This document shows positions 1-64,000 of a stretch of DNA of 64,000 nucleotides, in pieces (position 1 is the stretch's first letter; each line of letters begins with the position of its first letter). Position numbers and translations under genes: made by a program. This DNA is from Pseudoroseicyclus tamaricis (GTDB lineage Bacteria; Pseudomonadota; Alphaproteobacteria; Rhodobacterales; Rhodobacteraceae), in the NCBI RefSeq assembly GCF_012070395.1, contig NZ_JAAFYS010000001.1, positions 1,094,001 through 1,158,000 on the forward strand, given 5' to 3'. The notes under the pieces are model-generated. The model saw only the letters and a list, made by a program, of their open reading frames with translations. It was not told where the DNA came from and did not search any database.

Positions 1-72
1 GGCGATCAGCCAGAGCCCCCGGGCCTCGAGTGAGCGCCGCCGCGGCGGCGCCCCTATGGTGGCGCTTCTCAA
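1..72 (-). CDS. Start of a probable FecCD-type iron-siderophore ABC permease (partial)
   Basis: Only about 24 codons lie inside the window. A TTG at 72-70 opens a frame reading MRSATIGAPPRRRSLEARGL and then WLIA at the window edge, a basic N-terminus running into a hydrophobic segment, as in FecCD permeases. A GGGGGAG ribosome site sits about six bases before it, inside the last codons of the substrate-binding protein gene, whose stop is only two bases away. Tight coupling behind a siderophore-binding protein is the usual order for these transporters. The permease identity is inferred from context; the start and frame are seen. The rest of the gene is outside the window. Confidence 0.45.
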   Translation of the reverse strand, partial: MRSATIGAPPRRRSLEARGLWLIA

Positions 73-73
73 G

Positions 74-1057
74 CTACTCCCCCTGGCGGGCCGCCTCGGC
101 GAGGAGTGCGACATAATCCTCCAGCACCCAAGAGATCGCCAGCGGCGTCGGGTTGGCGGCGGTGCCCAAGGGATCGTTGGAGAGGGTGACGACCGCGCCA
201 TTGGCGACGGCCGGCATCTTGGAGGTCAGGGGATCGGCGTTCAGCGCGTCGATCAGCTCCTGCCCGCCATAGGTGACGACGATCTCGACATCGTCGAAGG
301 CGTCGATCTGCTCGGCGGAGATGGAGCCGGAATAGGCGCCGTCCTCCGAGGCGTCGATGACGCTCTGGGGCATGGCGAGGCCCAGATCCTCGAAGAACTG
401 CACGCGCGTGTCATTGTCGGAGTAGAAGTTGATGATCGACAGGTCGGTCGTGTCGAGGTGGGTGATGAACATCACCTCCTTGCCGTCCAGCTCTGGGTAC
501 TGCCCCACCGTCTCGTCGATCTCGCCCTCGATCTCGGCGATCAGCGCCTCGCCTTCCTCGGCCATGCCCATGCCGGCGGCATTGATGCGGATCGACTCGC
601 GCCAGTTCGTCGCCCAGGGCGCGTCAGGGTAGGCGACGGTGGGGGCGATCTGGCTGAGGGTGTCGTAATCCTCCTGGGAGAGGCCCGAGTAGCCGGCGAG
701 GATCACGTCGGGGTTGGTGGCGGCCACCGCCTCGAAGTCGATCCCGTCGCCCTCGTCGAAGAGCACCGGCACTTCGGCGCCCATCTCCTCCAGCGCCTCG
801 GAGACCCAGGGCAGCAGGCCGTCGCCGTCATCGTCGCCAAAGTTGGCGGCGGCGAAGCCCACCGGCACGAGGCCGAGCGCCAGCGGCACCTCGTGGTTCG
901 CCCATTGCACGGTCGCGACGCGCTGCGGCTTCTCCTCCAGCACGGTGGAGCCGAGCGCATGCTCGATGGTGACCGGGTAATCGCCGGCCTCCTGCGCGAG
1001 GGCGGAACCGGCGGGCAGGGCGGCCAGAAGGGCGGCCAGCCGAAGCGGGTGGGACAT
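74..1057 (-). CDS. Iron-siderophore ABC transporter substrate-binding protein
   Basis: 327 residues. The first 21 form a Sec signal peptide (MSHPLRL, a hydrophobic stretch, then SALA before QEAG), so the mature protein is periplasmic. The remainder follows the FepB/FhuD class III binding-protein pattern: an early EKPQRVATVQW strand, a FEAVAATNPDVILAGYSGL segment, TVAYPDAPWATNW, and a C-terminal lobe ending in SWVLEDYVALLAEAA. It would deliver a ferric siderophore to a FecCD permease, whose gene appears to begin two bases downstream. A GGAG ribosome site lies seven bases before the ATG. The gene is divergent from glgE across 219 bases. No Fur, Irr or RirA box was recognised with confidence, and the siderophore type cannot be read from sequence. 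Confidence 0.85.
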   Translation of the reverse strand: MSHPLRLAALLAALPAGSALAQEAGDYPVTIEHALGSTVLEEKPQRVATVQWANHEVPLALGLVPVGFAAANFGDDDGDGLLPWVSEALEEMGAEVPVLFDEGDGIDFEAVAATNPDVILAGYSGLSQEDYDTLSQIAPTVAYPDAPWATNWRESIRINAAGMGMAEEGEALIAEIEGEIDETVGQYPELDGKEVMFITHLDTTDLSIINFYSDNDTRVQFFEDLGLAMPQSVIDASEDGAYSGSISAEQIDAFDDVEIVVTYGGQELIDALNADPLTSKMPAVANGAVVTLSNDPLGTAANPTPLAISWVLEDYVALLAEAARQGE

Positions 1058-1276
1058 CAGGTATCTCCTACTAAAAGGGTCGGAAACCTAAGACCAAGCC
1101 CCGCGGCGGTTGTCAACGGCCCAAGCAAGCGCCTTCCGCCGGGTCGGGCGGGCGGCGCCTGTTTTTCGCGTGGCGCCAAACATGGGTGGAACCTGCCGCC
1201 CTTCCCATGACTTAGTTGTGAAAGCGGCCGGGGTTCGCCGGGCCGCTCGACAGGGACGGGATGGAGAATCATTGCG

Positions 1277-3235
1277 ATGCAGGCCAAGCCAAGCCGCGAT
1301 AAATCCAAGGAAAACCTCCAAGACCTCGCCGCCAGCCGGCTCGCCATCGAAGCCATATCTCCGCAGATCGACAGCGGCCGCTTCGCCGCCAAGGCGGTTG
1401 CGGGCTGGCCAGTGACGATCGAGGCGGACGTGATGTCTGACGGGCACGAGGTGATTGCCGCCGCAGTGCTCACCGGCGCGGGTGAGGCCGTGCCGATGGT
1501 GAAGGGCGTCAACGACCGATGGTCGGCCGACGTGACCTTCCCGGACGTCGGGCCCGCGACCTTCCAGATCCTCGCGTGGCGCGACCTCTGGGGCACTTGG
1601 GCGCGCGACACGCGCAAGAAGATCGCCGCGGGGCAGGACGTCTCCGTCGAGCTTCAGGAAGCGGGCCAGCTGATCGACCGCGTTAAATCCGCCGGGCCCG
1701 AGATGGCCGGCCTCGCCCGTGCCGCGAAGGCGGGCGACACCGGCACGCTCCTCTCCGAGGAGACGGATGCCGTCATGGCCGCCGCCGGCCCCCGCGCCAA
1801 CGTCACCGAGAGCGCCCGTTTGCCCGTTTGGGTGGACCGGGAGCGCGCCGCCTTCTCCGCCTGGTACGAGCTTTTCCCCCGCTCCACCGGGGCGGCGGGC
1901 CAGCACGGCACCTTGCGCGACGTCATTGGCCGGCTGCCTTACGTGAAGGACCTCGGCTTCGACGTCCTCTATTTCCCGCCGATCCATCCGATCGGGACGA
2001 CGAACCGCAAGGGCAAGAACAATTCGCTGAAGGCCGAGGCCGGCGATGTGGGCTCTCCCTACGCCATCGGCTCGCCCGAGGGGGGGATGGATGCGCTGCA
2101 CCCCGAGCTGGGAACGTTCGAGGATTTCGCGGCGCTGGTCGAAGCGGCGAAGGCCGAGGATATCGAGATCGCGATGGACATCGCGCTCAACGCCTCGCCC
2201 GATCACCCATGGATCCAGGAGCATCCCGACTGGTTCGAGCGGCGGCCCGACGGCACGATCAAGTACGCCGAGAACCCGCCGAAGAAGTACGAGGATATCG
2301 TCAACTTCCGCTATTACCTCGACGACGGCAAACCCAATGCGCCGTTCTGGGAGGCGATCCGCGACCTCTTCCTGTTCTGGGCGGAAAAGGGCGTGCTCAA
2401 CTTCCGCGTCGACAACCCGCACACCAAGCCCTTCCCGTTCTGGGAATGGATCATTGCCGAGGTGCGCAAGCAGTATCCGGGGACGGTCTTCCTCTCCGAG
2501 GCCTTCACCCGCCCGAAGGTGATGAAGCGTCTCGCCAAGGTGGGCTACAACCAGAGCTACACCTACTACACGTGGCGCAATACCAAGGACGAGCTGCAGG
2601 AATACCTGACGGAGCTGACGACGGAGGAATGCCGCCACTACATGCGGCCGAACTTCTTCGTCAACACGCCGGATATCAACCCGATCTTCCTGCAATATTC
2701 CGGCCGCCCCGGCTTCCAGACCCGCCTGATCATGGCGGCCTCCCTCTCCGGCTCCTACGGCATGTATTCCGGCTTCGAGCTTTGTGAGGCGGCGCCGCTG
2801 CCGGGCAAGGAGGAGTATCTCGACAGCGAGAAATACGAACTCCGCCACCGCGACTGGGACGGGGAGGGCAATATCAAGGACGATATCCGCCTCATCAACC
2901 GCATCCGCCGCGAGAACCCGGCGATGAAGGACTATCTGAACCTCAAGTTCTTCACGGCCCATGACGACCGGGTTCTCTACTACGGCCGCTTTGACGAGGC
3001 GAGCCGCAATTACCTGCTCTTCCACGTGCTGATCGACCCGCACGGAGGGGCGCAATTCAACTTCGAAGTGCCACTTTGGGAATTCGGGCTGGAAGATTCC
3101 GGCTCGATCGAGGTGCAGGATGCCATTCAGGGCAACCGCTTCACCTGGCACGGCAAGGATCACATGCTCACGCTCGACCCCGTCAATCGCCCCTATGCCA
3201 TCTGGAAACTGTTTCCGCCCGGAGGTGCCGTATGA
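1277..3235 (+). CDS. glgE: GlgE, alpha-1,4-glucan:maltose-1-phosphate maltosyltransferase
   Basis: 652 residues, a normal GlgE length. The cytosolic enzyme extends alpha-1,4-glucans by transferring maltosyl units from alpha-maltose-1-phosphate. An N-terminal beta domain (about 25-120) precedes a GH13_3 barrel. Expected catalytic residues are visible: nucleophile D379 in FRVDNPHTKP, acid/base E408 in FLSEAFTRP, and D466 in NTPDINP. The ligand-binding YNQSYTYYTWR segment follows the E408 strand. The ATG has an upstream GGAG and an inverted repeat (AGCGGCC at 1223-1229, GGCCGCT at 1241-1247) in the leader. It heads a six-gene operon and overlaps treS by ATGA, so translation is probably coupled. 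No stress promoter of the type found elsewhere in the window was found upstream. Confidence 0.95.
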   Translation: MQAKPSRDKSKENLQDLAASRLAIEAISPQIDSGRFAAKAVAGWPVTIEADVMSDGHEVIAAAVLTGAGEAVPMVKGVNDRWSADVTFPDVGPATFQILAWRDLWGTWARDTRKKIAAGQDVSVELQEAGQLIDRVKSAGPEMAGLARAAKAGDTGTLLSEETDAVMAAAGPRANVTESARLPVWVDRERAAFSAWYELFPRSTGAAGQHGTLRDVIGRLPYVKDLGFDVLYFPPIHPIGTTNRKGKNNSLKAEAGDVGSPYAIGSPEGGMDALHPELGTFEDFAALVEAAKAEDIEIAMDIALNASPDHPWIQEHPDWFERRPDGTIKYAENPPKKYEDIVNFRYYLDDGKPNAPFWEAIRDLFLFWAEKGVLNFRVDNPHTKPFPFWEWIIAEVRKQYPGTVFLSEAFTRPKVMKRLAKVGYNQSYTYYTWRNTKDELQEYLTELTTEECRHYMRPNFFVNTPDINPIFLQYSGRPGFQTRLIMAASLSGSYGMYSGFELCEAAPLPGKEEYLDSEKYELRHRDWDGEGNIKDDIRLINRIRRENPAMKDYLNLKFFTAHDDRVLYYGRFDEASRNYLLFHVLIDPHGGAQFNFEVPLWEFGLEDSGSIEVQDAIQGNRFTWHGKDHMLTLDPVNRPYAIWKLFPPGGAV

Positions 3236-6200
3236 GTCTCGCCGAACAGATCACCGACGAGACCGAGCTGCAGGTCGCGGACTGGTACAAGGACGCGATC
3301 ATCTACCAGCTGCACGTCAAGGCGTACCAGGACAGCAACAATGACGGCATGGGCGACTTTGCCGGCCTGATGTCGCGCCTAGACCACGTGCAGGAGCTGG
3401 GGGCGACCGCCGTCTGGCTGCTGCCCTTCTACCCCTCGCCGCTCCGCGATGATGGCTACGACATCGCCGAGTTCAAGGAGGTGAACCCCTCCTACGGCAC
3501 GATGGAGGATTTCGAGGGCTTCGTGGCGGAGGCTCACCGGCGGGGCCTGAAGGTCATCACCGAGCTCGTCATCAACCACACCTCCGACCAGCACGAATGG
3601 TTTCAACGTGCCCGGCATGCCCCCAAGGGCAGCCCGGAGCGGGACTTCTACGTCTGGTCCGACGATCCGTCGAAGTGGATGGACAAGACGCGGGTGATCT
3701 TCAACGACACCCACGACAGCAACTGGACATGGGATCCGGTCGCCGAGCAATTCTACTGGCACCGCTTCTTCGATCACCAGCCGGACCTCAACTTCGACAA
3801 CCCGAAGGTGATGGAGGCGGTGCTCGACGTCATGCATTTCTGGCTCGACAAGGGCGTCGACGGGCTGCGGCTCGATGCGATCCCCTATCTCGTCGAGCGG
3901 GACGGGACGAACAACGAGAACCTGCCCGAGACGCATGACATCCTGAAGCGCATCCGCGCCAATCTCGATGAGCATTACGACGACAAGATGCTGCTGGCCG
4001 AGGCCAACCAGTGGCCAGAGGATACGCGCCCCTATTTCGGCGAGGGCGACGAATGCCACATGGGCTTCCACTTCCCGCTGATGCCGCGGATGTACATGGC
4101 CGTGGCGCAGGAAGACCGGCACCCGATCACGGATATCATCCGCCAGACGCCGGACATTCCGGATAATTGCCAATGGGCGATCTTCCTGCGCAACCATGAC
4201 GAGCTGACGCTCGAGATGGTGACGGACAAGGAGCGCGATTACCTCTGGGAGACCTACGCCGCCGACAAGCGCGCGCGGATCAACATGGGCATCCGCCGCC
4301 GTCTCGCGCCGCTCCTGCAGAACGACCGCCGCAAGATCGAGCTGCTGAACTCGATGCTGATGTCGATGCCCGGCACGCCGATCCTCTATTACGGCGACGA
4401 GATCGGCATGGGCGACAACATCTATCTCGGTGACCGCGACGGCGTGCGCACGCCGATGCAATGGTCGCCCGACCGGAACGCCGGCTTCTCGCGCGCCGAT
4501 CCACAGCGCCTGTATCTGCCGACGATCCAGGATGCCATCTACGGCTACGAGTCGCGCAACGTGGAGAGTCAGGCGCACGACCCGTCCTCCTACCTCAACT
4601 GGATGCGCCGCATGGTCGCCGTCCGCCAGAACCACGACGTGTTCGGGCGCGGCGAGATGCGCCTCCTTTACCCGAAGAACCGCAAGGTCCTCGCCTATAT
4701 CCGCGAGCATGAGGGGGATGCGGTGCTCTGCGTCGCCAACCTCTCGCGACAGGCGCAGGCGGTGGAGATCGATCTCTCCGCCTATGCCGGCCGGGTGCCG
4801 ATCGAGCTGACGGGCCACTCCGCCTTCCCGCCGGTGGGCGCGCTGCCCTACATGGTGACGCTGCCGGCCTACGGCTTCTACTGGTTCCAGCTGGCCGACG
4901 AGGCCGAGGCGCCGAGCTGGCGCACGGCCCCGCAGGAGATCCTGCCGGAGTTCCTGACGCTGACGACCCGCGACGGCCGCGTCTCCAGCGCCCTGACGGG
5001 CCGCGAGGGGCGGATGCTCGAGCGAGACGTGCTGCCGAGCTACCTGCCGATCCAGCGCTGGTTCGCCGCGAAGGACAAGACGATCAAGGGCACCCATATC
5101 TCGCCGCTGGCGGATCTGGAGGACGGGCGCGCCGCGCTCTCCCTGCTCGATGTCGATCTCGGCGACGAGACGCAGCAATACCTGCTGCCGCTCGCCGCGC
5201 TCTGGGGGGAGGACAACGTCTCCTTCGGCTCGCCGACGCTGGGCTACACGCTCTCCAAGCTGCGCCGCGGGCCCTCCGTTGGCGGCCTGATCGACGGCAC
5301 CGCCGACGTGCCCGCCATGACGGCCCTGTTCGAGGCGCTTCAGAAGGGCGGGGAGCTGTCGGCCGAGGGTGGCCGCGTCGTCTTCGACAAGGTCCCCGCG
5401 ATGGATGACATCGAGGACCCGGGCGAGGCGCGCCTGCTGAACGTCGAGCAGTCGAATGCCACGATGGCCTTCTCCGACAAGGCGATTCTCAAGCTCTACC
5501 GCCGCCTGCGGGAGGGTGTGCAGCCCGATATCGAGGTCTCGCGCTTCCTCACCGGCCCCGGCGGCTTCGACGGCACGCCCGCCTTCCTCGGCGAGCTGGC
5601 CTTCGAGCGCGACGACGGCGAGCGGGTGTCGCTCGGCGCCGCCTTCGGCTTCGTGCGCAACCAGGGCGATGCCTGGGCCGCGGTGACGGACGGGCTGGAG
5701 CGTCTGGTGGCCGAAAGCGCCATCGACGACGGCGCGCCGGACCCGTACCTGCCGGGCCTCGACCTCGCCCCCGCCATCGGCCGCCGCACGGCGGAGATGC
5801 ACGTCGCCCTCGCCAAGGGGACGGAGCCGGACTTCGCCCCCGAGCCGATGACGCCGGAGCGGCTGGAAAGCTTCGCCGACGAGGTGATCGCCGAGTTGGA
5901 GGAGGCGCTGCAAGGCCTCTCCGCCACGTCCGGCCTCACCGGCGAGGCCGCCGCGCTGGCGGAGACGGTGCTGGCCGGCGGCGATGAGCTGAAGGCCCGC
6001 GTCGCCTCGCTGAAGGGCATGGCCCCCTCCGGCGCTCTGACCCGCATCCACGGGGATTACCACCTCGGGCAGGTGCTCGTCGCGCAGAACGACGTGGCGA
6101 TCATCGACTTCGAGGGGGAGCCCCGCCGCACGCTGCCCGAGCGCCGCGCCAAGGCGGCGCCGCTGCGCGATCTCGCCGGCATGATCCACTCGCTGGATTA

Positions 6201-6497
6201 CGCCGCCTTCTCCGCCCGCAAGCGCACCCGCAGTGCGGCAGCGGACATGGACGGCGCCACGGTGCAGATCGAGGAGTGGCACGCCCGCGCCCAGGCTGAG
6301 CTGAGCGAGGCCTATGCCGAGGCGATCAAGGACAGCCCCGCGCATCCGACCGATCCCGCCTTCGCGGCGGCGATGCTCGATGCGCTCTACATCCAGAAGG
6401 CCGCCTATCAGGTGGGCTACGAGCTGGCGATGCGGCCGACATGGCTGGACATCGGGCTCGCGGCCCTTGCCACGCGGCTCCAGACGGAAGGCAACCA

Positions 6498-6501
<4 letters not shown>
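3232..6501 (+). CDS. treS: Trehalose synthase fused to maltokinase (TreS-Pep2)
   Basis: 1089 residues. Residues 1 to about 560 are a GH13_16 trehalose synthase that interconverts trehalose and maltose: it begins [15 protein letters not shown] and shows D215 in [11 protein letters not shown]257 in [11 protein letters not shown] and D323 in [11 protein letters not shown]. Residues from about 600 to the end are a maltokinase that phosphorylates maltose to the GlgE substrate: [12 protein letters not shown] near the domain start, then the kinase loop [10 protein letters not shown] (D942) and IIDFEGEP (D959). TreS-Pep2 fusions are known in bacteria with the GlgE pathway, so maltose made by one half is handed to the other. 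The ATG overlaps the glgE stop and the gene overlaps glgB by ATGA. An in-frame extension upstream to 3076 was rejected because it lies inside glgE. Confidence 0.95.
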
Positions 6502-8714
<2,213 letters not shown>

Positions 8715-8719
8715 ACTAT

Positions 8720-10819
8720 ATGAAATCCCCCGCCGTGGTGACGGAACGCCCGGTCCTTGCAGGATCGGACGTTCCCCTTGGTGCGACCTGGGACGGGACG
8801 GGGACGAACTTCGCCCTCTTTTCCGCCCATGCCGAAAAGGTGGAACTCTGCCTGTTCGACAGCCGCGGCCGGAGGGAGATCGAGCGCATCGAGCTGCCGG
8901 AGTACACGCATCAGGTCTGGCACGGCTACCTGCCCGACGTGCGCCCCGGCCAGCTCTACGGCTACCGCGTCCACGGGCCATACGCGCCCGAGGCGGGGCA
9001 CAGGTTCAACCCCAACAAGCTGCTGCTCGATCCTTACGCGCTGCAGCACTACGGCAACCTGCGCCCGCATCCGTCGCTGTTCGGCTACCGCATGAACAGC
9101 AACAACGCCGATCTCTCCTTCGACCGGCGAGACTCGGCCTTCGTGATGCCGAAATGCGTGGTGGTCGACAACGCCCACACCTGGGGCAGCGATTATCGCC
9201 CGCAGCGCCCGTGGGGCCGCTCGGTCATCTACGAGGCGCATGTCGGCGGAATGACGATGGGCCGGCAGGACATCGAGCAGCCGCTGCGTGGCACCTTCGA
9301 GGGGCTCGCCAACCCCAGCGTCATCGACCACCTCGTCAAGCTCGGCGTGACGGCGATCGAGCTTCTGCCCGTGCAGGCCTTCTACGACGAGGGGCACCTC
9401 GTCGATAACGGGCTGGTCAACTGGTGGGGCTACTCGACGCTCGGTTTCTTCGCCCCGGCGCCGCGGTTCCTCACGCAGGACGGCTCGCTCCACGAGTTCA
9501 AGCTGATGGTCCGCCGCCTCCACGAGGCGGAGATCGAGGTCATCATGGACGTGGTCTACAACCACACCGCCGAAGGCTCCGAGCGGGGGCCGACCCTCAG
9601 CTTCCGCGGTATCGACAACGCCAGCTACTACACGCTGGCGGACGATCCGCGCTATTACTTCGACACCACCGGCACCGGCAACTCGCTGAACCTGCGCAAC
9701 TCGCGCGTGCTGCAGATGGTCATGGATTCCCTGCGCTACTGGGTGGAGGAGTGCCACGTCGACGGCTTCCGCTTCGACCTCGCCACCACGCTCGGGCGCG
9801 ACCGCGACCATTACTCCGAGCACGCCATCTTCCTGGAGGCCGTGCGGCAGGATCCAATCCTCGCCGGCGTGAAGCTGATCGCCGAGCCGTGGGACACGGG
9901 GCCGAACGGCTACCAGGTGGGCAACTTCCCGCCCGGCTGGGCGGAGTGGAACGACAAGTACCGCGACACCACCCGCGCCTACTGGAAGGGCGATGGCGGC
10001 AAGCTGCCGGACATGGCCTCGGGCCTGCTCGGCTCGGCCGATACCTTCCAGAAGGCCGGCCGGCGTCCTTGGGCGAGCGTCAACTTCATCACCGCCCATG
10101 ACGGCTTCACGCTGATGGATCTCGTCTCCTACAACGACAAGCACAACGAGGCGAACAAGGAAGACAACCGCGACGGCCACTCCCACAACCTGTCGTGGAA
10201 CTGCGGCGTCGAAGGCCCGACGGACGATCCGGAGATCATCGCCCTGCGCGAGCGGCAGCGCCGCAACCTGATGGCGACGATGATCTTCTCGCAAGGCACG
10301 CCGATGATCCTGATGGGCGACGAGCGCGGTCGCTCGCAGGACGGCAATAACAACACCTATTGCCAGCCGGGGGAGATCAACTGGCTGGACTGGGAGCCGG
10401 ACGAGGCCAACCTCGCCTTCGAGGAGTTTACGCGCGCCTGCCTGCAGATCCGCGCCTCGCGCGGGCTCTTCGTGGCGGAACGCTACCTACACGCCGGCCC
10501 CGATGCCCGGCAGGGCCGCTTCGCCAAGTGGCTGCGCCCGGACGGAGAGACGATGGCCGACGAGGATTGGCAGAACGGCGAGTCCCGCGCCGTCGCCCTG
10601 CTCCTCCACGAGGAGGGCAGCTACCTGCTGATGGTGCTGAACGCCTCGGACACGGACGTCGCCTTCACCCTGCCCGGCGGGCCGGAGCGGGAGTGGCGCT
10701 GCCTCGTCGACACCGATGCCGGCCACGCCGACCCGGCCGCGCCGATGCAGGCGCTGGGCGACAGCGTCCACCGGCCCGGCCGCTCCTTCATGCTGCTGGA
10801 GACCGAGACCCATGGATGA
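8720..10819 (+). CDS. glgX: Glycogen debranching enzyme GlgX
   Basis: 699 residues. GlgX hydrolyses alpha-1,6 branches, releasing linear malto-oligosaccharides that TreY can use. An N-terminal CBM48 module starts with GATWDGTGTNFALFSAHAEK. The GH13_11 barrel has the family nucleophile region GFRFDLATTLGRD (D353), the acid E389 in LIAEPWDTG, and FITAHDGFTLMDLVSYN with the third carboxylate. The C-terminal beta domain includes MLNASDTDVAFTLPGGPE. It starts five bases after glgB, with CGGAG overlapping the glgB stop as ribosome site, and its last eight bases overlap treZ. Its place between glgB and treZY fits a route from branched glucan to trehalose. Confidence 0.94.
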   Translation: MKSPAVVTERPVLAGSDVPLGATWDGTGTNFALFSAHAEKVELCLFDSRGRREIERIELPEYTHQVWHGYLPDVRPGQLYGYRVHGPYAPEAGHRFNPNKLLLDPYALQHYGNLRPHPSLFGYRMNSNNADLSFDRRDSAFVMPKCVVVDNAHTWGSDYRPQRPWGRSVIYEAHVGGMTMGRQDIEQPLRGTFEGLANPSVIDHLVKLGVTAIELLPVQAFYDEGHLVDNGLVNWWGYSTLGFFAPAPRFLTQDGSLHEFKLMVRRLHEAEIEVIMDVVYNHTAEGSERGPTLSFRGIDNASYYTLADDPRYYFDTTGTGNSLNLRNSRVLQMVMDSLRYWVEECHVDGFRFDLATTLGRDRDHYSEHAIFLEAVRQDPILAGVKLIAEPWDTGPNGYQVGNFPPGWAEWNDKYRDTTRAYWKGDGGKLPDMASGLLGSADTFQKAGRRPWASVNFITAHDGFTLMDLVSYNDKHNEANKEDNRDGHSHNLSWNCGVEGPTDDPEIIALRERQRRNLMATMIFSQGTPMILMGDERGRSQDGNNNTYCQPGEINWLDWEPDEANLAFEEFTRACLQIRASRGLFVAERYLHAGPDARQGRFAKWLRPDGETMADEDWQNGESRAVALLLHEEGSYLLMVLNASDTDVAFTLPGGPEREWRCLVDTDAGHADPAAPMQALGDSVHRPGRSFMLLETETHG

Positions 10820-12554
10820 CACCGGCAGAGACAGCTACGATTGGGGCGCCATTCCGGCGGGCGAGGGGCGCTGGCGCTTCCGTCTCTGGGCGCCGAGCGA
10901 AGAGAGCCTTACGCTCCGTCTCGCCGGGCGCGAGCTGCCGATGGAGGCGGAGGAGGGCGGCTGGTTCTCTCTCGTCGCCGAGGCGGAGGAGGGGGACGCC
11001 TACCAGTACCTCCTCCCCGACGGTTCCGCCGTGCCCGACCCGGCGGCGCGCCGGCAGGAGGGCGGGGTGCATGGCCCCTCGCTCGTCACCGCGCCGCGCA
11101 CCGCGCTCCCCTGGGCCGGTCGGCCGTGGGAAGAGACGGTGCTCTACGAGCTGCACCTCGGCACCTTCACCGAGGCCGGCACCTACCGTGCCGCGATCGG
11201 TGAGCTGGACAGGCTGGCGGAGCTCGGCATCACGGCGATCGAGATTATGCCCGTCGCCCAGTTCGGCGGCGACCGCGGCTGGGGCTATGACGGCGTGCTG
11301 CCCTACTGCCCGCACAATTGCTACGGCAACCCGGACGACCTGACTGCCCTCATCGAGGCGGCGCACGAGCGGGGGCTGATGGTCTTCCTCGATGTCGTCT
11401 ACAACCACTTCGGGCCCGACGGGAATTACCTGCCGAGCTACGCCGGCGACTTCTTCGTCGAGGGACGCACCACGCCCTGGGGCACGGCCATCGACTACAC
11501 GAAGGCCCCCGTCCGCCGCTTCTTCATCGAGAACGCGCTCTACTGGCTGGAGGAGTTCGGCTTCGACGGGCTGCGCCTCGACGCGGTGGACCATATTCGC
11601 GACACCTCCGAGCCGGAGCTGCTGATCGAACTGGCGGAAGAGGTGCACGCGCGCCTCGGCGGCCGGAAGGTCCACCTGACGACGGAGGACAACCGCAACA
11701 TCACCTACCTGCACGAGCGGGGGGAGGATGGCGCGGTGATCCGACACACCGGCGAGTGGAACGACGATTTCCACAACGCCGCCCACGTCCTCGCGACAGG
11801 TGAGCACGAGGGCTACTACGCCGACTTCTCCGACGACCCGCTCGGGCATGTCGGCCGCTGCCTCGCCGAGGGTTTTGCCTTCCAGGGCGAGGGCGGCCGC
11901 GGTGTTCCCTCCGCCCACTTGCCGCCGACCGCCTTCGTGGATTTCCTGCAGAATCACGACCAGACGGGCAACCGGGCGCTCGGCGAGCGGCTCATCTCGA
12001 TGACCGATCCCGAGCGACTTGAGGCGCTGACGGCGATCCTCCTCCTCTCCCCGCATATCCCGCTGCTCTTCATGGGCGAAGAATACGGCGAGACGCGCCC
12101 CTTCACCTTCTTCGCCCATTTCGGCGACGAACTGGACGACGCGGTGCGCAAGGGCCGGGCGGAAGAGTTCGCCGCCTTCGAGGCCTTCACGGGCGAGACG
12201 GTGCCGGACCCGATCGACGAGGAGACTTTCCTCGCCTGCAAGCTCGACGCCTCCCGCCGGGAGAGTGCCGAGGGCCGCGCCTATGCCGAGCGGCTGCGCA
12301 ATCTGCTGGACCTGCGGGCCCACCGCATCGTGCCGCTCCTCGCCGGAGCGGCCGGCCATGCCGGCACGCTGATCGCGGCCGAGGACGGTGTGCTGGCGGT
12401 CGACTGGCAGCTCGACGGCGCGCTGCTGCAGCTGCGCGCCAACTTCGCCGACGGCCCGCGCGACATGCCGCGCGCCGAGGGCGAAGTGATCCATGAGACG
12501 GGCACCCCCGGTGCCCCGAATTCCTCCGCTCACATGCTGGCCCTCATCACATGA
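10812..12554 (+). CDS. treZ: Malto-oligosyltrehalose trehalohydrolase
   Basis: 580 residues from the ATG at 10812 (MDDTGRDSYDWGA). TreZ releases trehalose from maltooligosyl-trehalose. An N-terminal E-set module (RFRLWAPSEESLTLRLAG) precedes a GH13_10 barrel: VLYELHLGTFTEAGTY, FLDVVYNHFGPDGNYL, nucleophile region FDGLRLDAVDHI, acid in HLTTEDNRN and VDFLQNHDQTGNRA. The start lies eight bases inside glgX, and the stop shares ATGA with treY, so three genes are translationally chained. A longer frame to 10716 exists only inside glgX and shows no homology-like features. Partner of TreY in every known pathway of this type. Confidence 0.94.
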   Translation: MDDTGRDSYDWGAIPAGEGRWRFRLWAPSEESLTLRLAGRELPMEAEEGGWFSLVAEAEEGDAYQYLLPDGSAVPDPAARRQEGGVHGPSLVTAPRTALPWAGRPWEETVLYELHLGTFTEAGTYRAAIGELDRLAELGITAIEIMPVAQFGGDRGWGYDGVLPYCPHNCYGNPDDLTALIEAAHERGLMVFLDVVYNHFGPDGNYLPSYAGDFFVEGRTTPWGTAIDYTKAPVRRFFIENALYWLEEFGFDGLRLDAVDHIRDTSEPELLIELAEEVHARLGGRKVHLTTEDNRNITYLHERGEDGAVIRHTGEWNDDFHNAAHVLATGEHEGYYADFSDDPLGHVGRCLAEGFAFQGEGGRGVPSAHLPPTAFVDFLQNHDQTGNRALGERLISMTDPERLEALTAILLLSPHIPLLFMGEEYGETRPFTFFAHFGDELDDAVRKGRAEEFAAFEAFTGETVPDPIDEETFLACKLDASRRESAEGRAYAERLRNLLDLRAHRIVPLLAGAAGHAGTLIAAEDGVLAVDWQLDGALLQLRANFADGPRDMPRAEGEVIHETGTPGAPNSSAHMLALIT

Positions 12555-14854
12555 TGCTTCCCACCGCCACCTACCGCCTGCAATTCCGCCAAGGGATGGA
12601 TTTCGACCGCGCCGCAGGGCTCGTCCCCTATCTGGCGGACCTCGGCGTCTCGCATCTCTATGCCTCGCCGCTCTTCACCGCCGCGCCGGGCTCCACCCAC
12701 GGCTACGACGTCACCGACCCCGGCGAGATCGACCCGGGCCTCGGCGGCATCGAGGGGCTGCGCCGGCTCTCGGCGGCGTTGAAGGAGAAGGGCCTTGGCC
12801 TGATCCTCGACATCGTGCCGAACCACATGGCCTTTTCCGTCGACACGCGGTGGCTGCGCGACGTGCTGCGCAAGGGCGCCGAGAGCGCCTATGCCGGCCA
12901 TTTCGACCTCGACCCGGCGGCCGCCCGCATCCGCCTGCCGTGGCTGCCGGCGCCCTTCGAGGAGGTCATCGGCTCCCTCTCCGTCAAGGATGCCGAGGAC
13001 GGCCCGGTACTCGACACCGGCGGCCTGCAGGTGCCGCTGAAGGAGACGCCCTCTCTGGAGGCCGCCCGCGGCGGTGACGCGGACGCGCTCCGCGCCCTGC
13101 ACGACGAGCAGCCCTGGCAGCTCGTCCACTGGCGCACGGAGAACGACATCCTCACCCACCGCCGCTTCTTCGCGGTGACCAGCCTCGTCGGGCTGAAGGT
13201 GGAGGACGATCCGGTCTTTGAGGACGTGCACCGCCTGCTCTTCGAGCTGGTGGACGAGGGCATCGTCAGCGGCATCCGCATCGACCATATAGACGGGCTG
13301 ACCGACCCGCAGGCTTATCTCGACAAGCTGCGCGCCCGCGTCGGCGACACGCCCGTCTGGGTGGAGAAGATCCTCTCCGGCACCGAGCGCATCCCCGGCG
13401 GCTGGCCGGTGCAGGGGACGACGGGCTACGTCGTCTCCCGCGCGCTCGGGCGCCTTTTGACCGACAAGGAGGGGCTGGAGCGCATCACGGAGGATTACCG
13501 CAGCGCCACCGGCCGCCTCGATGCGGCGGAGGAGGTGAATTACCGCGCCCGCCACCAGGTGATGACGCAGGACCTCGCCGCCGAGCTCTGGACGCTGCAC
13601 CGCCGCTTCTCGGAGGTAGCGGCGGACGACCCGGTGGGCCGCGAGTTCGGGCCGGAGACGCTGCGCTCCGCGCTCGTGGAGTTCATCGCCGCATTTCCGC
13701 GCTACCGCACCTACATGACGGCGGACCATATCTCCGAATCCGACAAGGCCCTCGTCCGCGCCACCGCTTCCCGCGCCGCGGCCCGCCTGATCGACCCCGG
13801 CGCGCTGCCCTTCCTCGCCGACGTTCTGACGCGTGCGACCCCCGAGACGGCGCGCTTCCGCCTGCGCCTGCAGCAGGTCACCGGCGCCGCCGTCGCCAAG
13901 AGCGCCGAGGATACCGCCTTCTACCGTGAGGTGCGCCTCCTCTCCGCCAACGAGGTGGGGGGTGAGCCGGATGACGACCCGCTCGGCATCGAGGGCTTCC
14001 ACCGCGCGATGGAGCGGCGGTCGGAGCATATGCCGCACGGGCTGTCGCTGACCTCCAGCCACGACACCAAGCGTAGCGAGGATGCCCGCGCCCGCATCGC
14101 CGCCATCACCTTCGAGCCGGAATGCTACGAGGCGTGGTTCCGCATCTGCCAGGGCTTCGCGCCCAAGAGGCTGAACCCGAACCTCGTCTGGTACGTCGCC
14201 CAGACCTTCCTCGCCATGGAGCCGGGGGACGGCGACATCGCCCAGCGGCTGGCGGACCACGTGGTCAAGGCGCTGCGCGAGGCGAAGTCGGAGAGCTTCT
14301 GGACGGCGCCGGACATCGAGCTGGAAGAGGCGGCGCAGAATTACGTCCGCCGGCTCGCCAGCCACTTCCCCAAGCACGCGCGGGAGGTGGATGCCATCGT
14401 CACCGCCGCCGACCGGATCTCGCTGATCCAGGCGGCGCTGCACCTGACCGTGCCCGGCATCCCCGACATCTACCAGGGCTGCGAGATCGCCAGCTACGCG
14501 CTGACCGACCCGGACAACCGCCGGGCGGTCGACTTCGACCTCTGCGAGAGGGCGCTGGCGGACCCATCTGTCCTGCCACGCAAGCTCGATCGCGAGAAGC
14601 TCAGCCTGACGCGGCGGATCCTCTGCCTGCGGCGGGAGGAGCCGGAGCTCTTCCTCCACGGCCATTACCACCGCCTGCCGGCCCCGCCGGGAATCTGCGC
14701 CTACGAGCGCCAGCGCGACGGCACGCACATGACCGTTGCCCTCGCCATCTCCGCCCCCCCGGGGCAGCTGGAGGAGGTGGTGCAGGCGAGCCGCTGCATA
14801 TGGCCGGAGAAGGTGGACAACTCGCCGGTGCGGATCGCCTTCAAACGGCCCTGA
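12551..14854 (+). CDS. treY: Maltooligosyl trehalose synthase
   Basis: 767 residues. TreY isomerises the reducing-end alpha-1,4 bond of malto-oligosaccharides into the alpha,alpha-1,1 bond of trehalose. It opens with the family signature PTATYRLQFRQGMDFDRAA and shows YASPLFTAAPGSTHGYDVTD, LDIVPNHMAFS, the nucleophile region GIRIDHIDGLTDP near 243-255, and a C-terminal PGIPDIYQGCE motif. It overlaps treZ by ATGA and is the last gene of the glgE operon; a strong terminator begins 14 bases after the stop. Together with treZ it closes a cycle with treS and glgE, because trehalose made from glucan can be turned back into glucan. Confidence 0.95.
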   Translation: MMLPTATYRLQFRQGMDFDRAAGLVPYLADLGVSHLYASPLFTAAPGSTHGYDVTDPGEIDPGLGGIEGLRRLSAALKEKGLGLILDIVPNHMAFSVDTRWLRDVLRKGAESAYAGHFDLDPAAARIRLPWLPAPFEEVIGSLSVKDAEDGPVLDTGGLQVPLKETPSLEAARGGDADALRALHDEQPWQLVHWRTENDILTHRRFFAVTSLVGLKVEDDPVFEDVHRLLFELVDEGIVSGIRIDHIDGLTDPQAYLDKLRARVGDTPVWVEKILSGTERIPGGWPVQGTTGYVVSRALGRLLTDKEGLERITEDYRSATGRLDAAEEVNYRARHQVMTQDLAAELWTLHRRFSEVAADDPVGREFGPETLRSALVEFIAAFPRYRTYMTADHISESDKALVRATASRAAARLIDPGALPFLADVLTRATPETARFRLRLQQVTGAAVAKSAEDTAFYREVRLLSANEVGGEPDDDPLGIEGFHRAMERRSEHMPHGLSLTSSHDTKRSEDARARIAAITFEPECYEAWFRICQGFAPKRLNPNLVWYVAQTFLAMEPGDGDIAQRLADHVVKALREAKSESFWTAPDIELEEAAQNYVRRLASHFPKHAREVDAIVTAADRISLIQAALHLTVPGIPDIYQGCEIASYALTDPDNRRAVDFDLCERALADPSVLPRKLDREKLSLTRRILCLRREEPELFLHGHYHRLPAPPGICAYERQRDGTHMTVALAISAPPGQLEEVVQASRCIWPEKVDNSPVRIAFKRP

Positions 14855-14868
14855 GCCAACGGCCTGAT

Positions 14869-14908
14869 GCGGCGCCCGGGAGAGATCCCGGGCGCCGCTT
14901 TCTCGTTT
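14869..14908 (+). terminator. Rho-independent terminator of the glgE-treY operon
   Basis: A perfect 13-bp stem (left arm 14869-14881, right arm 14886-14898) with a GAGA loop is followed by TTTCTCGTTT. It lies directly after treY. The rest of the 14855-15174 gap shows no gene; it contains the promoter at 15115. Confidence 0.85.
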
Positions 14909-15114
14909 AGACATCAGCGCCAGCGGTTCCGCCGCGTAGAACTGAACGGGGTAGCCGTTCTGTCGACGGCCGAGCTGCGGGTGCGCTCGCAGAACGCCCG
15001 CGCGGCCGTAACCAGCTCTGTAGGGCGGCCCTTCTCCTCCTCCTCGGAACCGCCCGGGGAGGACCGTGACAGGGACGAAGCGAAACCAAGCCTCAGATGA
15101 TCGGGCCTGCGGTC

Positions 15115-15139
15115 GGAACAGGGCGGCGGCCCGTTCGTT
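15115..15139 (+). promoter_or_regulatory. EcfG-type general stress promoter before the SDR gene
   Basis: GGAAC (15115-15119), 16 bases, CGTT (15136-15139), exactly the consensus of EcfG/RpoE2 promoters in alphaproteobacteria. The -10 ends 35 bases before the ATG at 15175. The sigma assignment is inferred from the match and from four similar sites in this window. Confidence 0.7.
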
Positions 15140-15174
15140 CTGTCTTCAAGACTCATTCGGCAGGGAGACATGAC

Positions 15175-16032
15175 ATGAAAGACTATCCGACCCCCCCGTT
15201 CCCCGAGCAGACGCAGGACATGCCGGGCACCACCGACAAGATGGACCCGCGCCCCGACCACGGCGAGGAGAGCTACGAGGGCTCCGGCCGGCTCACCGGC
15301 ATGGCGGCGCTGATCACCGGCGGCGACAGCGGCATCGGCCGCGCGGTCGCGCTGGCCTATGCCCGCGAGGGCGCCGACGTGATCATCTCCTACCTCGAGG
15401 AGGACGACGAGGCGGCCGAGACGCGCCATCTGGTCGAGGAGGCGGGGCGCCGCTGCTACATCGTGCCCGGCAACATCGCCGATGCCGACCATTGCCGCGC
15501 CCTCGTGCGCGAGGCGATGGAGGCCTTCGGGCGGCTCGACATCCTCGTCAACAACGCCGCCCATCAGGCAACGTTCGACTCGCTCCTCGATATCCCGGAC
15601 GAGGAGTGGGAGAACACCTTCGCCATCAACATCCACGCCATGTTCTACCTCTGCAAGGCGGCGCTCGGCGTGATGAAGCCCGGCTCCAGCATCATCAACA
15701 CGGCGTCGATCAACTCCGACAAGCCGAGCCCGGGGCTCATCGCCTATGCGGCGACCAAGGGGGCGATCCAGAACTTCACCAACGGGCTCGCCCAGCTCGT
15801 CGCCGACAAGGGCGTGCGGGTGAACTGCGTGGCGCCCGGCCCGGTGTGGACGCCGCTGATCCCCTCTACCATGCCCGGCGAGACCGTCTCGCATTTCGGC
15901 GAGCAGAGCCCGATGAAGCGCCCGGCCCAGCCGGCGGAGCTGGCCTCCGCCTACGTCATGCTGGCCGATCCGCGCTCCAGCTACACCTCCGGCGCCACCA
16001 TCGCGGTGACCGGCGGCATCCCGATGATGTAA
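15175..16032 (+). CDS. SDR family oxidoreductase, stress-type (YghA/YdaD-like)
   Basis: 285 residues of a classical short-chain dehydrogenase with the extended N-terminal tail (YPTPPFPEQTQDMPG and RPDHGEESYEGSGRL) typical of the YghA and YdaD/general-stress-protein-39 group. The Rossmann motif is ALITGGDSGIGRA, the NNAA motif is ILVNNAAHQ, the catalytic serine lies in IINTASINS and the active-site pair is YAATK; the C-terminus is SGATIAVTGGIPMM. The substrate is unknown. The ATG at 15175 follows GGGAGA; an earlier in-frame start at 15097 would place the promoter inside the gene. The gene sits behind an EcfG-type promoter, consistent with the stress role of related proteins. Confidence 0.88.
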   Translation: MKDYPTPPFPEQTQDMPGTTDKMDPRPDHGEESYEGSGRLTGMAALITGGDSGIGRAVALAYAREGADVIISYLEEDDEAAETRHLVEEAGRRCYIVPGNIADADHCRALVREAMEAFGRLDILVNNAAHQATFDSLLDIPDEEWENTFAINIHAMFYLCKAALGVMKPGSSIINTASINSDKPSPGLIAYAATKGAIQNFTNGLAQLVADKGVRVNCVAPGPVWTPLIPSTMPGETVSHFGEQSPMKRPAQPAELASAYVMLADPRSSYTSGATIAVTGGIPMM

Positions 16033-16053
16033 GCACCCCCCCGGGCGGCGGCA

Positions 16054-16078
16054 GGAACCCTCCGCCGCCCGGGCCGTT
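16054..16078 (+). promoter_or_regulatory. EcfG-type promoter before the disulfide oxidoreductase gene
   Basis: GGAAC (16054-16058), 16 bases, CGTT (16075-16078), ending 30 bases before the ATG at 16109. It overlaps an 11-bp inverted repeat (16041-16051 with 16062-16072) that could act as terminator of the SDR gene, so SDR termination and downstream initiation share the same DNA. The stem lacks a T-run, so its terminator role is weak. Confidence 0.6.
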
Positions 16079-16108
16079 GGCCCTGCACCTATGGAGCGGA
16101 GGCATGGC

Positions 16109-17509
16109 ATGGCACGGCATGAGGCGGATGTGGCGATCATCGGCGCGGGGACGGCGGGGCTCGCCGCCTGGCGCGCCGCCACGGAGACAGGGGCGCGCGC
16201 CCTGCTGATCGACCCCGCCTTCCGCGGCACCACCTGCGCCTATGCCGGCTGCATGCCCTCCAAGGCGCTGATCGCGGCGGCCGACAAGGCCGAGGCGGCG
16301 CGCAGCGCGATGGACTTCGGCATCCATACCGAGGTGCGCATCGACGGGGTCGGCGTAATGGCCCGCGTCCGCCACCTGCGCGACGGGTTCGTCGCCGGCG
16401 TGCGGCAGACCATCTCCGAGATCCCTGAAGACGCGCGCCTGACGGCCCGCGCCCGCTTCACCGGCCCCGCCGAGCTGTCGCTCGACACCGGCGACAGTAT
16501 CTCGGCGCGCGCCATCGTCATCGCCGCCGGCGCGTCCCCCGCCGTGCCGCCGCCCTTCGAGCCGGTGCAGGACAAGGTGCTGACCACGGAGAGCCTCTTC
16601 GAGCTGAAGACGCTCCCGGACTCGCTCGGCGTCATCGGTGCCGGCCCGGTGGGGCTGGAGCTGGCGCAGGCGCTCTCCCGCCTCGGCGTGCGCGTCGAGC
16701 TCTTCGACGGCGGAGAGGCGCTGGCCGGGATGCCCGGCCCGGAATCGGAGGCGCTGAAGGGTGAGCTGGGCTTCCCCCTCCACCTCGGCACCAAGCCGCA
16801 GGCGGAGCCGGCGGAGGGCGGCGTGCGCCTCTTCTGGGAGGGCGGCGAGACGGAGGTGGCGCAGCTTCTCGTCGCCGCCGGCCGGCCGCCGAACCTCGAG
16901 CCGCTGGAGCTGGAGGCGGCGGGGCTGGAGCTGCAGGAGAGCGGCGTGCCCCGCCACGACCCGGACACGATGCAATGCGGCGACGCGCCCCTCTTCCTCG
17001 CCGGCGATGTCTCTGGCGCTCGCCCGGTGCTGCACGAAGCCTCCGCCGAGGGGCGCCTCGCTGGCCACAACGCCGCCTGCTTCCCCGATGTCGAGACAGC
17101 GCGTCGCAAGGTGAGCATGGCGATCACCTTCACGAGGCCCGAGGCGGCGCTGATCGGGGAGGTGCCGGAGGACGGCGCGGAGGGCATCGTCACCGGCTGC
17201 GTCGACTACGCGCAGCAGGGCCGGGCCCGGGTCATGGGCGCGGCGGCGGGGCTGGTGCGCATCTACGCGCGTGCGTCTGACGGGAAGCTCGTCGGTGCGA
17301 GCCTCTGCGCGCCGGGGGCCGAGCATCTCGCCCACCTGCTGGCGTGGTCCATCGAAGGCGGGCGGACGGCGCAGGAGTTGCTGGACCTGCCGGTCTACCA
17401 CCCGACGCTGGAGGAGGGGCTGCAGACGGCCCTGCGGGACATCTGCCAGCAGATCTCCGCCCCGAAGCCGTGGCACCGGGACGACGCGGATTTGCCGGGC
17501 TCCCGCTAA
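16109..17509 (+). CDS. Dihydrolipoyl dehydrogenase-like pyridine nucleotide-disulfide oxidoreductase
   Basis: 466 residues. FAD binds at VAIIGAGTAGLAA; the redox disulfide is CAYAGC in TTCAYAGCMPSKAL (the C-x4-C of lipoamide dehydrogenases); the NAD(P) motif is GVIGAGPVGLELAQ; and the second FAD motif is LFLAGDVSG. The dimerisation domain ends with YHPTLEEGLQ, which supplies the catalytic His-Glu pair. All residues for a working disulfide oxidoreductase are present. However, no lipoyl or E2 gene is nearby, so the partner is unknown; it may belong to a stress-specific thiol system. The start at 16109 is preferred over 16091 because GGAGG lies six bases before it. It sits behind an EcfG-type promoter and converges with the receiver gene. 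Confidence 0.82.
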   Translation: MARHEADVAIIGAGTAGLAAWRAATETGARALLIDPAFRGTTCAYAGCMPSKALIAAADKAEAARSAMDFGIHTEVRIDGVGVMARVRHLRDGFVAGVRQTISEIPEDARLTARARFTGPAELSLDTGDSISARAIVIAAGASPAVPPPFEPVQDKVLTTESLFELKTLPDSLGVIGAGPVGLELAQALSRLGVRVELFDGGEALAGMPGPESEALKGELGFPLHLGTKPQAEPAEGGVRLFWEGGETEVAQLLVAAGRPPNLEPLELEAAGLELQESGVPRHDPDTMQCGDAPLFLAGDVSGARPVLHEASAEGRLAGHNAACFPDVETARRKVSMAITFTRPEAALIGEVPEDGAEGIVTGCVDYAQQGRARVMGAAAGLVRIYARASDGKLVGASLCAPGAEHLAHLLAWSIEGGRTAQELLDLPVYHPTLEEGLQTALRDICQQISAPKPWHRDDADLPGSR

Positions 17510-17557
17510 ACGCGGCCCGGCGTCAGATCTCCAAGAAAATGAAAATAGGGGAGGACC

Positions 17558-17902
17558 TCAGGCCTCGCCGCCCAGCAGCTTGGCCAGCGTCTGGCGCAGC
17601 TGCACCTCGCTGACCGGCTTGCGCAGGTTGGGCGCTTGCTGGAAGCGCTCCTGATCGGCGTAGCGGGACGAGTTGTAGCCGGTGAGGAAGAGGTAGGGCG
17701 TGCCCGCTTCCGACAGCCTCTCAGCGATGGAGAGCGAGGTCGCCCCGTTGCCGAGGTTCACGTCGAGGATGGCGATGTCGGGCTGAAAGACGTCGATGGC
17801 CCCGATGGCCTCGCTCGGCGTCGAATGCGGGCCGTCGGCGACGTACCCCCATTCCTCCAGCGTCATGACGAGATCCATTCCGATCAGAATTTCGTCTTCC
17901 AC
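17558..17902 (-). CDS. Single-domain response regulator (start uncertain)
   Basis: At least 114 residues of a receiver domain with no output domain. The acidic pair is ED in VVEDE, the phosphoryl aspartate is in IAILDVNLG, the conserved threonine in LFLTGY and the lysine in LRKPVS, so it should be phosphorylatable. The coordinates use the GTG at 17902, but this cuts the first beta strand: the reading frame continues upstream as KILVV, and up to a stop inside the kinase gene it contains no ATG, GTG or TTG. Candidate starts are CTG at 17968 or ATT codons. It follows the HWE kinase on the same strand and is its likely partner, relaying phosphate to another protein. Confidence 0.8.
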   Translation of the reverse strand: MEDEILIGMDLVMTLEEWGYVADGPHSTPSEAIGAIDVFQPDIAILDVNLGNGATSLSIAERLSEAGTPYLFLTGYNSSRYADQERFQQAPNLRKPVSEVQLRQTLAKLLGGEA

Positions 17903-17960
17903 AACGAGAATCTTGGACCCGTCGCCCGCGACAGTCGGCGCCGGGCCTGTCTCGACACTT

Positions 17961-20900
17961 TTACTCAGAGAGGGAATCTGCAGTCTCCGCCTTCGTTATC
18001 GTGCATTTCAGGCCGTCTTTGAGGTAGTCAACGCGGATGTCGGCCTTCAGTTCCCGCTTCAGAAGCGTGCCGATGAGGAAGGAGCCGAAGCCGAGGTGCT
18101 CGGGCTCCTCCACCGGCGGGCCACCCTGCTCGCGCCACTCGATCCGGCTGAAGCTGTCCCCCTCCGCCTCCACCTCCAGCTCGACGGAGCCGCCATGGCT
18201 GGTGAAGGCGCCGTACTTGGCGGCGTTGGTGGCCAGCTCGTGCAGCGCAAGGCCGAGGGACAGCGCGGTGCCTGGGGAGAGGTGGATGTTGTCGCCCTCG
18301 TAGCGGAAGCGCCCGCCGTCCTCGCCGACGTAAGGCGCGACCTCGGCCGCGACCAGCTCTCTCAGCGTCTGCCCGCGCCAGTCCCCCGCCGTCAGCGCGT
18401 CATGGGTGCGGGAGATGGCGGCGAGCCGCGCGAGCAGGCTGCTCGCCATCTCCTCCTTGCTGCGCGACATGCGGGCGGTGAAGCGGGCGATGGATTGCAC
18501 GGTGGCGAGGATGTTCTTCACCCGGTGCTCCAGCTCGGCGAGGAGCACGTCCTTGCGCTCGACCGCATGCACCCGCTCGGTGATGTCGATGGCGGAGGCG
18601 ACCAGCTCCGTCACCGTGCCATCGTCGGCGACGATGGGCACGAGCTGGAAATCGATGATCATCGACTCGCCGCCCTCGATGCGCACGGGCACGTCGTAGC
18701 GCACGCTCTCTCCGGCGCAGGCGGCGGCCACCGCCTCCTTCAGGCGGTCCTGGGATTCCTCGTTGAAACTCCACCAGAAGGTGTCCCAGAACTTGCGGCC
18801 GATGACGTCGTCGCGGGTCACGCCGCCCCGCTCCAGCGCGGCGACGTTTACCTCCAGGAGCGTGCCGTCGTTGGAGAGCAGGCCCACGTAGGCGGCGAGG
18901 CTGTCCTGGATGCGCTGCAGGCGCTGGCGATGGCGATCGTCCCGCTCCTGCGCCAGCGCCTGGTCGGTGACGTCGAGCGAGAAGGAGATGATGCCGACGA
19001 CATTGCCCGACGGGTCGAACCACGGTTCCAGCACGTTGCGGTAGACGGAGCGCTCGCCGCTTTCGGCCCGGTCGCCCAGCAGCGCGTCAAGCCGCTGCTC
19101 GTCGCTCGCCTCGCCGGTGGCGAAGACGCGGGCGATCCGCTCCATCAGGGGAGAGCCGATCAGCTCCGGCATCGCCTCGCTGATGGGCTTGCCGAGGATG
19201 TCGCGCTCGGCGACCTCGAACTGGTTGCGCGGGTTGGAGTAGGTGGTGACGAACTCCGGCCCCTCGTGCATCGAGATGGCCACGGGCGCCTGGTCGAAGA
19301 TGCGGCGCATCCGCGCCTCGCTCTCGAAGACCTGCCGCTCCAGCGCCCGCTGCTCCGTGATGTCCTGCACGCAGCAGCCCACGGCGAAGATCTCGCCGCC
19401 GGCGCGGACGGGGTAGAAGTCGCAGAGCCACTCGCGCGTCACGCCGGGGTGGGAGGCTGTTTGCCCCACCACACTTAGGCCGAGCACGGGTTCGCCCGTC
19501 TCGAAGACCTGCCGCTGCAGGGGGGCGACGATCTCGTGGACCTCGGGGATCAGCTCGGACTGGAGCCGCCCGATATGCTCCTCCACCGGGAAGCCGTTTA
19601 TCTCCGCCAGGCGGGTGTTGATGCGGAGCCAGCGCAGCTCCCGGTCGACGAGGTTGAGACCGATGGGCGTGGAATCGTAGAGCGTCTCCAGCTCGGCATA
19701 TTGCTCGCGCAGGACCCGGGCATTCTCCTCCAGCTGCCGCTCGTGGCGCTTGCGCGAGGTGACGTCGACAAAGGTGATGACCACCCCGTCGAGCCGGTTG
19801 TCGACCGTGCGGTAGGGGCGCACGCGGGTGTGGAACGTCTCCCCGGTCGCCGGCACCATCAGCTCTCGCTCGACGGGCTGTAGGGTGCGCAGCACCTGCG
19901 CGGCATCTTCGCGCAGCGCCGGGTATTCCACCTTGCTGGCCAGATCGTGGATCGAGCGGCCGATGTCGCGCTCCTGCACGCCGAAGAGGCGGGCCAGCTC
20001 GGGCGTGAAGAGGCGCACGCAATCGTTCTGGTCGATGAACAGCGTCGCGATGGCCGTGCTTTCCAGCAGGTTCTTGAGGTCGGAGTTGGCGCGGCCGAGC
20101 TGGCGGTTGTTCTCGCTGAGCTCGGCGTTGATCGTCTCCAGCTCCTCGTTGATCGACTGCAGCTCCTCGCGGCTTGTCTCCAGCTCCTCGTTGGAGCTTT
20201 GCAGCTCCTCGTTCATCGACAGAAGCTCTTCGTTGGTCGAGCGCAGCTCCTGCTCGGTCGTCTCGTATTCGTGCTGCAGCGTCGTGAGCCGCTTGCGGGT
20301 GAGGGCCAGCTCGCGCTCGTAGCCGCGGTTGAGCGCGCCTTGCCCCTCGACCGACGTCACCTCCGCCAGGTCGCGCGGGCGCACCTCGTGCAGGGTGAGG
20401 AGCAGCAGGTCGCTCTCCTCGCCGAAGGGGCGGGCGGTGAGATCGTAGAGCCGCGTCTTGCCGTCGATCTCCACGACGATGTTGCGCACTTCGGCGGGGG
20501 ACTGGTTCTCCCGCGCCTCGCCGAGGATGGAATGTGCGGGCAGGCGCAGCTCCTGCACGAGGTAATCGTCGATCGCTGTGCCGACGGCGCCGCGGGTGGG
20601 GCGCACCATCGCCGTCATCCCCTCGGAGAGGTAGACGACCTCGTCATGCCGGTTGATCGCCGCGAAGGGCGGGGCGGAATGGGTGAGGAAGGCCTGCTCG
20701 GCCTGCTGCTCGATGCCGTTGCGGGCGGAGGAGGAGTCCATCCGCGGCGGCTCATGCGCTTGCGGCATCGCGGCGCGCGGAGAGGCGGCGCGGCCGCTGA
20801 TGGCGGAGAAGCCGGCGGCCGTCTCGTCATTGCGGCAGAAGATGCGGGCGTTGCGATCGATAGTGGAGAAGAAGCGCTCCTGCCGGCCCAGCGATTCCGA

Positions 20901-22232
20901 GGGGCCGAGCCAGAGGAAGCCGCCGGGATTGAGCGCATAGTGAAAGCGCGGCATCAGGGCGTTCTGGCTGTCGGCGTTGAGGTAGATCATCACGTTGCGG
21001 CAGGAGATCAGGTCCAGCTTCGAGAAGGGGGGATCCTGCAGCAGGTTGTGTGGGGCGAAGACGCACATCTCGCGGATGGCGCCGCGCACCTGCCAGCCCG
21101 TCTCGTCCTCGACGAAGAATCGATCCCGCCGATCGTCCGACAGCTCCATCATCGAGGCTTCGGAGTAGCGGCCGTTGCGGGCGTGGCGGAGGGCGTCGAG
21201 GTCGATATCCGTGCCGAAGATCTTCCAGGGGCGCGTGTCGCCCCGCTCCTGCGCCATCTCCTGCACCATGATGGCGAGCGAGTAGGCCTCTTCGCCGGTG
21301 GAGCAGCCGGGCACCCAGATGCGGAAGCTGGCCTGCTCGCTCTCGAAGAGCTGGGTGAGGGCGCGGCGGCGGACCGCCTCATGATGCTCCGGGTCGCGGA
21401 AGAACTGCGTGACGCCGATGAGGAAGTCCTGCGTCAGCAGGCTGCGCTCGTCCCGCCGGTCGCGGAGCGTCTCGATATAGCCGCTGACGGTGCTCTGGCG
21501 CAGCAGCGTCATCCGGCGGGCGACGCGGCGGATCAGCGTGCCGGGCTTGTAACCGGCGAAGGAATGATCGGAATCCGCGTCGAGGCACTCCAGCACGTCC
21601 TGCAGGCGCGACTCGATCTCGTCGAGCAGCGCCTCGCGGCCCTCGCCCTCTTCGATGCGGCGGCGGTAGTGGACGATCTCGAGGATCTTCGAGGGCATGT
21701 CCTCGGGGCGGAGCACGAAGTCGACGACGCCGGTGGCGGCGGCGCTGTCGGGCATGCCGGGGAAGCGGGCGGAGCGGCTTTCCTGCACCAAGGCGATGCC
21801 GCCATTGGCCTTGATCGAGCGCACGCCCACCGTCCCGTCGGAGCCGGTGCCGGAGAGCACGACGCCGAAGGCATGGCGGCCGGCGGCGTCGGCCATGGAG
21901 GTGAAGAAGCGGTCAATCGGAGTGCGCACCCCTTGCTCCGCCGTGCTGTCGGTGAGGTGGAAGCGCCCCTCCTCGATCTCGACGAAGTAGCCGGGCGGGA
22001 TGACGTAGACATGGTCGGGCTCGATCTCGCCCCCGTTCTCGATCCGGCTGACGGAGAGGCGGGTGTGCGCGCCCAGAAGCTTGTCCATGAGCGAGGGGTG
22101 GTCGCGCGCGAGGTGCTGGACGACGACATAGGCAACGCCGGTGTCGTTCGGCACGGCCTGGACGAAATCCTGCAACGCCTCGAGCCCGCCGGCCGAGGCG
22201 CCGATTCCCACGATTGGTGGCAAATGAGCCAT
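17961..22232 (-). CDS. CheB-CheR-PAS-HWE hybrid sensor histidine kinase
   Basis: 1423 residues. Order: CheB methylesterase (1-190; S13 in GASAGG, VVQHLARDHPS, SGTGSDGT); CheR methyltransferase (about 200-445; WVPGCSTGEEAYSLA, SCRNVMIYL); a linker; a long coiled coil (about 640-720) of repeated NEEL/QSxNEEL units; four PAS-like domains (about 725-1225); and a HisKA_2/HWE kinase with phospho-acceptor H1236 in ELEHRVKN, the N box HELATNAAKYGA and the WxE signature in IEWREQGG. No transmembrane segment is visible, so it is cytosolic. Such proteins are common in alphaproteobacteria, with signals mostly unknown. It follows ligD by 233 bases and precedes the receiver gene. HWE kinases often feed the PhyR/EcfG stress pathway, which would fit the neighbouring promoters; this is inference. 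Confidence 0.9.
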   Translation of the reverse strand: MAHLPPIVGIGASAGGLEALQDFVQAVPNDTGVAYVVVQHLARDHPSLMDKLLGAHTRLSVSRIENGGEIEPDHVYVIPPGYFVEIEEGRFHLTDSTAEQGVRTPIDRFFTSMADAAGRHAFGVVLSGTGSDGTVGVRSIKANGGIALVQESRSARFPGMPDSAAATGVVDFVLRPEDMPSKILEIVHYRRRIEEGEGREALLDEIESRLQDVLECLDADSDHSFAGYKPGTLIRRVARRMTLLRQSTVSGYIETLRDRRDERSLLTQDFLIGVTQFFRDPEHHEAVRRRALTQLFESEQASFRIWVPGCSTGEEAYSLAIMVQEMAQERGDTRPWKIFGTDIDLDALRHARNGRYSEASMMELSDDRRDRFFVEDETGWQVRGAIREMCVFAPHNLLQDPPFSKLDLISCRNVMIYLNADSQNALMPRFHYALNPGGFLWLGPSESLGRQERFFSTIDRNARIFCRNDETAAGFSAISGRAASPRAAMPQAHEPPRMDSSSARNGIEQQAEQAFLTHSAPPFAAINRHDEVVYLSEGMTAMVRPTRGAVGTAIDDYLVQELRLPAHSILGEARENQSPAEVRNIVVEIDGKTRLYDLTARPFGEESDLLLLTLHEVRPRDLAEVTSVEGQGALNRGYERELALTRKRLTTLQHEYETTEQELRSTNEELLSMNEELQSSNEELETSREELQSINEELETINAELSENNRQLGRANSDLKNLLESTAIATLFIDQNDCVRLFTPELARLFGVQERDIGRSIHDLASKVEYPALREDAAQVLRTLQPVERELMVPATGETFHTRVRPYRTVDNRLDGVVITFVDVTSRKRHERQLEENARVLREQYAELETLYDSTPIGLNLVDRELRWLRINTRLAEINGFPVEEHIGRLQSELIPEVHEIVAPLQRQVFETGEPVLGLSVVGQTASHPGVTREWLCDFYPVRAGGEIFAVGCCVQDITEQRALERQVFESEARMRRIFDQAPVAISMHEGPEFVTTYSNPRNQFEVAERDILGKPISEAMPELIGSPLMERIARVFATGEASDEQRLDALLGDRAESGERSVYRNVLEPWFDPSGNVVGIISFSLDVTDQALAQERDDRHRQRLQRIQDSLAAYVGLLSNDGTLLEVNVAALERGGVTRDDVIGRKFWDTFWWSFNEESQDRLKEAVAAACAGESVRYDVPVRIEGGESMIIDFQLVPIVADDGTVTELVASAIDITERVHAVERKDVLLAELEHRVKNILATVQSIARFTARMSRSKEEMASSLLARLAAISRTHDALTAGDWRGQTLRELVAAEVAPYVGEDGGRFRYEGDNIHLSPGTALSLGLALHELATNAAKYGAFTSHGGSVELEVEAEGDSFSRIEWREQGGPPVEEPEHLGFGSFLIGTLLKRELKADIRVDYLKDGLKCTITKAETADSLSE

Positions 22233-22465
22233 CTTCGCTGCTCCCCGTCGCTTATCCGAGCCTCAAATACCGGCTGCCCGAGGGAGATTGGCGCCTCGCG
22301 CGGGACAGGCCCCGACTCTCGCCCATGTCCGCGCTCTGGCACGCGCCCGAGGCTTATAGGGCAAACAACCGAAAATGGGGGAAAAACTTTCCATAACCTT
22401 ACCACTCGTCGCGACAATTAATGCGAGGCCCGAAGGGACCCGGGCGGCACCGCAGGAGGGGGGCG

Positions 22466-24979
22466 TCACCGCGCCGTCTCGGCGGCCGCGACATCCTCTG
22501 CCGCGTCGCCCGCGGCCCAGTCTTCCAGCGCCGCCACGACCTCTGCGGTGATGCCCTTGGGCTGCACCTCCGCGAGGGGGCAGGGGCGGGAAAGGCGGCT
22601 CTCCATGTCCGAAGGGTGGAAGCCGTTCGGCGCGTCCAGCCTGGCCAGCTCCTCCCACGACACCGGCACGGCGACGGGGGCGCCGGGACGGGCGCGCAGG
22701 GAGTAGGGGGCGATGGCGGTGGAGCCGCGCTCGTTGCGCAGCCAGTCGATGAAGATGCGCCCCTTGCGCTTGGCCTTCGACATGGTGGCCACGTAGCGAT
22801 CCGGGTGGCGCTCGGCGAGGATGGTGGCGAAGGCCCGCGAGAATGTCTTCACCGTCTCCCACGTCGCGGTACGCCGCAGCGGCACGATCACGTGCACGCC
22901 CTTGCCGCCGGAGACCATGGGGGAGGAGGGCAGGCCCACCGCATCGAGCCCCGCGCGCAACTCCTCGCAGGCGGCCTTCACATCGCCGAAATCCAGCCCC
23001 TCGTCGGGGTCGAGGTCGAAGACCAACCGGTCGGGCTTGTCGAGCTTGTCGCGCTTCGATCCCCAGATGTGGAACTCGACGCTGCCCATCTGCGCCGCGC
23101 CCATCAGGCCGGCGGCGCTGGCGACATACATGTAATCCTCGGTGCTGCCGTCCTTCTCCTCGATGGGCAGCGGCTTGATGGAGGACGGCCAGCCCTTGCC
23201 GGCGTGCTTCTGGAAGAAGGTCTGCCCCTCCAGCCCTTCCGGCAGACGGAGGAGGGAGACGGGGCGGTCGGCGGCATAGGTGAGCATCCGCTCGGCGACC
23301 GCCTCGTAATGGCGGGCGACGTCGGCCTTCGTAACCCCTGCATCGGGGAAGACCTTGCGCCCGGCGCTGGAGATGCGCACGCCGCCAATCTTCACCTCGC
23401 TGTCGTCGTCCATCGCGTCCTCCGCCCCGCTCTCCACCGCCAGCTCCTGCCCGGCCGAGACCTCCTCGGCCGGCTTGTCCTCCCGCAGGCCGTGGAAGAC
23501 GCCGTGGCGCACCCGGCCCTCGGAGGTGAATTCCGTGTAGGCGATCTCCGCCACCAGCTTCGGGGTGAGCCACTTCGCCCCCCGCGTCTCGCTCGGCAGC
23601 TCGCCGTCGAGGGGAGACGTCTTGCGGGCGAGCGGTTTCATCGCCGCCATCAGCGCCTCCTGCGTCTCGCCGTCGAAACCGGTGCCGACCCGGCCGCGAT
23701 AGACGAGCTTGCCGCCCTCGTAGGAGGCGAGCAGCAGCGAGGAGAAGGCGCGTCCGCGCTTGTCCGACGGCGCCCAGCCGGCGATGACCAGCTCCGCCCG
23801 CTTGATACACTTGGCCTTGATCCAGCCCTTCGTCCGCCGCCCGCGATAGGGCGCGTCGGTCTTCTTGGAGACGATGCCCTCGCCGCCGACCTCACACATC
23901 GCCGCCAGCGCCGCGTCGCCGTCGCCCTCCAGCACCGGCGAGAGGCGGATGGGCCCGCGCGGGGGCAGGGGGGAGAGCAGCCCCTCCAGCGCCGCCCGCC
24001 TGTCGGAGAGGGGCGCCTCCGTCAGGTCCTCCCCGTCGAGATGGAGCAGGTCGAAGGCGTAGAAGGTGAGCTTGCCGCCCTCCTTCAGCGCCTTCTGCAG
24101 GGCGCCAAAGTCACCGCCGCCGCTGCCGGCGATCACCTCGCCGTCGATCAGCGCGGCGCCGCAGGGGATGGCCCCGGCCGGCTCGGAGAGGTCGCCGAAG
24201 CGATCCGTCCAGTCCTTGCCGTTGCGCGTGTAGAGCTTCACGCCGCCCTTGCCGATGGCCATGAGGCAGCGATAGCCGTCGAACTTCACCTCGTGCTGCC
24301 AGCCCTCGCCCTCGGGCGGCTCATCCTCCAGCGTCGCCAGCTGCACGGCGCGGAAGCGGGGCAGGGGCTTGTCGTGCTTCGGCGCAGTCTCCACCGCCGG
24401 CTTCTCCGCCGCGATGGCGCGCATGGTGCGCCCCGTGGTCACCGACTTGGTGTGCTTGTTCGTCAGCGCATCGGCGGAGCGGGAGGTGAAATCGTCCTTC
24501 TCCTTGATGAGAAGCCAGTTCTCGCGCTTGCCATCGCCCTTGCGGTTGCCGCGCATCCGCACCAAGGCCCAGCCGCCCTGCATCCGCGCGCCGTGCAGGC
24601 GGAAGTGCAGCTTGCCTTCCTTCAGGCCCTCGTCTGGGTCGTGCAGCGGCTCCCACCAGCCATTATCCCACAGCATGACGGTGCCGCCGCCGTATTCGCC
24701 CTCGGGGATCGTCCCCTCGAAGCCGCCATAGGCGAGCGGGTGATCCTCTGTCCGCACCGCGAGGCGCTTTTCGGCGGGGTCTGCCGAGGGGCCCTTGGTC
24801 ACGGCCCAGGACCAGAGGACGCCGCCCCATTCGAGGCGGAAGTCGTAGTGCAGGCGCGTCGCGTCGTGCTTTTGCACCACGAAGCTCGGCTGCTCTCCGA
24901 CCGCCTCGACCAGCTCGCCCTTCGGCTCCGGCGTGACGTCGAAGTTCCGCTTCGCCGCGTATGTGTCGAGCGCGCTCAC
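22466..24979 (-). CDS. ligD: Multifunctional ATP-dependent DNA ligase LigD
   Basis: 837 residues carrying all three LigD modules in Pseudomonas order. The 3'-phosphoesterase comes first (about 25-190; KHDATRLHYDFRLE, EGEYGGGTVMLWD). The ligase follows (about 220-530), with the adenylated lysine in EVKFDGYR and GEGIVSKKTDAPYRG. The polymerase/primase is at the C-terminus, with ISSAGRKVFPDAG and metal-binding FDLDPDEGLDF. It repairs double-strand breaks by non-homologous end joining with Ku. The GTG at 24979 overlaps the ku stop (GTGA), which fixes the start; a frame extending to 25546 only runs through ku. The region 22233-22465 downstream holds no gene. Confidence 0.95.
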   Translation of the reverse strand: MSALDTYAAKRNFDVTPEPKGELVEAVGEQPSFVVQKHDATRLHYDFRLEWGGVLWSWAVTKGPSADPAEKRLAVRTEDHPLAYGGFEGTIPEGEYGGGTVMLWDNGWWEPLHDPDEGLKEGKLHFRLHGARMQGGWALVRMRGNRKGDGKRENWLLIKEKDDFTSRSADALTNKHTKSVTTGRTMRAIAAEKPAVETAPKHDKPLPRFRAVQLATLEDEPPEGEGWQHEVKFDGYRCLMAIGKGGVKLYTRNGKDWTDRFGDLSEPAGAIPCGAALIDGEVIAGSGGGDFGALQKALKEGGKLTFYAFDLLHLDGEDLTEAPLSDRRAALEGLLSPLPPRGPIRLSPVLEGDGDAALAAMCEVGGEGIVSKKTDAPYRGRRTKGWIKAKCIKRAELVIAGWAPSDKRGRAFSSLLLASYEGGKLVYRGRVGTGFDGETQEALMAAMKPLARKTSPLDGELPSETRGAKWLTPKLVAEIAYTEFTSEGRVRHGVFHGLREDKPAEEVSAGQELAVESGAEDAMDDDSEVKIGGVRISSAGRKVFPDAGVTKADVARHYEAVAERMLTYAADRPVSLLRLPEGLEGQTFFQKHAGKGWPSSIKPLPIEEKDGSTEDYMYVASAAGLMGAAQMGSVEFHIWGSKRDKLDKPDRLVFDLDPDEGLDFGDVKAACEELRAGLDAVGLPSSPMVSGGKGVHVIVPLRRTATWETVKTFSRAFATILAERHPDRYVATMSKAKRKGRIFIDWLRNERGSTAIAPYSLRARPGAPVAVPVSWEELARLDAPNGFHPSDMESRLSRPCPLAEVQPKGITAEVVAALEDWAAGDAAEDVAAAETAR

Positions 24980-25863
24980 GAGGCTTTCTTGCGCGAGCCG
25001 CCGGACTTGGCGCCGGAGGAGGACTTGGAGCCGGACGACTTCGAGGAGGAAGACCGCGAGGAGGATTTCGACCCGCCGCTGTCCTTCAGGCTCTTCTTGA
25101 GCGCATCCATCAGGTCGACGACGTTGCTCTCCTCGGGCTTGTCCTCGCTGCCGCCCTTGGCGCGCGGCGTGCGCTTGTTCTTCAGCTTGCGGTCGATGAG
25201 ATCCTGCAGCGCCTTGGCGTAGTGATCCTCGAAACTGGCGGGGTGGAAAGGCGCCGTCTTCTTGTCGATGAGCTGGGTGGCGACGGCCAGCAGCTCCTCG
25301 TCCGTTGCCTCGTCCTCGATGCCGGAGAAGAGCGGGTCGGCCTTGCGGATATCGCTCTCGTAGTGGAGCGTCTCCATCAGGATGCCGTCGCCGCAGGGGC
25401 GGATGGCACAGAGGTATTCCTTGCCCCGCATCGTCAGCTGGCCGAGGCCGACCTTCTTGGCCTTGCGGAGGGCATCGCGGACGACGCGGTAAGCATCCTC
25501 CGCCAGCTCGTCCGTCGGCACCACGTAATAGGGCCGGTCGAACCACAGCGGCGCGATCTCGCCCTGTTCTACGAATTGCACCAGCTCCAGCGTCTTCTTC
25601 GTCTCCAGCTTGATGCTGTCGATCTCGTCGGGCTCCAGCAGGATGTAGTCACCGCCGTCCGTCTCGTAGCCCTTCATGATGTCAGAGCTCTCCACAGGCC
25701 CGACCCCTTGCACGACCTTCTCGTAGCGCACGGGCTTGCCGGAGGGTTTGTGGATCTGCCGGAAGGAGACGCGGTTGCCGCTTTCCCGGGCCGAGTGAAT
25801 CTCCACCGGGATTGAGACGAGCGACAGGCGCAGCTGCCCTTTCCAGATCGCGCGCGAGGCCAT
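24976..25863 (-). CDS. ku: Non-homologous end joining protein Ku
   Basis: 295 residues. Bacterial Ku homodimers ring broken DNA ends and recruit LigD. The family start MASRAIWKGQLRLSLVSIPV and the core QIHKPSGKPVRYEKV and GYETDGGDYILLEPDEID are clear. The C-terminal 45 residues are a Lys/Ser-rich tail (SSSRSSSSKSSGSK), which in other Ku proteins contacts DNA and LigD. The ATG at 25863 follows GGGGAG; a longer frame to 26034 runs through the divergent promoter region and was rejected. ku and ligD are translationally coupled. A GGAAC-N16-TGTT element reads towards ku from 25986, in line with stress control of ku-ligD genes known for Sinorhizobium RpoE2. Confidence 0.94.
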   Translation of the reverse strand: MASRAIWKGQLRLSLVSIPVEIHSARESGNRVSFRQIHKPSGKPVRYEKVVQGVGPVESSDIMKGYETDGGDYILLEPDEIDSIKLETKKTLELVQFVEQGEIAPLWFDRPYYVVPTDELAEDAYRVVRDALRKAKKVGLGQLTMRGKEYLCAIRPCGDGILMETLHYESDIRKADPLFSGIEDEATDEELLAVATQLIDKKTAPFHPASFEDHYAKALQDLIDRKLKNKRTPRAKGGSEDKPEESNVVDLMDALKKSLKDSGGSKSSSRSSSSKSSGSKSSSGAKSGGSRKKAS

Positions 25864-25959
25864 GGTCGCTCCCCTCTGGTTGCAGGTGTCAGGCGGCGGG
25901 CGCAAAGCCCGTCCAGCGATGCAAACGCGGTTCCGTTGCGAAAAGTTTCGGTGAGGTGT

Positions 25960-25986
25960 GGAACACCTGGCCTCGCCTGTCGTTCC
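25960..25986. promoter_or_regulatory. Overlapping divergent EcfG-type promoters between ku and the glucose dehydrogenase genes
   Basis: Plus strand: GGAAC 25960-25964, 16 bases, CGTT 25981-25984, 30 bases before the ATG at 26015. Minus strand, from the same near-palindrome: GGAAC 25986-25982, 16 bases, TGTT 25965-25962, 98 bases before the ku ATG. The minus-strand -10 has one mismatch to CGTT. One element may serve both operons. Confidence 0.6.
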
Positions 25987-26014
25987 CTTCGTTAAAGCGA
26001 CGAAGGACAAGATC

Positions 26015-26404
26015 ATGGCGTCATCCGTCTCCACCTCCTCCCATCGCCACCCCCACCAGCATCACCACCGACCCATCGCCCTGCTCATCCTCGGGTGGAT
26101 CACGATCATTTTCGGGATCGTTTTGCTCGCCGGTGGCGTCTGGCTGATCGCGCTGGGCGGGAGCTGGTACTACGCGATCGCCGGGCTCGGCCTTCTGGCC
26201 ACTGGCGTGCTTCTCAACATGCAGAACATGGCGGCGCTCTGGCTCTACCTCGTGATCTGGCTCGGCACGCTGGTCTGGGCGTGGTGGGAAGTCGGCGACG
26301 AATGGTGGGCGCAGGTGCCGCGGATGGTCGCGCCGACGGTGCTGCTGATCTTCATCCTGTTCGCCATTCCCGTCCTGCGCCGCCGCCGCGGCCACGCCGA
26401 ATGA
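26015..26404 (+). CDS. Membrane-anchor subunit of a split PQQ glucose/quinate-type dehydrogenase
   Basis: 129 residues. After a His-rich N-terminus (HRHPHQHHH) come four or five membrane segments: IALLILGWITIIFGIVLLAG, the WLIALGGSWYYAIAGLGLLATG pair, LWLYLVIWLGTLVWAWWEVG and VLLIFILFAIPVL. This matches the N-terminal transmembrane domain of membrane glucose dehydrogenase (Gcd), which binds ubiquinone and is normally fused to the PQQ domain. Here it ends in a stop that overlaps an ATG of the next frame. The start at 26015 follows GAAGGAC; a frame from 25958 would include the promoter. It likely pairs with the downstream periplasmic dehydrogenase to pass electrons to quinone. Confidence 0.78.
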   Translation: MASSVSTSSHRHPHQHHHRPIALLILGWITIIFGIVLLAGGVWLIALGGSWYYAIAGLGLLATGVLLNMQNMAALWLYLVIWLGTLVWAWWEVGDEWWAQVPRMVAPTVLLIFILFAIPVLRRRRGHAE

Positions 26405-26433
26405 AAAAGAAGATGACAAGAACGGAGGCACGC

Positions 26434-28938
26434 ATGACCGACTGGGCCATGACCAACCGGGTGCGCATCGCCATGATCGCCGCCCTCGCAGCCACGCCTG
26501 TCTGGGCGCAGGAGACCACCGAAACCGATGGCGACGTGATCGTCGTCGAGCCGGACAACGGCGTCGTTGTCGAGGATGACAGTGCTGACGCGCCGGTGAC
26601 GGAGGAGACGGCAGAGGACGAGGCCGACGGGCCGACCCTCGATGAGGTCGAGCCGGGGGAGGAGGCGATTTTCGTCGACGACCTCGAGGCAGAGGCCGAG
26701 GGTGACGCCGCGGAGCCTGCCGCCGAAGACGGCCCGACGCTGGACGAGGTCGAGCCCGGAGAGGATGCGATCTTCGTCGATGATCTCGGGATGGACGACG
26801 AGGCCGCCGACACGGCGACCGACGAGGCGCCGACACTGGATGAGGTCGAGCCGGGCGAGGACGCCCTCTTCGTCGATGACCTTGAAACCGCGACGGACGA
26901 TGAGCCCGGCGCCGAGGCAACCGCGAGCGAAGAGGAAAGCCTCGACGCCGTGATCGACCCGGCCCCCGAGACCGGCGAGACGTCGGAGGCACCCGAAGAC
27001 GGCCCCGCCGCGACTGAGCCGGAGCCGGTCTTCGAGGTTGGCGCGGACTGGCCCTACTGGGGCGGCGATGCCGACGCGACCCGCTACTCGCCGCTCGCCC
27101 AGATCACCCCGCAGAACGTCGAGGAGCTGGTGGAGGTCTTCTCCTACCAGACCGGCGACATGCCGACGGAGGTGACCGAGGGCACCTACTCGCCCGAGAC
27201 GACGCCGCTGAAGCTGGGCGACGACCTGCTGATGTGCTCGGCCATGAACATCCTCATCTCCATCGACGCCGCGACAGGCGAGGAGAACTGGCGCTTCAAT
27301 CCCGGCGTGCCGCCGGAGGCCATCCCCTACGGCGCCACCTGCCGGGGCGTCTCCGTCTATCGCGACCCCGATGCGGGGGAGGGCGATCTCTGCGCCACCC
27401 GCGTCATCCAAGCGACGCTGGACGCCAAGCTTGTCGCCGTCGATGCCGAGACGGGCCTGCCCTGCGAGGACTTCGGCGAGAACGGCACCGTCGATCTCTG
27501 GCAGGATATCGGTGAGCGCGTGCCCGGCTGGTACGCCGTCACCGCCCCGCCCGCCATCGTGCGCGGCGTCGTTGTCACCGGCGCGCAGGTGCTCGACGGT
27601 CAGGCCGAGGAGGCGCCTTCCGGCGTCGTGCGGGGCTACGACGCCCTGACGGGCGAACTCGCCTGGGCTTGGGATCTCGCCGCGCCCGAGGAGATGCGGG
27701 ACGGCCCGCCCGAGGGCCGCGTCTACACCCGCGGCACGCCCAACATGTGGACGACCGCCGTCGCTGACGAGGAGCTGGGCTACGTCTACCTGCCGCTCGG
27801 CAATTCCTCGGTCGACTACTACGGCTCCAACCGGTCGGAGGCGGAGAACGAGTTCTCCACATCTCTGGTGGCCGTCGATGCCACCACCGGCGAGGAGGTC
27901 TGGCACTTCCAGACCGTCCGCCGCGACGTCTGGGACTATGACCTCGGCTCGCAGCCCACGCTGGTGGACTGGCAAGGCACGCCGGCGATCATCCTGCCCT
28001 CCAAGCAGGGGGACATCTACATCCTTGATCGCGCGACGGGCGAGCCTCTGACGCCCGTGGGCCAGCTGGAGGACCTGCCGCAGGGCGAGATCGAGCCGGA
28101 CTACATCTCAGATACGCAGCCCTACTCGGTCTGGCACACGCTGCGCAAACCGCCGCTGGAGGCCAAGGATGCCTGGGGCTTCACGCCCATCGACCAGCTC
28201 TGGTGCCGCATCCAGTTCCACCGCGCCAATTACGAGGGCTACTTCACGCCGCCCTCGGCCGATGCGCCCTGGATCCAGTACCCGGGCTACAACGGCGGCT
28301 CCGACTGGGGCTCGGTCGCAGTGGATGTCGAGCGCGGCATCATCATCGCCAACTACAACGACATCCCGAACTACAACCAGCTGATCGAGCGGGAGGACCC
28401 GTACCAAACGGACGAGTACACCACGATCGACGAGGCGCCGGAATCGGTCGGCTCGCCGGCCGACAACGAGGCCGGGCCGCAGGCGGGCTCGCCCTACGCG
28501 ATCTCCGTCAACGCCGGCTGGCGCAGCGAGCTGACGGGCATGCCATGTTCCAGCCCGCCCTACGGTGGCATCCGGGCCATCGATCTGGAGACGGGGGAGA
28601 CGCTCTGGGACCGCCCGCTGGGCACGGCCCGGCGCAACGGGCCCTTCGGCATCCCCTCCTTCCTGCCGCTGGACATCGGCACGCCGAACAACGGCGGCTC
28701 GGTGGTCACGGCCTCTGGCCTCGTCTTCATCGGCGCGGCGACGGACAACCTCTTCCGCGCCATAGACATTGAGACGGGCGAGACGCTCTGGTCGGTCGTG
28801 CTGCCGGCGGGCGGCCAGGCCAACCCGGTGACCTACGAGGTGGACGGGCGCCAGTACGTCATGATCTCCGCCATGGGGCACCACTTCATGGAGACGGGCG
28901 TCGGCGACTACATGATGGCCTGGGCGCTGCCGGAATAA
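26434..28938 (+). CDS. PQQ-dependent membrane-type dehydrogenase, periplasmic subunit with acidic repeat linker
   Basis: 834 residues. A signal peptide (MTNRVRIAMIAALAATPVWA, cut before QETT) is followed by about 170 residues of very acidic, probably disordered sequence with three 19-residue repeats, then a beta-propeller quinoprotein. Propeller landmarks of the glucose/quinate/shikimate family are WPYWGGDADATRYSPLAQI, RDVWDYDLGSQPT, YNGGSDWGSVAVD, GMPCSSPPYGG and VTASGLVFIGAATDN. It should oxidise a sugar or cyclitol in the periplasm with PQQ; the substrate cannot be told. The ATG at 26434 has GGAGG five bases upstream and is preferred over 26401, which overlaps the previous stop. No pqq biosynthesis genes are in the window. 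A terminator follows. Confidence 0.85.
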   Translation: MTDWAMTNRVRIAMIAALAATPVWAQETTETDGDVIVVEPDNGVVVEDDSADAPVTEETAEDEADGPTLDEVEPGEEAIFVDDLEAEAEGDAAEPAAEDGPTLDEVEPGEDAIFVDDLGMDDEAADTATDEAPTLDEVEPGEDALFVDDLETATDDEPGAEATASEEESLDAVIDPAPETGETSEAPEDGPAATEPEPVFEVGADWPYWGGDADATRYSPLAQITPQNVEELVEVFSYQTGDMPTEVTEGTYSPETTPLKLGDDLLMCSAMNILISIDAATGEENWRFNPGVPPEAIPYGATCRGVSVYRDPDAGEGDLCATRVIQATLDAKLVAVDAETGLPCEDFGENGTVDLWQDIGERVPGWYAVTAPPAIVRGVVVTGAQVLDGQAEEAPSGVVRGYDALTGELAWAWDLAAPEEMRDGPPEGRVYTRGTPNMWTTAVADEELGYVYLPLGNSSVDYYGSNRSEAENEFSTSLVAVDATTGEEVWHFQTVRRDVWDYDLGSQPTLVDWQGTPAIILPSKQGDIYILDRATGEPLTPVGQLEDLPQGEIEPDYISDTQPYSVWHTLRKPPLEAKDAWGFTPIDQLWCRIQFHRANYEGYFTPPSADAPWIQYPGYNGGSDWGSVAVDVERGIIIANYNDIPNYNQLIEREDPYQTDEYTTIDEAPESVGSPADNEAGPQAGSPYAISVNAGWRSELTGMPCSSPPYGGIRAIDLETGETLWDRPLGTARRNGPFGIPSFLPLDIGTPNNGGSVVTASGLVFIGAATDNLFRAIDIETGETLWSVVLPAGGQANPVTYEVDGRQYVMISAMGHHFMETGVGDYMMAWALPE
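26629..26883 (+). repeat. Three 57-bp coding repeats in the acidic linker
   Basis: Units at 26629-26685, 26731-26787 and 26827-26883 each encode a near-identical 19-residue block (GPTLDEVEPGEDAIFVDDL with single substitutions). They are separated by 45 and 39 bases of less conserved acidic sequence. Codons differ between units at many third positions, so the protein sequence rather than the DNA has been kept alike. Confidence 0.9.
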
Positions 28939-28960
28939 GCGCGCAGAACTGAAGACAGAA

Positions 28961-28993
28961 GGGCGCCGGAGGGAGACCTCCGGCGCCCTTTTT
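28961..28993 (+). terminator. Rho-independent terminator after the PQQ dehydrogenase gene
   Basis: A perfect 12-bp stem (28961-28972 with 28977-28988), GAGA loop and TTTTT (28989-28993). It ends the stress-promoter glucose dehydrogenase operon. Confidence 0.92.
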
Positions 28994-29112
28994 CATGCGC
29001 TCGTTCGGGCCGCCCGTAGACCGGGCGTCAGCCCGGCACCCGCTCTGACCTTGGCGCACACTGCCCGCAGCGCATCGCCCTCAGGCGTCGCCGCTGAGCG
29101 GGGGGCCTCGCC

Positions 29113-29345
29113 CCCGTAGGGTGGGTTTCCAACCCACCACTCCTTCACAACTTGGCGGAACATCTGCAGGCGCAGGGCGAGCGCCTGCCCGTGGGGTGGC
29201 GCCGCAACCGCCCCGCGGCGCGCTTTATGCCGGCCAAGCCCCTCTCCGACCCGAGCGAGGCACCAAGCCCCACCAGAGCGCCAGCCCGCCGGGACGGGCA
29301 GGTGCTCGCCCTGCGCCTTTGGCGCGCACCGGGCGGGGGAGAGCT
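29113..29345 (-). repeat. MITE-like intergenic repeat, copy A
   Basis: Starts with the palindrome GGTGGGTTTCCAACCCACC and carries two inverted arms of about 25 bp around GGCGAGCGCCTGCCCGT (near 29170) and ACGGGCAGGTGCTCGCC (near 29294). The core includes CTTTATGCC and GAGGCACCAAGCCCCACCAGAG. It is in opposite orientation to the three tandem copies at 61440-62272. It fills most of the 28994-29427 gap; no gene is seen there, and apparent frames through it are not coding. Confidence 0.8.
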
Positions 29346-29427
29346 CCGGGCGTTTTCGCCACGGGCTCGCCGTCCCGATCTAAGGCGCCGGTGGGAGGCG
29401 CTCCCCCTGCAGGCTTCGAGCCCCCCG

Positions 29428-30486
29428 TCAGTCCCCCCTGGCTCGGCTACCCTTGACCGAGGACCAAAGCGCCGCGCCGATCAGCGCCACGCCGATGAAG
29501 CCGGTAATCACTTCCGGGATGGCCACGAAGGCTTGCAGGTACATGATCACCGAGAGCACGAAGATCGCGTAGAACGCCCCGTGCTCGAGGAAGCGGTATT
29601 GGTTCAGCGTCCCCCGTTCGACCAGCATCACCGTCATCGAGCGGACGTACATCGCGCCGATGCCGAGGCCGATGGCGATGATGAAGATGTTGTGGGAGAG
29701 GGCGAAGGCCCCGACGACACCGTCGAAGGAGAAGCTGGCGTCCAGCACCTCCAGGTAGAGGAAGGCGCCGAGGCCGCCGACCGCCGTCCGCTCTCCGGAG
29801 CGCAAGCCGCCGTCCATGATCGCCCCGCCGGCATCGACCAGCAGGAAGGTGAGCAGACCGTAGGTGGCGGCGATGATGAACTGCCGTCCTTCCTCGGCCG
29901 GCAGCAGGGTGGAGGCGACGACGGCAAGAAGCAGCACGAAGGCCGCCTCGATCCCCCGGATGCGGGCGGCGCCGGCGAGGCGGCGCTCGACGCGGCGGAT
30001 CCAGTGCACGTCCTTCTCGGCGTCGAAGAAGTAGGTGAGCGAGACCATCATCAGGAAGGTCCCGCCGAAGGCGGCGATGGGCAGGTGCGCCTCGTGCATG
30101 AGGTGCGAGTACTCGTCGGGCTGCGTCGCGGCGAGGCGCAGCGCCTCCCACGGGCCGATGCCGGCGGCGACGACGATGATCAGCAGCGGGAAGACGATCC
30201 GCATGCCGAAGACGGCGATCAGGATGCCCCATGTCAGGAAGCGCCGCCGCCAGATCTCGCTCATCGTCTTCAACTTGCGGGCGTTGACGATGGCGTTGTC
30301 GAAGGAGAGCGAGATCTCCAGCACTGCCAGCACGGCGGTGATGAAGAGAAAGGAGAGGGCGGCGGCGGGCGTGCGCCCGTAGATCCAGCCGGTCACCAGC
30401 CCCAGCACCAGGCCGAGGCCGGTGACGAGAAAGGCCCATTTGAAGTAGGAATACGTCGATCGTCCGGGCGTGCCGCTGTCGGGCAT
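29428..30486 (-). CDS. DUF475 family membrane protein (TerC superfamily)
   Basis: 352 residues with about nine hydrophobic segments. Diagnostic TerC-like features are EISLSFDNAIVNARKL in the second helix region and EVLDASFSFDGVVGAFALS in the second half. These two acidic 'SFD' motifs, within membrane helices, are thought to bind metal in TerC relatives. The family is annotated with tellurium resistance or metal handling, but the function is not established. I chose the ATG at 30486 (MPDSGTPGRS), preceded by GGGGA, giving the usual family length; frames reaching 30708 add a low-complexity leader without ribosome site. Divergent from uxaC. Confidence 0.8.
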   Translation of the reverse strand: MPDSGTPGRSTYSYFKWAFLVTGLGLVLGLVTGWIYGRTPAAALSFLFITAVLAVLEISLSFDNAIVNARKLKTMSEIWRRRFLTWGILIAVFGMRIVFPLLIIVVAAGIGPWEALRLAATQPDEYSHLMHEAHLPIAAFGGTFLMMVSLTYFFDAEKDVHWIRRVERRLAGAARIRGIEAAFVLLLAVVASTLLPAEEGRQFIIAATYGLLTFLLVDAGGAIMDGGLRSGERTAVGGLGAFLYLEVLDASFSFDGVVGAFALSHNIFIIAIGLGIGAMYVRSMTVMLVERGTLNQYRFLEHGAFYAIFVLSVIMYLQAFVAIPEVITGFIGVALIGAALWSSVKGSRARGD

Positions 30487-30786
30487 GTCGGGTCCCCATC
30501 TCGGGCGGGCCGGCGCCTGCGCCGATGCCCCTCCCTGCGGCAGTTTCTGGGTCTGCGCCGACATCACAAGCGTGCCGCGAGACGCTTGCCAGAGGGGCCC
30601 GGTCGCCGGGACGGCGCCCGCCGCCCCTGATGCGGCCGTCTTGTCGCAAAAGCCCCTGCCTTCCGCAATCGCCCTGCCGCATCGCCGCCACAGATGACGT
30701 GTTGCCACGCCGCGTCAAGGCCGTTCGCCAAACCCCGGCCGCCCCGGCTCCGGCGAATTGACCCCCCCGCGCGGAGCCCTTAGGCC

Positions 30787-30799
30787 ATTGTCAGACAAT
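30787..30799. promoter_or_regulatory. GntR-type operator upstream of uxaC
   Basis: ATTGTCAGACAAT is a perfect palindrome around one base, matching the TTGT-N3-ACAA pattern of FadR/UxuR-type GntR regulators that control hexuronate genes. It ends 27 bases before the uxaC ATG. No GntR gene is in the window. The remainder of 30487-30826 shows no gene. Confidence 0.6.
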
Positions 30800-30826
30800 C
30801 CGGCCGCGCCCTGAAGGAGACCGCCC

Positions 30827-32236
30827 ATGCCCCGCCTCGACCCCGATAGGCTGTTCCCGCCGGAGGAGCGCACGCGCGCCATCGCCCGCGCGCTCTACGA
30901 GGGCGTGAAGGATCTGCCGATCATCTCTCCCCACGGCCACACCGATCCCTCCTGGTTCGCCGAGAACCAGCCCTTCCCCGACCCGGCGACGCTTTTCGTG
31001 AAGCCGGATCACTACGTCTTCCGCATGCTCTTCAGCCAGGGAGTCTCGCTGGATTCGCTCGGTGTCCCCCGGGCCGACGGGGGAGAGGTGGAGACGGACG
31101 GCCGGGCGATCTGGCGGCGTTTCGCCGAGCATTACTACCTGCTGCGCGGCACGCCCTCCCGCCTCTGGCTCGATTACTCCTTCGAGAACGTCTTCGGCCT
31201 GACCGACCCCTTCGGCCCGGACACCGCCGATGCCTTCTACGATCACATCGACGCCGCCCTGAAGACGGAGGCCTTCCGCCCCCGCGCCCTCTTCGAGCGG
31301 TTCAACATCGAGGCCATCGCGACGACGGAGAGCCCGCTCGACGACCTGCGCCATCACCGCACGATTGCCGAGAGCGGTTGGGGCGGGCGGGTCATCACCG
31401 CCTACCGACCGGACCCGGTGGTGGACCCCGACTTCCCCGGCTTCACCGACAACCTCGCCAAATTCGGCGAGATCGCCGGCGAGGATGTCTCCACCTGGGC
31501 CGGCTACCTCGCCGCGCATCGCAATCGGCGCGCCTATTTCAAGGAGGTGGGCGGCGCCACCTCCTCCGATCACGGCCACCCGACGGCGCATACGGAAAAC
31601 TTGGGCGAGGCGGAGGCCGCCGCGCTCTACGAGACCGTCCGCACAGGACGGGCAAGTGCGGCCGAGGCCGAGGCGTTCCGCGGCCAGATGCTCACCGAGA
31701 TGGCGCGCATGAGCCTCGATGACGGGCTGGTCCTGCAGATCCACCCCGGCTCGCGGCGCAACCATTCGGGCGCGATCCTGCAGAAATTCGGCCGCGACAA
31801 GGGCTTCGACATTCCCGGCCGCACCGATTTCGTGCAGGACCTCAAGCCGCTCCTCGACGCCCACGGGCTCGACACCCGGCTGACGATCATCCTCTTCATG
31901 CTCGACGAGACCACCCAGTCTCGGGAACTCGCCCCGCTGGCCGGTGTCTACCCGGCGCTGCGGCTCGGCCCGCCCTGGTGGTTCTACGACAGCCCCGAGG
32001 GGATGATGCGTTTCCGCCAGAACACGACGGAGACGGCCGGCTTCTACAATACCGTCGGCTTCAACGACGACACGCGCGCCTACCTTTCCATCCCCGCCCG
32101 GCACGATGTCGCCCGGCGGGTGGACAGCGCCTACCTCGCCACGCTGGTCGCCACCGGCCGGCTGGGGGAGGACGAGGCGCACGATGTCGCCCATGACCTG
32201 ACCTACGGGCTGGTCAAGAAAGCCTACAAACTCTGA
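30827..32236 (+). CDS. uxaC: Uronate (glucuronate/galacturonate) isomerase
   Basis: 469 residues, the same length as enterobacterial UxaC. It isomerises D-glucuronate to fructuronate and galacturonate to tagaturonate, the first step of hexuronate use. The metal-binding HGHTDP motif is at about residue 36, WLDYSFENVFGL and TTESPLDDLRHH follow, and the C-terminal WWFYDSPEGMMRFRQ and ETAGFYNTVGFNDDTRA blocks are typical. GGAG precedes the ATG. A GntR-type operator lies immediately upstream, so uronate-responsive repression is likely. The next gene, a dehydrogenase fusion, starts 56 bases on and may share the transcript. No uxuA, uxuB or kdgK is present here. Confidence 0.94.
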   Translation: MPRLDPDRLFPPEERTRAIARALYEGVKDLPIISPHGHTDPSWFAENQPFPDPATLFVKPDHYVFRMLFSQGVSLDSLGVPRADGGEVETDGRAIWRRFAEHYYLLRGTPSRLWLDYSFENVFGLTDPFGPDTADAFYDHIDAALKTEAFRPRALFERFNIEAIATTESPLDDLRHHRTIAESGWGGRVITAYRPDPVVDPDFPGFTDNLAKFGEIAGEDVSTWAGYLAAHRNRRAYFKEVGGATSSDHGHPTAHTENLGEAEAAALYETVRTGRASAAEAEAFRGQMLTEMARMSLDDGLVLQIHPGSRRNHSGAILQKFGRDKGFDIPGRTDFVQDLKPLLDAHGLDTRLTIILFMLDETTQSRELAPLAGVYPALRLGPPWWFYDSPEGMMRFRQNTTETAGFYNTVGFNDDTRAYLSIPARHDVARRVDSAYLATLVATGRLGEDEAHDVAHDLTYGLVKKAYKL

Positions 32237-32292
32237 GAGTGACACGGGGGCCGCGCCATGCACAAAGGGCGCGGCAGGAGAGGGAGAGAGCC

Positions 32293-34284
32293 ATGACCAT
32301 ACGCTGGGGGATCATCGGACCGGGCGGCATCGCCGGCAATTTCGCGACCGGCCTCGCCGGGGCGGACGGGGCGGAGCTGGTGGCCATCGCCTCCCGCTCG
32401 GCCGAGCGGCGCGCCAGCTTCGGCGAGCGCTTCGGCGTCGCCGAGGCGAAGCGATACGACAGCTACGAGGCGTTGCTGGCGGACGAGGACGTCGATGCCG
32501 TCTACATCGCCACGCCGCACCCATGGCACGCCGAGCAGGGGCTGATGGTGATCCGCGCCGGCAAGCACCTGCTCTGCGAAAAGCCCGCCGGTCTCAACGC
32601 CGCCGAGGTGCAGGTGCTGGTCGAGGCGGCGCGGGAGGAGGGCGTCTTCTTTGCCGAGGCCTTCATGTGGCTCTGCCACCCGCAGATCGAGCGGCTCGCC
32701 CAGTTCGTCACCACGCTGGGGCCGGTGCAGCATGTCCGCGCCAGCTTCGGCTTCTCGGCCGCCTTCTCGGAGGAGTCGCGCCTCTACGCGCTGGAGCTGG
32801 GCGGCGGCGGCATCCTCGATGTCGGTGGCTACGCCGTCTCCGCCGTGCGCATGGTCGCTGGGCTGGCGGAGGGGCGCTTCGTCGACCCGGTGACCTTCAA
32901 GGGCACCGGCCGGCTGGGTCAGACGGGGGTCGACGAGGTGGCCTATGGCCTCCTCGGCTTCGAGAGCGGCATCACCGCCGAGGTGTCCTGCGCCGTCGCC
33001 CGCAACATGGAGAACGTCGTCCGCGTGGAATGCGAGAAGGGCACCATCACGCTCCTCGACCCGTGGATCCCGGGGCGGGAGACCGGCCCCTCCGACGCCA
33101 AGCTGCTGATCGAGGAGGGCGGCCAGCGGCGGGAGGAGCAGGTGGTGGCCCCCAAGCAGCTCTACGCCTACGAGGTGGAGGCGGCGAGCCGCGCCATCGA
33201 AGCCGGCCAGACGGCGCTCGCCTTCCCGAAGATGACGCCCGCCGGTTCCATCGGCAACAACGCCGTGCTCGACCGCTGGCGGCAGGAGCTGGGCTACGCC
33301 ACCATTGCCGAGCGGGCGGGGGCGAAGCGCCACCTCTCCGGCACGCTGCCGGCCGGGTTGCCGCGCATCCCGACCGCCGAGATGCCGGGCGCCGGCCCCG
33401 TCAGCCGCCTGATCCTCGGATGCGACAACCGCGAGACGCTGGCGGAGGGGGCGATCCTCTTCGACGCCTTCCGCGAGGCCGGCGGCACCACCTTCGACAC
33501 CGCGCATATCTATGGGCAGGGCCTCTACGAGCGGGTGCTCGGCCAGTGGATCGCCGACCGCGGCGTCGCCGGCGAGGTGACGGTGATCGTCAAGGGCGCC
33601 CATACGCCGTGGTGCGTGCCCGATGCCATCGGCGTCCAGCTCGGCCTCTCGCTCGGCCGGCTGGGGCTGGAGCGGGCGCCTATCTACATCATGCACCGCG
33701 ACAACCCGGATGTGCCGGTCGGCGAGTTCGTCGAGGCGGTGGCGCGCGAGCGCGACGCTGGGCGCATCGGCATCTGGGGCGGCTCCAACTGGACGGCGGC
33801 GCGCTTCAGGGAGGCGGTGGACTATGCTGAGGCGAAGGGGCTGGAGCCGCCGCGCATCCTCAACAACAACCTCAGCCTCGCGGTGATGGACCCGCCGATC
33901 TGGCCGGGCTGCCTCACCTCCAACGATGCCGAGACGCTGGCCTTCCTGCGCGAGAAGGGCGTCGCCCACGTCGCCTGGTCCTCGCAGGCGCGGGGCTACT
34001 TCCTGCCCGCCGCCGAGCGCGGCGAGCTGGAGGAGGAAGGGACGGGGCCCGAGGCCTTCTACGCCTCGCCCGAGAACGAGGAGCGCCTGCGCCGGGCGGA
34101 GGAGCTGGCGGCCAAGCGCGGCGTCTCCGCCCACAATGTCGCGACGGCCTGGGTGCTGGCGCAGAGCTTCCCCAGCTTCGCCGTCATCGGGCCGCGCAGC
34201 CCGCATGAGCTGGCCACCACGCTCCCGGCGCTGGGCGTGGAGCTGACGGCGCAGGAGGCTGCCTGGCTCAACCTCGAAGGGTAG
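32293..34284 (+). CDS. Gfo/Idh/MocA dehydrogenase fused to an aldo-keto reductase
   Basis: 663 residues. Residues 1 to about 335 are a Gfo/Idh/MocA oxidoreductase: NAD(P) motif WGIIGPGGIAGNFA, the HLLCEKPAGLNAAE signature with catalytic lysine, and GGGGILDVGGYAVSAVRM. Residues from about 370 to 663 form an aldo-keto reductase: LILGCDNRETL, TTFDTAHIYGQGLYE with the Asp-Tyr pair, VTVIVKGAHTPW, YIMHRDNPDVP and WGGSNWTAARF. Two redox domains in one chain suggest successive redox steps on one sugar derivative, or internal cofactor recycling; the substrate is unknown. Start at 32293 (GGGAGAG before ATG). Position behind uxaC suggests a uronate or inositol-type substrate. No frameshift is seen at the junction. 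Confidence 0.87.
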   Translation: MTIRWGIIGPGGIAGNFATGLAGADGAELVAIASRSAERRASFGERFGVAEAKRYDSYEALLADEDVDAVYIATPHPWHAEQGLMVIRAGKHLLCEKPAGLNAAEVQVLVEAAREEGVFFAEAFMWLCHPQIERLAQFVTTLGPVQHVRASFGFSAAFSEESRLYALELGGGGILDVGGYAVSAVRMVAGLAEGRFVDPVTFKGTGRLGQTGVDEVAYGLLGFESGITAEVSCAVARNMENVVRVECEKGTITLLDPWIPGRETGPSDAKLLIEEGGQRREEQVVAPKQLYAYEVEAASRAIEAGQTALAFPKMTPAGSIGNNAVLDRWRQELGYATIAERAGAKRHLSGTLPAGLPRIPTAEMPGAGPVSRLILGCDNRETLAEGAILFDAFREAGGTTFDTAHIYGQGLYERVLGQWIADRGVAGEVTVIVKGAHTPWCVPDAIGVQLGLSLGRLGLERAPIYIMHRDNPDVPVGEFVEAVARERDAGRIGIWGGSNWTAARFREAVDYAEAKGLEPPRILNNNLSLAVMDPPIWPGCLTSNDAETLAFLREKGVAHVAWSSQARGYFLPAAERGELEEEGTGPEAFYASPENEERLRRAEELAAKRGVSAHNVATAWVLAQSFPSFAVIGPRSPHELATTLPALGVELTAQEAAWLNLEG

Positions 34285-34300
34285 GGACGGGTGGCAGAGG

Positions 34301-34351
34301 CCGGGGGGCGCTGCCCCCCGGACCCCCCGAGGGTATTTATGGCCAGATGAA
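34301..34351. repeat. G-run/ATTT terminator-like repeat, copy 1
   Basis: A hairpin of GGGGGGC-GCT-GCCCCCC is followed by GGACCCCCCGAGGGTATTTAT and GGCCAGATGAA. It lies between convergent genes (dehydrogenase fusion and bfr) and probably terminates both. The same element occurs at 46841 and 58683; comparable sequences are widespread in Rhodobacterales genomes. Confidence 0.7.
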
Positions 34352-34440
34352 AAGGGGGGACGCGGAGAGCGGCCCGCCAGACGTGCGGACGGGCGCCGGT
34401 TGGGGCGCCCGTGCGTGTCGCTCGATGGGGGAGGGAGGGT

Positions 34441-34926
34441 TTACTCCGCTTCGTCCATCGCGGTGGCGTTGATGATGGCGTAGCGCTCGGCGCCGACACG
34501 GTCATGCAGGTCGATCTGTGTCTCGAGGAAGTCGATATGGCCTTCCTCGTCGGCCAGGAGCTCCTCGAAGAGCTTCATCGAGACGTAGTCGCCGCAATCG
34601 TGGCTGACCTCGCGGGCCTCCTTGTAGAGGGCGCGGGCCTCCTGCTCGGCGGCGAGATCGGCCTCCAGCGTTTCCTTCGGGTCCTGCCCGACGCGGATCG
34701 GGTCGAGCCGCTGCAGGTTGGGATGGCCGCCGAGGAAGATGATGCGCGCCATCAGCTTGTCGGCATGGTGCATCTCCTCGATGCTCTCCGCCCGGCTCTT
34801 GGCCGCCATCTTGCCGAGGCCCCAGTCTTCCTGAAGCTTGAAATGCAGCCAGTACTGGCTGATGGCCGTCAGCTCGCTGCGGAGCGCCCGGTTCAGATAG
34901 TCGATGACCTTGTCGTCGCCCTGCAT
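34441..34926 (-). CDS. bfr: Bacterioferritin
   Basis: 161 residues. Bacterioferritin forms a 24-subunit shell that oxidises and stores iron. All ferroxidase ligands are at canonical positions: E18, E51, H54, E94, E127 and H130, and the haem ligand is M52 in [10 protein letters not shown]. The N-terminus [19 protein letters not shown] matches the family start. Its first 34 bases overlap the end of the upstream ferredoxin gene, so the two are co-translated. Iron control would be expected, but no Irr or RirA motif was identified. Confidence 0.96.
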
Positions 34927-35165
34927 GTCCCTGTCTGTCCTTCTTCCTTGCGTCCGGGGCGGGGTAGCACCGGTACGCGGAGATTATCGTTCCTGCGCAT
35001 GGTGTCGAGGAAGAGGGACATGCAGCCCCCGCATTCCGCCGACTTGCCGAGCGCCCGGTAGACCTTGCCGGGCGTGATGATCGTCGCCGGGTCGGATGCC
35101 CGCATCCAGTCGATGGCGGAGCGGATGTCCCCGTCGGTGATGGACTGGCAGTGACAGACGATCAT
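34893..35165 (-). CDS. bfd: Bacterioferritin-associated ferredoxin (Bfd-like)
   Basis: 90 residues. The four [2Fe-2S] ligands are visible: C4 and C6 in IVCHCQ, C45 and C48 in AECGGC. Bfd donates electrons to bacterioferritin haem to release stored iron as Fe(II). It is longer than the 64-residue E. coli protein by a polar C-terminal tail that coincides with the overlap with bfr. It begins the bfd-bfr unit, divergent from the small membrane protein gene at 35428. Confidence 0.9.
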
Positions 35166-35362
35166 GGGCGGCTCTCCGCGCGCGGCCCCCCTCCGGGGCG
35201 GCTCTGGGAGAATCTCTTACGGATTTACTCGGGTAGGTCAACCGCGCCGGCCGTGGCCTCCGATCATACTTCAGCGGCCCGGCGGGCAGGGCGCGGAAAG
35301 GGCGCAGGGGTGGTGCCCCGGCGGGGCGTTTTCGCAACAGGATGTGATCTTGCCAATCTTAT

Positions 35363-35388
35363 GGAACGCTGGCGCGAGAGGCGGCGTT
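35363..35388 (+). promoter_or_regulatory. EcfG-type promoter before the 81-residue membrane protein gene
   Basis: GGAAC (35363-35367), 17 bases, CGTT (35385-35388), 39 bases before the ATG at 35428. A 17-base spacer is also accepted in this promoter class. Confidence 0.6.
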
Positions 35389-35427
35389 AGACCCCTGAAA
35401 GCGATCAGGACCTGAAGGAGACGACGG

Positions 35428-35673
35428 ATGTCTGATGACAGACGCGCCTCCTCTTCATCCTCGCTCTGGGCCGGCCCGATTGTGGTCGGCGTTCTTGTCG
35501 CCATGCTGGCGATCGGATCGATCTGGTACGCGCAAGACAGCGTGTTCGGCGAAGAGAGCGGCACCCTTCTGGTGATGCCGGAGTTCGAAGAGGAGGCGGA
35601 GGAGACGGCGGGGATCGACGTGCGCGCGAGCGACACGATCAGCGCCGATCTGCGCACGAAACAAGGCCAGTAA
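35428..35673 (+). CDS. Small single-pass membrane protein, unknown function, probable stress gene
   Basis: 81 residues. A short polar N-terminus (MSDDRRASSSSS) precedes one hydrophobic segment (about 13-34, WAGPIVVGVLVAMLAIGSIWYA). The remaining residues are acidic (EFEEEAEETAG) and probably periplasmic. I do not recognise the family. GGAG lies before the ATG, an EcfG-type promoter lies upstream and a terminator 44 bases after the stop, so it appears to be a single-gene transcription unit. A role in envelope stress is only an inference from the promoter. Confidence 0.75.
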   Translation: MSDDRRASSSSSLWAGPIVVGVLVAMLAIGSIWYAQDSVFGEESGTLLVMPEFEEEAEETAGIDVRASDTISADLRTKQGQ

Positions 35674-35717
35674 AGGCCGGTGACTTTTCGACGGGTAGGG
35701 TTTCAGGACAGGAATGA

Positions 35718-35742
35718 GGGCCGCAGCGATGCGGCCCTTTTT
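35718..35742 (+). terminator. Rho-independent terminator
   Basis: GGGCCGCA (35718-35725), loop GCGA, TGCGGCCC (35730-35737) and TTTTT. It ends the small membrane protein transcript. Confidence 0.88.
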
Positions 35743-35843
35743 CATGCGCGACTGGCACATATGCGCCGAGGTGGATCCGACGCGCCCGGGGCGCGGGCGG
35801 CGCCACATGGTGCCGGGACCATCCAGTCTGCTGGGGGACGAAA

Positions 35844-35918
35844 TGGAGCGGGCGAAGAGATTCGAACTCTCGACCCTTACCTTGGCAAGGTAATGCTCTA
35901 CCCCTGAGCTACGCCCGC
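35844..35918 (-). tRNA. tRNA-Gly (anticodon GCC)
   Basis: Read on the minus strand the gene begins GCGGGCGTAGCTCAGGGGTA, has the anticodon arm TTACC-TTGCCAA-GGTAA with anticodon GCC, a TTCGAATC T loop and a seven-base acceptor stem GCGGGCG/CGCCCGC. The 3' CCA is encoded. All arms pair normally. Confidence 0.97.
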
Positions 35919-36025
35919 CTCCGTTTCGTGGGGCTCAAATATTCGCCCGCGCCGGGGCCCGCAAGCGAAAAATGATCGCTAGAGGGGGCCTCCGCGGATT
36001 TTCCTCCGGGCAGGCGCGCCGCCGC

Positions 36026-36643
36026 TCAGGCCGGCAGCGCCGGCGCGGGGCGGGTGGGCCGGCGGAGGAGCCATTCGGCGACGAGGAGGTTGGGGACCCA
36101 TGAGCTCCACGCCAGGATGAGCGAGGCGGGTGTGTAGTCGTAATCGTAGAGAATGAGCAGCAGCGGCAGCTGCAGGCGCAGCGTCACCGCTCCGAAGGTG
36201 AGCGCGTAGGAGCGGGTCATCCAGCGGCGGTGTGCCTCCACTCGGCCCGCGAGGATGGCGCGGAGAGCGAGGCCGGTGGTGCCGAGCCAGAAGATCGCCA
36301 GCGTGCCGAAGCCGAGCGCTGCGACGGGACGGCCCTCCGTCGTCACGGCGAGGACGAGGGCGGCGAGGCCGCTGAGCACCACGGATCCCACGTAGAGCCG
36401 CCCGGTGACGCGGTGCAGCCGCGGGCGGCGGGCGCGCAGGCCGGGGAAGAACTGGAATGCGCCAGCAACGAGCGCAATGGGGGCGAGCACGATATGCGCG
36501 GCGAGGAAGGCCTGCCGCGGCGGGGCGTGCAGCGCCGTGACGGTGAAGAACGCCGGCTCCCACCCCAGAAAGACGAAGCGGTAGGAGGCGAGGGCGACGC
36601 CGACGGCGGAGACGGACATCGCGAGCGTGAGGGCGCGGGGCAT
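36026..36643 (-). CDS. DUF2306-like integral membrane protein
   Basis: 205 residues with about six hydrophobic segments. The pattern resembles DUF2306 proteins: an early HIVLAPIALVAGAFQFFPGLR, an HRVTGRLYVGSVVLSGLAAL segment with a conserved histidine, and HRRWMTRSYALTFGAVTLR near the fifth helix. Function unknown. The ATG at 36643 is opposite the TetR gene across about 100 bases holding three operators, so the regulator probably represses it. A longer frame to 37216 overlaps the TetR gene and was rejected. Confidence 0.72.
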   Translation of the reverse strand: MPRALTLAMSVSAVGVALASYRFVFLGWEPAFFTVTALHAPPRQAFLAAHIVLAPIALVAGAFQFFPGLRARRPRLHRVTGRLYVGSVVLSGLAALVLAVTTEGRPVAALGFGTLAIFWLGTTGLALRAILAGRVEAHRRWMTRSYALTFGAVTLRLQLPLLLILYDYDYTPASLILAWSSWVPNLLVAEWLLRRPTRPAPALPA

Positions 36644-36666
36644 GGGGCAGGTACTTCCGGCTGAAG

Positions 36667-36721
36667 TTGACAGTGTCAAGTTGATGTTGTTGACACTGTC
36701 AAGCAAGATTGACGCTGTCAA
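36667..36721. promoter_or_regulatory. Three palindromic TetR operators
   Basis: TTGACAGTGTCAA (36667-36679), TTGACACTGTCAA (36690-36702) and TTGACGCTGTCAA (36709-36721) fill the divergent region. Each is a perfect TTGACA/TGTCAA-type palindrome (the third has one arm substitution). Spacing is 23 and 19 bp. They are the likely binding sites of the adjacent TetR protein, controlling both directions. Confidence 0.82.
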
Positions 36722-36742
36722 GTCGCGTGATACTCCGGGGTC

Positions 36743-37312
36743 ATGGACACACCTTCCCACCGCCGAGACGTGCGCGCCGATCTCATCGCCGCCGGGCTCG
36801 CCATCCTCGACGAGCGCGGCTTCGAGGCGATGACGCTGCGCGCCTGCGCCGCTCGCGCCGGCGTCAGCCATGCCGCGCCTGCGCATCATTTCGAGGGGCT
36901 GCCGGGGCTCAGGGCGGCCATCGCGGCGGAGGGCTTCCGCCGCTTCACCGCGACGATTCTGGAGGAGCGGCGAAAGGCAGGGGAGGACCCGCGGGCGCGG
37001 CTGGAGGCGATCTGCGAGGGCTACCTGCGCTTCGCCCGCGCGCAGCCGGGGCTCTTCAACCTCGTCTTCAACCTCACCTTCGAGCATGTCTCGGAGGGCG
37101 AGGTGGAGGAGGCCGGCGGCGCGGCCTATGCCGTGCTGGCAGAGACCTGCGCGCCCTTCGCGCCGCTGGGCGACAGCGAGGGCTCGACGGAGGCGTTCGT
37201 CTGGTCGCTCGTGCACGGCCGCGCCTGCCTTGAGCTGGCGGGGCGGTTCGACGGCACCGCCGCACCGCCGCCGATGGCGACGATGCTGGCCGGGTTGCGG
37301 CTGAGGGCCTAG
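36743..37312 (+). CDS. TetR/AcrR family transcriptional regulator
   Basis: 189 residues. The N-terminal helix-turn-helix spans about 10-55 (LIAAGLAILDERGFEAMTLR followed by AARAGVSHAAPAHHFEGLPG), with the usual TetR order. The C-terminal ligand domain includes YLRFARAQPGLFNLVF and VWSLVHGRACLEL, the WHG-type (TetR_C_33) pattern. It probably binds the three palindromes directly upstream and represses itself and the DUF2306 gene; the ligand is unknown. Its stop overlaps the convergent pyruvate carboxylase stop by four bases. Confidence 0.88.
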   Translation: MDTPSHRRDVRADLIAAGLAILDERGFEAMTLRACAARAGVSHAAPAHHFEGLPGLRAAIAAEGFRRFTATILEERRKAGEDPRARLEAICEGYLRFARAQPGLFNLVFNLTFEHVSEGEVEEAGGAAYAVLAETCAPFAPLGDSEGSTEAFVWSLVHGRACLELAGRFDGTAAPPPMATMLAGLRLRA

Positions 37313-40300
37313 CCGGCCTCCATCTCCACCAAGAGGTCCTTGGCGTCGATCTGGGCGCCGGCGGTGACATAGACCGCCTTCACCACGCCCGCCTTGTCGG
37401 CATGGATGCCCGTCTCCATCTTCATCGCCTCGATGGTCAGGAGCAGGTCGCCCTTCTTGACGCTCATCCCCGGCTGGGCGGCGATGGTGGCGACGACGCC
37501 CGGCATCGGCGCGCCGACATGGAGCGGGTTGGCCGGGTCGGCCTTCGGCACCGCCGCCTTGCCGCCCTGCGCCTTGCGGTTGGCCACGCGGATCGAGCGG
37601 GGCTGGCCGTTGAGCTCGAAGAAGACGCGCACCTCACCGTCATCCTGCAACTCGCCGACGGCGGAGAGGCGCAGTTCGAGCGTCTTGCCCGGGTCGATCT
37701 CCACCCCGATCTCGTCCCCCGGCTCCATGCCGTAGAAGAAGACCTTCGTCGGCAGGGCGCGGACGGGGCCGTAGAGCTGGTGGCGGGTGACGTAGTCGGT
37801 GAAGACCTTGGGATACATCAGGTAGGCGGCTAGGTCGCGGTCGGTGATCTCCTCCAGCTCCAGACCGGTCGCCTCTGCCAGCTCGCCACGCTTCGCGTCG
37901 AGATCCGCTGGAGGCATCAGGGCGCCGGGGCGCTCCGTCAGGGGCTCTTCGCCTTTCAGAACCTTCTCCTGCAGGGCCGGGGGCCAGCCGCCGGGGGGCT
38001 GGCCGAGGTTGCCCTTCATCATGTCGATGACGCTGTCTGGGAAGGCGACGTCCACCTCCGGGTCCTCGACCTGGGCGCGGGTGAGGCCCTGGGAGACCAT
38101 CATGAGGGCCATGTCGCCGACCACCTTGGAGGAGGGCGTGACCTTCACGATATCGCCGAACATCATGTTCACGTCGGCATAGGTCTTGGCGACCTCGTGC
38201 CACTTGTCCTCCAGCCCGAGGCTGCGCGCCTGCGCCTTGAGGTTGGTGAACTGGCCGCCCGGCATCTCGTGGAGGTACACCTCCGAGGCCGGCGCCTGCA
38301 TGCCGCTCTCGAAGGCGGCGTACTGGCCGCGCACGGCTTCCCAGTAGTTGGAGATCTCGCGGATGGCGGCGATGTCGAGCCCGGTGTCGCGCTCGGTATG
38401 CCGCAGCGCCTCGACGATGGAGCCGAGGGTGGGCTGCGAGGTGTTGCCGGAGAGCGAGTCGATGGCGCCGTCGACCACGTCGACCCCGGCCGCCGCCGCC
38501 GCCAGCACGGTGGAGATGGCGGCGCCGGAGGTGTCGTGGGTGTGGAAGTGGACGGGGATCGAGACCTCGTCCTTCAGGGCGCGGATCAGCTGCGTGGCGG
38601 CGGCGGGCTTGAGAAGGCCCGCCATGTCCTTCAGGCCGAGGATCTGGGCACCGGCGGCCTCCAGCTCCTTCGCCATGCCGACGTAGTACTTCAGGTCATA
38701 CTTCGCGCGATCCGGGTCGAGGATGTCGCCCGTGTAGCAGATGGCGGCCTCGCAGATCTTGCCCGTCTCCACCACGGCATCCATGGCGACGCGCATGTTC
38801 TCCACCCAGTTGAGCGAATCGAAGACGCGGAAGACATCGACCCCGCCCTCGGCGGCCTGCTGCACGAAGAACTGCACGACGTTGTCGGGGTAGTTCGTGT
38901 AGCCGACGCCGTTGGAGGCGCGCAGCAGCATCTGCGTCAGGATGTTCGGCATCGCGGCGCGGATGTCCGTCAGCCGCTTCCACGGGCTCTCCTGCAGGAA
39001 CCGGTAGGCGACGTCGAAGGTGGCGCCGCCCCAGCATTCCACGCTGAAGAGGCCCGACATGTTCTGCGCATAGGCGGGCGCCGCGCCGATCATGTCGATG
39101 GAGCGCATGCGGGTGGCGAGGAGCGACTGGTGGCCGTCGCGCATCGCGGTATCGGTGATCAGCAGCGGCTTGGAGGACAGCAGCCACTCCTGTACCGCCT
39201 TCACGCCGCCCTCACGGAGGAGATCGGCGGAGCCTTTCGGCACGTCGCTGGAGAAGGCGACGGGCGGCTTCGGCGGCTTCGCCTCGGCGTAGGGCAGGGC
39301 GCGGCCCTCCGTCTCCGGGTGGCCGTTGACGGTGATGTCGGCGATGTAGGTGAGGATCTTCGTCGCCCGGTCGCGCCGCTGGCGGAAGTCGAAGAGCTCC
39401 GGCGTCTCGTCGATGAACTTGGTGGTGTACTGGTTGCTCAGGAAGGTCGGGTGCTTGAGCAGGTTGATGACGAAATCGATGTTCGTGCTCACCCCGCGGA
39501 TGCGGAACTCGCGGAGCGCCCGGTCCATCCGCGCGATGGCCATCTCGGGCGTCGGCGCCCGGGCGGTGACCTTCGTCAGGAGCGAATCGTAGTAGCGGGT
39601 GATGACGGCGCCCGAATAGGCCGTACCGCCGTCGAGGCGGATGCCGGGGCCCGTGGCGCTCCGATACGTCTGGATGCGGCCGTAATCGGGGATGAAGTTG
39701 TTCGTCGGGTCTTCGGTCGTCACCCGGCATTGGACGGCGTGTCCCTGCAGCTCGACATCGTACTGGCTGGCCTTTCCCGTCGCCTCCGTCAGGCTCTTGC
39801 CCTCGGCGATGAGGATCTGGGCGCGCACGATGTCGATCCCCGTCACCTCCTCGGTGACGGTGTGCTCGACCTGCACGCGGGGGTTCACCTCGATGAAGTA
39901 GAACTCCCCCGAATCCATATCCATCAGGAATTCGACGGTGCCGGCGCACTCGTAGTTCACGTGCTGGCAGATCTGGCGGCCGAGGTTGCAGATGCGCTCG
40001 CGCTGCGCCTCGGAGAGGTAGGGGGCCGGCGCCCGCTCGACGACCTTCTGGTTGCGCCGCTGGACGGAGCAGTCCCGCTCCCACAGGTGGTAGATGTTGC
40101 CGTGGCTGTCGCCGAGGATCTGAACCTCGACGTGCCGGGCGCGGGTGATCATCTTCTCGAGGTAGCCCTCGCCGTTGCCGAAGGCGGCCTCGGCCTCGCG
40201 CCGGCCCTCCAGCACCTTCGATTCCAGCTCGTCCTCGCTGAAGATCGGCCGCATCCCCCGGCCGCCGCCGCCCCAGCTGGCCTTGAGCATCAGCGGGTAG

Positions 40301-40764
40301 CCCACCTCGGCGGCCTGTCGGCGGATCTCCTCCATGTCCTCGCCCAGCACCTCGGTGGCGGGGATGACCGGCACGCCGGCCTCGATGGCGACGCGGCGGG
40401 CGGAGGCCTTGTCGCCGAGCTCGCGCATCGTCTGCGCCTTGGGGCCGATGAAGGTGATGCCGGCCTCGGTGCAGGCATCGACGAAATCGGGGTTCTCGGA
40501 GAGCAGGCCATAGCCCGGGTGGATGGCGTCGGCGCCGCTCTTCTTGGCGACCCGGATGATCTCGGGGATCGATAGGTAGGCGGCCACCGGCCCCAGCCCC
40601 TCGCCGATGCGGTAGGCCTCGTCGGACTTGAAGCGGTGCAGGCCGAGCTTGTCCTCCTCGGCGTAGACGGCGACCGTCTTCTTCCCCATCTCGTTGGCGG
40701 CCCGCATGATGCGGATGGCGATCTCGCCCCGGTTGGCGATGAGGATCTTGTTGAACTCGGCCAT
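37309..40764 (-). CDS. pyc: Pyruvate carboxylase
   Basis: 1151 residues, a full-length single-chain enzyme that carboxylates pyruvate to oxaloacetate with ATP and biotin. Domains: biotin carboxylase (1 to about 455; KILIANRGEIAIR, KASWGGGGRGMR, FIEVNPRVQVEHTVTEEVTG); carboxyltransferase (about 535-800; DTAMRDGHQSLLATRMR, GGATFDVAYRFL, the HFHTHDTSG metal site); PYC_OADA allosteric region; and biotinyl domain at the C-terminus with the biotin lysine in EAMKMETG. The ATG at 40764 follows GGGGGACGCGAG; the frame continues to 41085 only by running into the map gene. It refills the TCA cycle and supports gluconeogenesis. Confidence 0.97.
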   Translation of the reverse strand: MAEFNKILIANRGEIAIRIMRAANEMGKKTVAVYAEEDKLGLHRFKSDEAYRIGEGLGPVAAYLSIPEIIRVAKKSGADAIHPGYGLLSENPDFVDACTEAGITFIGPKAQTMRELGDKASARRVAIEAGVPVIPATEVLGEDMEEIRRQAAEVGYPLMLKASWGGGGRGMRPIFSEDELESKVLEGRREAEAAFGNGEGYLEKMITRARHVEVQILGDSHGNIYHLWERDCSVQRRNQKVVERAPAPYLSEAQRERICNLGRQICQHVNYECAGTVEFLMDMDSGEFYFIEVNPRVQVEHTVTEEVTGIDIVRAQILIAEGKSLTEATGKASQYDVELQGHAVQCRVTTEDPTNNFIPDYGRIQTYRSATGPGIRLDGGTAYSGAVITRYYDSLLTKVTARAPTPEMAIARMDRALREFRIRGVSTNIDFVINLLKHPTFLSNQYTTKFIDETPELFDFRQRRDRATKILTYIADITVNGHPETEGRALPYAEAKPPKPPVAFSSDVPKGSADLLREGGVKAVQEWLLSSKPLLITDTAMRDGHQSLLATRMRSIDMIGAAPAYAQNMSGLFSVECWGGATFDVAYRFLQESPWKRLTDIRAAMPNILTQMLLRASNGVGYTNYPDNVVQFFVQQAAEGGVDVFRVFDSLNWVENMRVAMDAVVETGKICEAAICYTGDILDPDRAKYDLKYYVGMAKELEAAGAQILGLKDMAGLLKPAAATQLIRALKDEVSIPVHFHTHDTSGAAISTVLAAAAAGVDVVDGAIDSLSGNTSQPTLGSIVEALRHTERDTGLDIAAIREISNYWEAVRGQYAAFESGMQAPASEVYLHEMPGGQFTNLKAQARSLGLEDKWHEVAKTYADVNMMFGDIVKVTPSSKVVGDMALMMVSQGLTRAQVEDPEVDVAFPDSVIDMMKGNLGQPPGGWPPALQEKVLKGEEPLTERPGALMPPADLDAKRGELAEATGLELEEITDRDLAAYLMYPKVFTDYVTRHQLYGPVRALPTKVFFYGMEPGDEIGVEIDPGKTLELRLSAVGELQDDGEVRVFFELNGQPRSIRVANRKAQGGKAAVPKADPANPLHVGAPMPGVVATIAAQPGMSVKKGDLLLTIEAMKMETGIHADKAGVVKAVYVTAGAQIDAKDLLVEMEAG

Positions 40765-40880
40765 CTCGCGTCCCCCGGGGCTGTCCATGTCGGAGGCCAG
40801 CCTAGTCATGCCGCGATGCGGCGCAATCCCCCCGAGGGGGGTGGCGGCCTCCGCCGAGCGAAAAAGCCGGGGCAGGGGGC

Positions 40881-41630
40881 TCAGCCGGGGAGCGTCAGCA
40901 CGATGGGGCCGCGGTCGGTGGCGACGATTGTGTGCTCGTATTGCACGACGGGGGCGGCCGGCTCGGCATGGAGCGTCCAGCCGTCGCCGCCATCGGCGGC
41001 CCAGAGCGCGCCCTGCGAGAGGAAGGGCTCGACCGTCAGCACCATCCCCTTGCGGATGCGCCGCCGCTCGCCGCGCGCAGGCCATGTGGGGATCTCCTCC
41101 GGCTCCTCGTGCAGGGCCCGGCCGATGCCGTGGCTGGCGAGGTTGCGCAGCAGGGTATAGCCGCGCTTGGAGGCGAACTGCCCGATGGCTTCGCCGATGC
41201 CGCCCAGCGGCCGGCCGCTGCGCACCTGGTCGATGCCGATCTGCGTGGCGCGCCGCCCGTCGCGGCAGAGCCGCTCCAGCGAGGGGGGCACGGGGCCGAG
41301 GCGGAACGTGGCACCGGTATCGGCGAAGTAGCCATCCTTCGAGGCGGAGACGTCGATGTTCACCAGGTCTCCCGTCGCCAGCACGCGCGGGCCGGGGATG
41401 CCGTGGGCGACCTCCTCGTTGACGCTGATGCAGGTGGCGCCGGGAAAGTCGTAGGTGGATTGCGGGGCGGAGCGCGCGCCCTCCCGCTCCAACAGCTCAC
41501 GGCCGATCTCGTCGAGCTCGGCCGTCGTCATCCCCGGCTCCATCGCGCCGGCCATGGCCTGCATGGTGGCGGCGACGATGCGGCCGATGTCCTTGAGCGC
41601 CTCCAGCTCGTGCTGCCTGGTGATCGTCAT
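40881..41630 (-). CDS. map: Type I methionine aminopeptidase
   Basis: 249 residues. It removes the initiator methionine from nascent proteins. The five metal ligands are visible: two aspartates in NIDVSASKDGYFADTG, histidine in ASHGIGRALHE, and glutamates in TVEPFLS and VQYEHTIV. The substrate histidine region is VAHGIPGP. The ATG at 41630 is the first in frame. It lies upstream of pyc on the same strand with a 116-base gap containing two short inverted repeats. Rhodobacterales often have more than one map gene; whether this is the essential copy cannot be told. Confidence 0.93.
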   Translation of the reverse strand: MTITRQHELEALKDIGRIVAATMQAMAGAMEPGMTTAELDEIGRELLEREGARSAPQSTYDFPGATCISVNEEVAHGIPGPRVLATGDLVNIDVSASKDGYFADTGATFRLGPVPPSLERLCRDGRRATQIGIDQVRSGRPLGGIGEAIGQFASKRGYTLLRNLASHGIGRALHEEPEEIPTWPARGERRRIRKGMVLTVEPFLSQGALWAADGGDGWTLHAEPAAPVVQYEHTIVATDRGPIVLTLPG

Positions 41631-41763
41631 GACATCCGTCCCTTCGTCAAAATCGGCGCGAGGCTGGACCGGATCGTGCCCGGCCGCAATGCGGCAGGCG
41701 GGCCGAATGGGGGGAAGTCGGCCCCTCCCGCCCCGGGGAGAACGGGGGGGAGGGGCGCCCGCC

Positions 41764-43371
<1,608 letters not shown>

Positions 43372-43461
43372 TCAACGGAACATTCTTGCCAAGAGCATCA
43401 AATTGACAGGCGCCCGCGGAATGTGCATGTCTCCCCGGCAGCAGAGGGGGAGCCACGCGCC

Positions 43462-44037
43462 GTGAGCCAGACGAAGATGACCGGATACCGTGACGGCGTA
43501 CCCGAGCTGATCGCTGCCCACGGGCTGGGCGAGGAGACGGCGGAGGCGCTTCTGGCGCTCGACCTCGCCATGTTCCAGTACGCCCGCCGCGTGGCGAAGG
43601 GCGAGTGGGTGGCCTTCATCCTGCGCCGCATCGAGGCGGACCTCGAGATGGTGCAGTTCCAGGCCCTCGCCTCCGTCGCCCGCCGCTGCACGCCGGGCAA
43701 GGGGGGCGATGTCACCTGGGCCACGGTCGGCGATCTGGCGGAGGAGATGCAGATCACCCCGTCCCGCGCCTCCCGCCTCGCCGCCGAGCTCGTCTCCCGC
43801 GGCTACCTCCGCCGGGGGGCGGCGCAGGACGACGGCCGCAAGTCCTACCTCGAGCCGACGGCCAAGGCGGGGCGGTTCCTCGCGCGGTTCCGCAAGGAGA
43901 AGTGGGATTTCATGCTGTCGATCTACGACAGCTGGCCGGAGGACGACATCCGCACCTTCGCCCGCCTCTACGAGCGCTACACCAGCGCCGTGCAGGAGCG
44001 GATGACGGAAGACGGCGAGACGCGCGCTGAGTCGTAG
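43462..44037 (+). CDS. MarR family transcriptional regulator
   Basis: 191 residues from a GTG with GGGGGAG eight bases upstream. The winged helix is in the middle: ATVGDLAEEMQITPSRASRL as recognition helix-turn-helix, then ELVSRGYLRRGAAQDDGRKS as wing, where the DDGR motif is the MarR hallmark. Helices before and after would dimerise. It probably controls the divergent DHA2 exporter. A GTG at 43369 in the same frame would place the ribosome site and operators inside the gene, so the later start was used. Confidence 0.85.
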   Translation: MSQTKMTGYRDGVPELIAAHGLGEETAEALLALDLAMFQYARRVAKGEWVAFILRRIEADLEMVQFQALASVARRCTPGKGGDVTWATVGDLAEEMQITPSRASRLAAELVSRGYLRRGAAQDDGRKSYLEPTAKAGRFLARFRKEKWDFMLSIYDSWPEDDIRTFARLYERYTSAVQERMTEDGETRAES

Positions 44038-44345
44038 GGTGGGTTTTCAACACACCATGGCTCAACGTCGCCGCTGCTTTTGAGCCCGGGCGGCCGAAGA
44101 CCCCTAACCGAACCCGGTGCGCCCCTTCGTAGGGTGGCTTTCCAACCCACCGTTGCGCAACGCCTTCGCCTTTCCCTGCTCGGTACGCGCCAGAGGCGCA
44201 GGGCGAGCGCCGGCCCGTCCCGCGGGCTGGCGCTCCGGCGGCGTCACCTCCTCGCTCTGATCGAGGAGGCGGTGGCACCATAAACCGCGCCGCTCCCCCG
44301 TCGGCGCACCACCCCACGTGCCGGCGCTTGCCCTGCGCCTGCACC
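44035..44345 (+). repeat. MITE-like intergenic repeat, rearranged copy B
   Basis: Two copies of the end palindrome occur (44035-44059 and 44131-44152, both GTAGGGTGG...CACC), followed by the arm GGCGCAGGGCGAGCGCC near 44200 and a divergent arm near 44310 (GCCGGCGCTTGCCCTGCGCCTG). The core is degenerate compared with the copies at 61440-62272. This explains most of the 44038-44467 gap, which holds no gene. Confidence 0.65.
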
Positions 44346-44410
44346 CGGCCACCTGGCCCCACCGCGCCACCACCGACCGCCCGCACCCTTCACACCTCGT
44401 TAACGAACTG

Positions 44411-44425
44411 GAACATTCGAGGAAC
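44411..44425. promoter_or_regulatory. LexA (SOS) box upstream of uvrD
   Basis: GAAC-ATTCGAG-GAAC, the GTTC-N7-GTTC alphaproteobacterial LexA site read on the other strand, ending 42 bases before the ATG of the helicase gene. Confidence 0.7.
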
Positions 44426-44467
44426 GATCCCTTTCCAGCCGCGCCTCTTCGCGGTAGTCTTAACGCC

Positions 44468-46834
44468 ATGAGCAGCGACGAGGCGCCAATGCCCGCATCC
44501 TCCGCCCAGCCCGCCCCTCTCAGCCAGCAGGCCATGGCCGCCCGCGGGGCGCCGTATCTCGACGACCTCAACCCCGCGCAGCGCGAGGCGGTGGAGGCGC
44601 TCGACGGCCCCGTGCTGATGCTCGCCGGCGCCGGCACCGGCAAGACGAAGGCGCTGACGACCCGGATCGGCCACCTGCTGCTCACCGGCAAATGCCGCAC
44701 GAACGAGATCCTCGGCGTGACCTTCACGAACAAGGCCGCGCGCGAGATGAAGACCCGCATCGGCCGGCTCATGGGCGAGGCGGTGGAGGGGATGCCGTGG
44801 CTCGGCACCTTCCACTCCGTCAACGCCAAGCTGCTGCGCCGCCATGCCGAGCTCGTGGGGCTCAAGTCCAGCTTCACCATCCTCGATACCGACGACCAGC
44901 TGCGCCTGCTCAAGCAGCTCCTCGTCGCCAACAACATCGACGACAAACGCTGGCCCGCCCGGATGCTCGCCGGCATCATCGACAACTGGAAGAACCGCGC
45001 CTGGACGCCCGAGAAGGTGCCGGCCGGCGAGGCCTCCGCCTTCGACCGCCGGGGCGTCGAGCTCTACGCGCAATACCAGGCGCGTCTCCGCGACCTGAAC
45101 GCCGTCGATTTCGGCGACCTCCTCCTGCACATGCTCACGATCTTCCAGGAGCATGAGGACGTGCTGGCGCAATACCAGCGCTGGTTCCGCTACATCCTCG
45201 TCGACGAGTACCAGGATACCAACGTCGCCCAGTACCTCTGGCTGCGCCTGCTCGCGCAGAGCCACAAGAACATCTGCTGCGTCGGCGATGACGACCAGTC
45301 GATCTACGGCTGGCGAGGTGCCGAGGTGGGCAACATCCTGCGGTTCGAGAAGGATTTCCCGGGCGCCAAGGTCATCCGGCTGGAGCAGAACTACCGCTCC
45401 ACGCCGCATATCCTCGCCGCCGCCTCCGGCCTCATCACCGCCAACAAGGGTCGCCTCGGCAAGACGCTGTGGACGGATGCCGAGGAGGGCGAGAAGGTTC
45501 GCCTCATCGGCCATTGGGACGGCGAGGAAGAGGCCCGCTGGATCGGCGAGGAGATCGAGGCGATGCAGGGCGGCACCCGCGGCCTCGCCCCCATGTCGCT
45601 CGATCACATGGCGATTCTCGTGCGCGCGTCGCACCAGATGCGGGCCTTCGAGGATCGCTTCCTGACCATCGGCCTCAACTACCGCGTCATCGGCGGCCCC
45701 CGCTTCTACGAACGGATGGAGATCCGCGATGCCATGGCCTACTTCCGCCTCGCCGTCAGCCAGGAGGACGACCTCGCCTTCGAGCGGATCGTCAACACGC
45801 CGAAGCGCGGCCTCGGCGACAAGGCGGTGCAGACCATCCAGCGCGCCGCCCGCGAGCACGGGCTGAGCCTGGTCGAGGGCGCCCGGCTCTGCGTCGACGA
45901 GGGGCGTCTTTCCGGCAAGGGGCTGAAAGAGCTGCGCACGCTCGTGCAGGGGCTCGACCGCTGGCATGGGCAGGTGATCAGCGAGGCCGACACCCATGTC
46001 GAGCTGGCCGAGATGATCCTCGACGAATCGGGCTACACGGCCATGTGGCAGAACGACAAGACGCCCGAGGCGCCCGGCCGGCTGGAGAACCTCAAAGAGC
46101 TGGTGAAGGCGCTGGAGGAGTTCGAGAATCTGCAGGGCTTCCTCGAGCACATCGCGCTGATCATGGACAACGAGAGCGAGGAGCAGGGGGAGAAGGTCAC
46201 GCTGATGACGCTCCACGCCGCCAAGGGCCTCGAGTTTCCGGCCGTCTTCCTGCCGGGCTGGGAAGACGGGCTCTTCCCGTCCCAGCGCAGCATGGACGAA
46301 TCGGGCCTCAAGGGGCTGGAGGAGGAGCGGCGCCTCGCCTACGTGGGCATCACCAGGGCGGAAAAGCTCTGCACCATCTCCTTCGCGGGCAACCGGCGGG
46401 TCTACGGGCAATGGCAGAGCGCCTTGCCCTCCCGTTTCATCGACGAGCTGCCGCAGGAGCATATCGAGGTGCTGACGCCCCCCGGCCTCTATGGCGGCGG
46501 GTTCGGCGCGGCCGCCCCCTCCGCCGGCCCCTCGGCGGTGCAGGAGCGGGCGATGCGGGCGGATGTCTACAACTCGCCGGGCTGGAAGCGCATGCAGTCG
46601 CGCCAGCAGCGCCCCGTCTCCCAGCCGGCCGAGGCGCGGAACATGACGATCGACCTCGAGGCGACGTCCAGCTTCACCACCGGCGAGCGGGTCTTCCACA
46701 AGAAGTTCGGCTACGGCGCCATCACCGCCATCGAGGGCGACAAGCTGGAGATCGCCTTCGACAAGGCGGGCGTGAAGAACGTCGTCTCCCGCTTCGTCGT
46801 CGCCGCCGACCTCGCGGACGACATCCCCTTCTGA
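44468..46834 (+). CDS. uvrD: UvrD/PcrA-type DNA helicase
   Basis: 788 residues of a superfamily 1A 3'-5' helicase for nucleotide-excision and mismatch repair. Motif order: YLDDLNPAQREAVEA (Q motif), AGAGTGKTKALTTRI (Walker A, about 55-62), TFHSVNAKLLRRH, VDEYQDTN (Walker B), GDDDQSIYGWRGA, LEQNYRST, VTLMTLHAAKGLEFPAVFLPGWE and LAYVGITRAEK. The C-terminus has a Tudor-like PcrA domain (VFHKKFGYGAITAIEGDKLE). The ATG at 44468 is preferred: frames extending to 44318 run through a repeat and the LexA box. Damage induction through LexA is expected. Confidence 0.95.
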   Translation: MSSDEAPMPASSAQPAPLSQQAMAARGAPYLDDLNPAQREAVEALDGPVLMLAGAGTGKTKALTTRIGHLLLTGKCRTNEILGVTFTNKAAREMKTRIGRLMGEAVEGMPWLGTFHSVNAKLLRRHAELVGLKSSFTILDTDDQLRLLKQLLVANNIDDKRWPARMLAGIIDNWKNRAWTPEKVPAGEASAFDRRGVELYAQYQARLRDLNAVDFGDLLLHMLTIFQEHEDVLAQYQRWFRYILVDEYQDTNVAQYLWLRLLAQSHKNICCVGDDDQSIYGWRGAEVGNILRFEKDFPGAKVIRLEQNYRSTPHILAAASGLITANKGRLGKTLWTDAEEGEKVRLIGHWDGEEEARWIGEEIEAMQGGTRGLAPMSLDHMAILVRASHQMRAFEDRFLTIGLNYRVIGGPRFYERMEIRDAMAYFRLAVSQEDDLAFERIVNTPKRGLGDKAVQTIQRAAREHGLSLVEGARLCVDEGRLSGKGLKELRTLVQGLDRWHGQVISEADTHVELAEMILDESGYTAMWQNDKTPEAPGRLENLKELVKALEEFENLQGFLEHIALIMDNESEEQGEKVTLMTLHAAKGLEFPAVFLPGWEDGLFPSQRSMDESGLKGLEEERRLAYVGITRAEKLCTISFAGNRRVYGQWQSALPSRFIDELPQEHIEVLTPPGLYGGGFGAAAPSAGPSAVQERAMRADVYNSPGWKRMQSRQQRPVSQPAEARNMTIDLEATSSFTTGERVFHKKFGYGAITAIEGDKLEIAFDKAGVKNVVSRFVVAADLADDIPF

Positions 46835-46840
46835 TCCCCC

Positions 46841-46890
46841 TTCATCTGGCCGGAAATACCTCGGGGGGCTCCGGGGGGCTGGCCCCCCGG
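46841..46890. repeat. G-run/ATTT terminator-like repeat, copy 2
   Basis: Inverted orientation of the 34301 element: TTCATCTGGCCGGAAATACC, then a G-run and the GGGGGGC/GCCCCCC hairpin. It sits between the convergent uvrD and LysE genes and probably ends both transcripts. Confidence 0.7.
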
Positions 46891-46909
46891 CCCTCGGGCG
46901 CCACCCACG

Positions 46910-47506
46910 TCAGGGCCAGATCAGCGGCACCAGCGTCGCCAGCAGCAGCACCGCCATGGCGATGTTGAAGGCCCTCAGGCGCCGCCGGTCCGTCAGCACC
47001 TGCGCCGCGCCGACCCCCAGCGCCGACCAGCTCGTCGTCGAGACGATGGAGACGAGAAGGAAGGCGCCGGAGACAACCAGCACGTCCCGTAACCCGTGGC
47101 CGGCGGCAAAGACGGTGGTGGCCGTCGTCGCCATCGCCCAGGCCTTCGGATTCACCCATTGAAACCCCGCCGCCTGCAAAAAGGTCAGCGGCCGCCCCTC
47201 CGCCCGCGGCCCGTCGGCGGGCGGCACGGCGCTGGCGATCTTCCACGCCAGCCAGAGCAGGTAGCAGAGCGAGGCGGCGGTCAGCACCGTCTGCACCCAT
47301 GGCCAGCGCTCGAAGACCAACGACAGGCCGATGCCGACGCCGAAGATCATCAGAGAGAAGCCGAGCCCCACCCCCAGCATGTGCGGCAGGGTCCGGCGGA
47401 AGCCGTAATTGGCGCCCGATGCCATGAGCATGAGGTTGTTCGGCCCGGGCGAGCAGGTACCGGCGAGGGCGAAGAGGAGAAGGGGGATCGTCGAGTCGGC
47501 CATCAT
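46910..47506 (-). CDS. LysE family amino-acid exporter
   Basis: 198 residues with six hydrophobic segments. The LysE/RhtB signature GTCSPGPNNLMLMASGANYGFRR is near residue 17, followed by GVGLGFSLMIFGVG, and FQWVNPKAWAMA in the second half. It would export an amino acid or derivative; which one is unknown. The start is ATGATG (47506 or 47503). It is divergent from an Lrp/AsnC regulator, the standard partner of such exporters. Frames reaching 47947 run antisense through that regulator and are not real. Confidence 0.9.
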   Translation of the reverse strand: MMADSTIPLLLFALAGTCSPGPNNLMLMASGANYGFRRTLPHMLGVGLGFSLMIFGVGIGLSLVFERWPWVQTVLTAASLCYLLWLAWKIASAVPPADGPRAEGRPLTFLQAAGFQWVNPKAWAMATTATTVFAAGHGLRDVLVVSGAFLLVSIVSTTSWSALGVGAAQVLTDRRRLRAFNIAMAVLLLATLVPLIWP

Positions 47507-47587
47507 GCCGCAAGACTGCCCTCGCGCCCGCCGGATGAAATTGCGAAGATGCGGCTGTAGAAACGATCTGCGCAAGGAAGGCCGGGA

Positions 47588-48031
47588 ATGGATGATATTG
47601 ACCGCAGGATCTTGCGTGAGCTGGCCGACGACGGTCGCGTCAGCAACCAGGCGCTCGCCGGGCGCGTGGGCCTCTCCCCTTCCGCCTGCCTGCGCCGTGT
47701 GCAGGAGCTGGAGCGCCGGCGCGTCATCACCGGCTACCGGGCGCGGACCGATCCGGTGGCGATGGGGCGGGGCTTCGTCGTCTATGTCTCCGTAGGGCTC
47801 GGCGAGCACACCAAGGCCGCGCAGGACGCATTCGAGCGACGGCTCTCCTCGGCGCAGGAGGTGCGCGAGTGCCACAACGTCGCCGGTGCCTTCGAGTATC
47901 TGCTTCGGGTAGAGACGGCGGATCTCCCCTCCTACAAGCGCTTCCATGCCGAGGTGTTGGGGACGATCCCGACCGTGCGGCAGATCACCAGCTACATCGT
48001 CATGGGCACGTCCAAGGACGAGCGGGACTGA
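47588..48031 (+). CDS. Lrp/AsnC family transcriptional regulator
   Basis: 147 residues. N-terminal helix-turn-helix (DDIDRRILRELADDGRVSN, then QALAGRVGLSPSACLRRVQEL), hinge RRRVITGYRA, and a RAM/AsnC ligand domain (FVVYVSVGL, VRECHNVAGAFEYLLRVETAD, GTIPTVRQITSYIVM). Lrp-type proteins form octamers that bind amino acids. It probably activates or represses the divergent LysE exporter in response to its substrate. The ATG follows GGAAGG. Confidence 0.92.
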   Translation: MDDIDRRILRELADDGRVSNQALAGRVGLSPSACLRRVQELERRRVITGYRARTDPVAMGRGFVVYVSVGLGEHTKAAQDAFERRLSSAQEVRECHNVAGAFEYLLRVETADLPSYKRFHAEVLGTIPTVRQITSYIVMGTSKDERD

Positions 48032-48084
48032 TGCGCCAGCCCGGGTAACAGCTTTATGTCACCCGCTGAAGTAATAACGCTGAC

Positions 48085-48652
48085 GTGAGGGGGAAAAGCG
48101 GCGGCGGTGCCGGGAGGAGGATGGCACCGCCGCCTGAAAACGCACCCCTGGGAGGAGGTAGGGGCCCGTCTTGCCTTGGCGCCGCCGGGAGGAGGTGGCG
48201 TGCGCCCCCGGGCTCGCGGCAGGGAGGAGGAGAGCCGCGTCCCGGATTAGGTGGCGACAGCGCGGGAGGAGGATGCGCTGCCGCCGGATTCGATGCCCGG
48301 GAGGAGGTGGACACCAAACCAAAACTGCGTTGCGGCGACCTCCGGGAGGAGGTGGAGGTCGCCGCTACAGGCGGGACGCACGGGAGGAGGATGCGCGTCC
48401 GCCGGGTTCTGATGCCCGGGAGGAGGTGGGCACCAAACTCGAAACTGGTGCGGCGACCCCCGGGAGGAGGTGGAGGTCGCCGCTACAGGCCTGACGCCCA
48501 GGGAGGAGGAGGGGCGCCGGTCTATTCCGTCGCGGCGGTATCCGGGAGGAGGTGGATACCGCCGCTCTTGGTCAGATCCGGCCCAGGGAGGAGGAGAGGG
48601 CAGGATCGAACCGGGGCCGGGCTAGGGAGGAGGAAAGCCCGGTACCCCGAAA
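48085..48652 (-). ncRNA. CcsR-type (cuckoo) sRNA array with 14 CCUCCUCCC hairpins
   Basis: On the minus strand CCTCCTCCC occurs 14 times; on the plus strand the GGGAGGAGG units start at 48112, 48150, 48187, 48222, 48264, 48299, 48344, 48382, 48418, 48462, 48501, 48544, 48586 and 48625, a spacing of 35-45 bases. Each unit lies in the loop of its own inverted repeat; the stems differ in sequence (for example 12-bp stems around 48344 and 48544). Three stems are completed by G-U pairs only in the minus-strand RNA. The array begins three bases after the DUF1127 stop and its last hairpin is followed by CCGCTTTTCC. This is the layout of CcaF1-CcsR1-4 in Rhodobacter sphaeroides, where a DUF1127 mRNA is processed into stress sRNAs. 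Function here is inferred from that family. Confidence 0.9.
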
Positions 48653-48655
48653 CTG

Positions 48656-48883
48656 TTACTCGCCGTAAGCCGCGGTGCGGGCGACGGCCTTGATCATCGA
48701 CCGGTGCAGGCCGAGGTCGGCCAGCTCGCGATCGTTGAGGTTGCTCAGCTCCGCGATGGTGGAGCGGTAAACCCGGTTCTGCGCGGCCCGCTCGCTCACC
48801 ATGGCAAAGCCGGCACGGAAGCGCTGACCGATGGTGAAGGTCGAAGCGCGGGATGTGGTTGCATGGGCCATATCGAAACTCAT
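48656..48883 (-). CDS. DUF1127 small protein (CcaF1-like)
   Basis: 75 residues with the YjiS/DUF1127 motif TIAELSNLNDRELADLGLHR in the C-terminal half, a short basic amphipathic domain. The related CcaF1 of R. sphaeroides binds RNA and aids maturation of CcsR sRNAs transcribed from the same operon. That fits the position here, immediately before the 14-hairpin array on the same strand. Start: ATG 48883 (MSFDMAHATT); an internal ATG at residue 5 is also possible. Cotranscription with the array is expected; in Rhodobacter the operon is controlled by heat-shock sigma factors, but no clear RpoH promoter was recognised here. Confidence 0.9.
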   Translation of the reverse strand: MSFDMAHATTSRASTFTIGQRFRAGFAMVSERAAQNRVYRSTIAELSNLNDRELADLGLHRSMIKAVARTAAYGE

Positions 48884-49190
48884 CTGCTCGTGTTACCTGA
48901 TCATCGGGCTGCGTCGCGTCGGCGTTCTTGCCGTTCTGCTCTGCCACCCGGTGGCGTTGTCTGAGAGGAGATTTGGGTCATTTGCTGCGAGTGCACAATG
49001 CCCGCTTCTGCAATGCTGCCATGCGGCATGCGCATATTTCTTTTGTGGCTGGAATAATTGGCTGGCGGCAGGTGAAATGCCCACGCGATGGGCAAAAGTC
49101 AGATGGTTTTGCCTTGATCGGGGCATCGGGCGCGCTTCAGGCGCCTCCGGCCCCGGATCGTACGGTGCGAAGAAGCAACAGGAGGCCCTC
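48884..49190. other. Divergent control region between the DUF1127-sRNA operon and mrp
   Basis: 306 bases, less GC-rich in the middle than the surroundings (TTGCTGCGAGTGCACAATG; CATATTTCTTTTGTGG; AATAATTGG). It holds a GCCCA-CGCGA-TGGGC hairpin near 49079. No gene and no promoter motif that I can assign with confidence. Confidence 0.5.
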
Positions 49191-50330
49191 TTGGCCGACA
49201 GAATGAATGAGGTTCGCGAGGTGCTCAGGCGCCTCGAACTGCCCGACGGGGGCGATCTGGTGAGTCGCGACATGCTGCGCGCCCTCTCGGTGGAGGGCGG
49301 GCGCGTGCGTTTCGTCATCGAGGCGCCGAATCCGGAGGTCGCCCGCCACATGGAGGGGCTGCGCCGCGCCGCCGAGGGCTCCGTGCAGGCGCTGGACTGG
49401 GTGGAGAGCGCCTCGGTGGCGCTGACCGCCCATTCCGGAGGCTCCTCAGGTGGCGCGCCGCCGCGGGCGCCGCAGGGCGCCCCCCAATCCGCGCCGAAAG
49501 GCCCGGGGGCGGGGGAGGCGCCGCCGCAGATCCGCATCGGCGGGCATCCGACGCCGCAGCAGGGCGGGCCGCAGCCGGTGCCGGGGATCAAGCGCATCCT
49601 CGCCGTCGGCTCCGGCAAGGGTGGCGTGGGCAAGAGCACCGTCGCCGCCAACCTCGCCGTGGCGCTGGCGAAGGAGGGCCGCAAGGTCGGCCTCCTCGAT
49701 GCCGATATCTACGGCCCCTCGCAGCCCCGCATGATGGGTGTCAGCGAGCGCGCCAGCTCCAAGGACGGCAAGATCATCGACCCGGCCCATGCCCATGGCG
49801 TCACCATGATGTCCATCGGTCTGATGCTGGAGCCGGAGAAGGCGGTGATCTGGCGCGGCCCGATGCTGATGGGCGCCATGCAGCAGCTTCTGGGGCAGGT
49901 GGCCTGGGGCGAGCTCGACGTGCTGCTCATCGACCTGCCGCCCGGCACCGGTGACGTGCAGCTCTCCCTTGCGCAGCGCACGGCGCTCTCCGGCGCCATC
50001 GTCGTCTGCACCCCGCAGGACGTCGCGCTCATAGATGCGGTGAAGGCGATCGACATGTTCCGCACGCTGAAGGTACCCGTCCTCGGGCTCATCGAGAACA
50101 TGTCTCTCTATATATGTCCCAACTGCGGGCACGAGGCGCACATCTTCGGCCATGGCGGCGTCGCAAAGGAGGCGGAGCGTCACGGCCTGCCGCTCCTCGG
50201 CGCGCTGCCCATCGATCTCGACACCCGCCTCGGCGGCGACTCGGGCACGCCCGTCGCCACGGGCGAGGGGGTGATGTCGGACGCCTACGCCAAGATCGCG
50301 CGCGGCCTCATCGGCGGTGGCATGGCCTGA
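49191..50330 (+). CDS. mrp: Mrp/ApbC family iron-sulfur cluster carrier ATPase
   Basis: 379 residues. An N-terminal MIP18/FeS-assembly-like domain (EVLRRLELPDGGDLVSRDML) is joined by a Pro/Gly-rich linker to a P-loop NTPase with the deviant Walker A SGKGGVGKST, LLDADIYGPSQPRMMG, LIDLPPGTGD and the cluster-binding CPNC in LYICPNCGHEAH. It transfers Fe-S clusters to apo-proteins. The start TTG at 49191 is chosen because GGAGG lies five bases before it; the next ATG (49203) is too far. Frames extending back to 48831 run through the control region. Confidence 0.93.
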   Translation: MADRMNEVREVLRRLELPDGGDLVSRDMLRALSVEGGRVRFVIEAPNPEVARHMEGLRRAAEGSVQALDWVESASVALTAHSGGSSGGAPPRAPQGAPQSAPKGPGAGEAPPQIRIGGHPTPQQGGPQPVPGIKRILAVGSGKGGVGKSTVAANLAVALAKEGRKVGLLDADIYGPSQPRMMGVSERASSKDGKIIDPAHAHGVTMMSIGLMLEPEKAVIWRGPMLMGAMQQLLGQVAWGELDVLLIDLPPGTGDVQLSLAQRTALSGAIVVCTPQDVALIDAVKAIDMFRTLKVPVLGLIENMSLYICPNCGHEAHIFGHGGVAKEAERHGLPLLGALPIDLDTRLGGDSGTPVATGEGVMSDAYAKIARGLIGGGMA

Positions 50331-50336
50331 CTCGCG

Positions 50337-50366
50337 GGTGCGGCCCGGGATTGGCCGGGCCGCACC
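50337..50366 (+). terminator. Hairpin after mrp
   Basis: Perfect 12-bp stem GGTGCGGCCCGG/CCGGGCCGCACC with a six-base loop, seven bases after the mrp stop. It lacks a T-run, so it may be an RNA-end stabiliser rather than an intrinsic terminator. Degenerate CGGGATTGG repeats follow to 50450. Confidence 0.5.
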
Positions 50367-50649
50367 GGAATCGGCCGCCAGATTCGGCCGGGACGCCCGG
50401 GATTGGCTGGGTGAGGGTCGGGATTCGGGCCCCGAGAGCCCGGATTCCGCCCCCTGAGCGGCCCGCTCAAAACTTTTCTGCCTCACTGATTTACGGGCCG
50501 CTGACCTCCACCCTTTGAGTCGATCTGCGGGCCTCTCTACCAGATATGGATGTTCCCGAGCTCCGGATCACCATTTCGTGCGTCAACCTATGAATCGCGC
50601 GAGTTGAGAATCCGGCCGTTTCGCTGTGGCAAAACCGTTCTGTCCCGGC

Positions 50650-50913
50650 TTCGCCCAGACAATACCGTTGCCAGGGGGTAAATCCCGTGGCAGAACAGGG
50701 TTACCGAGAGGGCAGCAACAAACAACGGGGCGACAAAGACCCCAACCCGCAACGAACGAGAGCAGGTTTCATACAGGCGGCTCCCTCTCGAAACATCGTG
50801 ATCCGGCGCGCGAGCGAGCAGACATCCCCCCAGGTGGCGCGCGCAGTCGGACCTCCCCCTCGAGGGGACAGGGCGGCGGATCGGTCAGTGGCAGCAGACC
50901 GATCCGCCGTTTT
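50650..50913 (+). ncRNA. UpsM-like leader RNA of the dcw cluster (candidate), ending in an intrinsic terminator
   Basis: Upstream of mraZ lies a gene-free leader ending in a strong terminator: 12-bp stem GGCGGATCGGTC (50875-50886) with GACCGATCCGCC (50897-50908), then GTTTTC, only 37 bases before the mraZ start. A second hairpin (GCCAGGGG...CCCGTGGC) is near 50665. In R. sphaeroides the abundant sRNA UpsM is produced by partial termination in exactly this place. The 5' end given is approximate. The rest of 50331-50945 shows no gene. Confidence 0.6.
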
Positions 50914-50945
50914 CACATTTAGGGGGTTTGAGAGGGCAGGCGCCG

Positions 50946-51458
50946 GTGAGCAGCTTCACAGGCGAACACGACCAGCGGATCGACGGGAAGGGACGTGTGT
51001 CCATCCCCATGCCGTTCCGCGGTGCCCTCGGCCAGCAGGACCCTGAGTGGACCGCCGGTCAGCCCACCCGCTTCTATCTTCAGTATTCCGACGACCTCAA
51101 AGGCTACCTGCGCGGCTGGGACGTGCGGAGCATCGAGCGTCGTCAGCGCCAGTACCAGCGCTGGGATCCCGGCCCGAAGAAGAAGCTGGCGATCCGCTAC
51201 TTCTTCCGCCAGATCTCGTTGATCGTGCTCGACAAGGACGGCCGCATGGTGCTGCCGCAGAAGCAGCGCGAGCGCCTTGGCGTTGAGGGCGATGACGAGC
51301 TGAAGTTTCTCGGCTACGGCGACTACTTCGAAATCTGGCGCGCCGAGGTGGCGGACGAGGGCGACGATCACGACGCGCTCCTCGCCCAGCTCGGCCCCGA
51401 TTTCGACCCGCAGGAACTGGCGGATCTGCCGCCCGACGATGACTTCGAGCCGGAATAG
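50946..51458 (+). CDS. mraZ: Division/cell wall cluster regulator MraZ
   Basis: 170 residues with two SpoVT/AbrB-like halves, each with the MraZ pattern: DQRIDGKGRVSIPMPFR at the start and ISLIVLDKDGRMVLPQKQRE in the middle (D-x-KGR and DGR-x-x-LP motifs). The C-terminal 30 residues are acidic. MraZ is a DNA-binding regulator of the dcw operon it heads. Start: GTG at 50946 with GAGGG upstream; a TTG at 50928 is possible but badly placed relative to AGGGGG. No clear TGGG-type MraZ box array was found. Confidence 0.93.
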   Translation: MSSFTGEHDQRIDGKGRVSIPMPFRGALGQQDPEWTAGQPTRFYLQYSDDLKGYLRGWDVRSIERRQRQYQRWDPGPKKKLAIRYFFRQISLIVLDKDGRMVLPQKQRERLGVEGDDELKFLGYGDYFEIWRAEVADEGDDHDALLAQLGPDFDPQELADLPPDDDFEPE

Positions 51459-51461
51459 GCC

Positions 51462-52433
51462 ATGGACGTGGCAGCCGCCCCGCATATCCCCGTTCTCCTC
51501 GATCCGATTCTCGACCTCGCCGCACCCGTGCGTGGCCGCTGGCTGGACGGAACGTTCGGTGCGGGCGGCTACGCGCGCGGGCTGATCGCGGCAGGCGCCG
51601 AAGAGGTCATCGGCGTGGACCGCGACCCGTCGGTCTTCCGCCTCGCCGAGGGCTGGCGCGATGACTTTCCCGGCCAGCTGACCCTGAAGGAGGGCCGCTT
51701 CAGCCAGCTCGACAGCCTCGCCGACGGTCCGCTCGACGGGGTGGTGCTCGATCTCGGCATCTCCTCCATGCAGATCGACGTGGCGGAGCGCGGCTTCTCC
51801 TTCCAGAAGGACGGCCCGCTCGACATGCGCATGTCGGGGGAGGGGCCGAGCGCCGCCGAGATCGTCAACGAGGCCTCCGAGGCCGAGCTGGCCGACATCC
51901 TCTACCTCTACGGGGAAGAGCGCGCCTCCCGCCGCATCGCCCGGGCGATTCTCGCCGCGCGGCCGCTGGCGACGACGCTGCAGCTGGCGCAGGTCATCGC
52001 CTCCGTCATGCCGCGCCAGAAGCCGGGGCAGAGCCACCCCGCGACGCGCTCCTTCCAAGCGCTGCGCATCGCGGTGAACGAGGAATATGACGAGCTGTTC
52101 CAGGGGCTTGCCGCTGCCGAGCGGGCGCTGAAGCCCGGCGGCCTGCTCGCCGTCGTCACCTTCCATTCCATCGAGGACAGGATGGTGAAGCGCTTCTTCG
52201 CGGCGCGCAGCTCCACCGGCGGCGGCTCGCGCCATGCGCCGGAGGTGACGGGGCCGGAGCCGACCTTCGAGCCGGTGACGAAGAAGGCAGTCGAGCCGGA
52301 CGAGGGCGAACTGGCCGCCAACCCGCGCGCCCGCTCGGCGCGCCTGCGGATCGGCCGGCGGACGGATGCGCCGGCGGTGGAGATGCCGCAGCCGCGCGAT
52401 CTGGGGATGCCGGTGATGAGGGGCCACAAATGA
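51462..52433 (+). CDS. rsmH: 16S rRNA (cytosine-1402-N4)-methyltransferase
   Basis: 323 residues. The SAM-binding start [15 protein letters not shown] and [13 protein letters not shown], the motif [21 protein letters not shown], the RPLATT segment, [12 protein letters not shown] and [16 protein letters not shown] are all RsmH hallmarks. It methylates C1402 in the ribosomal decoding centre. It starts three bases after mraZ, so the pair is coupled. Confidence 0.96.
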
Positions 52434-52443
52434 GGGACACAAG

Positions 52444-52815
52444 ATGAAGGGTCTGCTCTACGTGCTCATGGGGCTGTCGGTCATGGGCCTCGCCTTCTGG
52501 GCCTACCAGGAGAATTACGAGACGCAGGATTCGCTGCGCCGGGTCTCCGAGCTGCATGCGCAGATCGGCGAGAACCGCTCCAAGCTCTCCATCCTCAATG
52601 CCGAGTGGGCGTGGCTCAACCGCCCGCAGCGCCTGCGCGAGCTGGCCGATCTCAACTTCGACCGGCTGGAGCTTCTGCCCATCCTGCCTGACGCCTTCGG
52701 CCACCTCGCCGACGTGCCTGAGCCCTTGCCCGAGCTGGCCGGCATCGAGGATGTCGTCGAGCTTTCCTCCGCCGGCTTCCAAGGGCCGATCAACCCCGAT
52801 GAGGACCCGCTGTGA
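52444..52815 (+). CDS. ftsL: Cell division protein FtsL
   Basis: 123 residues. One membrane span (LLYVLMGLSVMGLAFWAY) at the N-terminus, then a periplasmic coiled-coil-like segment (RRVSELHAQIGENRSKLSILNAEWAWLNRPQRL cut by a WLNRP motif) typical of short alphaproteobacterial FtsL. It bridges FtsI/FtsW and FtsB-type proteins in the divisome. Its stop overlaps the ftsI GTG start. Confidence 0.88.
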   Translation: MKGLLYVLMGLSVMGLAFWAYQENYETQDSLRRVSELHAQIGENRSKLSILNAEWAWLNRPQRLRELADLNFDRLELLPILPDAFGHLADVPEPLPELAGIEDVVELSSAGFQGPINPDEDPL

Positions 52816-54599
52816 TCCGCCAGCCGCTGCGCCCGCTCACCCGCATCCTCCAGGCCCGCGCCAAGGGCGAATCGACCGAGGCCATCGAGCGGGAGAACCG
52901 CCGCCATCGCCACGAGGAGATGCGCGAGAAGATGCGCGGCCGCGCCGCGCTGCGCCTGAAGTTCCTCGCCTTCTGCTTCTTCGCGGCCTTCTCGGCCATC
53001 GGCGGGCAGATGGCGGTGCTCGCCTCCTCCGATGCCGAGGAGCCGACGATCCAGTCCGCCGAAGGGCCGGCGCCGATCCTCTCCGACCGGGCGGATATCG
53101 TCGATCGCAACGGCCGCGTGCTGGCGACGAACATGGAGACCTACTCCCTCTACGCCCAGCCGCAGCAGATGATCGACCCGCACTTCGCGGCCGACGAGCT
53201 GGCGCGCATCTTCCCCGAGCTGGATCACGAGCGCCTCGTCGCCGACTTCACCGGCGACCGCCGCTTCCTGTGGATCCGCCGGCAGATCAGCCCCGAGCAG
53301 ATGCAGCAGGTGCATGACATCGGCGACCCGGGCCTGCTCTTCGGCCCGCGCCAGATGCGTCTTTATCCCAACGGCTCGCTTGCGGCGCATATCCTCGGAG
53401 GCTCCTCCTACGGGCGCGAGGGCGTCTCCTCCGCCGAAGTGATCGGCGTGGCAGGGGTGGAGCGCTACTTCGACGCCCGCCTGCGCGATCCCTACCAGCA
53501 GGACCCGCTGGAGCTGTCGCTCGACCTGACGGTGCAGGCGGTGATGGAGGAGGTGCTCGGCTCCGGCATGGTGCTGATGAACGCCAAGGGCGCCTCCGGC
53601 ATCATCATGGATGTGTATACCGGCGAGATCGTCGCCATGGCCTCGCTGCCGGATTTCGACCCCAACGACCGCCCGGCGCTGCCCACCTCCGGCTCGCCGG
53701 CTGACAGCCCGCTCTTCAACCGTTCGCTTCAGGGCGTCTACGAGCTCGGCTCCGTCTTCAAGGCGTTCACCGCCGCGGCGGCGCTGGATGCGGGGCTGGT
53801 GAACCCCAACACGATCATCAACACCGAAGGGCCGCTCACCTGGGGCCGGTTCCGCATCTCCGATTCGCACCGGATGGACCCGTCGATGCCGGTCAGCGAG
53901 GTGATCGCCGAGAGCTCCAACGTCGGCACCGCGCGCATCGCGCAGATGCTGGGGATCGAGCGGCAGAAGGCCTTCCTCGACAGCCTCGGCATGCTGGAGC
54001 CGACGCAGGTGGAGATGGCCGAGGCCCCCACGGGCCGCCCGCAGTTCCCCGAGAACTGGTCGGAGCTGTCGATGATGACCATCTCCTACGGCCACGGCCT
54101 CGCCGTCTCTCCCCTCCACCTCGCCGCGGGCTACGCGACCATCGCCAACGGCGGCACGCGGATCGTCCCCACGCTGCTGCGCCAGGACGGCCCACAGGTG
54201 GGCGAGCGGATCATCAGCCGGCAGACCTCCGACCAGATCCGCTCCATCCTGCGCGGCGTCGTCTCGCACGGCACGGCGAGCCTCGCCGAGGTGCCGGGCT
54301 ACAATGTCGGCGGCAAGACGGGGACGGCCGAGAAGCCGATCGAGACGGGCGGCGGCTATTACAGCGACAAGGTCATCGCCACCTTCTCCGGCATCTTCCC
54401 GGCCAACGACCCGCGCTACGTGATCATCATCTCCCTCGACGAACCGGTGGAGACCTCCGGCCCGCAGCCCCGCCGCACCGCCGGCTGGACGGCCGTGCCG
54501 GTGGCGGCGGAGGTGATCCGCCGCACCGCGCCGCTGATGGGCCTGCGCCCTGCCGTTGAACGCTGGGCGCCGGAGAGTATACACCAAGCCTCACAGTGA
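52812..54599 (+). CDS. ftsI: Peptidoglycan transpeptidase FtsI (PBP3)
   Basis: 595 residues, a class B penicillin-binding protein. A basic cytoplasmic N-terminus is followed by one membrane anchor (FLAFCFFAAFSAIGGQMAVLA), the dimerisation domain (ADIVDRNGRVLATN), and the transpeptidase with SxxK in YELGSVFKAF, SxN in ESSNVG and KTG in VGGKTGTAE. It makes septal peptidoglycan crosslinks. GTG start overlaps ftsL by GTGA; the stop overlaps a GTG four bases before murE candidates. Confidence 0.95.
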   Translation: MIRQPLRPLTRILQARAKGESTEAIERENRRHRHEEMREKMRGRAALRLKFLAFCFFAAFSAIGGQMAVLASSDAEEPTIQSAEGPAPILSDRADIVDRNGRVLATNMETYSLYAQPQQMIDPHFAADELARIFPELDHERLVADFTGDRRFLWIRRQISPEQMQQVHDIGDPGLLFGPRQMRLYPNGSLAAHILGGSSYGREGVSSAEVIGVAGVERYFDARLRDPYQQDPLELSLDLTVQAVMEEVLGSGMVLMNAKGASGIIMDVYTGEIVAMASLPDFDPNDRPALPTSGSPADSPLFNRSLQGVYELGSVFKAFTAAAALDAGLVNPNTIINTEGPLTWGRFRISDSHRMDPSMPVSEVIAESSNVGTARIAQMLGIERQKAFLDSLGMLEPTQVEMAEAPTGRPQFPENWSELSMMTISYGHGLAVSPLHLAAGYATIANGGTRIVPTLLRQDGPQVGERIISRQTSDQIRSILRGVVSHGTASLAEVPGYNVGGKTGTAEKPIETGGGYYSDKVIATFSGIFPANDPRYVIIISLDEPVETSGPQPRRTAGWTAVPVAAEVIRRTAPLMGLRPAVERWAPESIHQASQ

Positions 54600-54613
54600 A
54601 GGGGCGGCCCGAG

Positions 54614-56116
54614 ATGACGAGACAGACAGGCACGTCGCTGGCCGATCTGGGCCTGACGGCCCGCGGCGGGCGCGAGGCGCGGATCACCGGCCTCGCCATC
54701 GACAGCCGCGAGGTGCGCGAGGGGATGCTCTTCGCCGCCCTGCCCGGCAGCCGCGTGCATGGCGGCGAGTTCATCCAGTACGCCCTGCGCCAGGGCGCCG
54801 GCGCCATCCTGACGGACCTCGAAGGCGCCGAGATCGCCAAGGACGTGATGGCCGGCTCCGGCGCCGCGCTGGTCCTCTCGGAGGATCCGCGCGCCGCGCT
54901 CGCCCGCGCCGCCGCGCTCTGGTACGGCCCGCAGCCGACGGTGATGGTCGCGGTGACGGGCACCAACGGCAAGACTTCCGTCGCCTCCTTCTGCCGGCAG
55001 ATCTGGCAGGAGCTGGGGCATGACGCGGTCAACGTCGGCACCACGGGGGTGGAGGGCGACTTCACCACGCCGCTGCGCCACACCACGCCCGACAGCCTGA
55101 CGCTCCACAAGGCCCTCGCCGAGGCGGCCCGCGCCGGCATCACCCATGCCGCGATGGAGGCCTCCTCCCACGGGCTCGATCAGCGGCGGCTCGACGGGGT
55201 GCAGCTGATCGGCGCCGGCTTCACCAACCTCAGCCAGGATCACCTCGACTACCACGCCGACATGCGCGCCTATTTCGAGGCAAAGCTCGGCCTTTTCGAG
55301 CGGGTGCTGGACGAGGACGGCATCGTGGTGGCGAACCTCGACGATCCCTACGGAGCCGACATCGCCGGCCGCGCCGCAGCGCGCGGGCAGGAGGTCATCG
55401 GCATCGGCCGCTGCGCCGAGGCCCGGCTCCGGCTCGGCGCGCAGCGCTTCGATTCGACCGGGCAGGAGCTGCGCTTCGACTGGCAGGGCGCGCCGCACAT
55501 GCTGCGGCTGGAGCTGATCGGCGGCTTCCAGGCCGCCAACGTCGCCGCCGCCGCCGGCCTCGTCATCGCCTCCGGGGAGGACCCGCAGGAGGTCTTCGCG
55601 ACGCTGCCCAAGCTGCGCACCGTCCGCGGCCGGATGGAGCTGGCGGCGACGCGCGAGAACGGCGCCGCGGCCTACGTCGATTACGCCCACACGCCCGACG
55701 CGGTGAAGGTGGCGCTGGAGGCGCTGCGCCCGCACGTGATGGGCCGCATCGTCGCCATCGTCGGCGCCGGCGGCGACCGAGACAGGGGCAAGCGCCCGCT
55801 GATGGGCCGGGCGGCGGCGGAGCACGCCGACCAGGTCATCGTCACCGACGACAACCCCCGCAGCGAAGACCCGGCCGCCATCCGCGCCGCCGTCATGGAT
55901 GGTGCCCTCGCCGTCGACAGCGGCCTCTCCGTCACCGAGGTCGCCGACCGGGCGGAGGCGATCCTGCGCGGCGTCGATGCCCTCGGCCCCGGCGACGCCC
56001 TCCTCATCTGCGGCAAGGGCCACGAGAGCGGCCAGATCATCGGCGAGACGACGCATCCATTCGACGACGCCGAGCAGGCCTCCATCGCCGTCGCCGCGCT
56101 CGAGGGCCGCGCGTGA
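54614..56116 (+). CDS. murE: UDP-MurNAc-L-Ala-D-Glu:meso-diaminopimelate ligase
   Basis: 500 residues. ATP motif VTGTNGKTSVASF, the SSHGLDQRRLDGV segment, and DDNPRSEDP, whose DNPR motif indicates meso-diaminopimelate as substrate. It adds the third residue of the stem peptide in the cytosol. ATG 54614 with AAGGGG upstream is preferred to GTG 54596, which overlaps the ftsI stop but has no ribosome site. The murF GTG overlaps the stop. Confidence 0.95.
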   Translation: MTRQTGTSLADLGLTARGGREARITGLAIDSREVREGMLFAALPGSRVHGGEFIQYALRQGAGAILTDLEGAEIAKDVMAGSGAALVLSEDPRAALARAAALWYGPQPTVMVAVTGTNGKTSVASFCRQIWQELGHDAVNVGTTGVEGDFTTPLRHTTPDSLTLHKALAEAARAGITHAAMEASSHGLDQRRLDGVQLIGAGFTNLSQDHLDYHADMRAYFEAKLGLFERVLDEDGIVVANLDDPYGADIAGRAAARGQEVIGIGRCAEARLRLGAQRFDSTGQELRFDWQGAPHMLRLELIGGFQAANVAAAAGLVIASGEDPQEVFATLPKLRTVRGRMELAATRENGAAAYVDYAHTPDAVKVALEALRPHVMGRIVAIVGAGGDRDRGKRPLMGRAAAEHADQVIVTDDNPRSEDPAAIRAAVMDGALAVDSGLSVTEVADRAEAILRGVDALGPGDALLICGKGHESGQIIGETTHPFDDAEQASIAVAALEGRA

Positions 56117-57555
56117 GCCTCTGGACGGCCGCCGAGGCCGCGCAGGCCACCGGCGGGCGGGCCACGAGCGACTGGCAGGCCACCGGGGTCTCCATCGACA
56201 CCCGGACGCTCCAGCCCGGCGACCTCTTCATCGCGCTCAAGGACGTCCGCGACGGCCACGATTTCGTCGCCCAGGCGCTGGAGAAGGGCGCTGCCGCCGC
56301 CCTCGTCTCCCGCGTGCCGGAGGGCGTGGCGGAGGATGCCCCGCTCCTCATCGTCGGCGACGTGCTGGACGGGCTCACCGCCCTCGGCCGCGCCGGCCGG
56401 GCGCGCAGTGGGGCGCGGGTGGTGGCGATCACCGGCTCCGTCGGCAAGACCTCCACCAAGGAGATGGTGCGTGCCGCGCTGGCGGGGCAGGGGCGGGTCC
56501 ATGCCGCCGAGGCCAGCTACAACAACCACTGGGGCGTGCCGCTGACCCTCGCCCGGATGCCACGGGAGACCGAGTTCGCCGTCCTCGAGATCGGCATGAA
56601 CCACCCCGGCGAGATCGCCCCCCTGGCGCAGCTCGCCCATCCGCATGTGGCGATGATCACCACCATCGCTGCCGCGCATCTGGAGGCGTTCGACAGCCTC
56701 GATGGCATCGCCGACGAGAAGGCCGCCATCTTCTCCGGCCTCACCGGCGACGGCACCGCCATCGTCAACGCCGCGCTCCCGCAGTCGGAGCGGATGATCC
56801 GCGCCGCCCGCGCCGCCGGCGCATGGGTCGTCACATTCGGCGCCGAGGCGCCGGCGGACTGGCGCCTCGGCCCCGTCACCGTCGCCCCTGGCGCCACGAC
56901 CGCCAAGGCGCATGGCGGCGGGCTGGACTTCCTGCTCAAGGTCTCCAGCGAGGGCGGCCACTTCGCGCTCAATGCACTCGGCGCGCTGGCCGCGGCCACC
57001 GCCCTCGGCGCCGACCTCTCCCGTGCGCTCCTCGGCCTCGCCGACTGGCGCCCGCCGGCTGGTCGCGGCACCCGGGAGGAGGTCATCCTCGACCCGGCGC
57101 GAGAGAGCGAGCGGCTCGACCTGATCGACGATTCCTTCAACGCCAACCCCACCTCGCTCTCCGCCTCCCTCTCCGTCCTCGCCGCCGCCCAGCCGCGCGA
57201 CGGTGCCGGCCGGGTGGAGAAGGGGCGCCGCGTCGCCATCCTCGGCGACATGCTGGAGCTGGGGCCCGAGGAGGTGGCGATGCACGTCGCCATGGCGGAG
57301 GATCCCTCGATGCCGGCCCTCGGCCTCATCCACTGCGTCGGCCCGCGCATGAAGGCGCTCTACGAGGCGCTCCCCTACGAGCGGCGCGGCAAGTGGGTGG
57401 AGACGGCGGAGGAGCTGATCCCCCATGTCGCCCGCCTCGTCGATGCCGGCGACGTGGTGCTGGTGAAGGGCTCCAAGGGGTCCCGGGTCTCCAAGGTCGT
57501 TGACGCAATCCGCAATCTGGGGCATCGCAGCGCGTCCCGCGACCAGGAGGCTTGA
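56113..57555 (+). CDS. murF: UDP-MurNAc-tripeptide:D-Ala-D-Ala ligase
   Basis: 480 residues. N-terminal domain with [21 protein letters not shown] motif [43 protein letters not shown] and the C-terminal [17 protein letters not shown] motif. It completes the pentapeptide precursor with D-Ala-D-Ala. GTG start overlapping murE by GTGA. Confidence 0.95.
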
Positions 57556-57559
57556 TCCC

Positions 57560-58642
57560 TTGCTCTATTGGCTGACGCTGCTGTCCGACGGCGGCGATTT
57601 CTTCAACCTCTTCCGGTACATCACCTTCCGCGCCGGCGGCGCCTTCCTCACGGCGCTGGTCTTCGGCTTCCTCTTCGGCCGGCCGCTGATCGAGGTGCTG
57701 CGCCGCCGCCAGGGGCGGGGGCAGCCGATCCGCTCCGACGGGCCGGAGGGACACCTCGCCAAGGCCGGCACCCCCACGATGGGCGGTCTGCTGATCGTCG
57801 GCGCGGTGCTGACCTCGACCCTGCTCTGGGCGCAGCTGACGAACCCCTACATCCTGATGGTCCTCTTCGTGACGCTCTCCTTCGCCATCATCGGCTTCGC
57901 CGACGACTACGCGAAGGTGGCCAAGCAGAACACCAAGGGCGTGCCCGGCAAGGTGCGCCTCGGCCTCGGCATCCTCGTCGGCGCCGTCGCCGCGTGGTGG
58001 GCAATGAGCTTTCATCCCGCCGAGCTGACGGGCGAGCTGGCCTTCCCGGTCTTCCGCGAGCTGCTCATCCACCTCGGCTGGTTCTTCGTGCCCTTCGGTG
58101 CCTTCATCATCGTCGGCGCCGCCAACGCGGTGAACCTGACGGACGGGCTCGACGGGCTGGCGATCATGCCGGTGATGATCGCCGCCGCCACCTTCGGCGT
58201 CATCGCCTACGCCGTCGGGCGGACGGACTTCACCGATTACCTCGGCGTCCACTACGTGCCCGACACCGGCGAGATCATCATCTTCTGCGCCGGCCTGATC
58301 GGCGGCGGCCTCGGCTTTTTGTGGTACAACGCCCCGCCCGCCGCCGTCTTCATGGGCGACACCGGCTCGTTGGCCATGGGCGGCGCCCTCGGCGCCATCG
58401 CCGTGGCGACGAAGCACGAGATCGTCCTCGGCATCGTCGGCGGCCTCTTCGTGGTCGAGGCGCTCTCCGTCATCATCCAGGTCTTCTACTTCCGCCGCAC
58501 GGGCAAGCGGGTCTTCCTGATGGCGCCGATCCACCACCATTACGAGAAGATGGGCTGGTCGGAGCCGCAGATCGTCATCCGCTTCTGGATCGTCGCCCTG
58601 ATCCTCGCCATGATCGGCCTCGCCACCCTGAAGGTCCGTTAA
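57560..58642 (+). CDS. mraY: Phospho-MurNAc-pentapeptide transferase
   Basis: 360 residues, the standard MraY length from a TTG at 57560 with GGAGG nine bases upstream. Ten membrane segments carry the family motifs: [30 protein letters not shown] with the catalytic aspartates, [12 protein letters not shown] and the [11 protein letters not shown] histidine triad. It transfers the UDP-linked precursor onto undecaprenyl phosphate (lipid I). Confidence 0.95.
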
Positions 58643-58682
58643 CGCCGCGCGCGCCGGCTCGAAACCCGCCCCCCTCTCGCCC

Positions 58683-58729
58683 TTTTCCAAATACCTCTCG
58701 GGGGGTCCGGGGGGCAGACAGCCCCCCGG
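58683..58729. repeat. G-run/ATTT terminator-like repeat, copy 3, inside the dcw cluster
   Basis: TTCCAAATACCTCTCGGGGG, then GGTCC and a GGGGGGC/GCCCCCC hairpin, in the orientation of copy 2. Unlike the other copies it lies between two genes of the same direction (mraY and murD). Confidence 0.65.
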
Positions 58730-58757
58730 CCTCTCCACCCATTCCGGAGGTTCGCCC

Positions 58758-60155
58758 ATGATCCCCGCCACCGGCTTCGAAGGCCAGCGCGTCGGCCTCC
58801 TCGGCCTCGGCCGGTCCGGCCGCGCCACCGCCCGCGCCCTCATCGCCGGCGGCGCCATCCCTGTCGGCTGGGACGACAGCGTCCCCGCCCGGGAGGCGGC
58901 CGTCGCCCTCGAGGGGATCGAGATCGCCGACCTCACGAAGCCCGCCAATATCGAGCCGCTGGCGACGCTCGTCACCTCCCCCGGCATCCCGCATCTCTAC
59001 CCCAGCCCGCACCCGGCGATCCGGGCGGCGTGGGAGGCGGGGGTGCCGGTCGACAACGACATCGGCCTGTTCTTCCGCGCCTTCGGCTCCTCCGCCTTCG
59101 CGGAGTTCGACCGCCCGCCGCGCGTCGTCGCCATCACCGGCTCCAACGGCAAGAGCACCACCTCGGCGCTCCTCCACCACATCCTCACCCACGCGGGCCG
59201 GCCGGCGCAGCTGGCCGGCAACATCGGCCGCGGCGTCTTCGATATCGAGCCGCCCGTCGATGGCGAGGTGATCGTGCTGGAGCTCTCCTCCTACCAGACG
59301 GAGCTGGCGCGGGCGCTGACCCCCGACATCGCCGTCTTCACCAACCTCTCCCCCGATCACCTCGACCGTCACGCTGGCCCCGGCGGCTATTTCGCCGCCA
59401 AGCGCCGGCTCTTCGCCGAGGGCGGGCCGGACCGGGCGGTGATCGGGGTGGACGAGGACGAGGGGCTCTACCTCGCCGGCCAGCTCGCCGTCGGGCCGGG
59501 GGACGACCGGGTGATCCGCGTCTCCGCAGCCCGCAAGCTGGGCGGGCCGGGATGGCTGGTCTATGCGAGGAAGGGCTTCCTGACCGAGTGGCGCAAGAGC
59601 CGGCAGATCGCCTCCATCGACCTGCGCGAGGTGCCGGGCCTGCCCGGCGCCCACAACCACCAGAACGCCTGCTGCGCCTTCGCCGCCGCGCGGGCACTGG
59701 GGTTGGGCCCGAGGGAGATCGAGGCCGCGCTGGCCAGCTACCCCGGCCTGCCGCATCGCTCCCAGCGGATCCGGGAGCGGGACGGGGTGGCGTTCGTCAA
59801 CGATTCCAAGGCGACCAACGCCGATGCCGCCGCCCACGCCCTCGCCGCCTTTCCGCGTATCCGCTGGATCTGCGGGGGGCTGGAGAAGGAGGGCGGCCTC
59901 GGCCGGCTGGAGCCGCATCTCGGCCACGTCGTGAAGGCCTATGTCATCGGCCGTGAGGCGGAGGCCTTCGCCCGCCAGCTCCCCGGCGTGGAGGCGGAGA
60001 TCTGCCGGACGATGGAGGCCGCCGTCGAGCGCGCCGCGGCGGAGGCGGCTCCGGGCGAGGTGGTGCTGCTGGCGCCGGCCGCGGCGAGCTTCGATCAGTA
60101 CGACAACTTCGAGAAGCGCGGTGACCACTTCGCGGCACTGGTGGCGGCTCTCTAG
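58758..60155 (+). CDS. murD: UDP-MurNAc-L-alanine:D-glutamate ligase
   Basis: 465 residues. N-terminal Rossmann-like [31 protein letters not shown] motif [63 protein letters not shown] and a C-terminal [19 protein letters not shown]. Adds D-Glu to UDP-MurNAc-L-Ala. GGAGG lies before the ATG. It is the last dcw gene here; ftsW, murG and others do not follow. Confidence 0.95.
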
Positions 60156-60566
60156 GCGCCATGGGCTCCTGAAACAGGGCGGACCGGCCTGCGCCTTTGG
60201 CGCGTGCCGGGCGGGGCATGAGCGGCGAGGTCTCGTTGGGGCGAGGGGAGGAAGTGGCGGGAACCGCTGCAGCCGTCGGGTAACCATTCCCGAGGACCTG
60301 TTTATACAGGTGGGCGCCAGGTAACCGGGCCAGGACCCGGACAGAGCCAGCTCCCTCGGAGTTGCTTAAGGCCACCGGAATTGACCCGTTGCACGAGAAG
60401 AGCAGAAACCCGCCAGCGCCTCAGGTAGTCTGCCCGCGCAGGCTCGACAAGGGGGGCGATGCGCCGATCCGGGGCGGGGCGGCCTCGCCTTCGGCAATCG
60501 CCCGCCCGCCCGGATCATCCCCCGCGCCGCGACCGGGGCAGGGCGGCGAGAGAGGCCCGCACGAAG

Positions 60567-60596
60567 CGTGCACCCGGCGTGCACGGGGCGTGCACC
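60567..60596. repeat. Three GCGTGCAC direct repeats at 11-bp spacing
   Basis: GCGTGCAC at 60567-60574, 60578-60585 and 60589-60596, each containing the palindrome GTGCAC. The 11-bp period places them on the same DNA face. About 100 bases upstream of mmcB. Confidence 0.6.
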
Positions 60597-60666
60597 GGGC
60601 AGGGGCGTCGGGGCAGAGGCGCGGACCGGCCTCGGTGAAGGACGGCACGCGTTTGGCTTGACCGGT

Positions 60667-60681
60667 GTTCACCAATTGTTC
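60667..60681. promoter_or_regulatory. LexA (SOS) box upstream of mmcB
   Basis: GTTC-ACCAATT-GTTC, an exact GTTC-N7-GTTC site ending 11 bases before the mmcB ATG. mmcB is a member of the Caulobacter SOS regulon, which supports the call. Confidence 0.82.
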
Positions 60682-60692
60682 ATGTTTGGCGC

Positions 60693-61142
60693 ATGGACCT
60701 TCCCGCTCTCCAGCCCGGCCAGCTCATCGCCCGCGGCGTCTGCCGACATCTGGCGGAGCATGACTTCGTCACCGTCGAGGAGCTGGTGCCCGAGCGGGGT
60801 CTGCGCGTGGACGTGATGGCCGTGGGGCCGCGCGGAGAGATCTGGGTGATCGAGTGCAAGTCCTCCCGCGCCGATTACATGGCCGACCACAAGTGGCAGG
60901 GCTACCTGCCGTGGTGCGACCGTTTTTTCTGGGCGGTGGGGGAGGACTTCCCGGTCGACCTGCTGCCAGAGGAGACCGGCCTGATCATCGCCGACAGCTA
61001 CGACGCCGAGATCCTGCGCCTCGGGCCGGAGACGAAGCTCGCCGGCGCCCGGCGCAAAGCTCTGATGTTGACCTTCGCGCGCCACGCGGCGCGGCGTCTG
61101 CAGGCCTACCGGGACCCGGGGGTGGGGGCCTTCGTCTCCTAG
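60693..61142 (+). CDS. mmcB: MmcB family DNA repair protein
   Basis: 149 residues with a PD-(D/E)xK-type nuclease-like core: VDVMAVGPRGEIWVIECKSS gives the D and ExK, followed by DYMADHKWQGYLPWCDRFFWAV. MmcB of Caulobacter is an SOS-induced protein needed for tolerance of mitomycin-type damage. A LexA box overlaps the presumed promoter. It converges with the DUF6324 gene (seven bases apart). Confidence 0.88.
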   Translation: MDLPALQPGQLIARGVCRHLAEHDFVTVEELVPERGLRVDVMAVGPRGEIWVIECKSSRADYMADHKWQGYLPWCDRFFWAVGEDFPVDLLPEETGLIIADSYDAEILRLGPETKLAGARRKALMLTFARHAARRLQAYRDPGVGAFVS

Positions 61143-61149
61143 CGCTGGC

Positions 61150-61353
61150 CTAGCCCTTGCGCTTGCGGCTGCCGCCGTCGCGGGCGGCGCGGGCGGCCGC
61201 GCGGATCTCCTCGGCGATCTCGTCGGCCTCGTCGGGGGAGAAATCCATCGGGATCTCGGTATTTCCGGCCTCGATGAACAGCCGCACCATGCCCCGGTCG
61301 GTCGGGCCGATCTGCAGGTTCGCCTCGATGTCGCGCTCGGTGTCGATGCCCAT
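61150..61353 (-). CDS. DUF6324-like small protein
   Basis: 67 residues, MGIDTERDIEANLQIGPTDR then GMVRLFIEAGNTEIPMDF and a basic C-terminus (ARDGGSRKRKG). The pattern matches short Rhodobacterales proteins listed as DUF6324, with unknown function. Charged and soluble, no membrane segment. The ATG at 61353 is used; longer frames run into the repeat array and are not coding. Confidence 0.7.
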   Translation of the reverse strand: MGIDTERDIEANLQIGPTDRGMVRLFIEAGNTEIPMDFSPDEADEIAEEIRAAARAARDGGSRKRKG

Positions 61354-61439
61354 GGGTGTCTCCGGTCTGAAGGATGGGCGGAGATAGCGCCTCGCCGGGG
61401 CTCGATGCAAGCGGGTGGTGGGGGGCGGGGTGCCGGGGC

Positions 61440-62272
61440 TGAGCGGTGGCCCCGCCCGGTGCGCGCCAGAGGCGCAGGGCGAGCGCCTGCCCGTCCCGCG
61501 GGCTGGCGCTCTGGTGGGGCTTGGTGCCTCGCTCAGGGCGGGGAGGGGTGTTGCGGGTATAAAGCGCGCAGCGGCGCCGTAGGAGCGCCACCCCACGGGC
61601 AGGCGCTCGCCCTGCTCCTGCGGATGGTGCGCGGGTTGGAGAGGGAGAGGTGGGTTGGAAACCCACCCTACGGGTCTGGGTGTCGGGTTGTCTCGAAAGC
61701 CCTATGTGACCCGATCCAGGGTGCCCGGCCGGAGCTCTTCCCCCCGCCCGATGCGCGCCGCAGGCGCAGGGCGAGCGCCTGCCCGTCCCGGCGGGCTGGC
61801 GGTCTGGTGGGGCTTGGTGCCTCGCTCAGGGCGGGGAGGGGGGTTGCGGGCATAAAGTGCGCAGCGGGACCGGCGGAGCGCCACCCCACGGGCAGGCGCT
61901 CGACCTTCGCCTGCGGATGGTGTGCGGGGTGGAGAGGGAGAGGTGGGTTGGGAACCCCCCCCTACGGGGGAGGGCGTCGCGGTTGTCTCAAAGCCCGATG
62001 TGTCCCGATCTAGCCAGTGTGCCCGGCCGGAGCCTTTCCCTCGCCCGGTGCGCGCCAAAGGCGCAGGGCGAGCGCCTGCCCGTCCCGGCGGGCTGGCGCT
62101 CTGGTTGGGCTGGGTGCTCAGCGGGCCGCGGGGAGGGGCTTGGCTGGCATAAAGTGCGCAGCGGCGCCGTGGGAGCGCCACCCCACGGGCAGGTGCCCGC
62201 CCTGCGCCTGTGAGGGAGACGCTTGGTGGACAGGGCGGAGGTGGGTTGGAAACCCACCCTACGGGGGAGGGC
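61440..62272 (+). repeat. Three tandem MITE-like repeats (copies C1-C3)
   Basis: Units begin at GCGCGCC 61461, 61753 and 62050 (periods 292 and 297) and end with the palindrome GGTGGGTTGGAAACCCACC, near 61649 and 62240 (mutated in the middle unit at 61942). Inside each are inverted arms of about 25 bp, for C1 61470-61494 (GGCGCAGGGCGAGCGCCTGC) and 61595-61620, flanking about 100 bp with a conserved TATAAAG/CATAAAG-cGCGCAGCGG core. This accounts for nearly all of 61354-62288; frames through it are not genes. Confidence 0.85.
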
Positions 62273-62288
62273 GGGTGCCGGCCTCGGG

Positions 62289-62870
62289 CTACTTCGGGCG
62301 GGTGAGTTCGAAGGTCTCGCGGATGACGCCGTAGTCCTGGTAGCCGAGGCGGGTGAGCATGCCGAAGCGGGTGACGTCGAAGAAGCCGTCCACGAGGCAA
62401 TCCTCGCGGATGTGGACGCCGGTCACCGTGCCGATCACCATGTGGCTGCCCCCGCCCTCCAGATCCACCACCTGCGTCATCCGGCACTCCAGCGCCGCCG
62501 GCGCCCCGGCGACGCGGGCGCAGGGGATGGTCTCGCAATCCGCCTTCTCGATACCGGCGATGTCGAACTCCGAGACCGCCCGGTCATGGCTGCCGGAGGT
62601 CTTGTTCATCACGTCGCGGGCGGCATATTCCACGATGTTGCAGCAAAAGACCCGCGTCTCGAGGATGTTGGTCAGGCTGTCCTTCGTGCCGGTGGAGGCG
62701 AACATCACCTGCGGCGGCGTGTAGGCGACGGCGTTGAAGAAGGAATAGGGGGCGAGGTTGTCCACCCCCGTCTCCCCGCGCGAGGAGATCCAGCCGATCG
62801 GGCGGGGCGAGACGAGGGCGTTGAACGGATTGCGCGGCAGGCCGTGGCCGTCTTCGGGGCGGTAGAACAT
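62289..62870 (-). CDS. Flavin reductase family protein
   Basis: 193 residues. FMN-binding split-barrel of the flavin reductase/DIM6 group: NPFNALVSPRPIGWISSRGE near the start, YSFFNAVAYTPPQVMFAS, FCCNIVEYAARDVMNKT and LECRMTQVVDLEGGGSHMVIG. It probably reduces or binds FMN for an unidentified monooxygenase. GGAGGAG lies six bases before the ATG at 62870. It ends beside the repeat array. No partner monooxygenase is nearby. Confidence 0.85.
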   Translation of the reverse strand: MFYRPEDGHGLPRNPFNALVSPRPIGWISSRGETGVDNLAPYSFFNAVAYTPPQVMFASTGTKDSLTNILETRVFCCNIVEYAARDVMNKTSGSHDRAVSEFDIAGIEKADCETIPCARVAGAPAALECRMTQVVDLEGGGSHMVIGTVTGVHIREDCLVDGFFDVTRFGMLTRLGYQDYGVIRETFELTRPK

Positions 62871-63010
62871 GGCGCTCCTCCTGTGCTGAGGGGGCTGAGG
62901 GGGCGGGGCGATCCCCGCGCGGGCCACGGTGCCCGAATGGGGCCCGGGCCGGGTTTGCTACGGGGCTAGCCTCATGTAAGGGCCGGGTCCAGCCGAAAGG
63001 GAGAGGCAGG

Positions 63011-63496
63011 GTGGAGGCTTATCCGCAGGAGACGCCGGAGGACTGGTGGGAGGTGGAGGCGCTGCTCGACAGCTGCTTCGCCCCCGGCCGCACGGGCCTG
63101 TCCTCCTACCGGCTGCGCGAGGGCGTGGCGCCGGTGCCGGCGCTCTGCCGGCTCCGCCGCGACCGGACGGGCATCGTCATCGGGGCGATCCGCTGCTGGC
63201 CGGTGCGGGTGGGGGCGGCGCCGGCGCTGCTCGTCGGCCCCGTGGCGGTGCACCCGACGCGGCAGGGCGAGGGCCTCGGCGCGGCGCTGATCGGCGAGGT
63301 GGTCGAGCGGGCGCGGGACGGCGGGCACGAGCGGATGCTGCTGGTGGGGGACTGGCCCTACTACCGGCGCTTCGGCTTCGAGAAGCTCACCGGCGTCGAG
63401 ATGCCGCCGCCCACCAACCCCGAGCGGGTGCTGGGGCTGGCGCTGGTGGAGGGCGCCTGGGACGGCGTCGCGGGCGAGGTGGTGCGCGCGGCCTGA
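63011..63496 (+). CDS. GNAT family N-acetyltransferase
   Basis: 161 residues from a GTG. Acetyl-CoA-binding region LLVGPVAVHPTRQGEGLGAALIGEVVERA, with the R/Q-x-x-G-x-G/A pattern as RQGEGLGAA, then MLLVGDWPYYRRFGFEKL. Resembles the YhbS-like (COG3153) group; substrate unknown. GGGAGAGGCAGG precedes the start. Sequence 62871-63010 between this and the flavin reductase is a divergent promoter region without recognised sites. Confidence 0.85.
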   Translation: MEAYPQETPEDWWEVEALLDSCFAPGRTGLSSYRLREGVAPVPALCRLRRDRTGIVIGAIRCWPVRVGAAPALLVGPVAVHPTRQGEGLGAALIGEVVERARDGGHERMLLVGDWPYYRRFGFEKLTGVEMPPPTNPERVLGLALVEGAWDGVAGEVVRAA

Positions 63497-63565
63497 GCGG
63501 GCCGGCGCGCACGGCCGAGCTGGCAAAGCTTGCCAAAGCGCGGGACCTCCACCATTTCTATTGCC

Positions 63566-64000
63566 ATGAGTGACACGCCCACCATGCGCACGGTCAACCC
63601 CGACATCCCGCTCGACGACGCGGGGCGCGAGGAGATTGCCGAGCTGGCCCGGCGGCAGCTGGCCGCCGGCGGCATCCTGATCCGCGCCGTCAACCTCGTC
63701 GGCGGGCAGGTGGAGGACGGGCTGAAGCTGCTCCCGAAGTCCGGCCGCGCCGCGATCGAGAACGCGGCGCGCATCGGTCTGGAGCGGGCCTACCACCTCG
63801 CCCGGAGGGCCCGCGGGGCGCCGAAGGGCGATGCGCTGCACCGTGCCATCGGCACCGCCTCGGGCGCGCTCGGCGGCTTCGGCGGGCTGGGCACGGCACT
63901 GGCCGAGGTGCCGGTGGCGACGACGATCATCTTCCGCGCCGTGCAGGGTGTCGCCGAGGAATACGGCGAGGACCCGGATTCCGAGGAGGTGCGGCTGGAA
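63566..64000 (+). CDS. EcsC family protein (partial, runs off the window)
   Basis: 145 codons from ATG 63566, open to the window end. Translation begins MSDTPTMRTVNPDIPLDD and contains LARRQLAAGGILIRAVNLVG, a basic central region, then SGALGGFGGLGTALAEVPVA and TTIIFRAVQGVAEEYGEDP, the glycine-rich EcsC signature. Function of EcsC proteins outside Bacillus is unclear. A TGGCAA-AGC-TTGCCA palindrome lies near 63520 upstream. Confidence 0.8.
   Translation, partial: MSDTPTMRTVNPDIPLDDAGREEIAELARRQLAAGGILIRAVNLVGGQVEDGLKLLPKSGRAAIENAARIGLERAYHLARRARGAPKGDALHRAIGTASGALGGFGGLGTALAEVPVATTIIFRAVQGVAEEYGEDPDSEEVRLE

Follow-up and report, generated by a model that had tools for sequence, protein, structure and literature searches.

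The DUF1127 gene and its hairpin array

The window, meaning the whole 64-kb stretch of DNA that was analysed, carries on its minus strand a short DUF1127 gene followed by an array of hairpins (Table 1). Upstream of the DUF1127 gene, and divergent from it, lies a gene for an Mrp-type ATPase; downstream of the array, a convergent Lrp/AsnC gene is followed by a LysE gene. An open reading frame of 202 aa on the plus strand overlaps the array. Three genes of the genome score above the DUF1127 family cut-off; of these, only the array-linked one has the promoter module described below. Elsewhere in the window, mraZ and rsmH occupy 50928-52433 (+), about 2 kb from the DUF1127 gene, and an Rfam terC RNA (54.1 bits, over its gathering score) lies at 30550-30610 (-).

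We counted 14 exact CCTCCTCCC units at 48112-48633 of the minus strand. The window holds 21 units on its two strands together; 1.70 were expected, and the maximum over 100 shuffles was 5. The start-to-start spacing of the units was 35-45 nt, and nowhere else in its genome did three or more units follow one another at gaps of 18-48 nt. When the minus strand was folded (571 nt, minimum energy -304.6 kcal/mol), all 14 motifs stayed single-stranded with a probability of 1.0, and each had a separate stem closing it. The plus strand folded equally stably (-310.8), and there 4 of the 14 motifs had a mean unpaired probability of at most 0.35. The 9-nt loop was exact in every unit, whereas the stems varied in sequence yet stayed paired. 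The mean stem score was 8.8 versus 4.1 with shuffled flanks, and arms paired within their own unit scored 8.6 versus 4.4 for arms swapped between units. Units 11 and 12, taken singly, were no better than shuffles (their scores were reached by 15% and 38% of shuffles). Hairpin 14 is followed by GCTTTT and so doubles as an intrinsic-terminator-like end.

These counts, the fold and the PF06568 match bear out the initial annotation, which had described 14 exact minus-strand units, each in the loop of a separate hairpin, with a period of 35-45 bases, behind a DUF1127 gene. Its statement that the array starts three bases past the DUF1127 stop was corrected: the first motif lies 22 nt, and the first stem about 8 nt, from the stop codon. 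The alternation of hairpins, the duplicated blocks, the terminator hairpin and the promoter module had escaped that annotation.

Table 1. Features of the array locus, in window positions
Feature	Position	Strand	Remarks
Promoter box A, TGCGCATGCCGCATGGCAGCATTG	49011..49034	-	last 15 nt match the reverse complement of the published VtlR box at 13/15
Promoter box B, ATTGTGCACTCGCAGCA, TGCA-N6-GCAA	48983..48999	-	overlaps -35-like TTGTGC (48993-48998)
Putative -10-like CAAATC	48970..48975	-	17 nt from TTGTGC; assigned from its place in the aligned module
DUF1127 gene, 75 aa, CcaF1-like	48656..48883	-	PF06568, 48.1 bits
Hairpin 1	48613..48646	-	motif 48625-48633; stem scoring and fold
Hairpin 2	48571..48611	-	motif 48586-48594; stem scoring and fold
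Hairpin 3, strong, 12 Watson-Crick pairs	48532..48565	-	motif 48544-48552
Hairpin 4, weak	48488..48523	-	motif 48501-48509
Hairpin 5, strong	48450..48483	-	motif 48462-48470
Hairpin 6, weak	48405..48440	-	motif 48418-48426
Hairpin 7	48374..48400	-	motif 48382-48390
Hairpin 8, strong	48332..48365	-	motif 48344-48352
Hairpin 9, weak, 4 G-U pairs	48287..48320	-	motif 48299-48307
Hairpin 10	48252..48286	-	motif 48264-48272
Hairpin 11	48208..48246	-	motif 48222-48230
Hairpin 12	48178..48206	-	motif 48187-48195; ends from minimum-energy fold
Hairpin 13	48137..48172	-	motif 48150-48158
Hairpin 14, 12 Watson-Crick pairs, then GCTTTT	48100..48134	-	motif 48112-48120
118-bp block of three hairpins	48263..48510	-	2.1 tandem copies, 89% matches; units 5-7 and units 8-10 duplicate each other

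Unit number, growth and working strand in relatives

We searched genome samples for at least three CCTCCTCCC units at gaps of 18-48 nt. The pattern was present in 117 of the 394 genomes that sampled the family at one per genus, and in 65 of the 149 genomes of an order sample, all of the same family. In a class sample, it occurred in 1 of 385 genomes, the window's own, and in none of the 380 genomes outside the family. An array of 14 units is not unique, as at least 14 closely spaced units (12 or more triples) were found in 9 of the 394 family genomes, the window's genome included. Three species of one genus had 14, 10 and 14 triples.

We collected 65 loci, one per genome (the repeats L002-L012, L023-L037 and L092-L095 were left out), which were partly chosen for length and, counted with looser spacing, held 3 to 26 units per array. 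The 102 DUF1127 loci reached through the promoter module, among the matches listed, held 0 to 16 units, with a median of 6 and at least 14 in four of them. The count of units in relatives proposed by the initial annotation therefore spans 0 to 26. A DUF1127 gene, recognised by motif, lay within 150 nt upstream of 58 of the 65 array loci. The analysis of upstream regions used these 58, and seven were dropped (no DUF1127 gene by motif in six, a gap of 346 nt in one). For the comparison of hairpins, we used 145 arrays, a set that leaves out 22 module loci with fewer than three units and all loci without a DUF1127 gene by pattern; removal of four repeats gave 141 deduplicated arrays. In one further genome (G061, C3:157547-157849), GGGAGGAGG recurs at about 61 and 111 nt, which is probably a wider-spaced array outside the 48-nt gap limit.

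Tandem blocks like that of the window were also seen in three relatives, where blocks of 140 bp (6.5 copies), 89 bp (5.4 copies) and 110 bp (4.3 copies) contain two or three hairpins each. Judging from these repeats, array growth is, at least in part, a duplication of two- or three-hairpin blocks.

Where the RNA of one strand has a G-U pair, that of the other has an A-C mismatch. When the stems of the 141 deduplicated arrays were scored without regard to strand, 1091 G-U pairs were found versus 452 A-C pairs; 122 arrays leaned to G-U, 11 leaned to A-C and 8 were tied. This excess indicates that the CCUCCUCCC-bearing strand is the working strand, and a plus-strand function was rejected as the main reading on this bias. 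In the 145 arrays, pairing with a unit's own arm scored 8.6 versus 4.5 with the arms of other units of the same array.

Hairpin strength tended to alternate across the arrays. With non-overlapping flanks of 12 nt, the lag-1 product in 107 arrays was -0.386 versus -0.145 in permuted arrays and was negative in 92.5% of them; the lag-2 product was positive in 61.7%, and the alternation reached p<0.05 singly in 22 of the 107. The effect was smaller with 11-nt flanks (lag-1 -0.261 versus -0.132, lag-2 -0.01) and larger with 16-nt flanks (-0.599), which can overlap. In the window, the alternation slips beyond unit 6, the site of the three-hairpin duplication. Steps from a strong to a weak hairpin were longer (53.4 versus 40.8 nt) and richer in AT (0.431 versus 0.380), in 87 of the 118 arrays with both kinds of step (p 8e-9). 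The alternation and the longer, AT-richer linkers after strong hairpins fit two-hairpin processing. Compared with the array median in 117 arrays, the last unit was stronger in 81% and the first unit in 22%. Of 141 arrays, 85 had a T-run behind the last unit, versus 37 of 966 internal units; by the rule used, the other 56 arrays had none there. The whole pattern is that expected of a chain of weak-strong CcsR-like pairs, with a cut site after each pair and a terminator hairpin last.

The promoter module and its candidate regulators

The upstream regions of the array loci share a rigid module. In 55 of the 58 regions, TGCAnTTgCtGCATgGCaGCATTG is followed after 11 or 12 nt by ATTGTGCAnntGCAGCAt, and this second box overlaps a -35-like TTGTGC. 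A scan of the named genomes with GCATTG-N11/12-ATTGTGCANNYGCAGCA returned at least 117 loci, of which 111 belong to Rhodobacterales and 6 are not assignable, among the matches listed. Of the 118 module places listed, 110 had at least 400 nt of downstream sequence. Among these listed matches, a DUF1127 gene followed the module in 106 of 110 (102 by pattern, 4 by eye), and the remaining four had CCTCCTCCC units and no evident DUF1127 gene. On the same basis, at least one CCTCCTCCC unit lay within 250 nt past the stop codon in 97 of the 102 module DUF1127 loci, and of the 106 loci with enough sequence, 83 had an Mrp-type motif upstream of the module, at most 1500 nt away. The loci with units and no evident DUF1127 gene, L112, L201, L209 and L220, hold 7, 6, 4 and 2 units after the module and are perhaps RNA-only versions. 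Locus L193, with the module, a DUF1127-like gene and no CCTCCTCCC in the 1500 nt past the module, is perhaps a protein-only version.

We compared the two boxes with published operators. Box A agreed at 12 or more positions with the 15-nt Brucella VtlR box (PMC12595884) in 56 of the 58 regions versus 1 of 58 shuffled regions, a resemblance that reaches 13/15 in the window. Box B read TGCA-N6-GCAT in 51 of the 58 regions versus 1% of shuffles, and the window has GCAA for GCAT. The form TGCA-N6-GCAT is the LsrB box reported in the nfeR1 promoter (PMC10746234). LsrB is reported to drive NfeR1, and Brucella VtlR to drive DUF1127 genes and AbcR2. The VtlR-like box A and the LsrB-like box B, together with the same CCUCCUCCC loops in NfeR1, suggest that LysR-type control of DUF1127 genes and anti-Shine-Dalgarno (anti-SD) RNAs may be common to Rhizobiales and Rhodobacterales. 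We tentatively extend this to a broader proposal, which we hold to be possible but on balance doubtful. A LysR protein of the VtlR/LsrB kind would drive DUF1127 genes and anti-SD sRNAs as one old alphaproteobacterial regulon, and Rhodobacterales would have fused both into one transcript. The number of two-hairpin units would then act as a quickly changing dial for the dose, reaching up to 26 hairpins, and the duplication of two- and three-hairpin blocks would set it.

The chances are about even that the boxes belong instead to another regulator, either PhaR or only RpoHI/RpoHII. R. sphaeroides PhaR is reported to bind CTGCNNNGCAG (PMC12542648), which occurred in 37 of the 58 upstream regions versus 0.5% of shuffles; two such sites (CTGCAGTGCAG) lie upstream of the phasin-like gene of the window's genome (phaP; L096, C2 region), likely a PhaR promoter. 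However, CTGCNNNGCAG is absent from the array promoter of the window. An RpoHI/RpoHII promoter has been reported for R. sphaeroides ccaF1 (PMC10253847). A LysR protein of the VtlR/LsrB type is also disfavoured by the Agrobacterium VtlR consensus GCAT-N3-TG-N3-T (PMC7486931), which was present in just 9 of the 58 regions (4.6% of shuffles) and absent in the window. In addition, LsrB is reported to occur in Rhizobiales only (PMC11975290), the boxes of the window depart from the published forms (13/15; GCAA for GCAT), and a search beside trxB, where Rhizobiales carry the VtlR/LsrB gene, found no LysR gene in the window's genome. What speaks for the LysR protein over these other regulators is the high rate of both box A and box B against shuffles and an A-to-B spacing that is always 11 or 12 nt in the 55 regions. 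Our literature search, a weak one here since the main CcsR papers lay outside it, found no link between CcsR or Rhodobacter DUF1127 genes and a LysR protein of the VtlR/LsrB type.

Proposed working and comparison with known systems

The loops of NfeR1 are reported to silence ntrB by anti-SD pairing (PMC10746234), and the initial annotation's idea of an anti-SD action fits this published work on the same motif. In the window's genome, GGGAGGAGG was found 3-12 nt ahead of an ATG in 28 places versus 11 for the reversed pattern. Few of the 28 places held a convincing gene. The six candidate targets, chosen by eye and serving only as leads, are the urea transporter UrtD, a sugar ABC permease, a Gfo/Idh/MocA oxidoreductase, a DUF2147 protein, a LigM-type O-demethylase and a 452-aa protein of no assigned family. 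Among them, UrtD, the sugar ABC permease and the LigM-type gene bring to mind published targets of NfeR1 and CcsR, which include ABC-transporter and C1 genes. Perfect SD complements numbered 132 versus 20 for the reversed pattern in 16 array-rich genomes and 93 versus 9 in 16 array-poor ones; some of the array-rich sites lie in the arrays' own complementary strand (e.g. five in G389), and the array-poor G061 seems to hold a wide-spaced array. Co-evolution of array length with perfect SD complements was not seen in these 16 + 16 genomes. Array length does not track how many perfect sites a genome has, and this argues against SD sites being simply titrated.

Structure, strand bias and synteny place the locus with the CcsR/cuckoo (CIN1) kind, as a long run of CCUCCUCCC hairpins behind a DUF1127 gene. 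It has the exact loops, the freely varying paired stems and the short same-strand DUF1127 gene upstream that mark this kind. In R. sphaeroides, CcsR1-4 are reported to be cotranscribed with ccaF1 and matured from the ccaF1 3' UTR by RNase E (PMC8625941, PMC10253847, PMC7866481). We set the features computed here (sequence, structure, strand bias, alternation, linker bias, terminator, promoter module and synteny) beside such published relatives, from which transcription, RNase E processing, the role of the protein and mRNA silencing are carried over by analogy. We think it quite probable that the DUF1127 gene and the sRNA array form one minus-strand transcript that works in four steps. Transcription would start about 80 nt ahead of the DUF1127 ATG, at a promoter with two operator boxes that is perhaps also read by RpoH sigma factors. 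RNA polymerase would pass through the 14 hairpins and stop at hairpin 14 with TTTT behind it. RNase E would then cleave behind strong hairpins, in the linkers that are richer in AT, with the DUF1127 protein tuning the cleavage, and would yield mostly two-hairpin RNAs, weak then strong. Finally, the CCUCCUCCC loop would pair with GGGAGGAGG-type SD sites and silence chosen mRNAs, and more units would give more copies of one regulator per transcript.

Other workings account for parts of these data. The RNA might stay uncut and act as a titratable sponge, its many loops soaking up DUF1127 protein, Hfq or free SD sites, with the unit number as dose. Such a sponge would suit the 14 identical loops that lie open along one RNA, the large variation in unit number and the effect of CcaF1 on CcsR levels and maturation reported in R. 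sphaeroides (PMC10253847), but the AT-richer linkers and the alternation of hairpins point to cutting into small units. The titrating sponge suggested by the initial annotation found no support in the relatives either, where perfect SD complements before ATG were not more enriched in array-rich genomes, and we consider it unlikely. Less likely still in our estimate, and very improbable, is that the hairpins serve only as 3'-UTR structure, stabilising the DUF1127 mRNA and ending transcription with no function in trans. The position of the array directly past the stop codon and the terminator-like last hairpin would be explained, but a structural role sits poorly with a 9-nt loop that is exact in 14 of 14 units while the stems differ and keep pairing, with the four module loci that have units and no evident DUF1127 gene, and with the reported action in trans of the same loop in NfeR1 (PMC10746234).

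We give hardly any credence to chance, a DNA-level repeat or a function of the plus strand only. Tandem block duplications do occur, and the plus-strand open reading frame does overlap the array; against this, none of the 100 shuffles came near the observed count, G-U pairs prevail over A-C pairs, and the 35-45 nt spacing keeps no reading frame. A coding function was rejected on the same break of frame.

The locus is real and long, but ordinary in kind. New in this analysis are the weak-strong tendency, the growth of arrays through duplicated blocks, the broad span of unit numbers, and the rigid promoter module with its lead to VtlR/LsrB-type or PhaR control. Across relatives, a single promoter module, protein family and loop recur, with the loop in up to 26 copies; this natural series makes the effect of sRNA copy number directly testable. 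The module also offers a handle on what turns on CcsR-type RNAs, and may connect Rhodobacterales to the work on VtlR/LsrB in Rhizobiales.

At the gathering scores, Rfam called neither CcsR1 nor ar14 at the array locus. In a permissive search of 861 nt, the best match to CcsR1 (RF02791) scored 44.9 bits (E 1.3e-9; gathering score 65.3), and the best two to ar14 (RF02344) scored 57.1 and 56.3 bits (E about 1e-9; gathering score 58.8). Among further families, ar7 gave an E of 8.8e-5 and the rest 0.08 and above. Because both gathering scores were missed, the locus is filed under neither family. The covariance search proposed by the initial annotation thus gave matches at E values of about 1e-9 that fell short of the gathering scores. 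Its placing of the locus with CcaF1/CcsR holds on the order of the locus, the loop motif, the hairpins and the sub-threshold matches to CcsR1 and ar14.

The locus resembles ccaF1-CcsR1-4 of Rhodobacter (Cereibacter) sphaeroides in its order, a DUF1127 gene and then hairpins with CCUCCUCCC loops, and in the terminator reported at the end of that locus (PMC10253847). The Rfam CcsR1 model is an 83-nt RNA of two CCUCCUCCC hairpins, with a GCGGCGG stem in the second, and shares the weak-then-strong order, whereas full-length matches to it reached 39.6-44.9 bits against the gathering score of 65.3. The window has 14 hairpins, and R. sphaeroides, whose locus is known here from descriptions and the Rfam model, has four CcsR RNAs. 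If each of these were built as in the CcsR1 model, the four would amount to eight hairpins, and the 14 hairpins to about seven equivalents. The expansion from 4 to 14 claimed by the initial annotation is therefore right as to a long array and overstated as a ratio, in a family of loci with 0 to 26 units. The boxes of this locus resemble those ahead of DUF1127 genes or anti-SD sRNAs in the VtlR/LsrB regulon of Rhizobiales (DUF1127 genes, AbcR2, NfeR1), whereas the Agrobacterium consensus is mostly missing here and a cognate LysR protein is hypothetical. The CCUCCUCCC loops are likewise those of alpha-r14/NfeR1 of rhizobia (RF02344 ar14), a three-hairpin RNA; in contrast, that RNA has its own promoter and gene, with no DUF1127 gene mentioned. 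With the cuckoo RNAs/CIN1 (Reinkensmeier and Giegerich 2015), the array shares the conserved loop motif, the free helix sequence and the DUF1127 neighbour (PMC10253847, PMC4504443). The motif as described there comprises 2-4 hairpins (PMC4504443), whereas the array of the window has 14 in one run.
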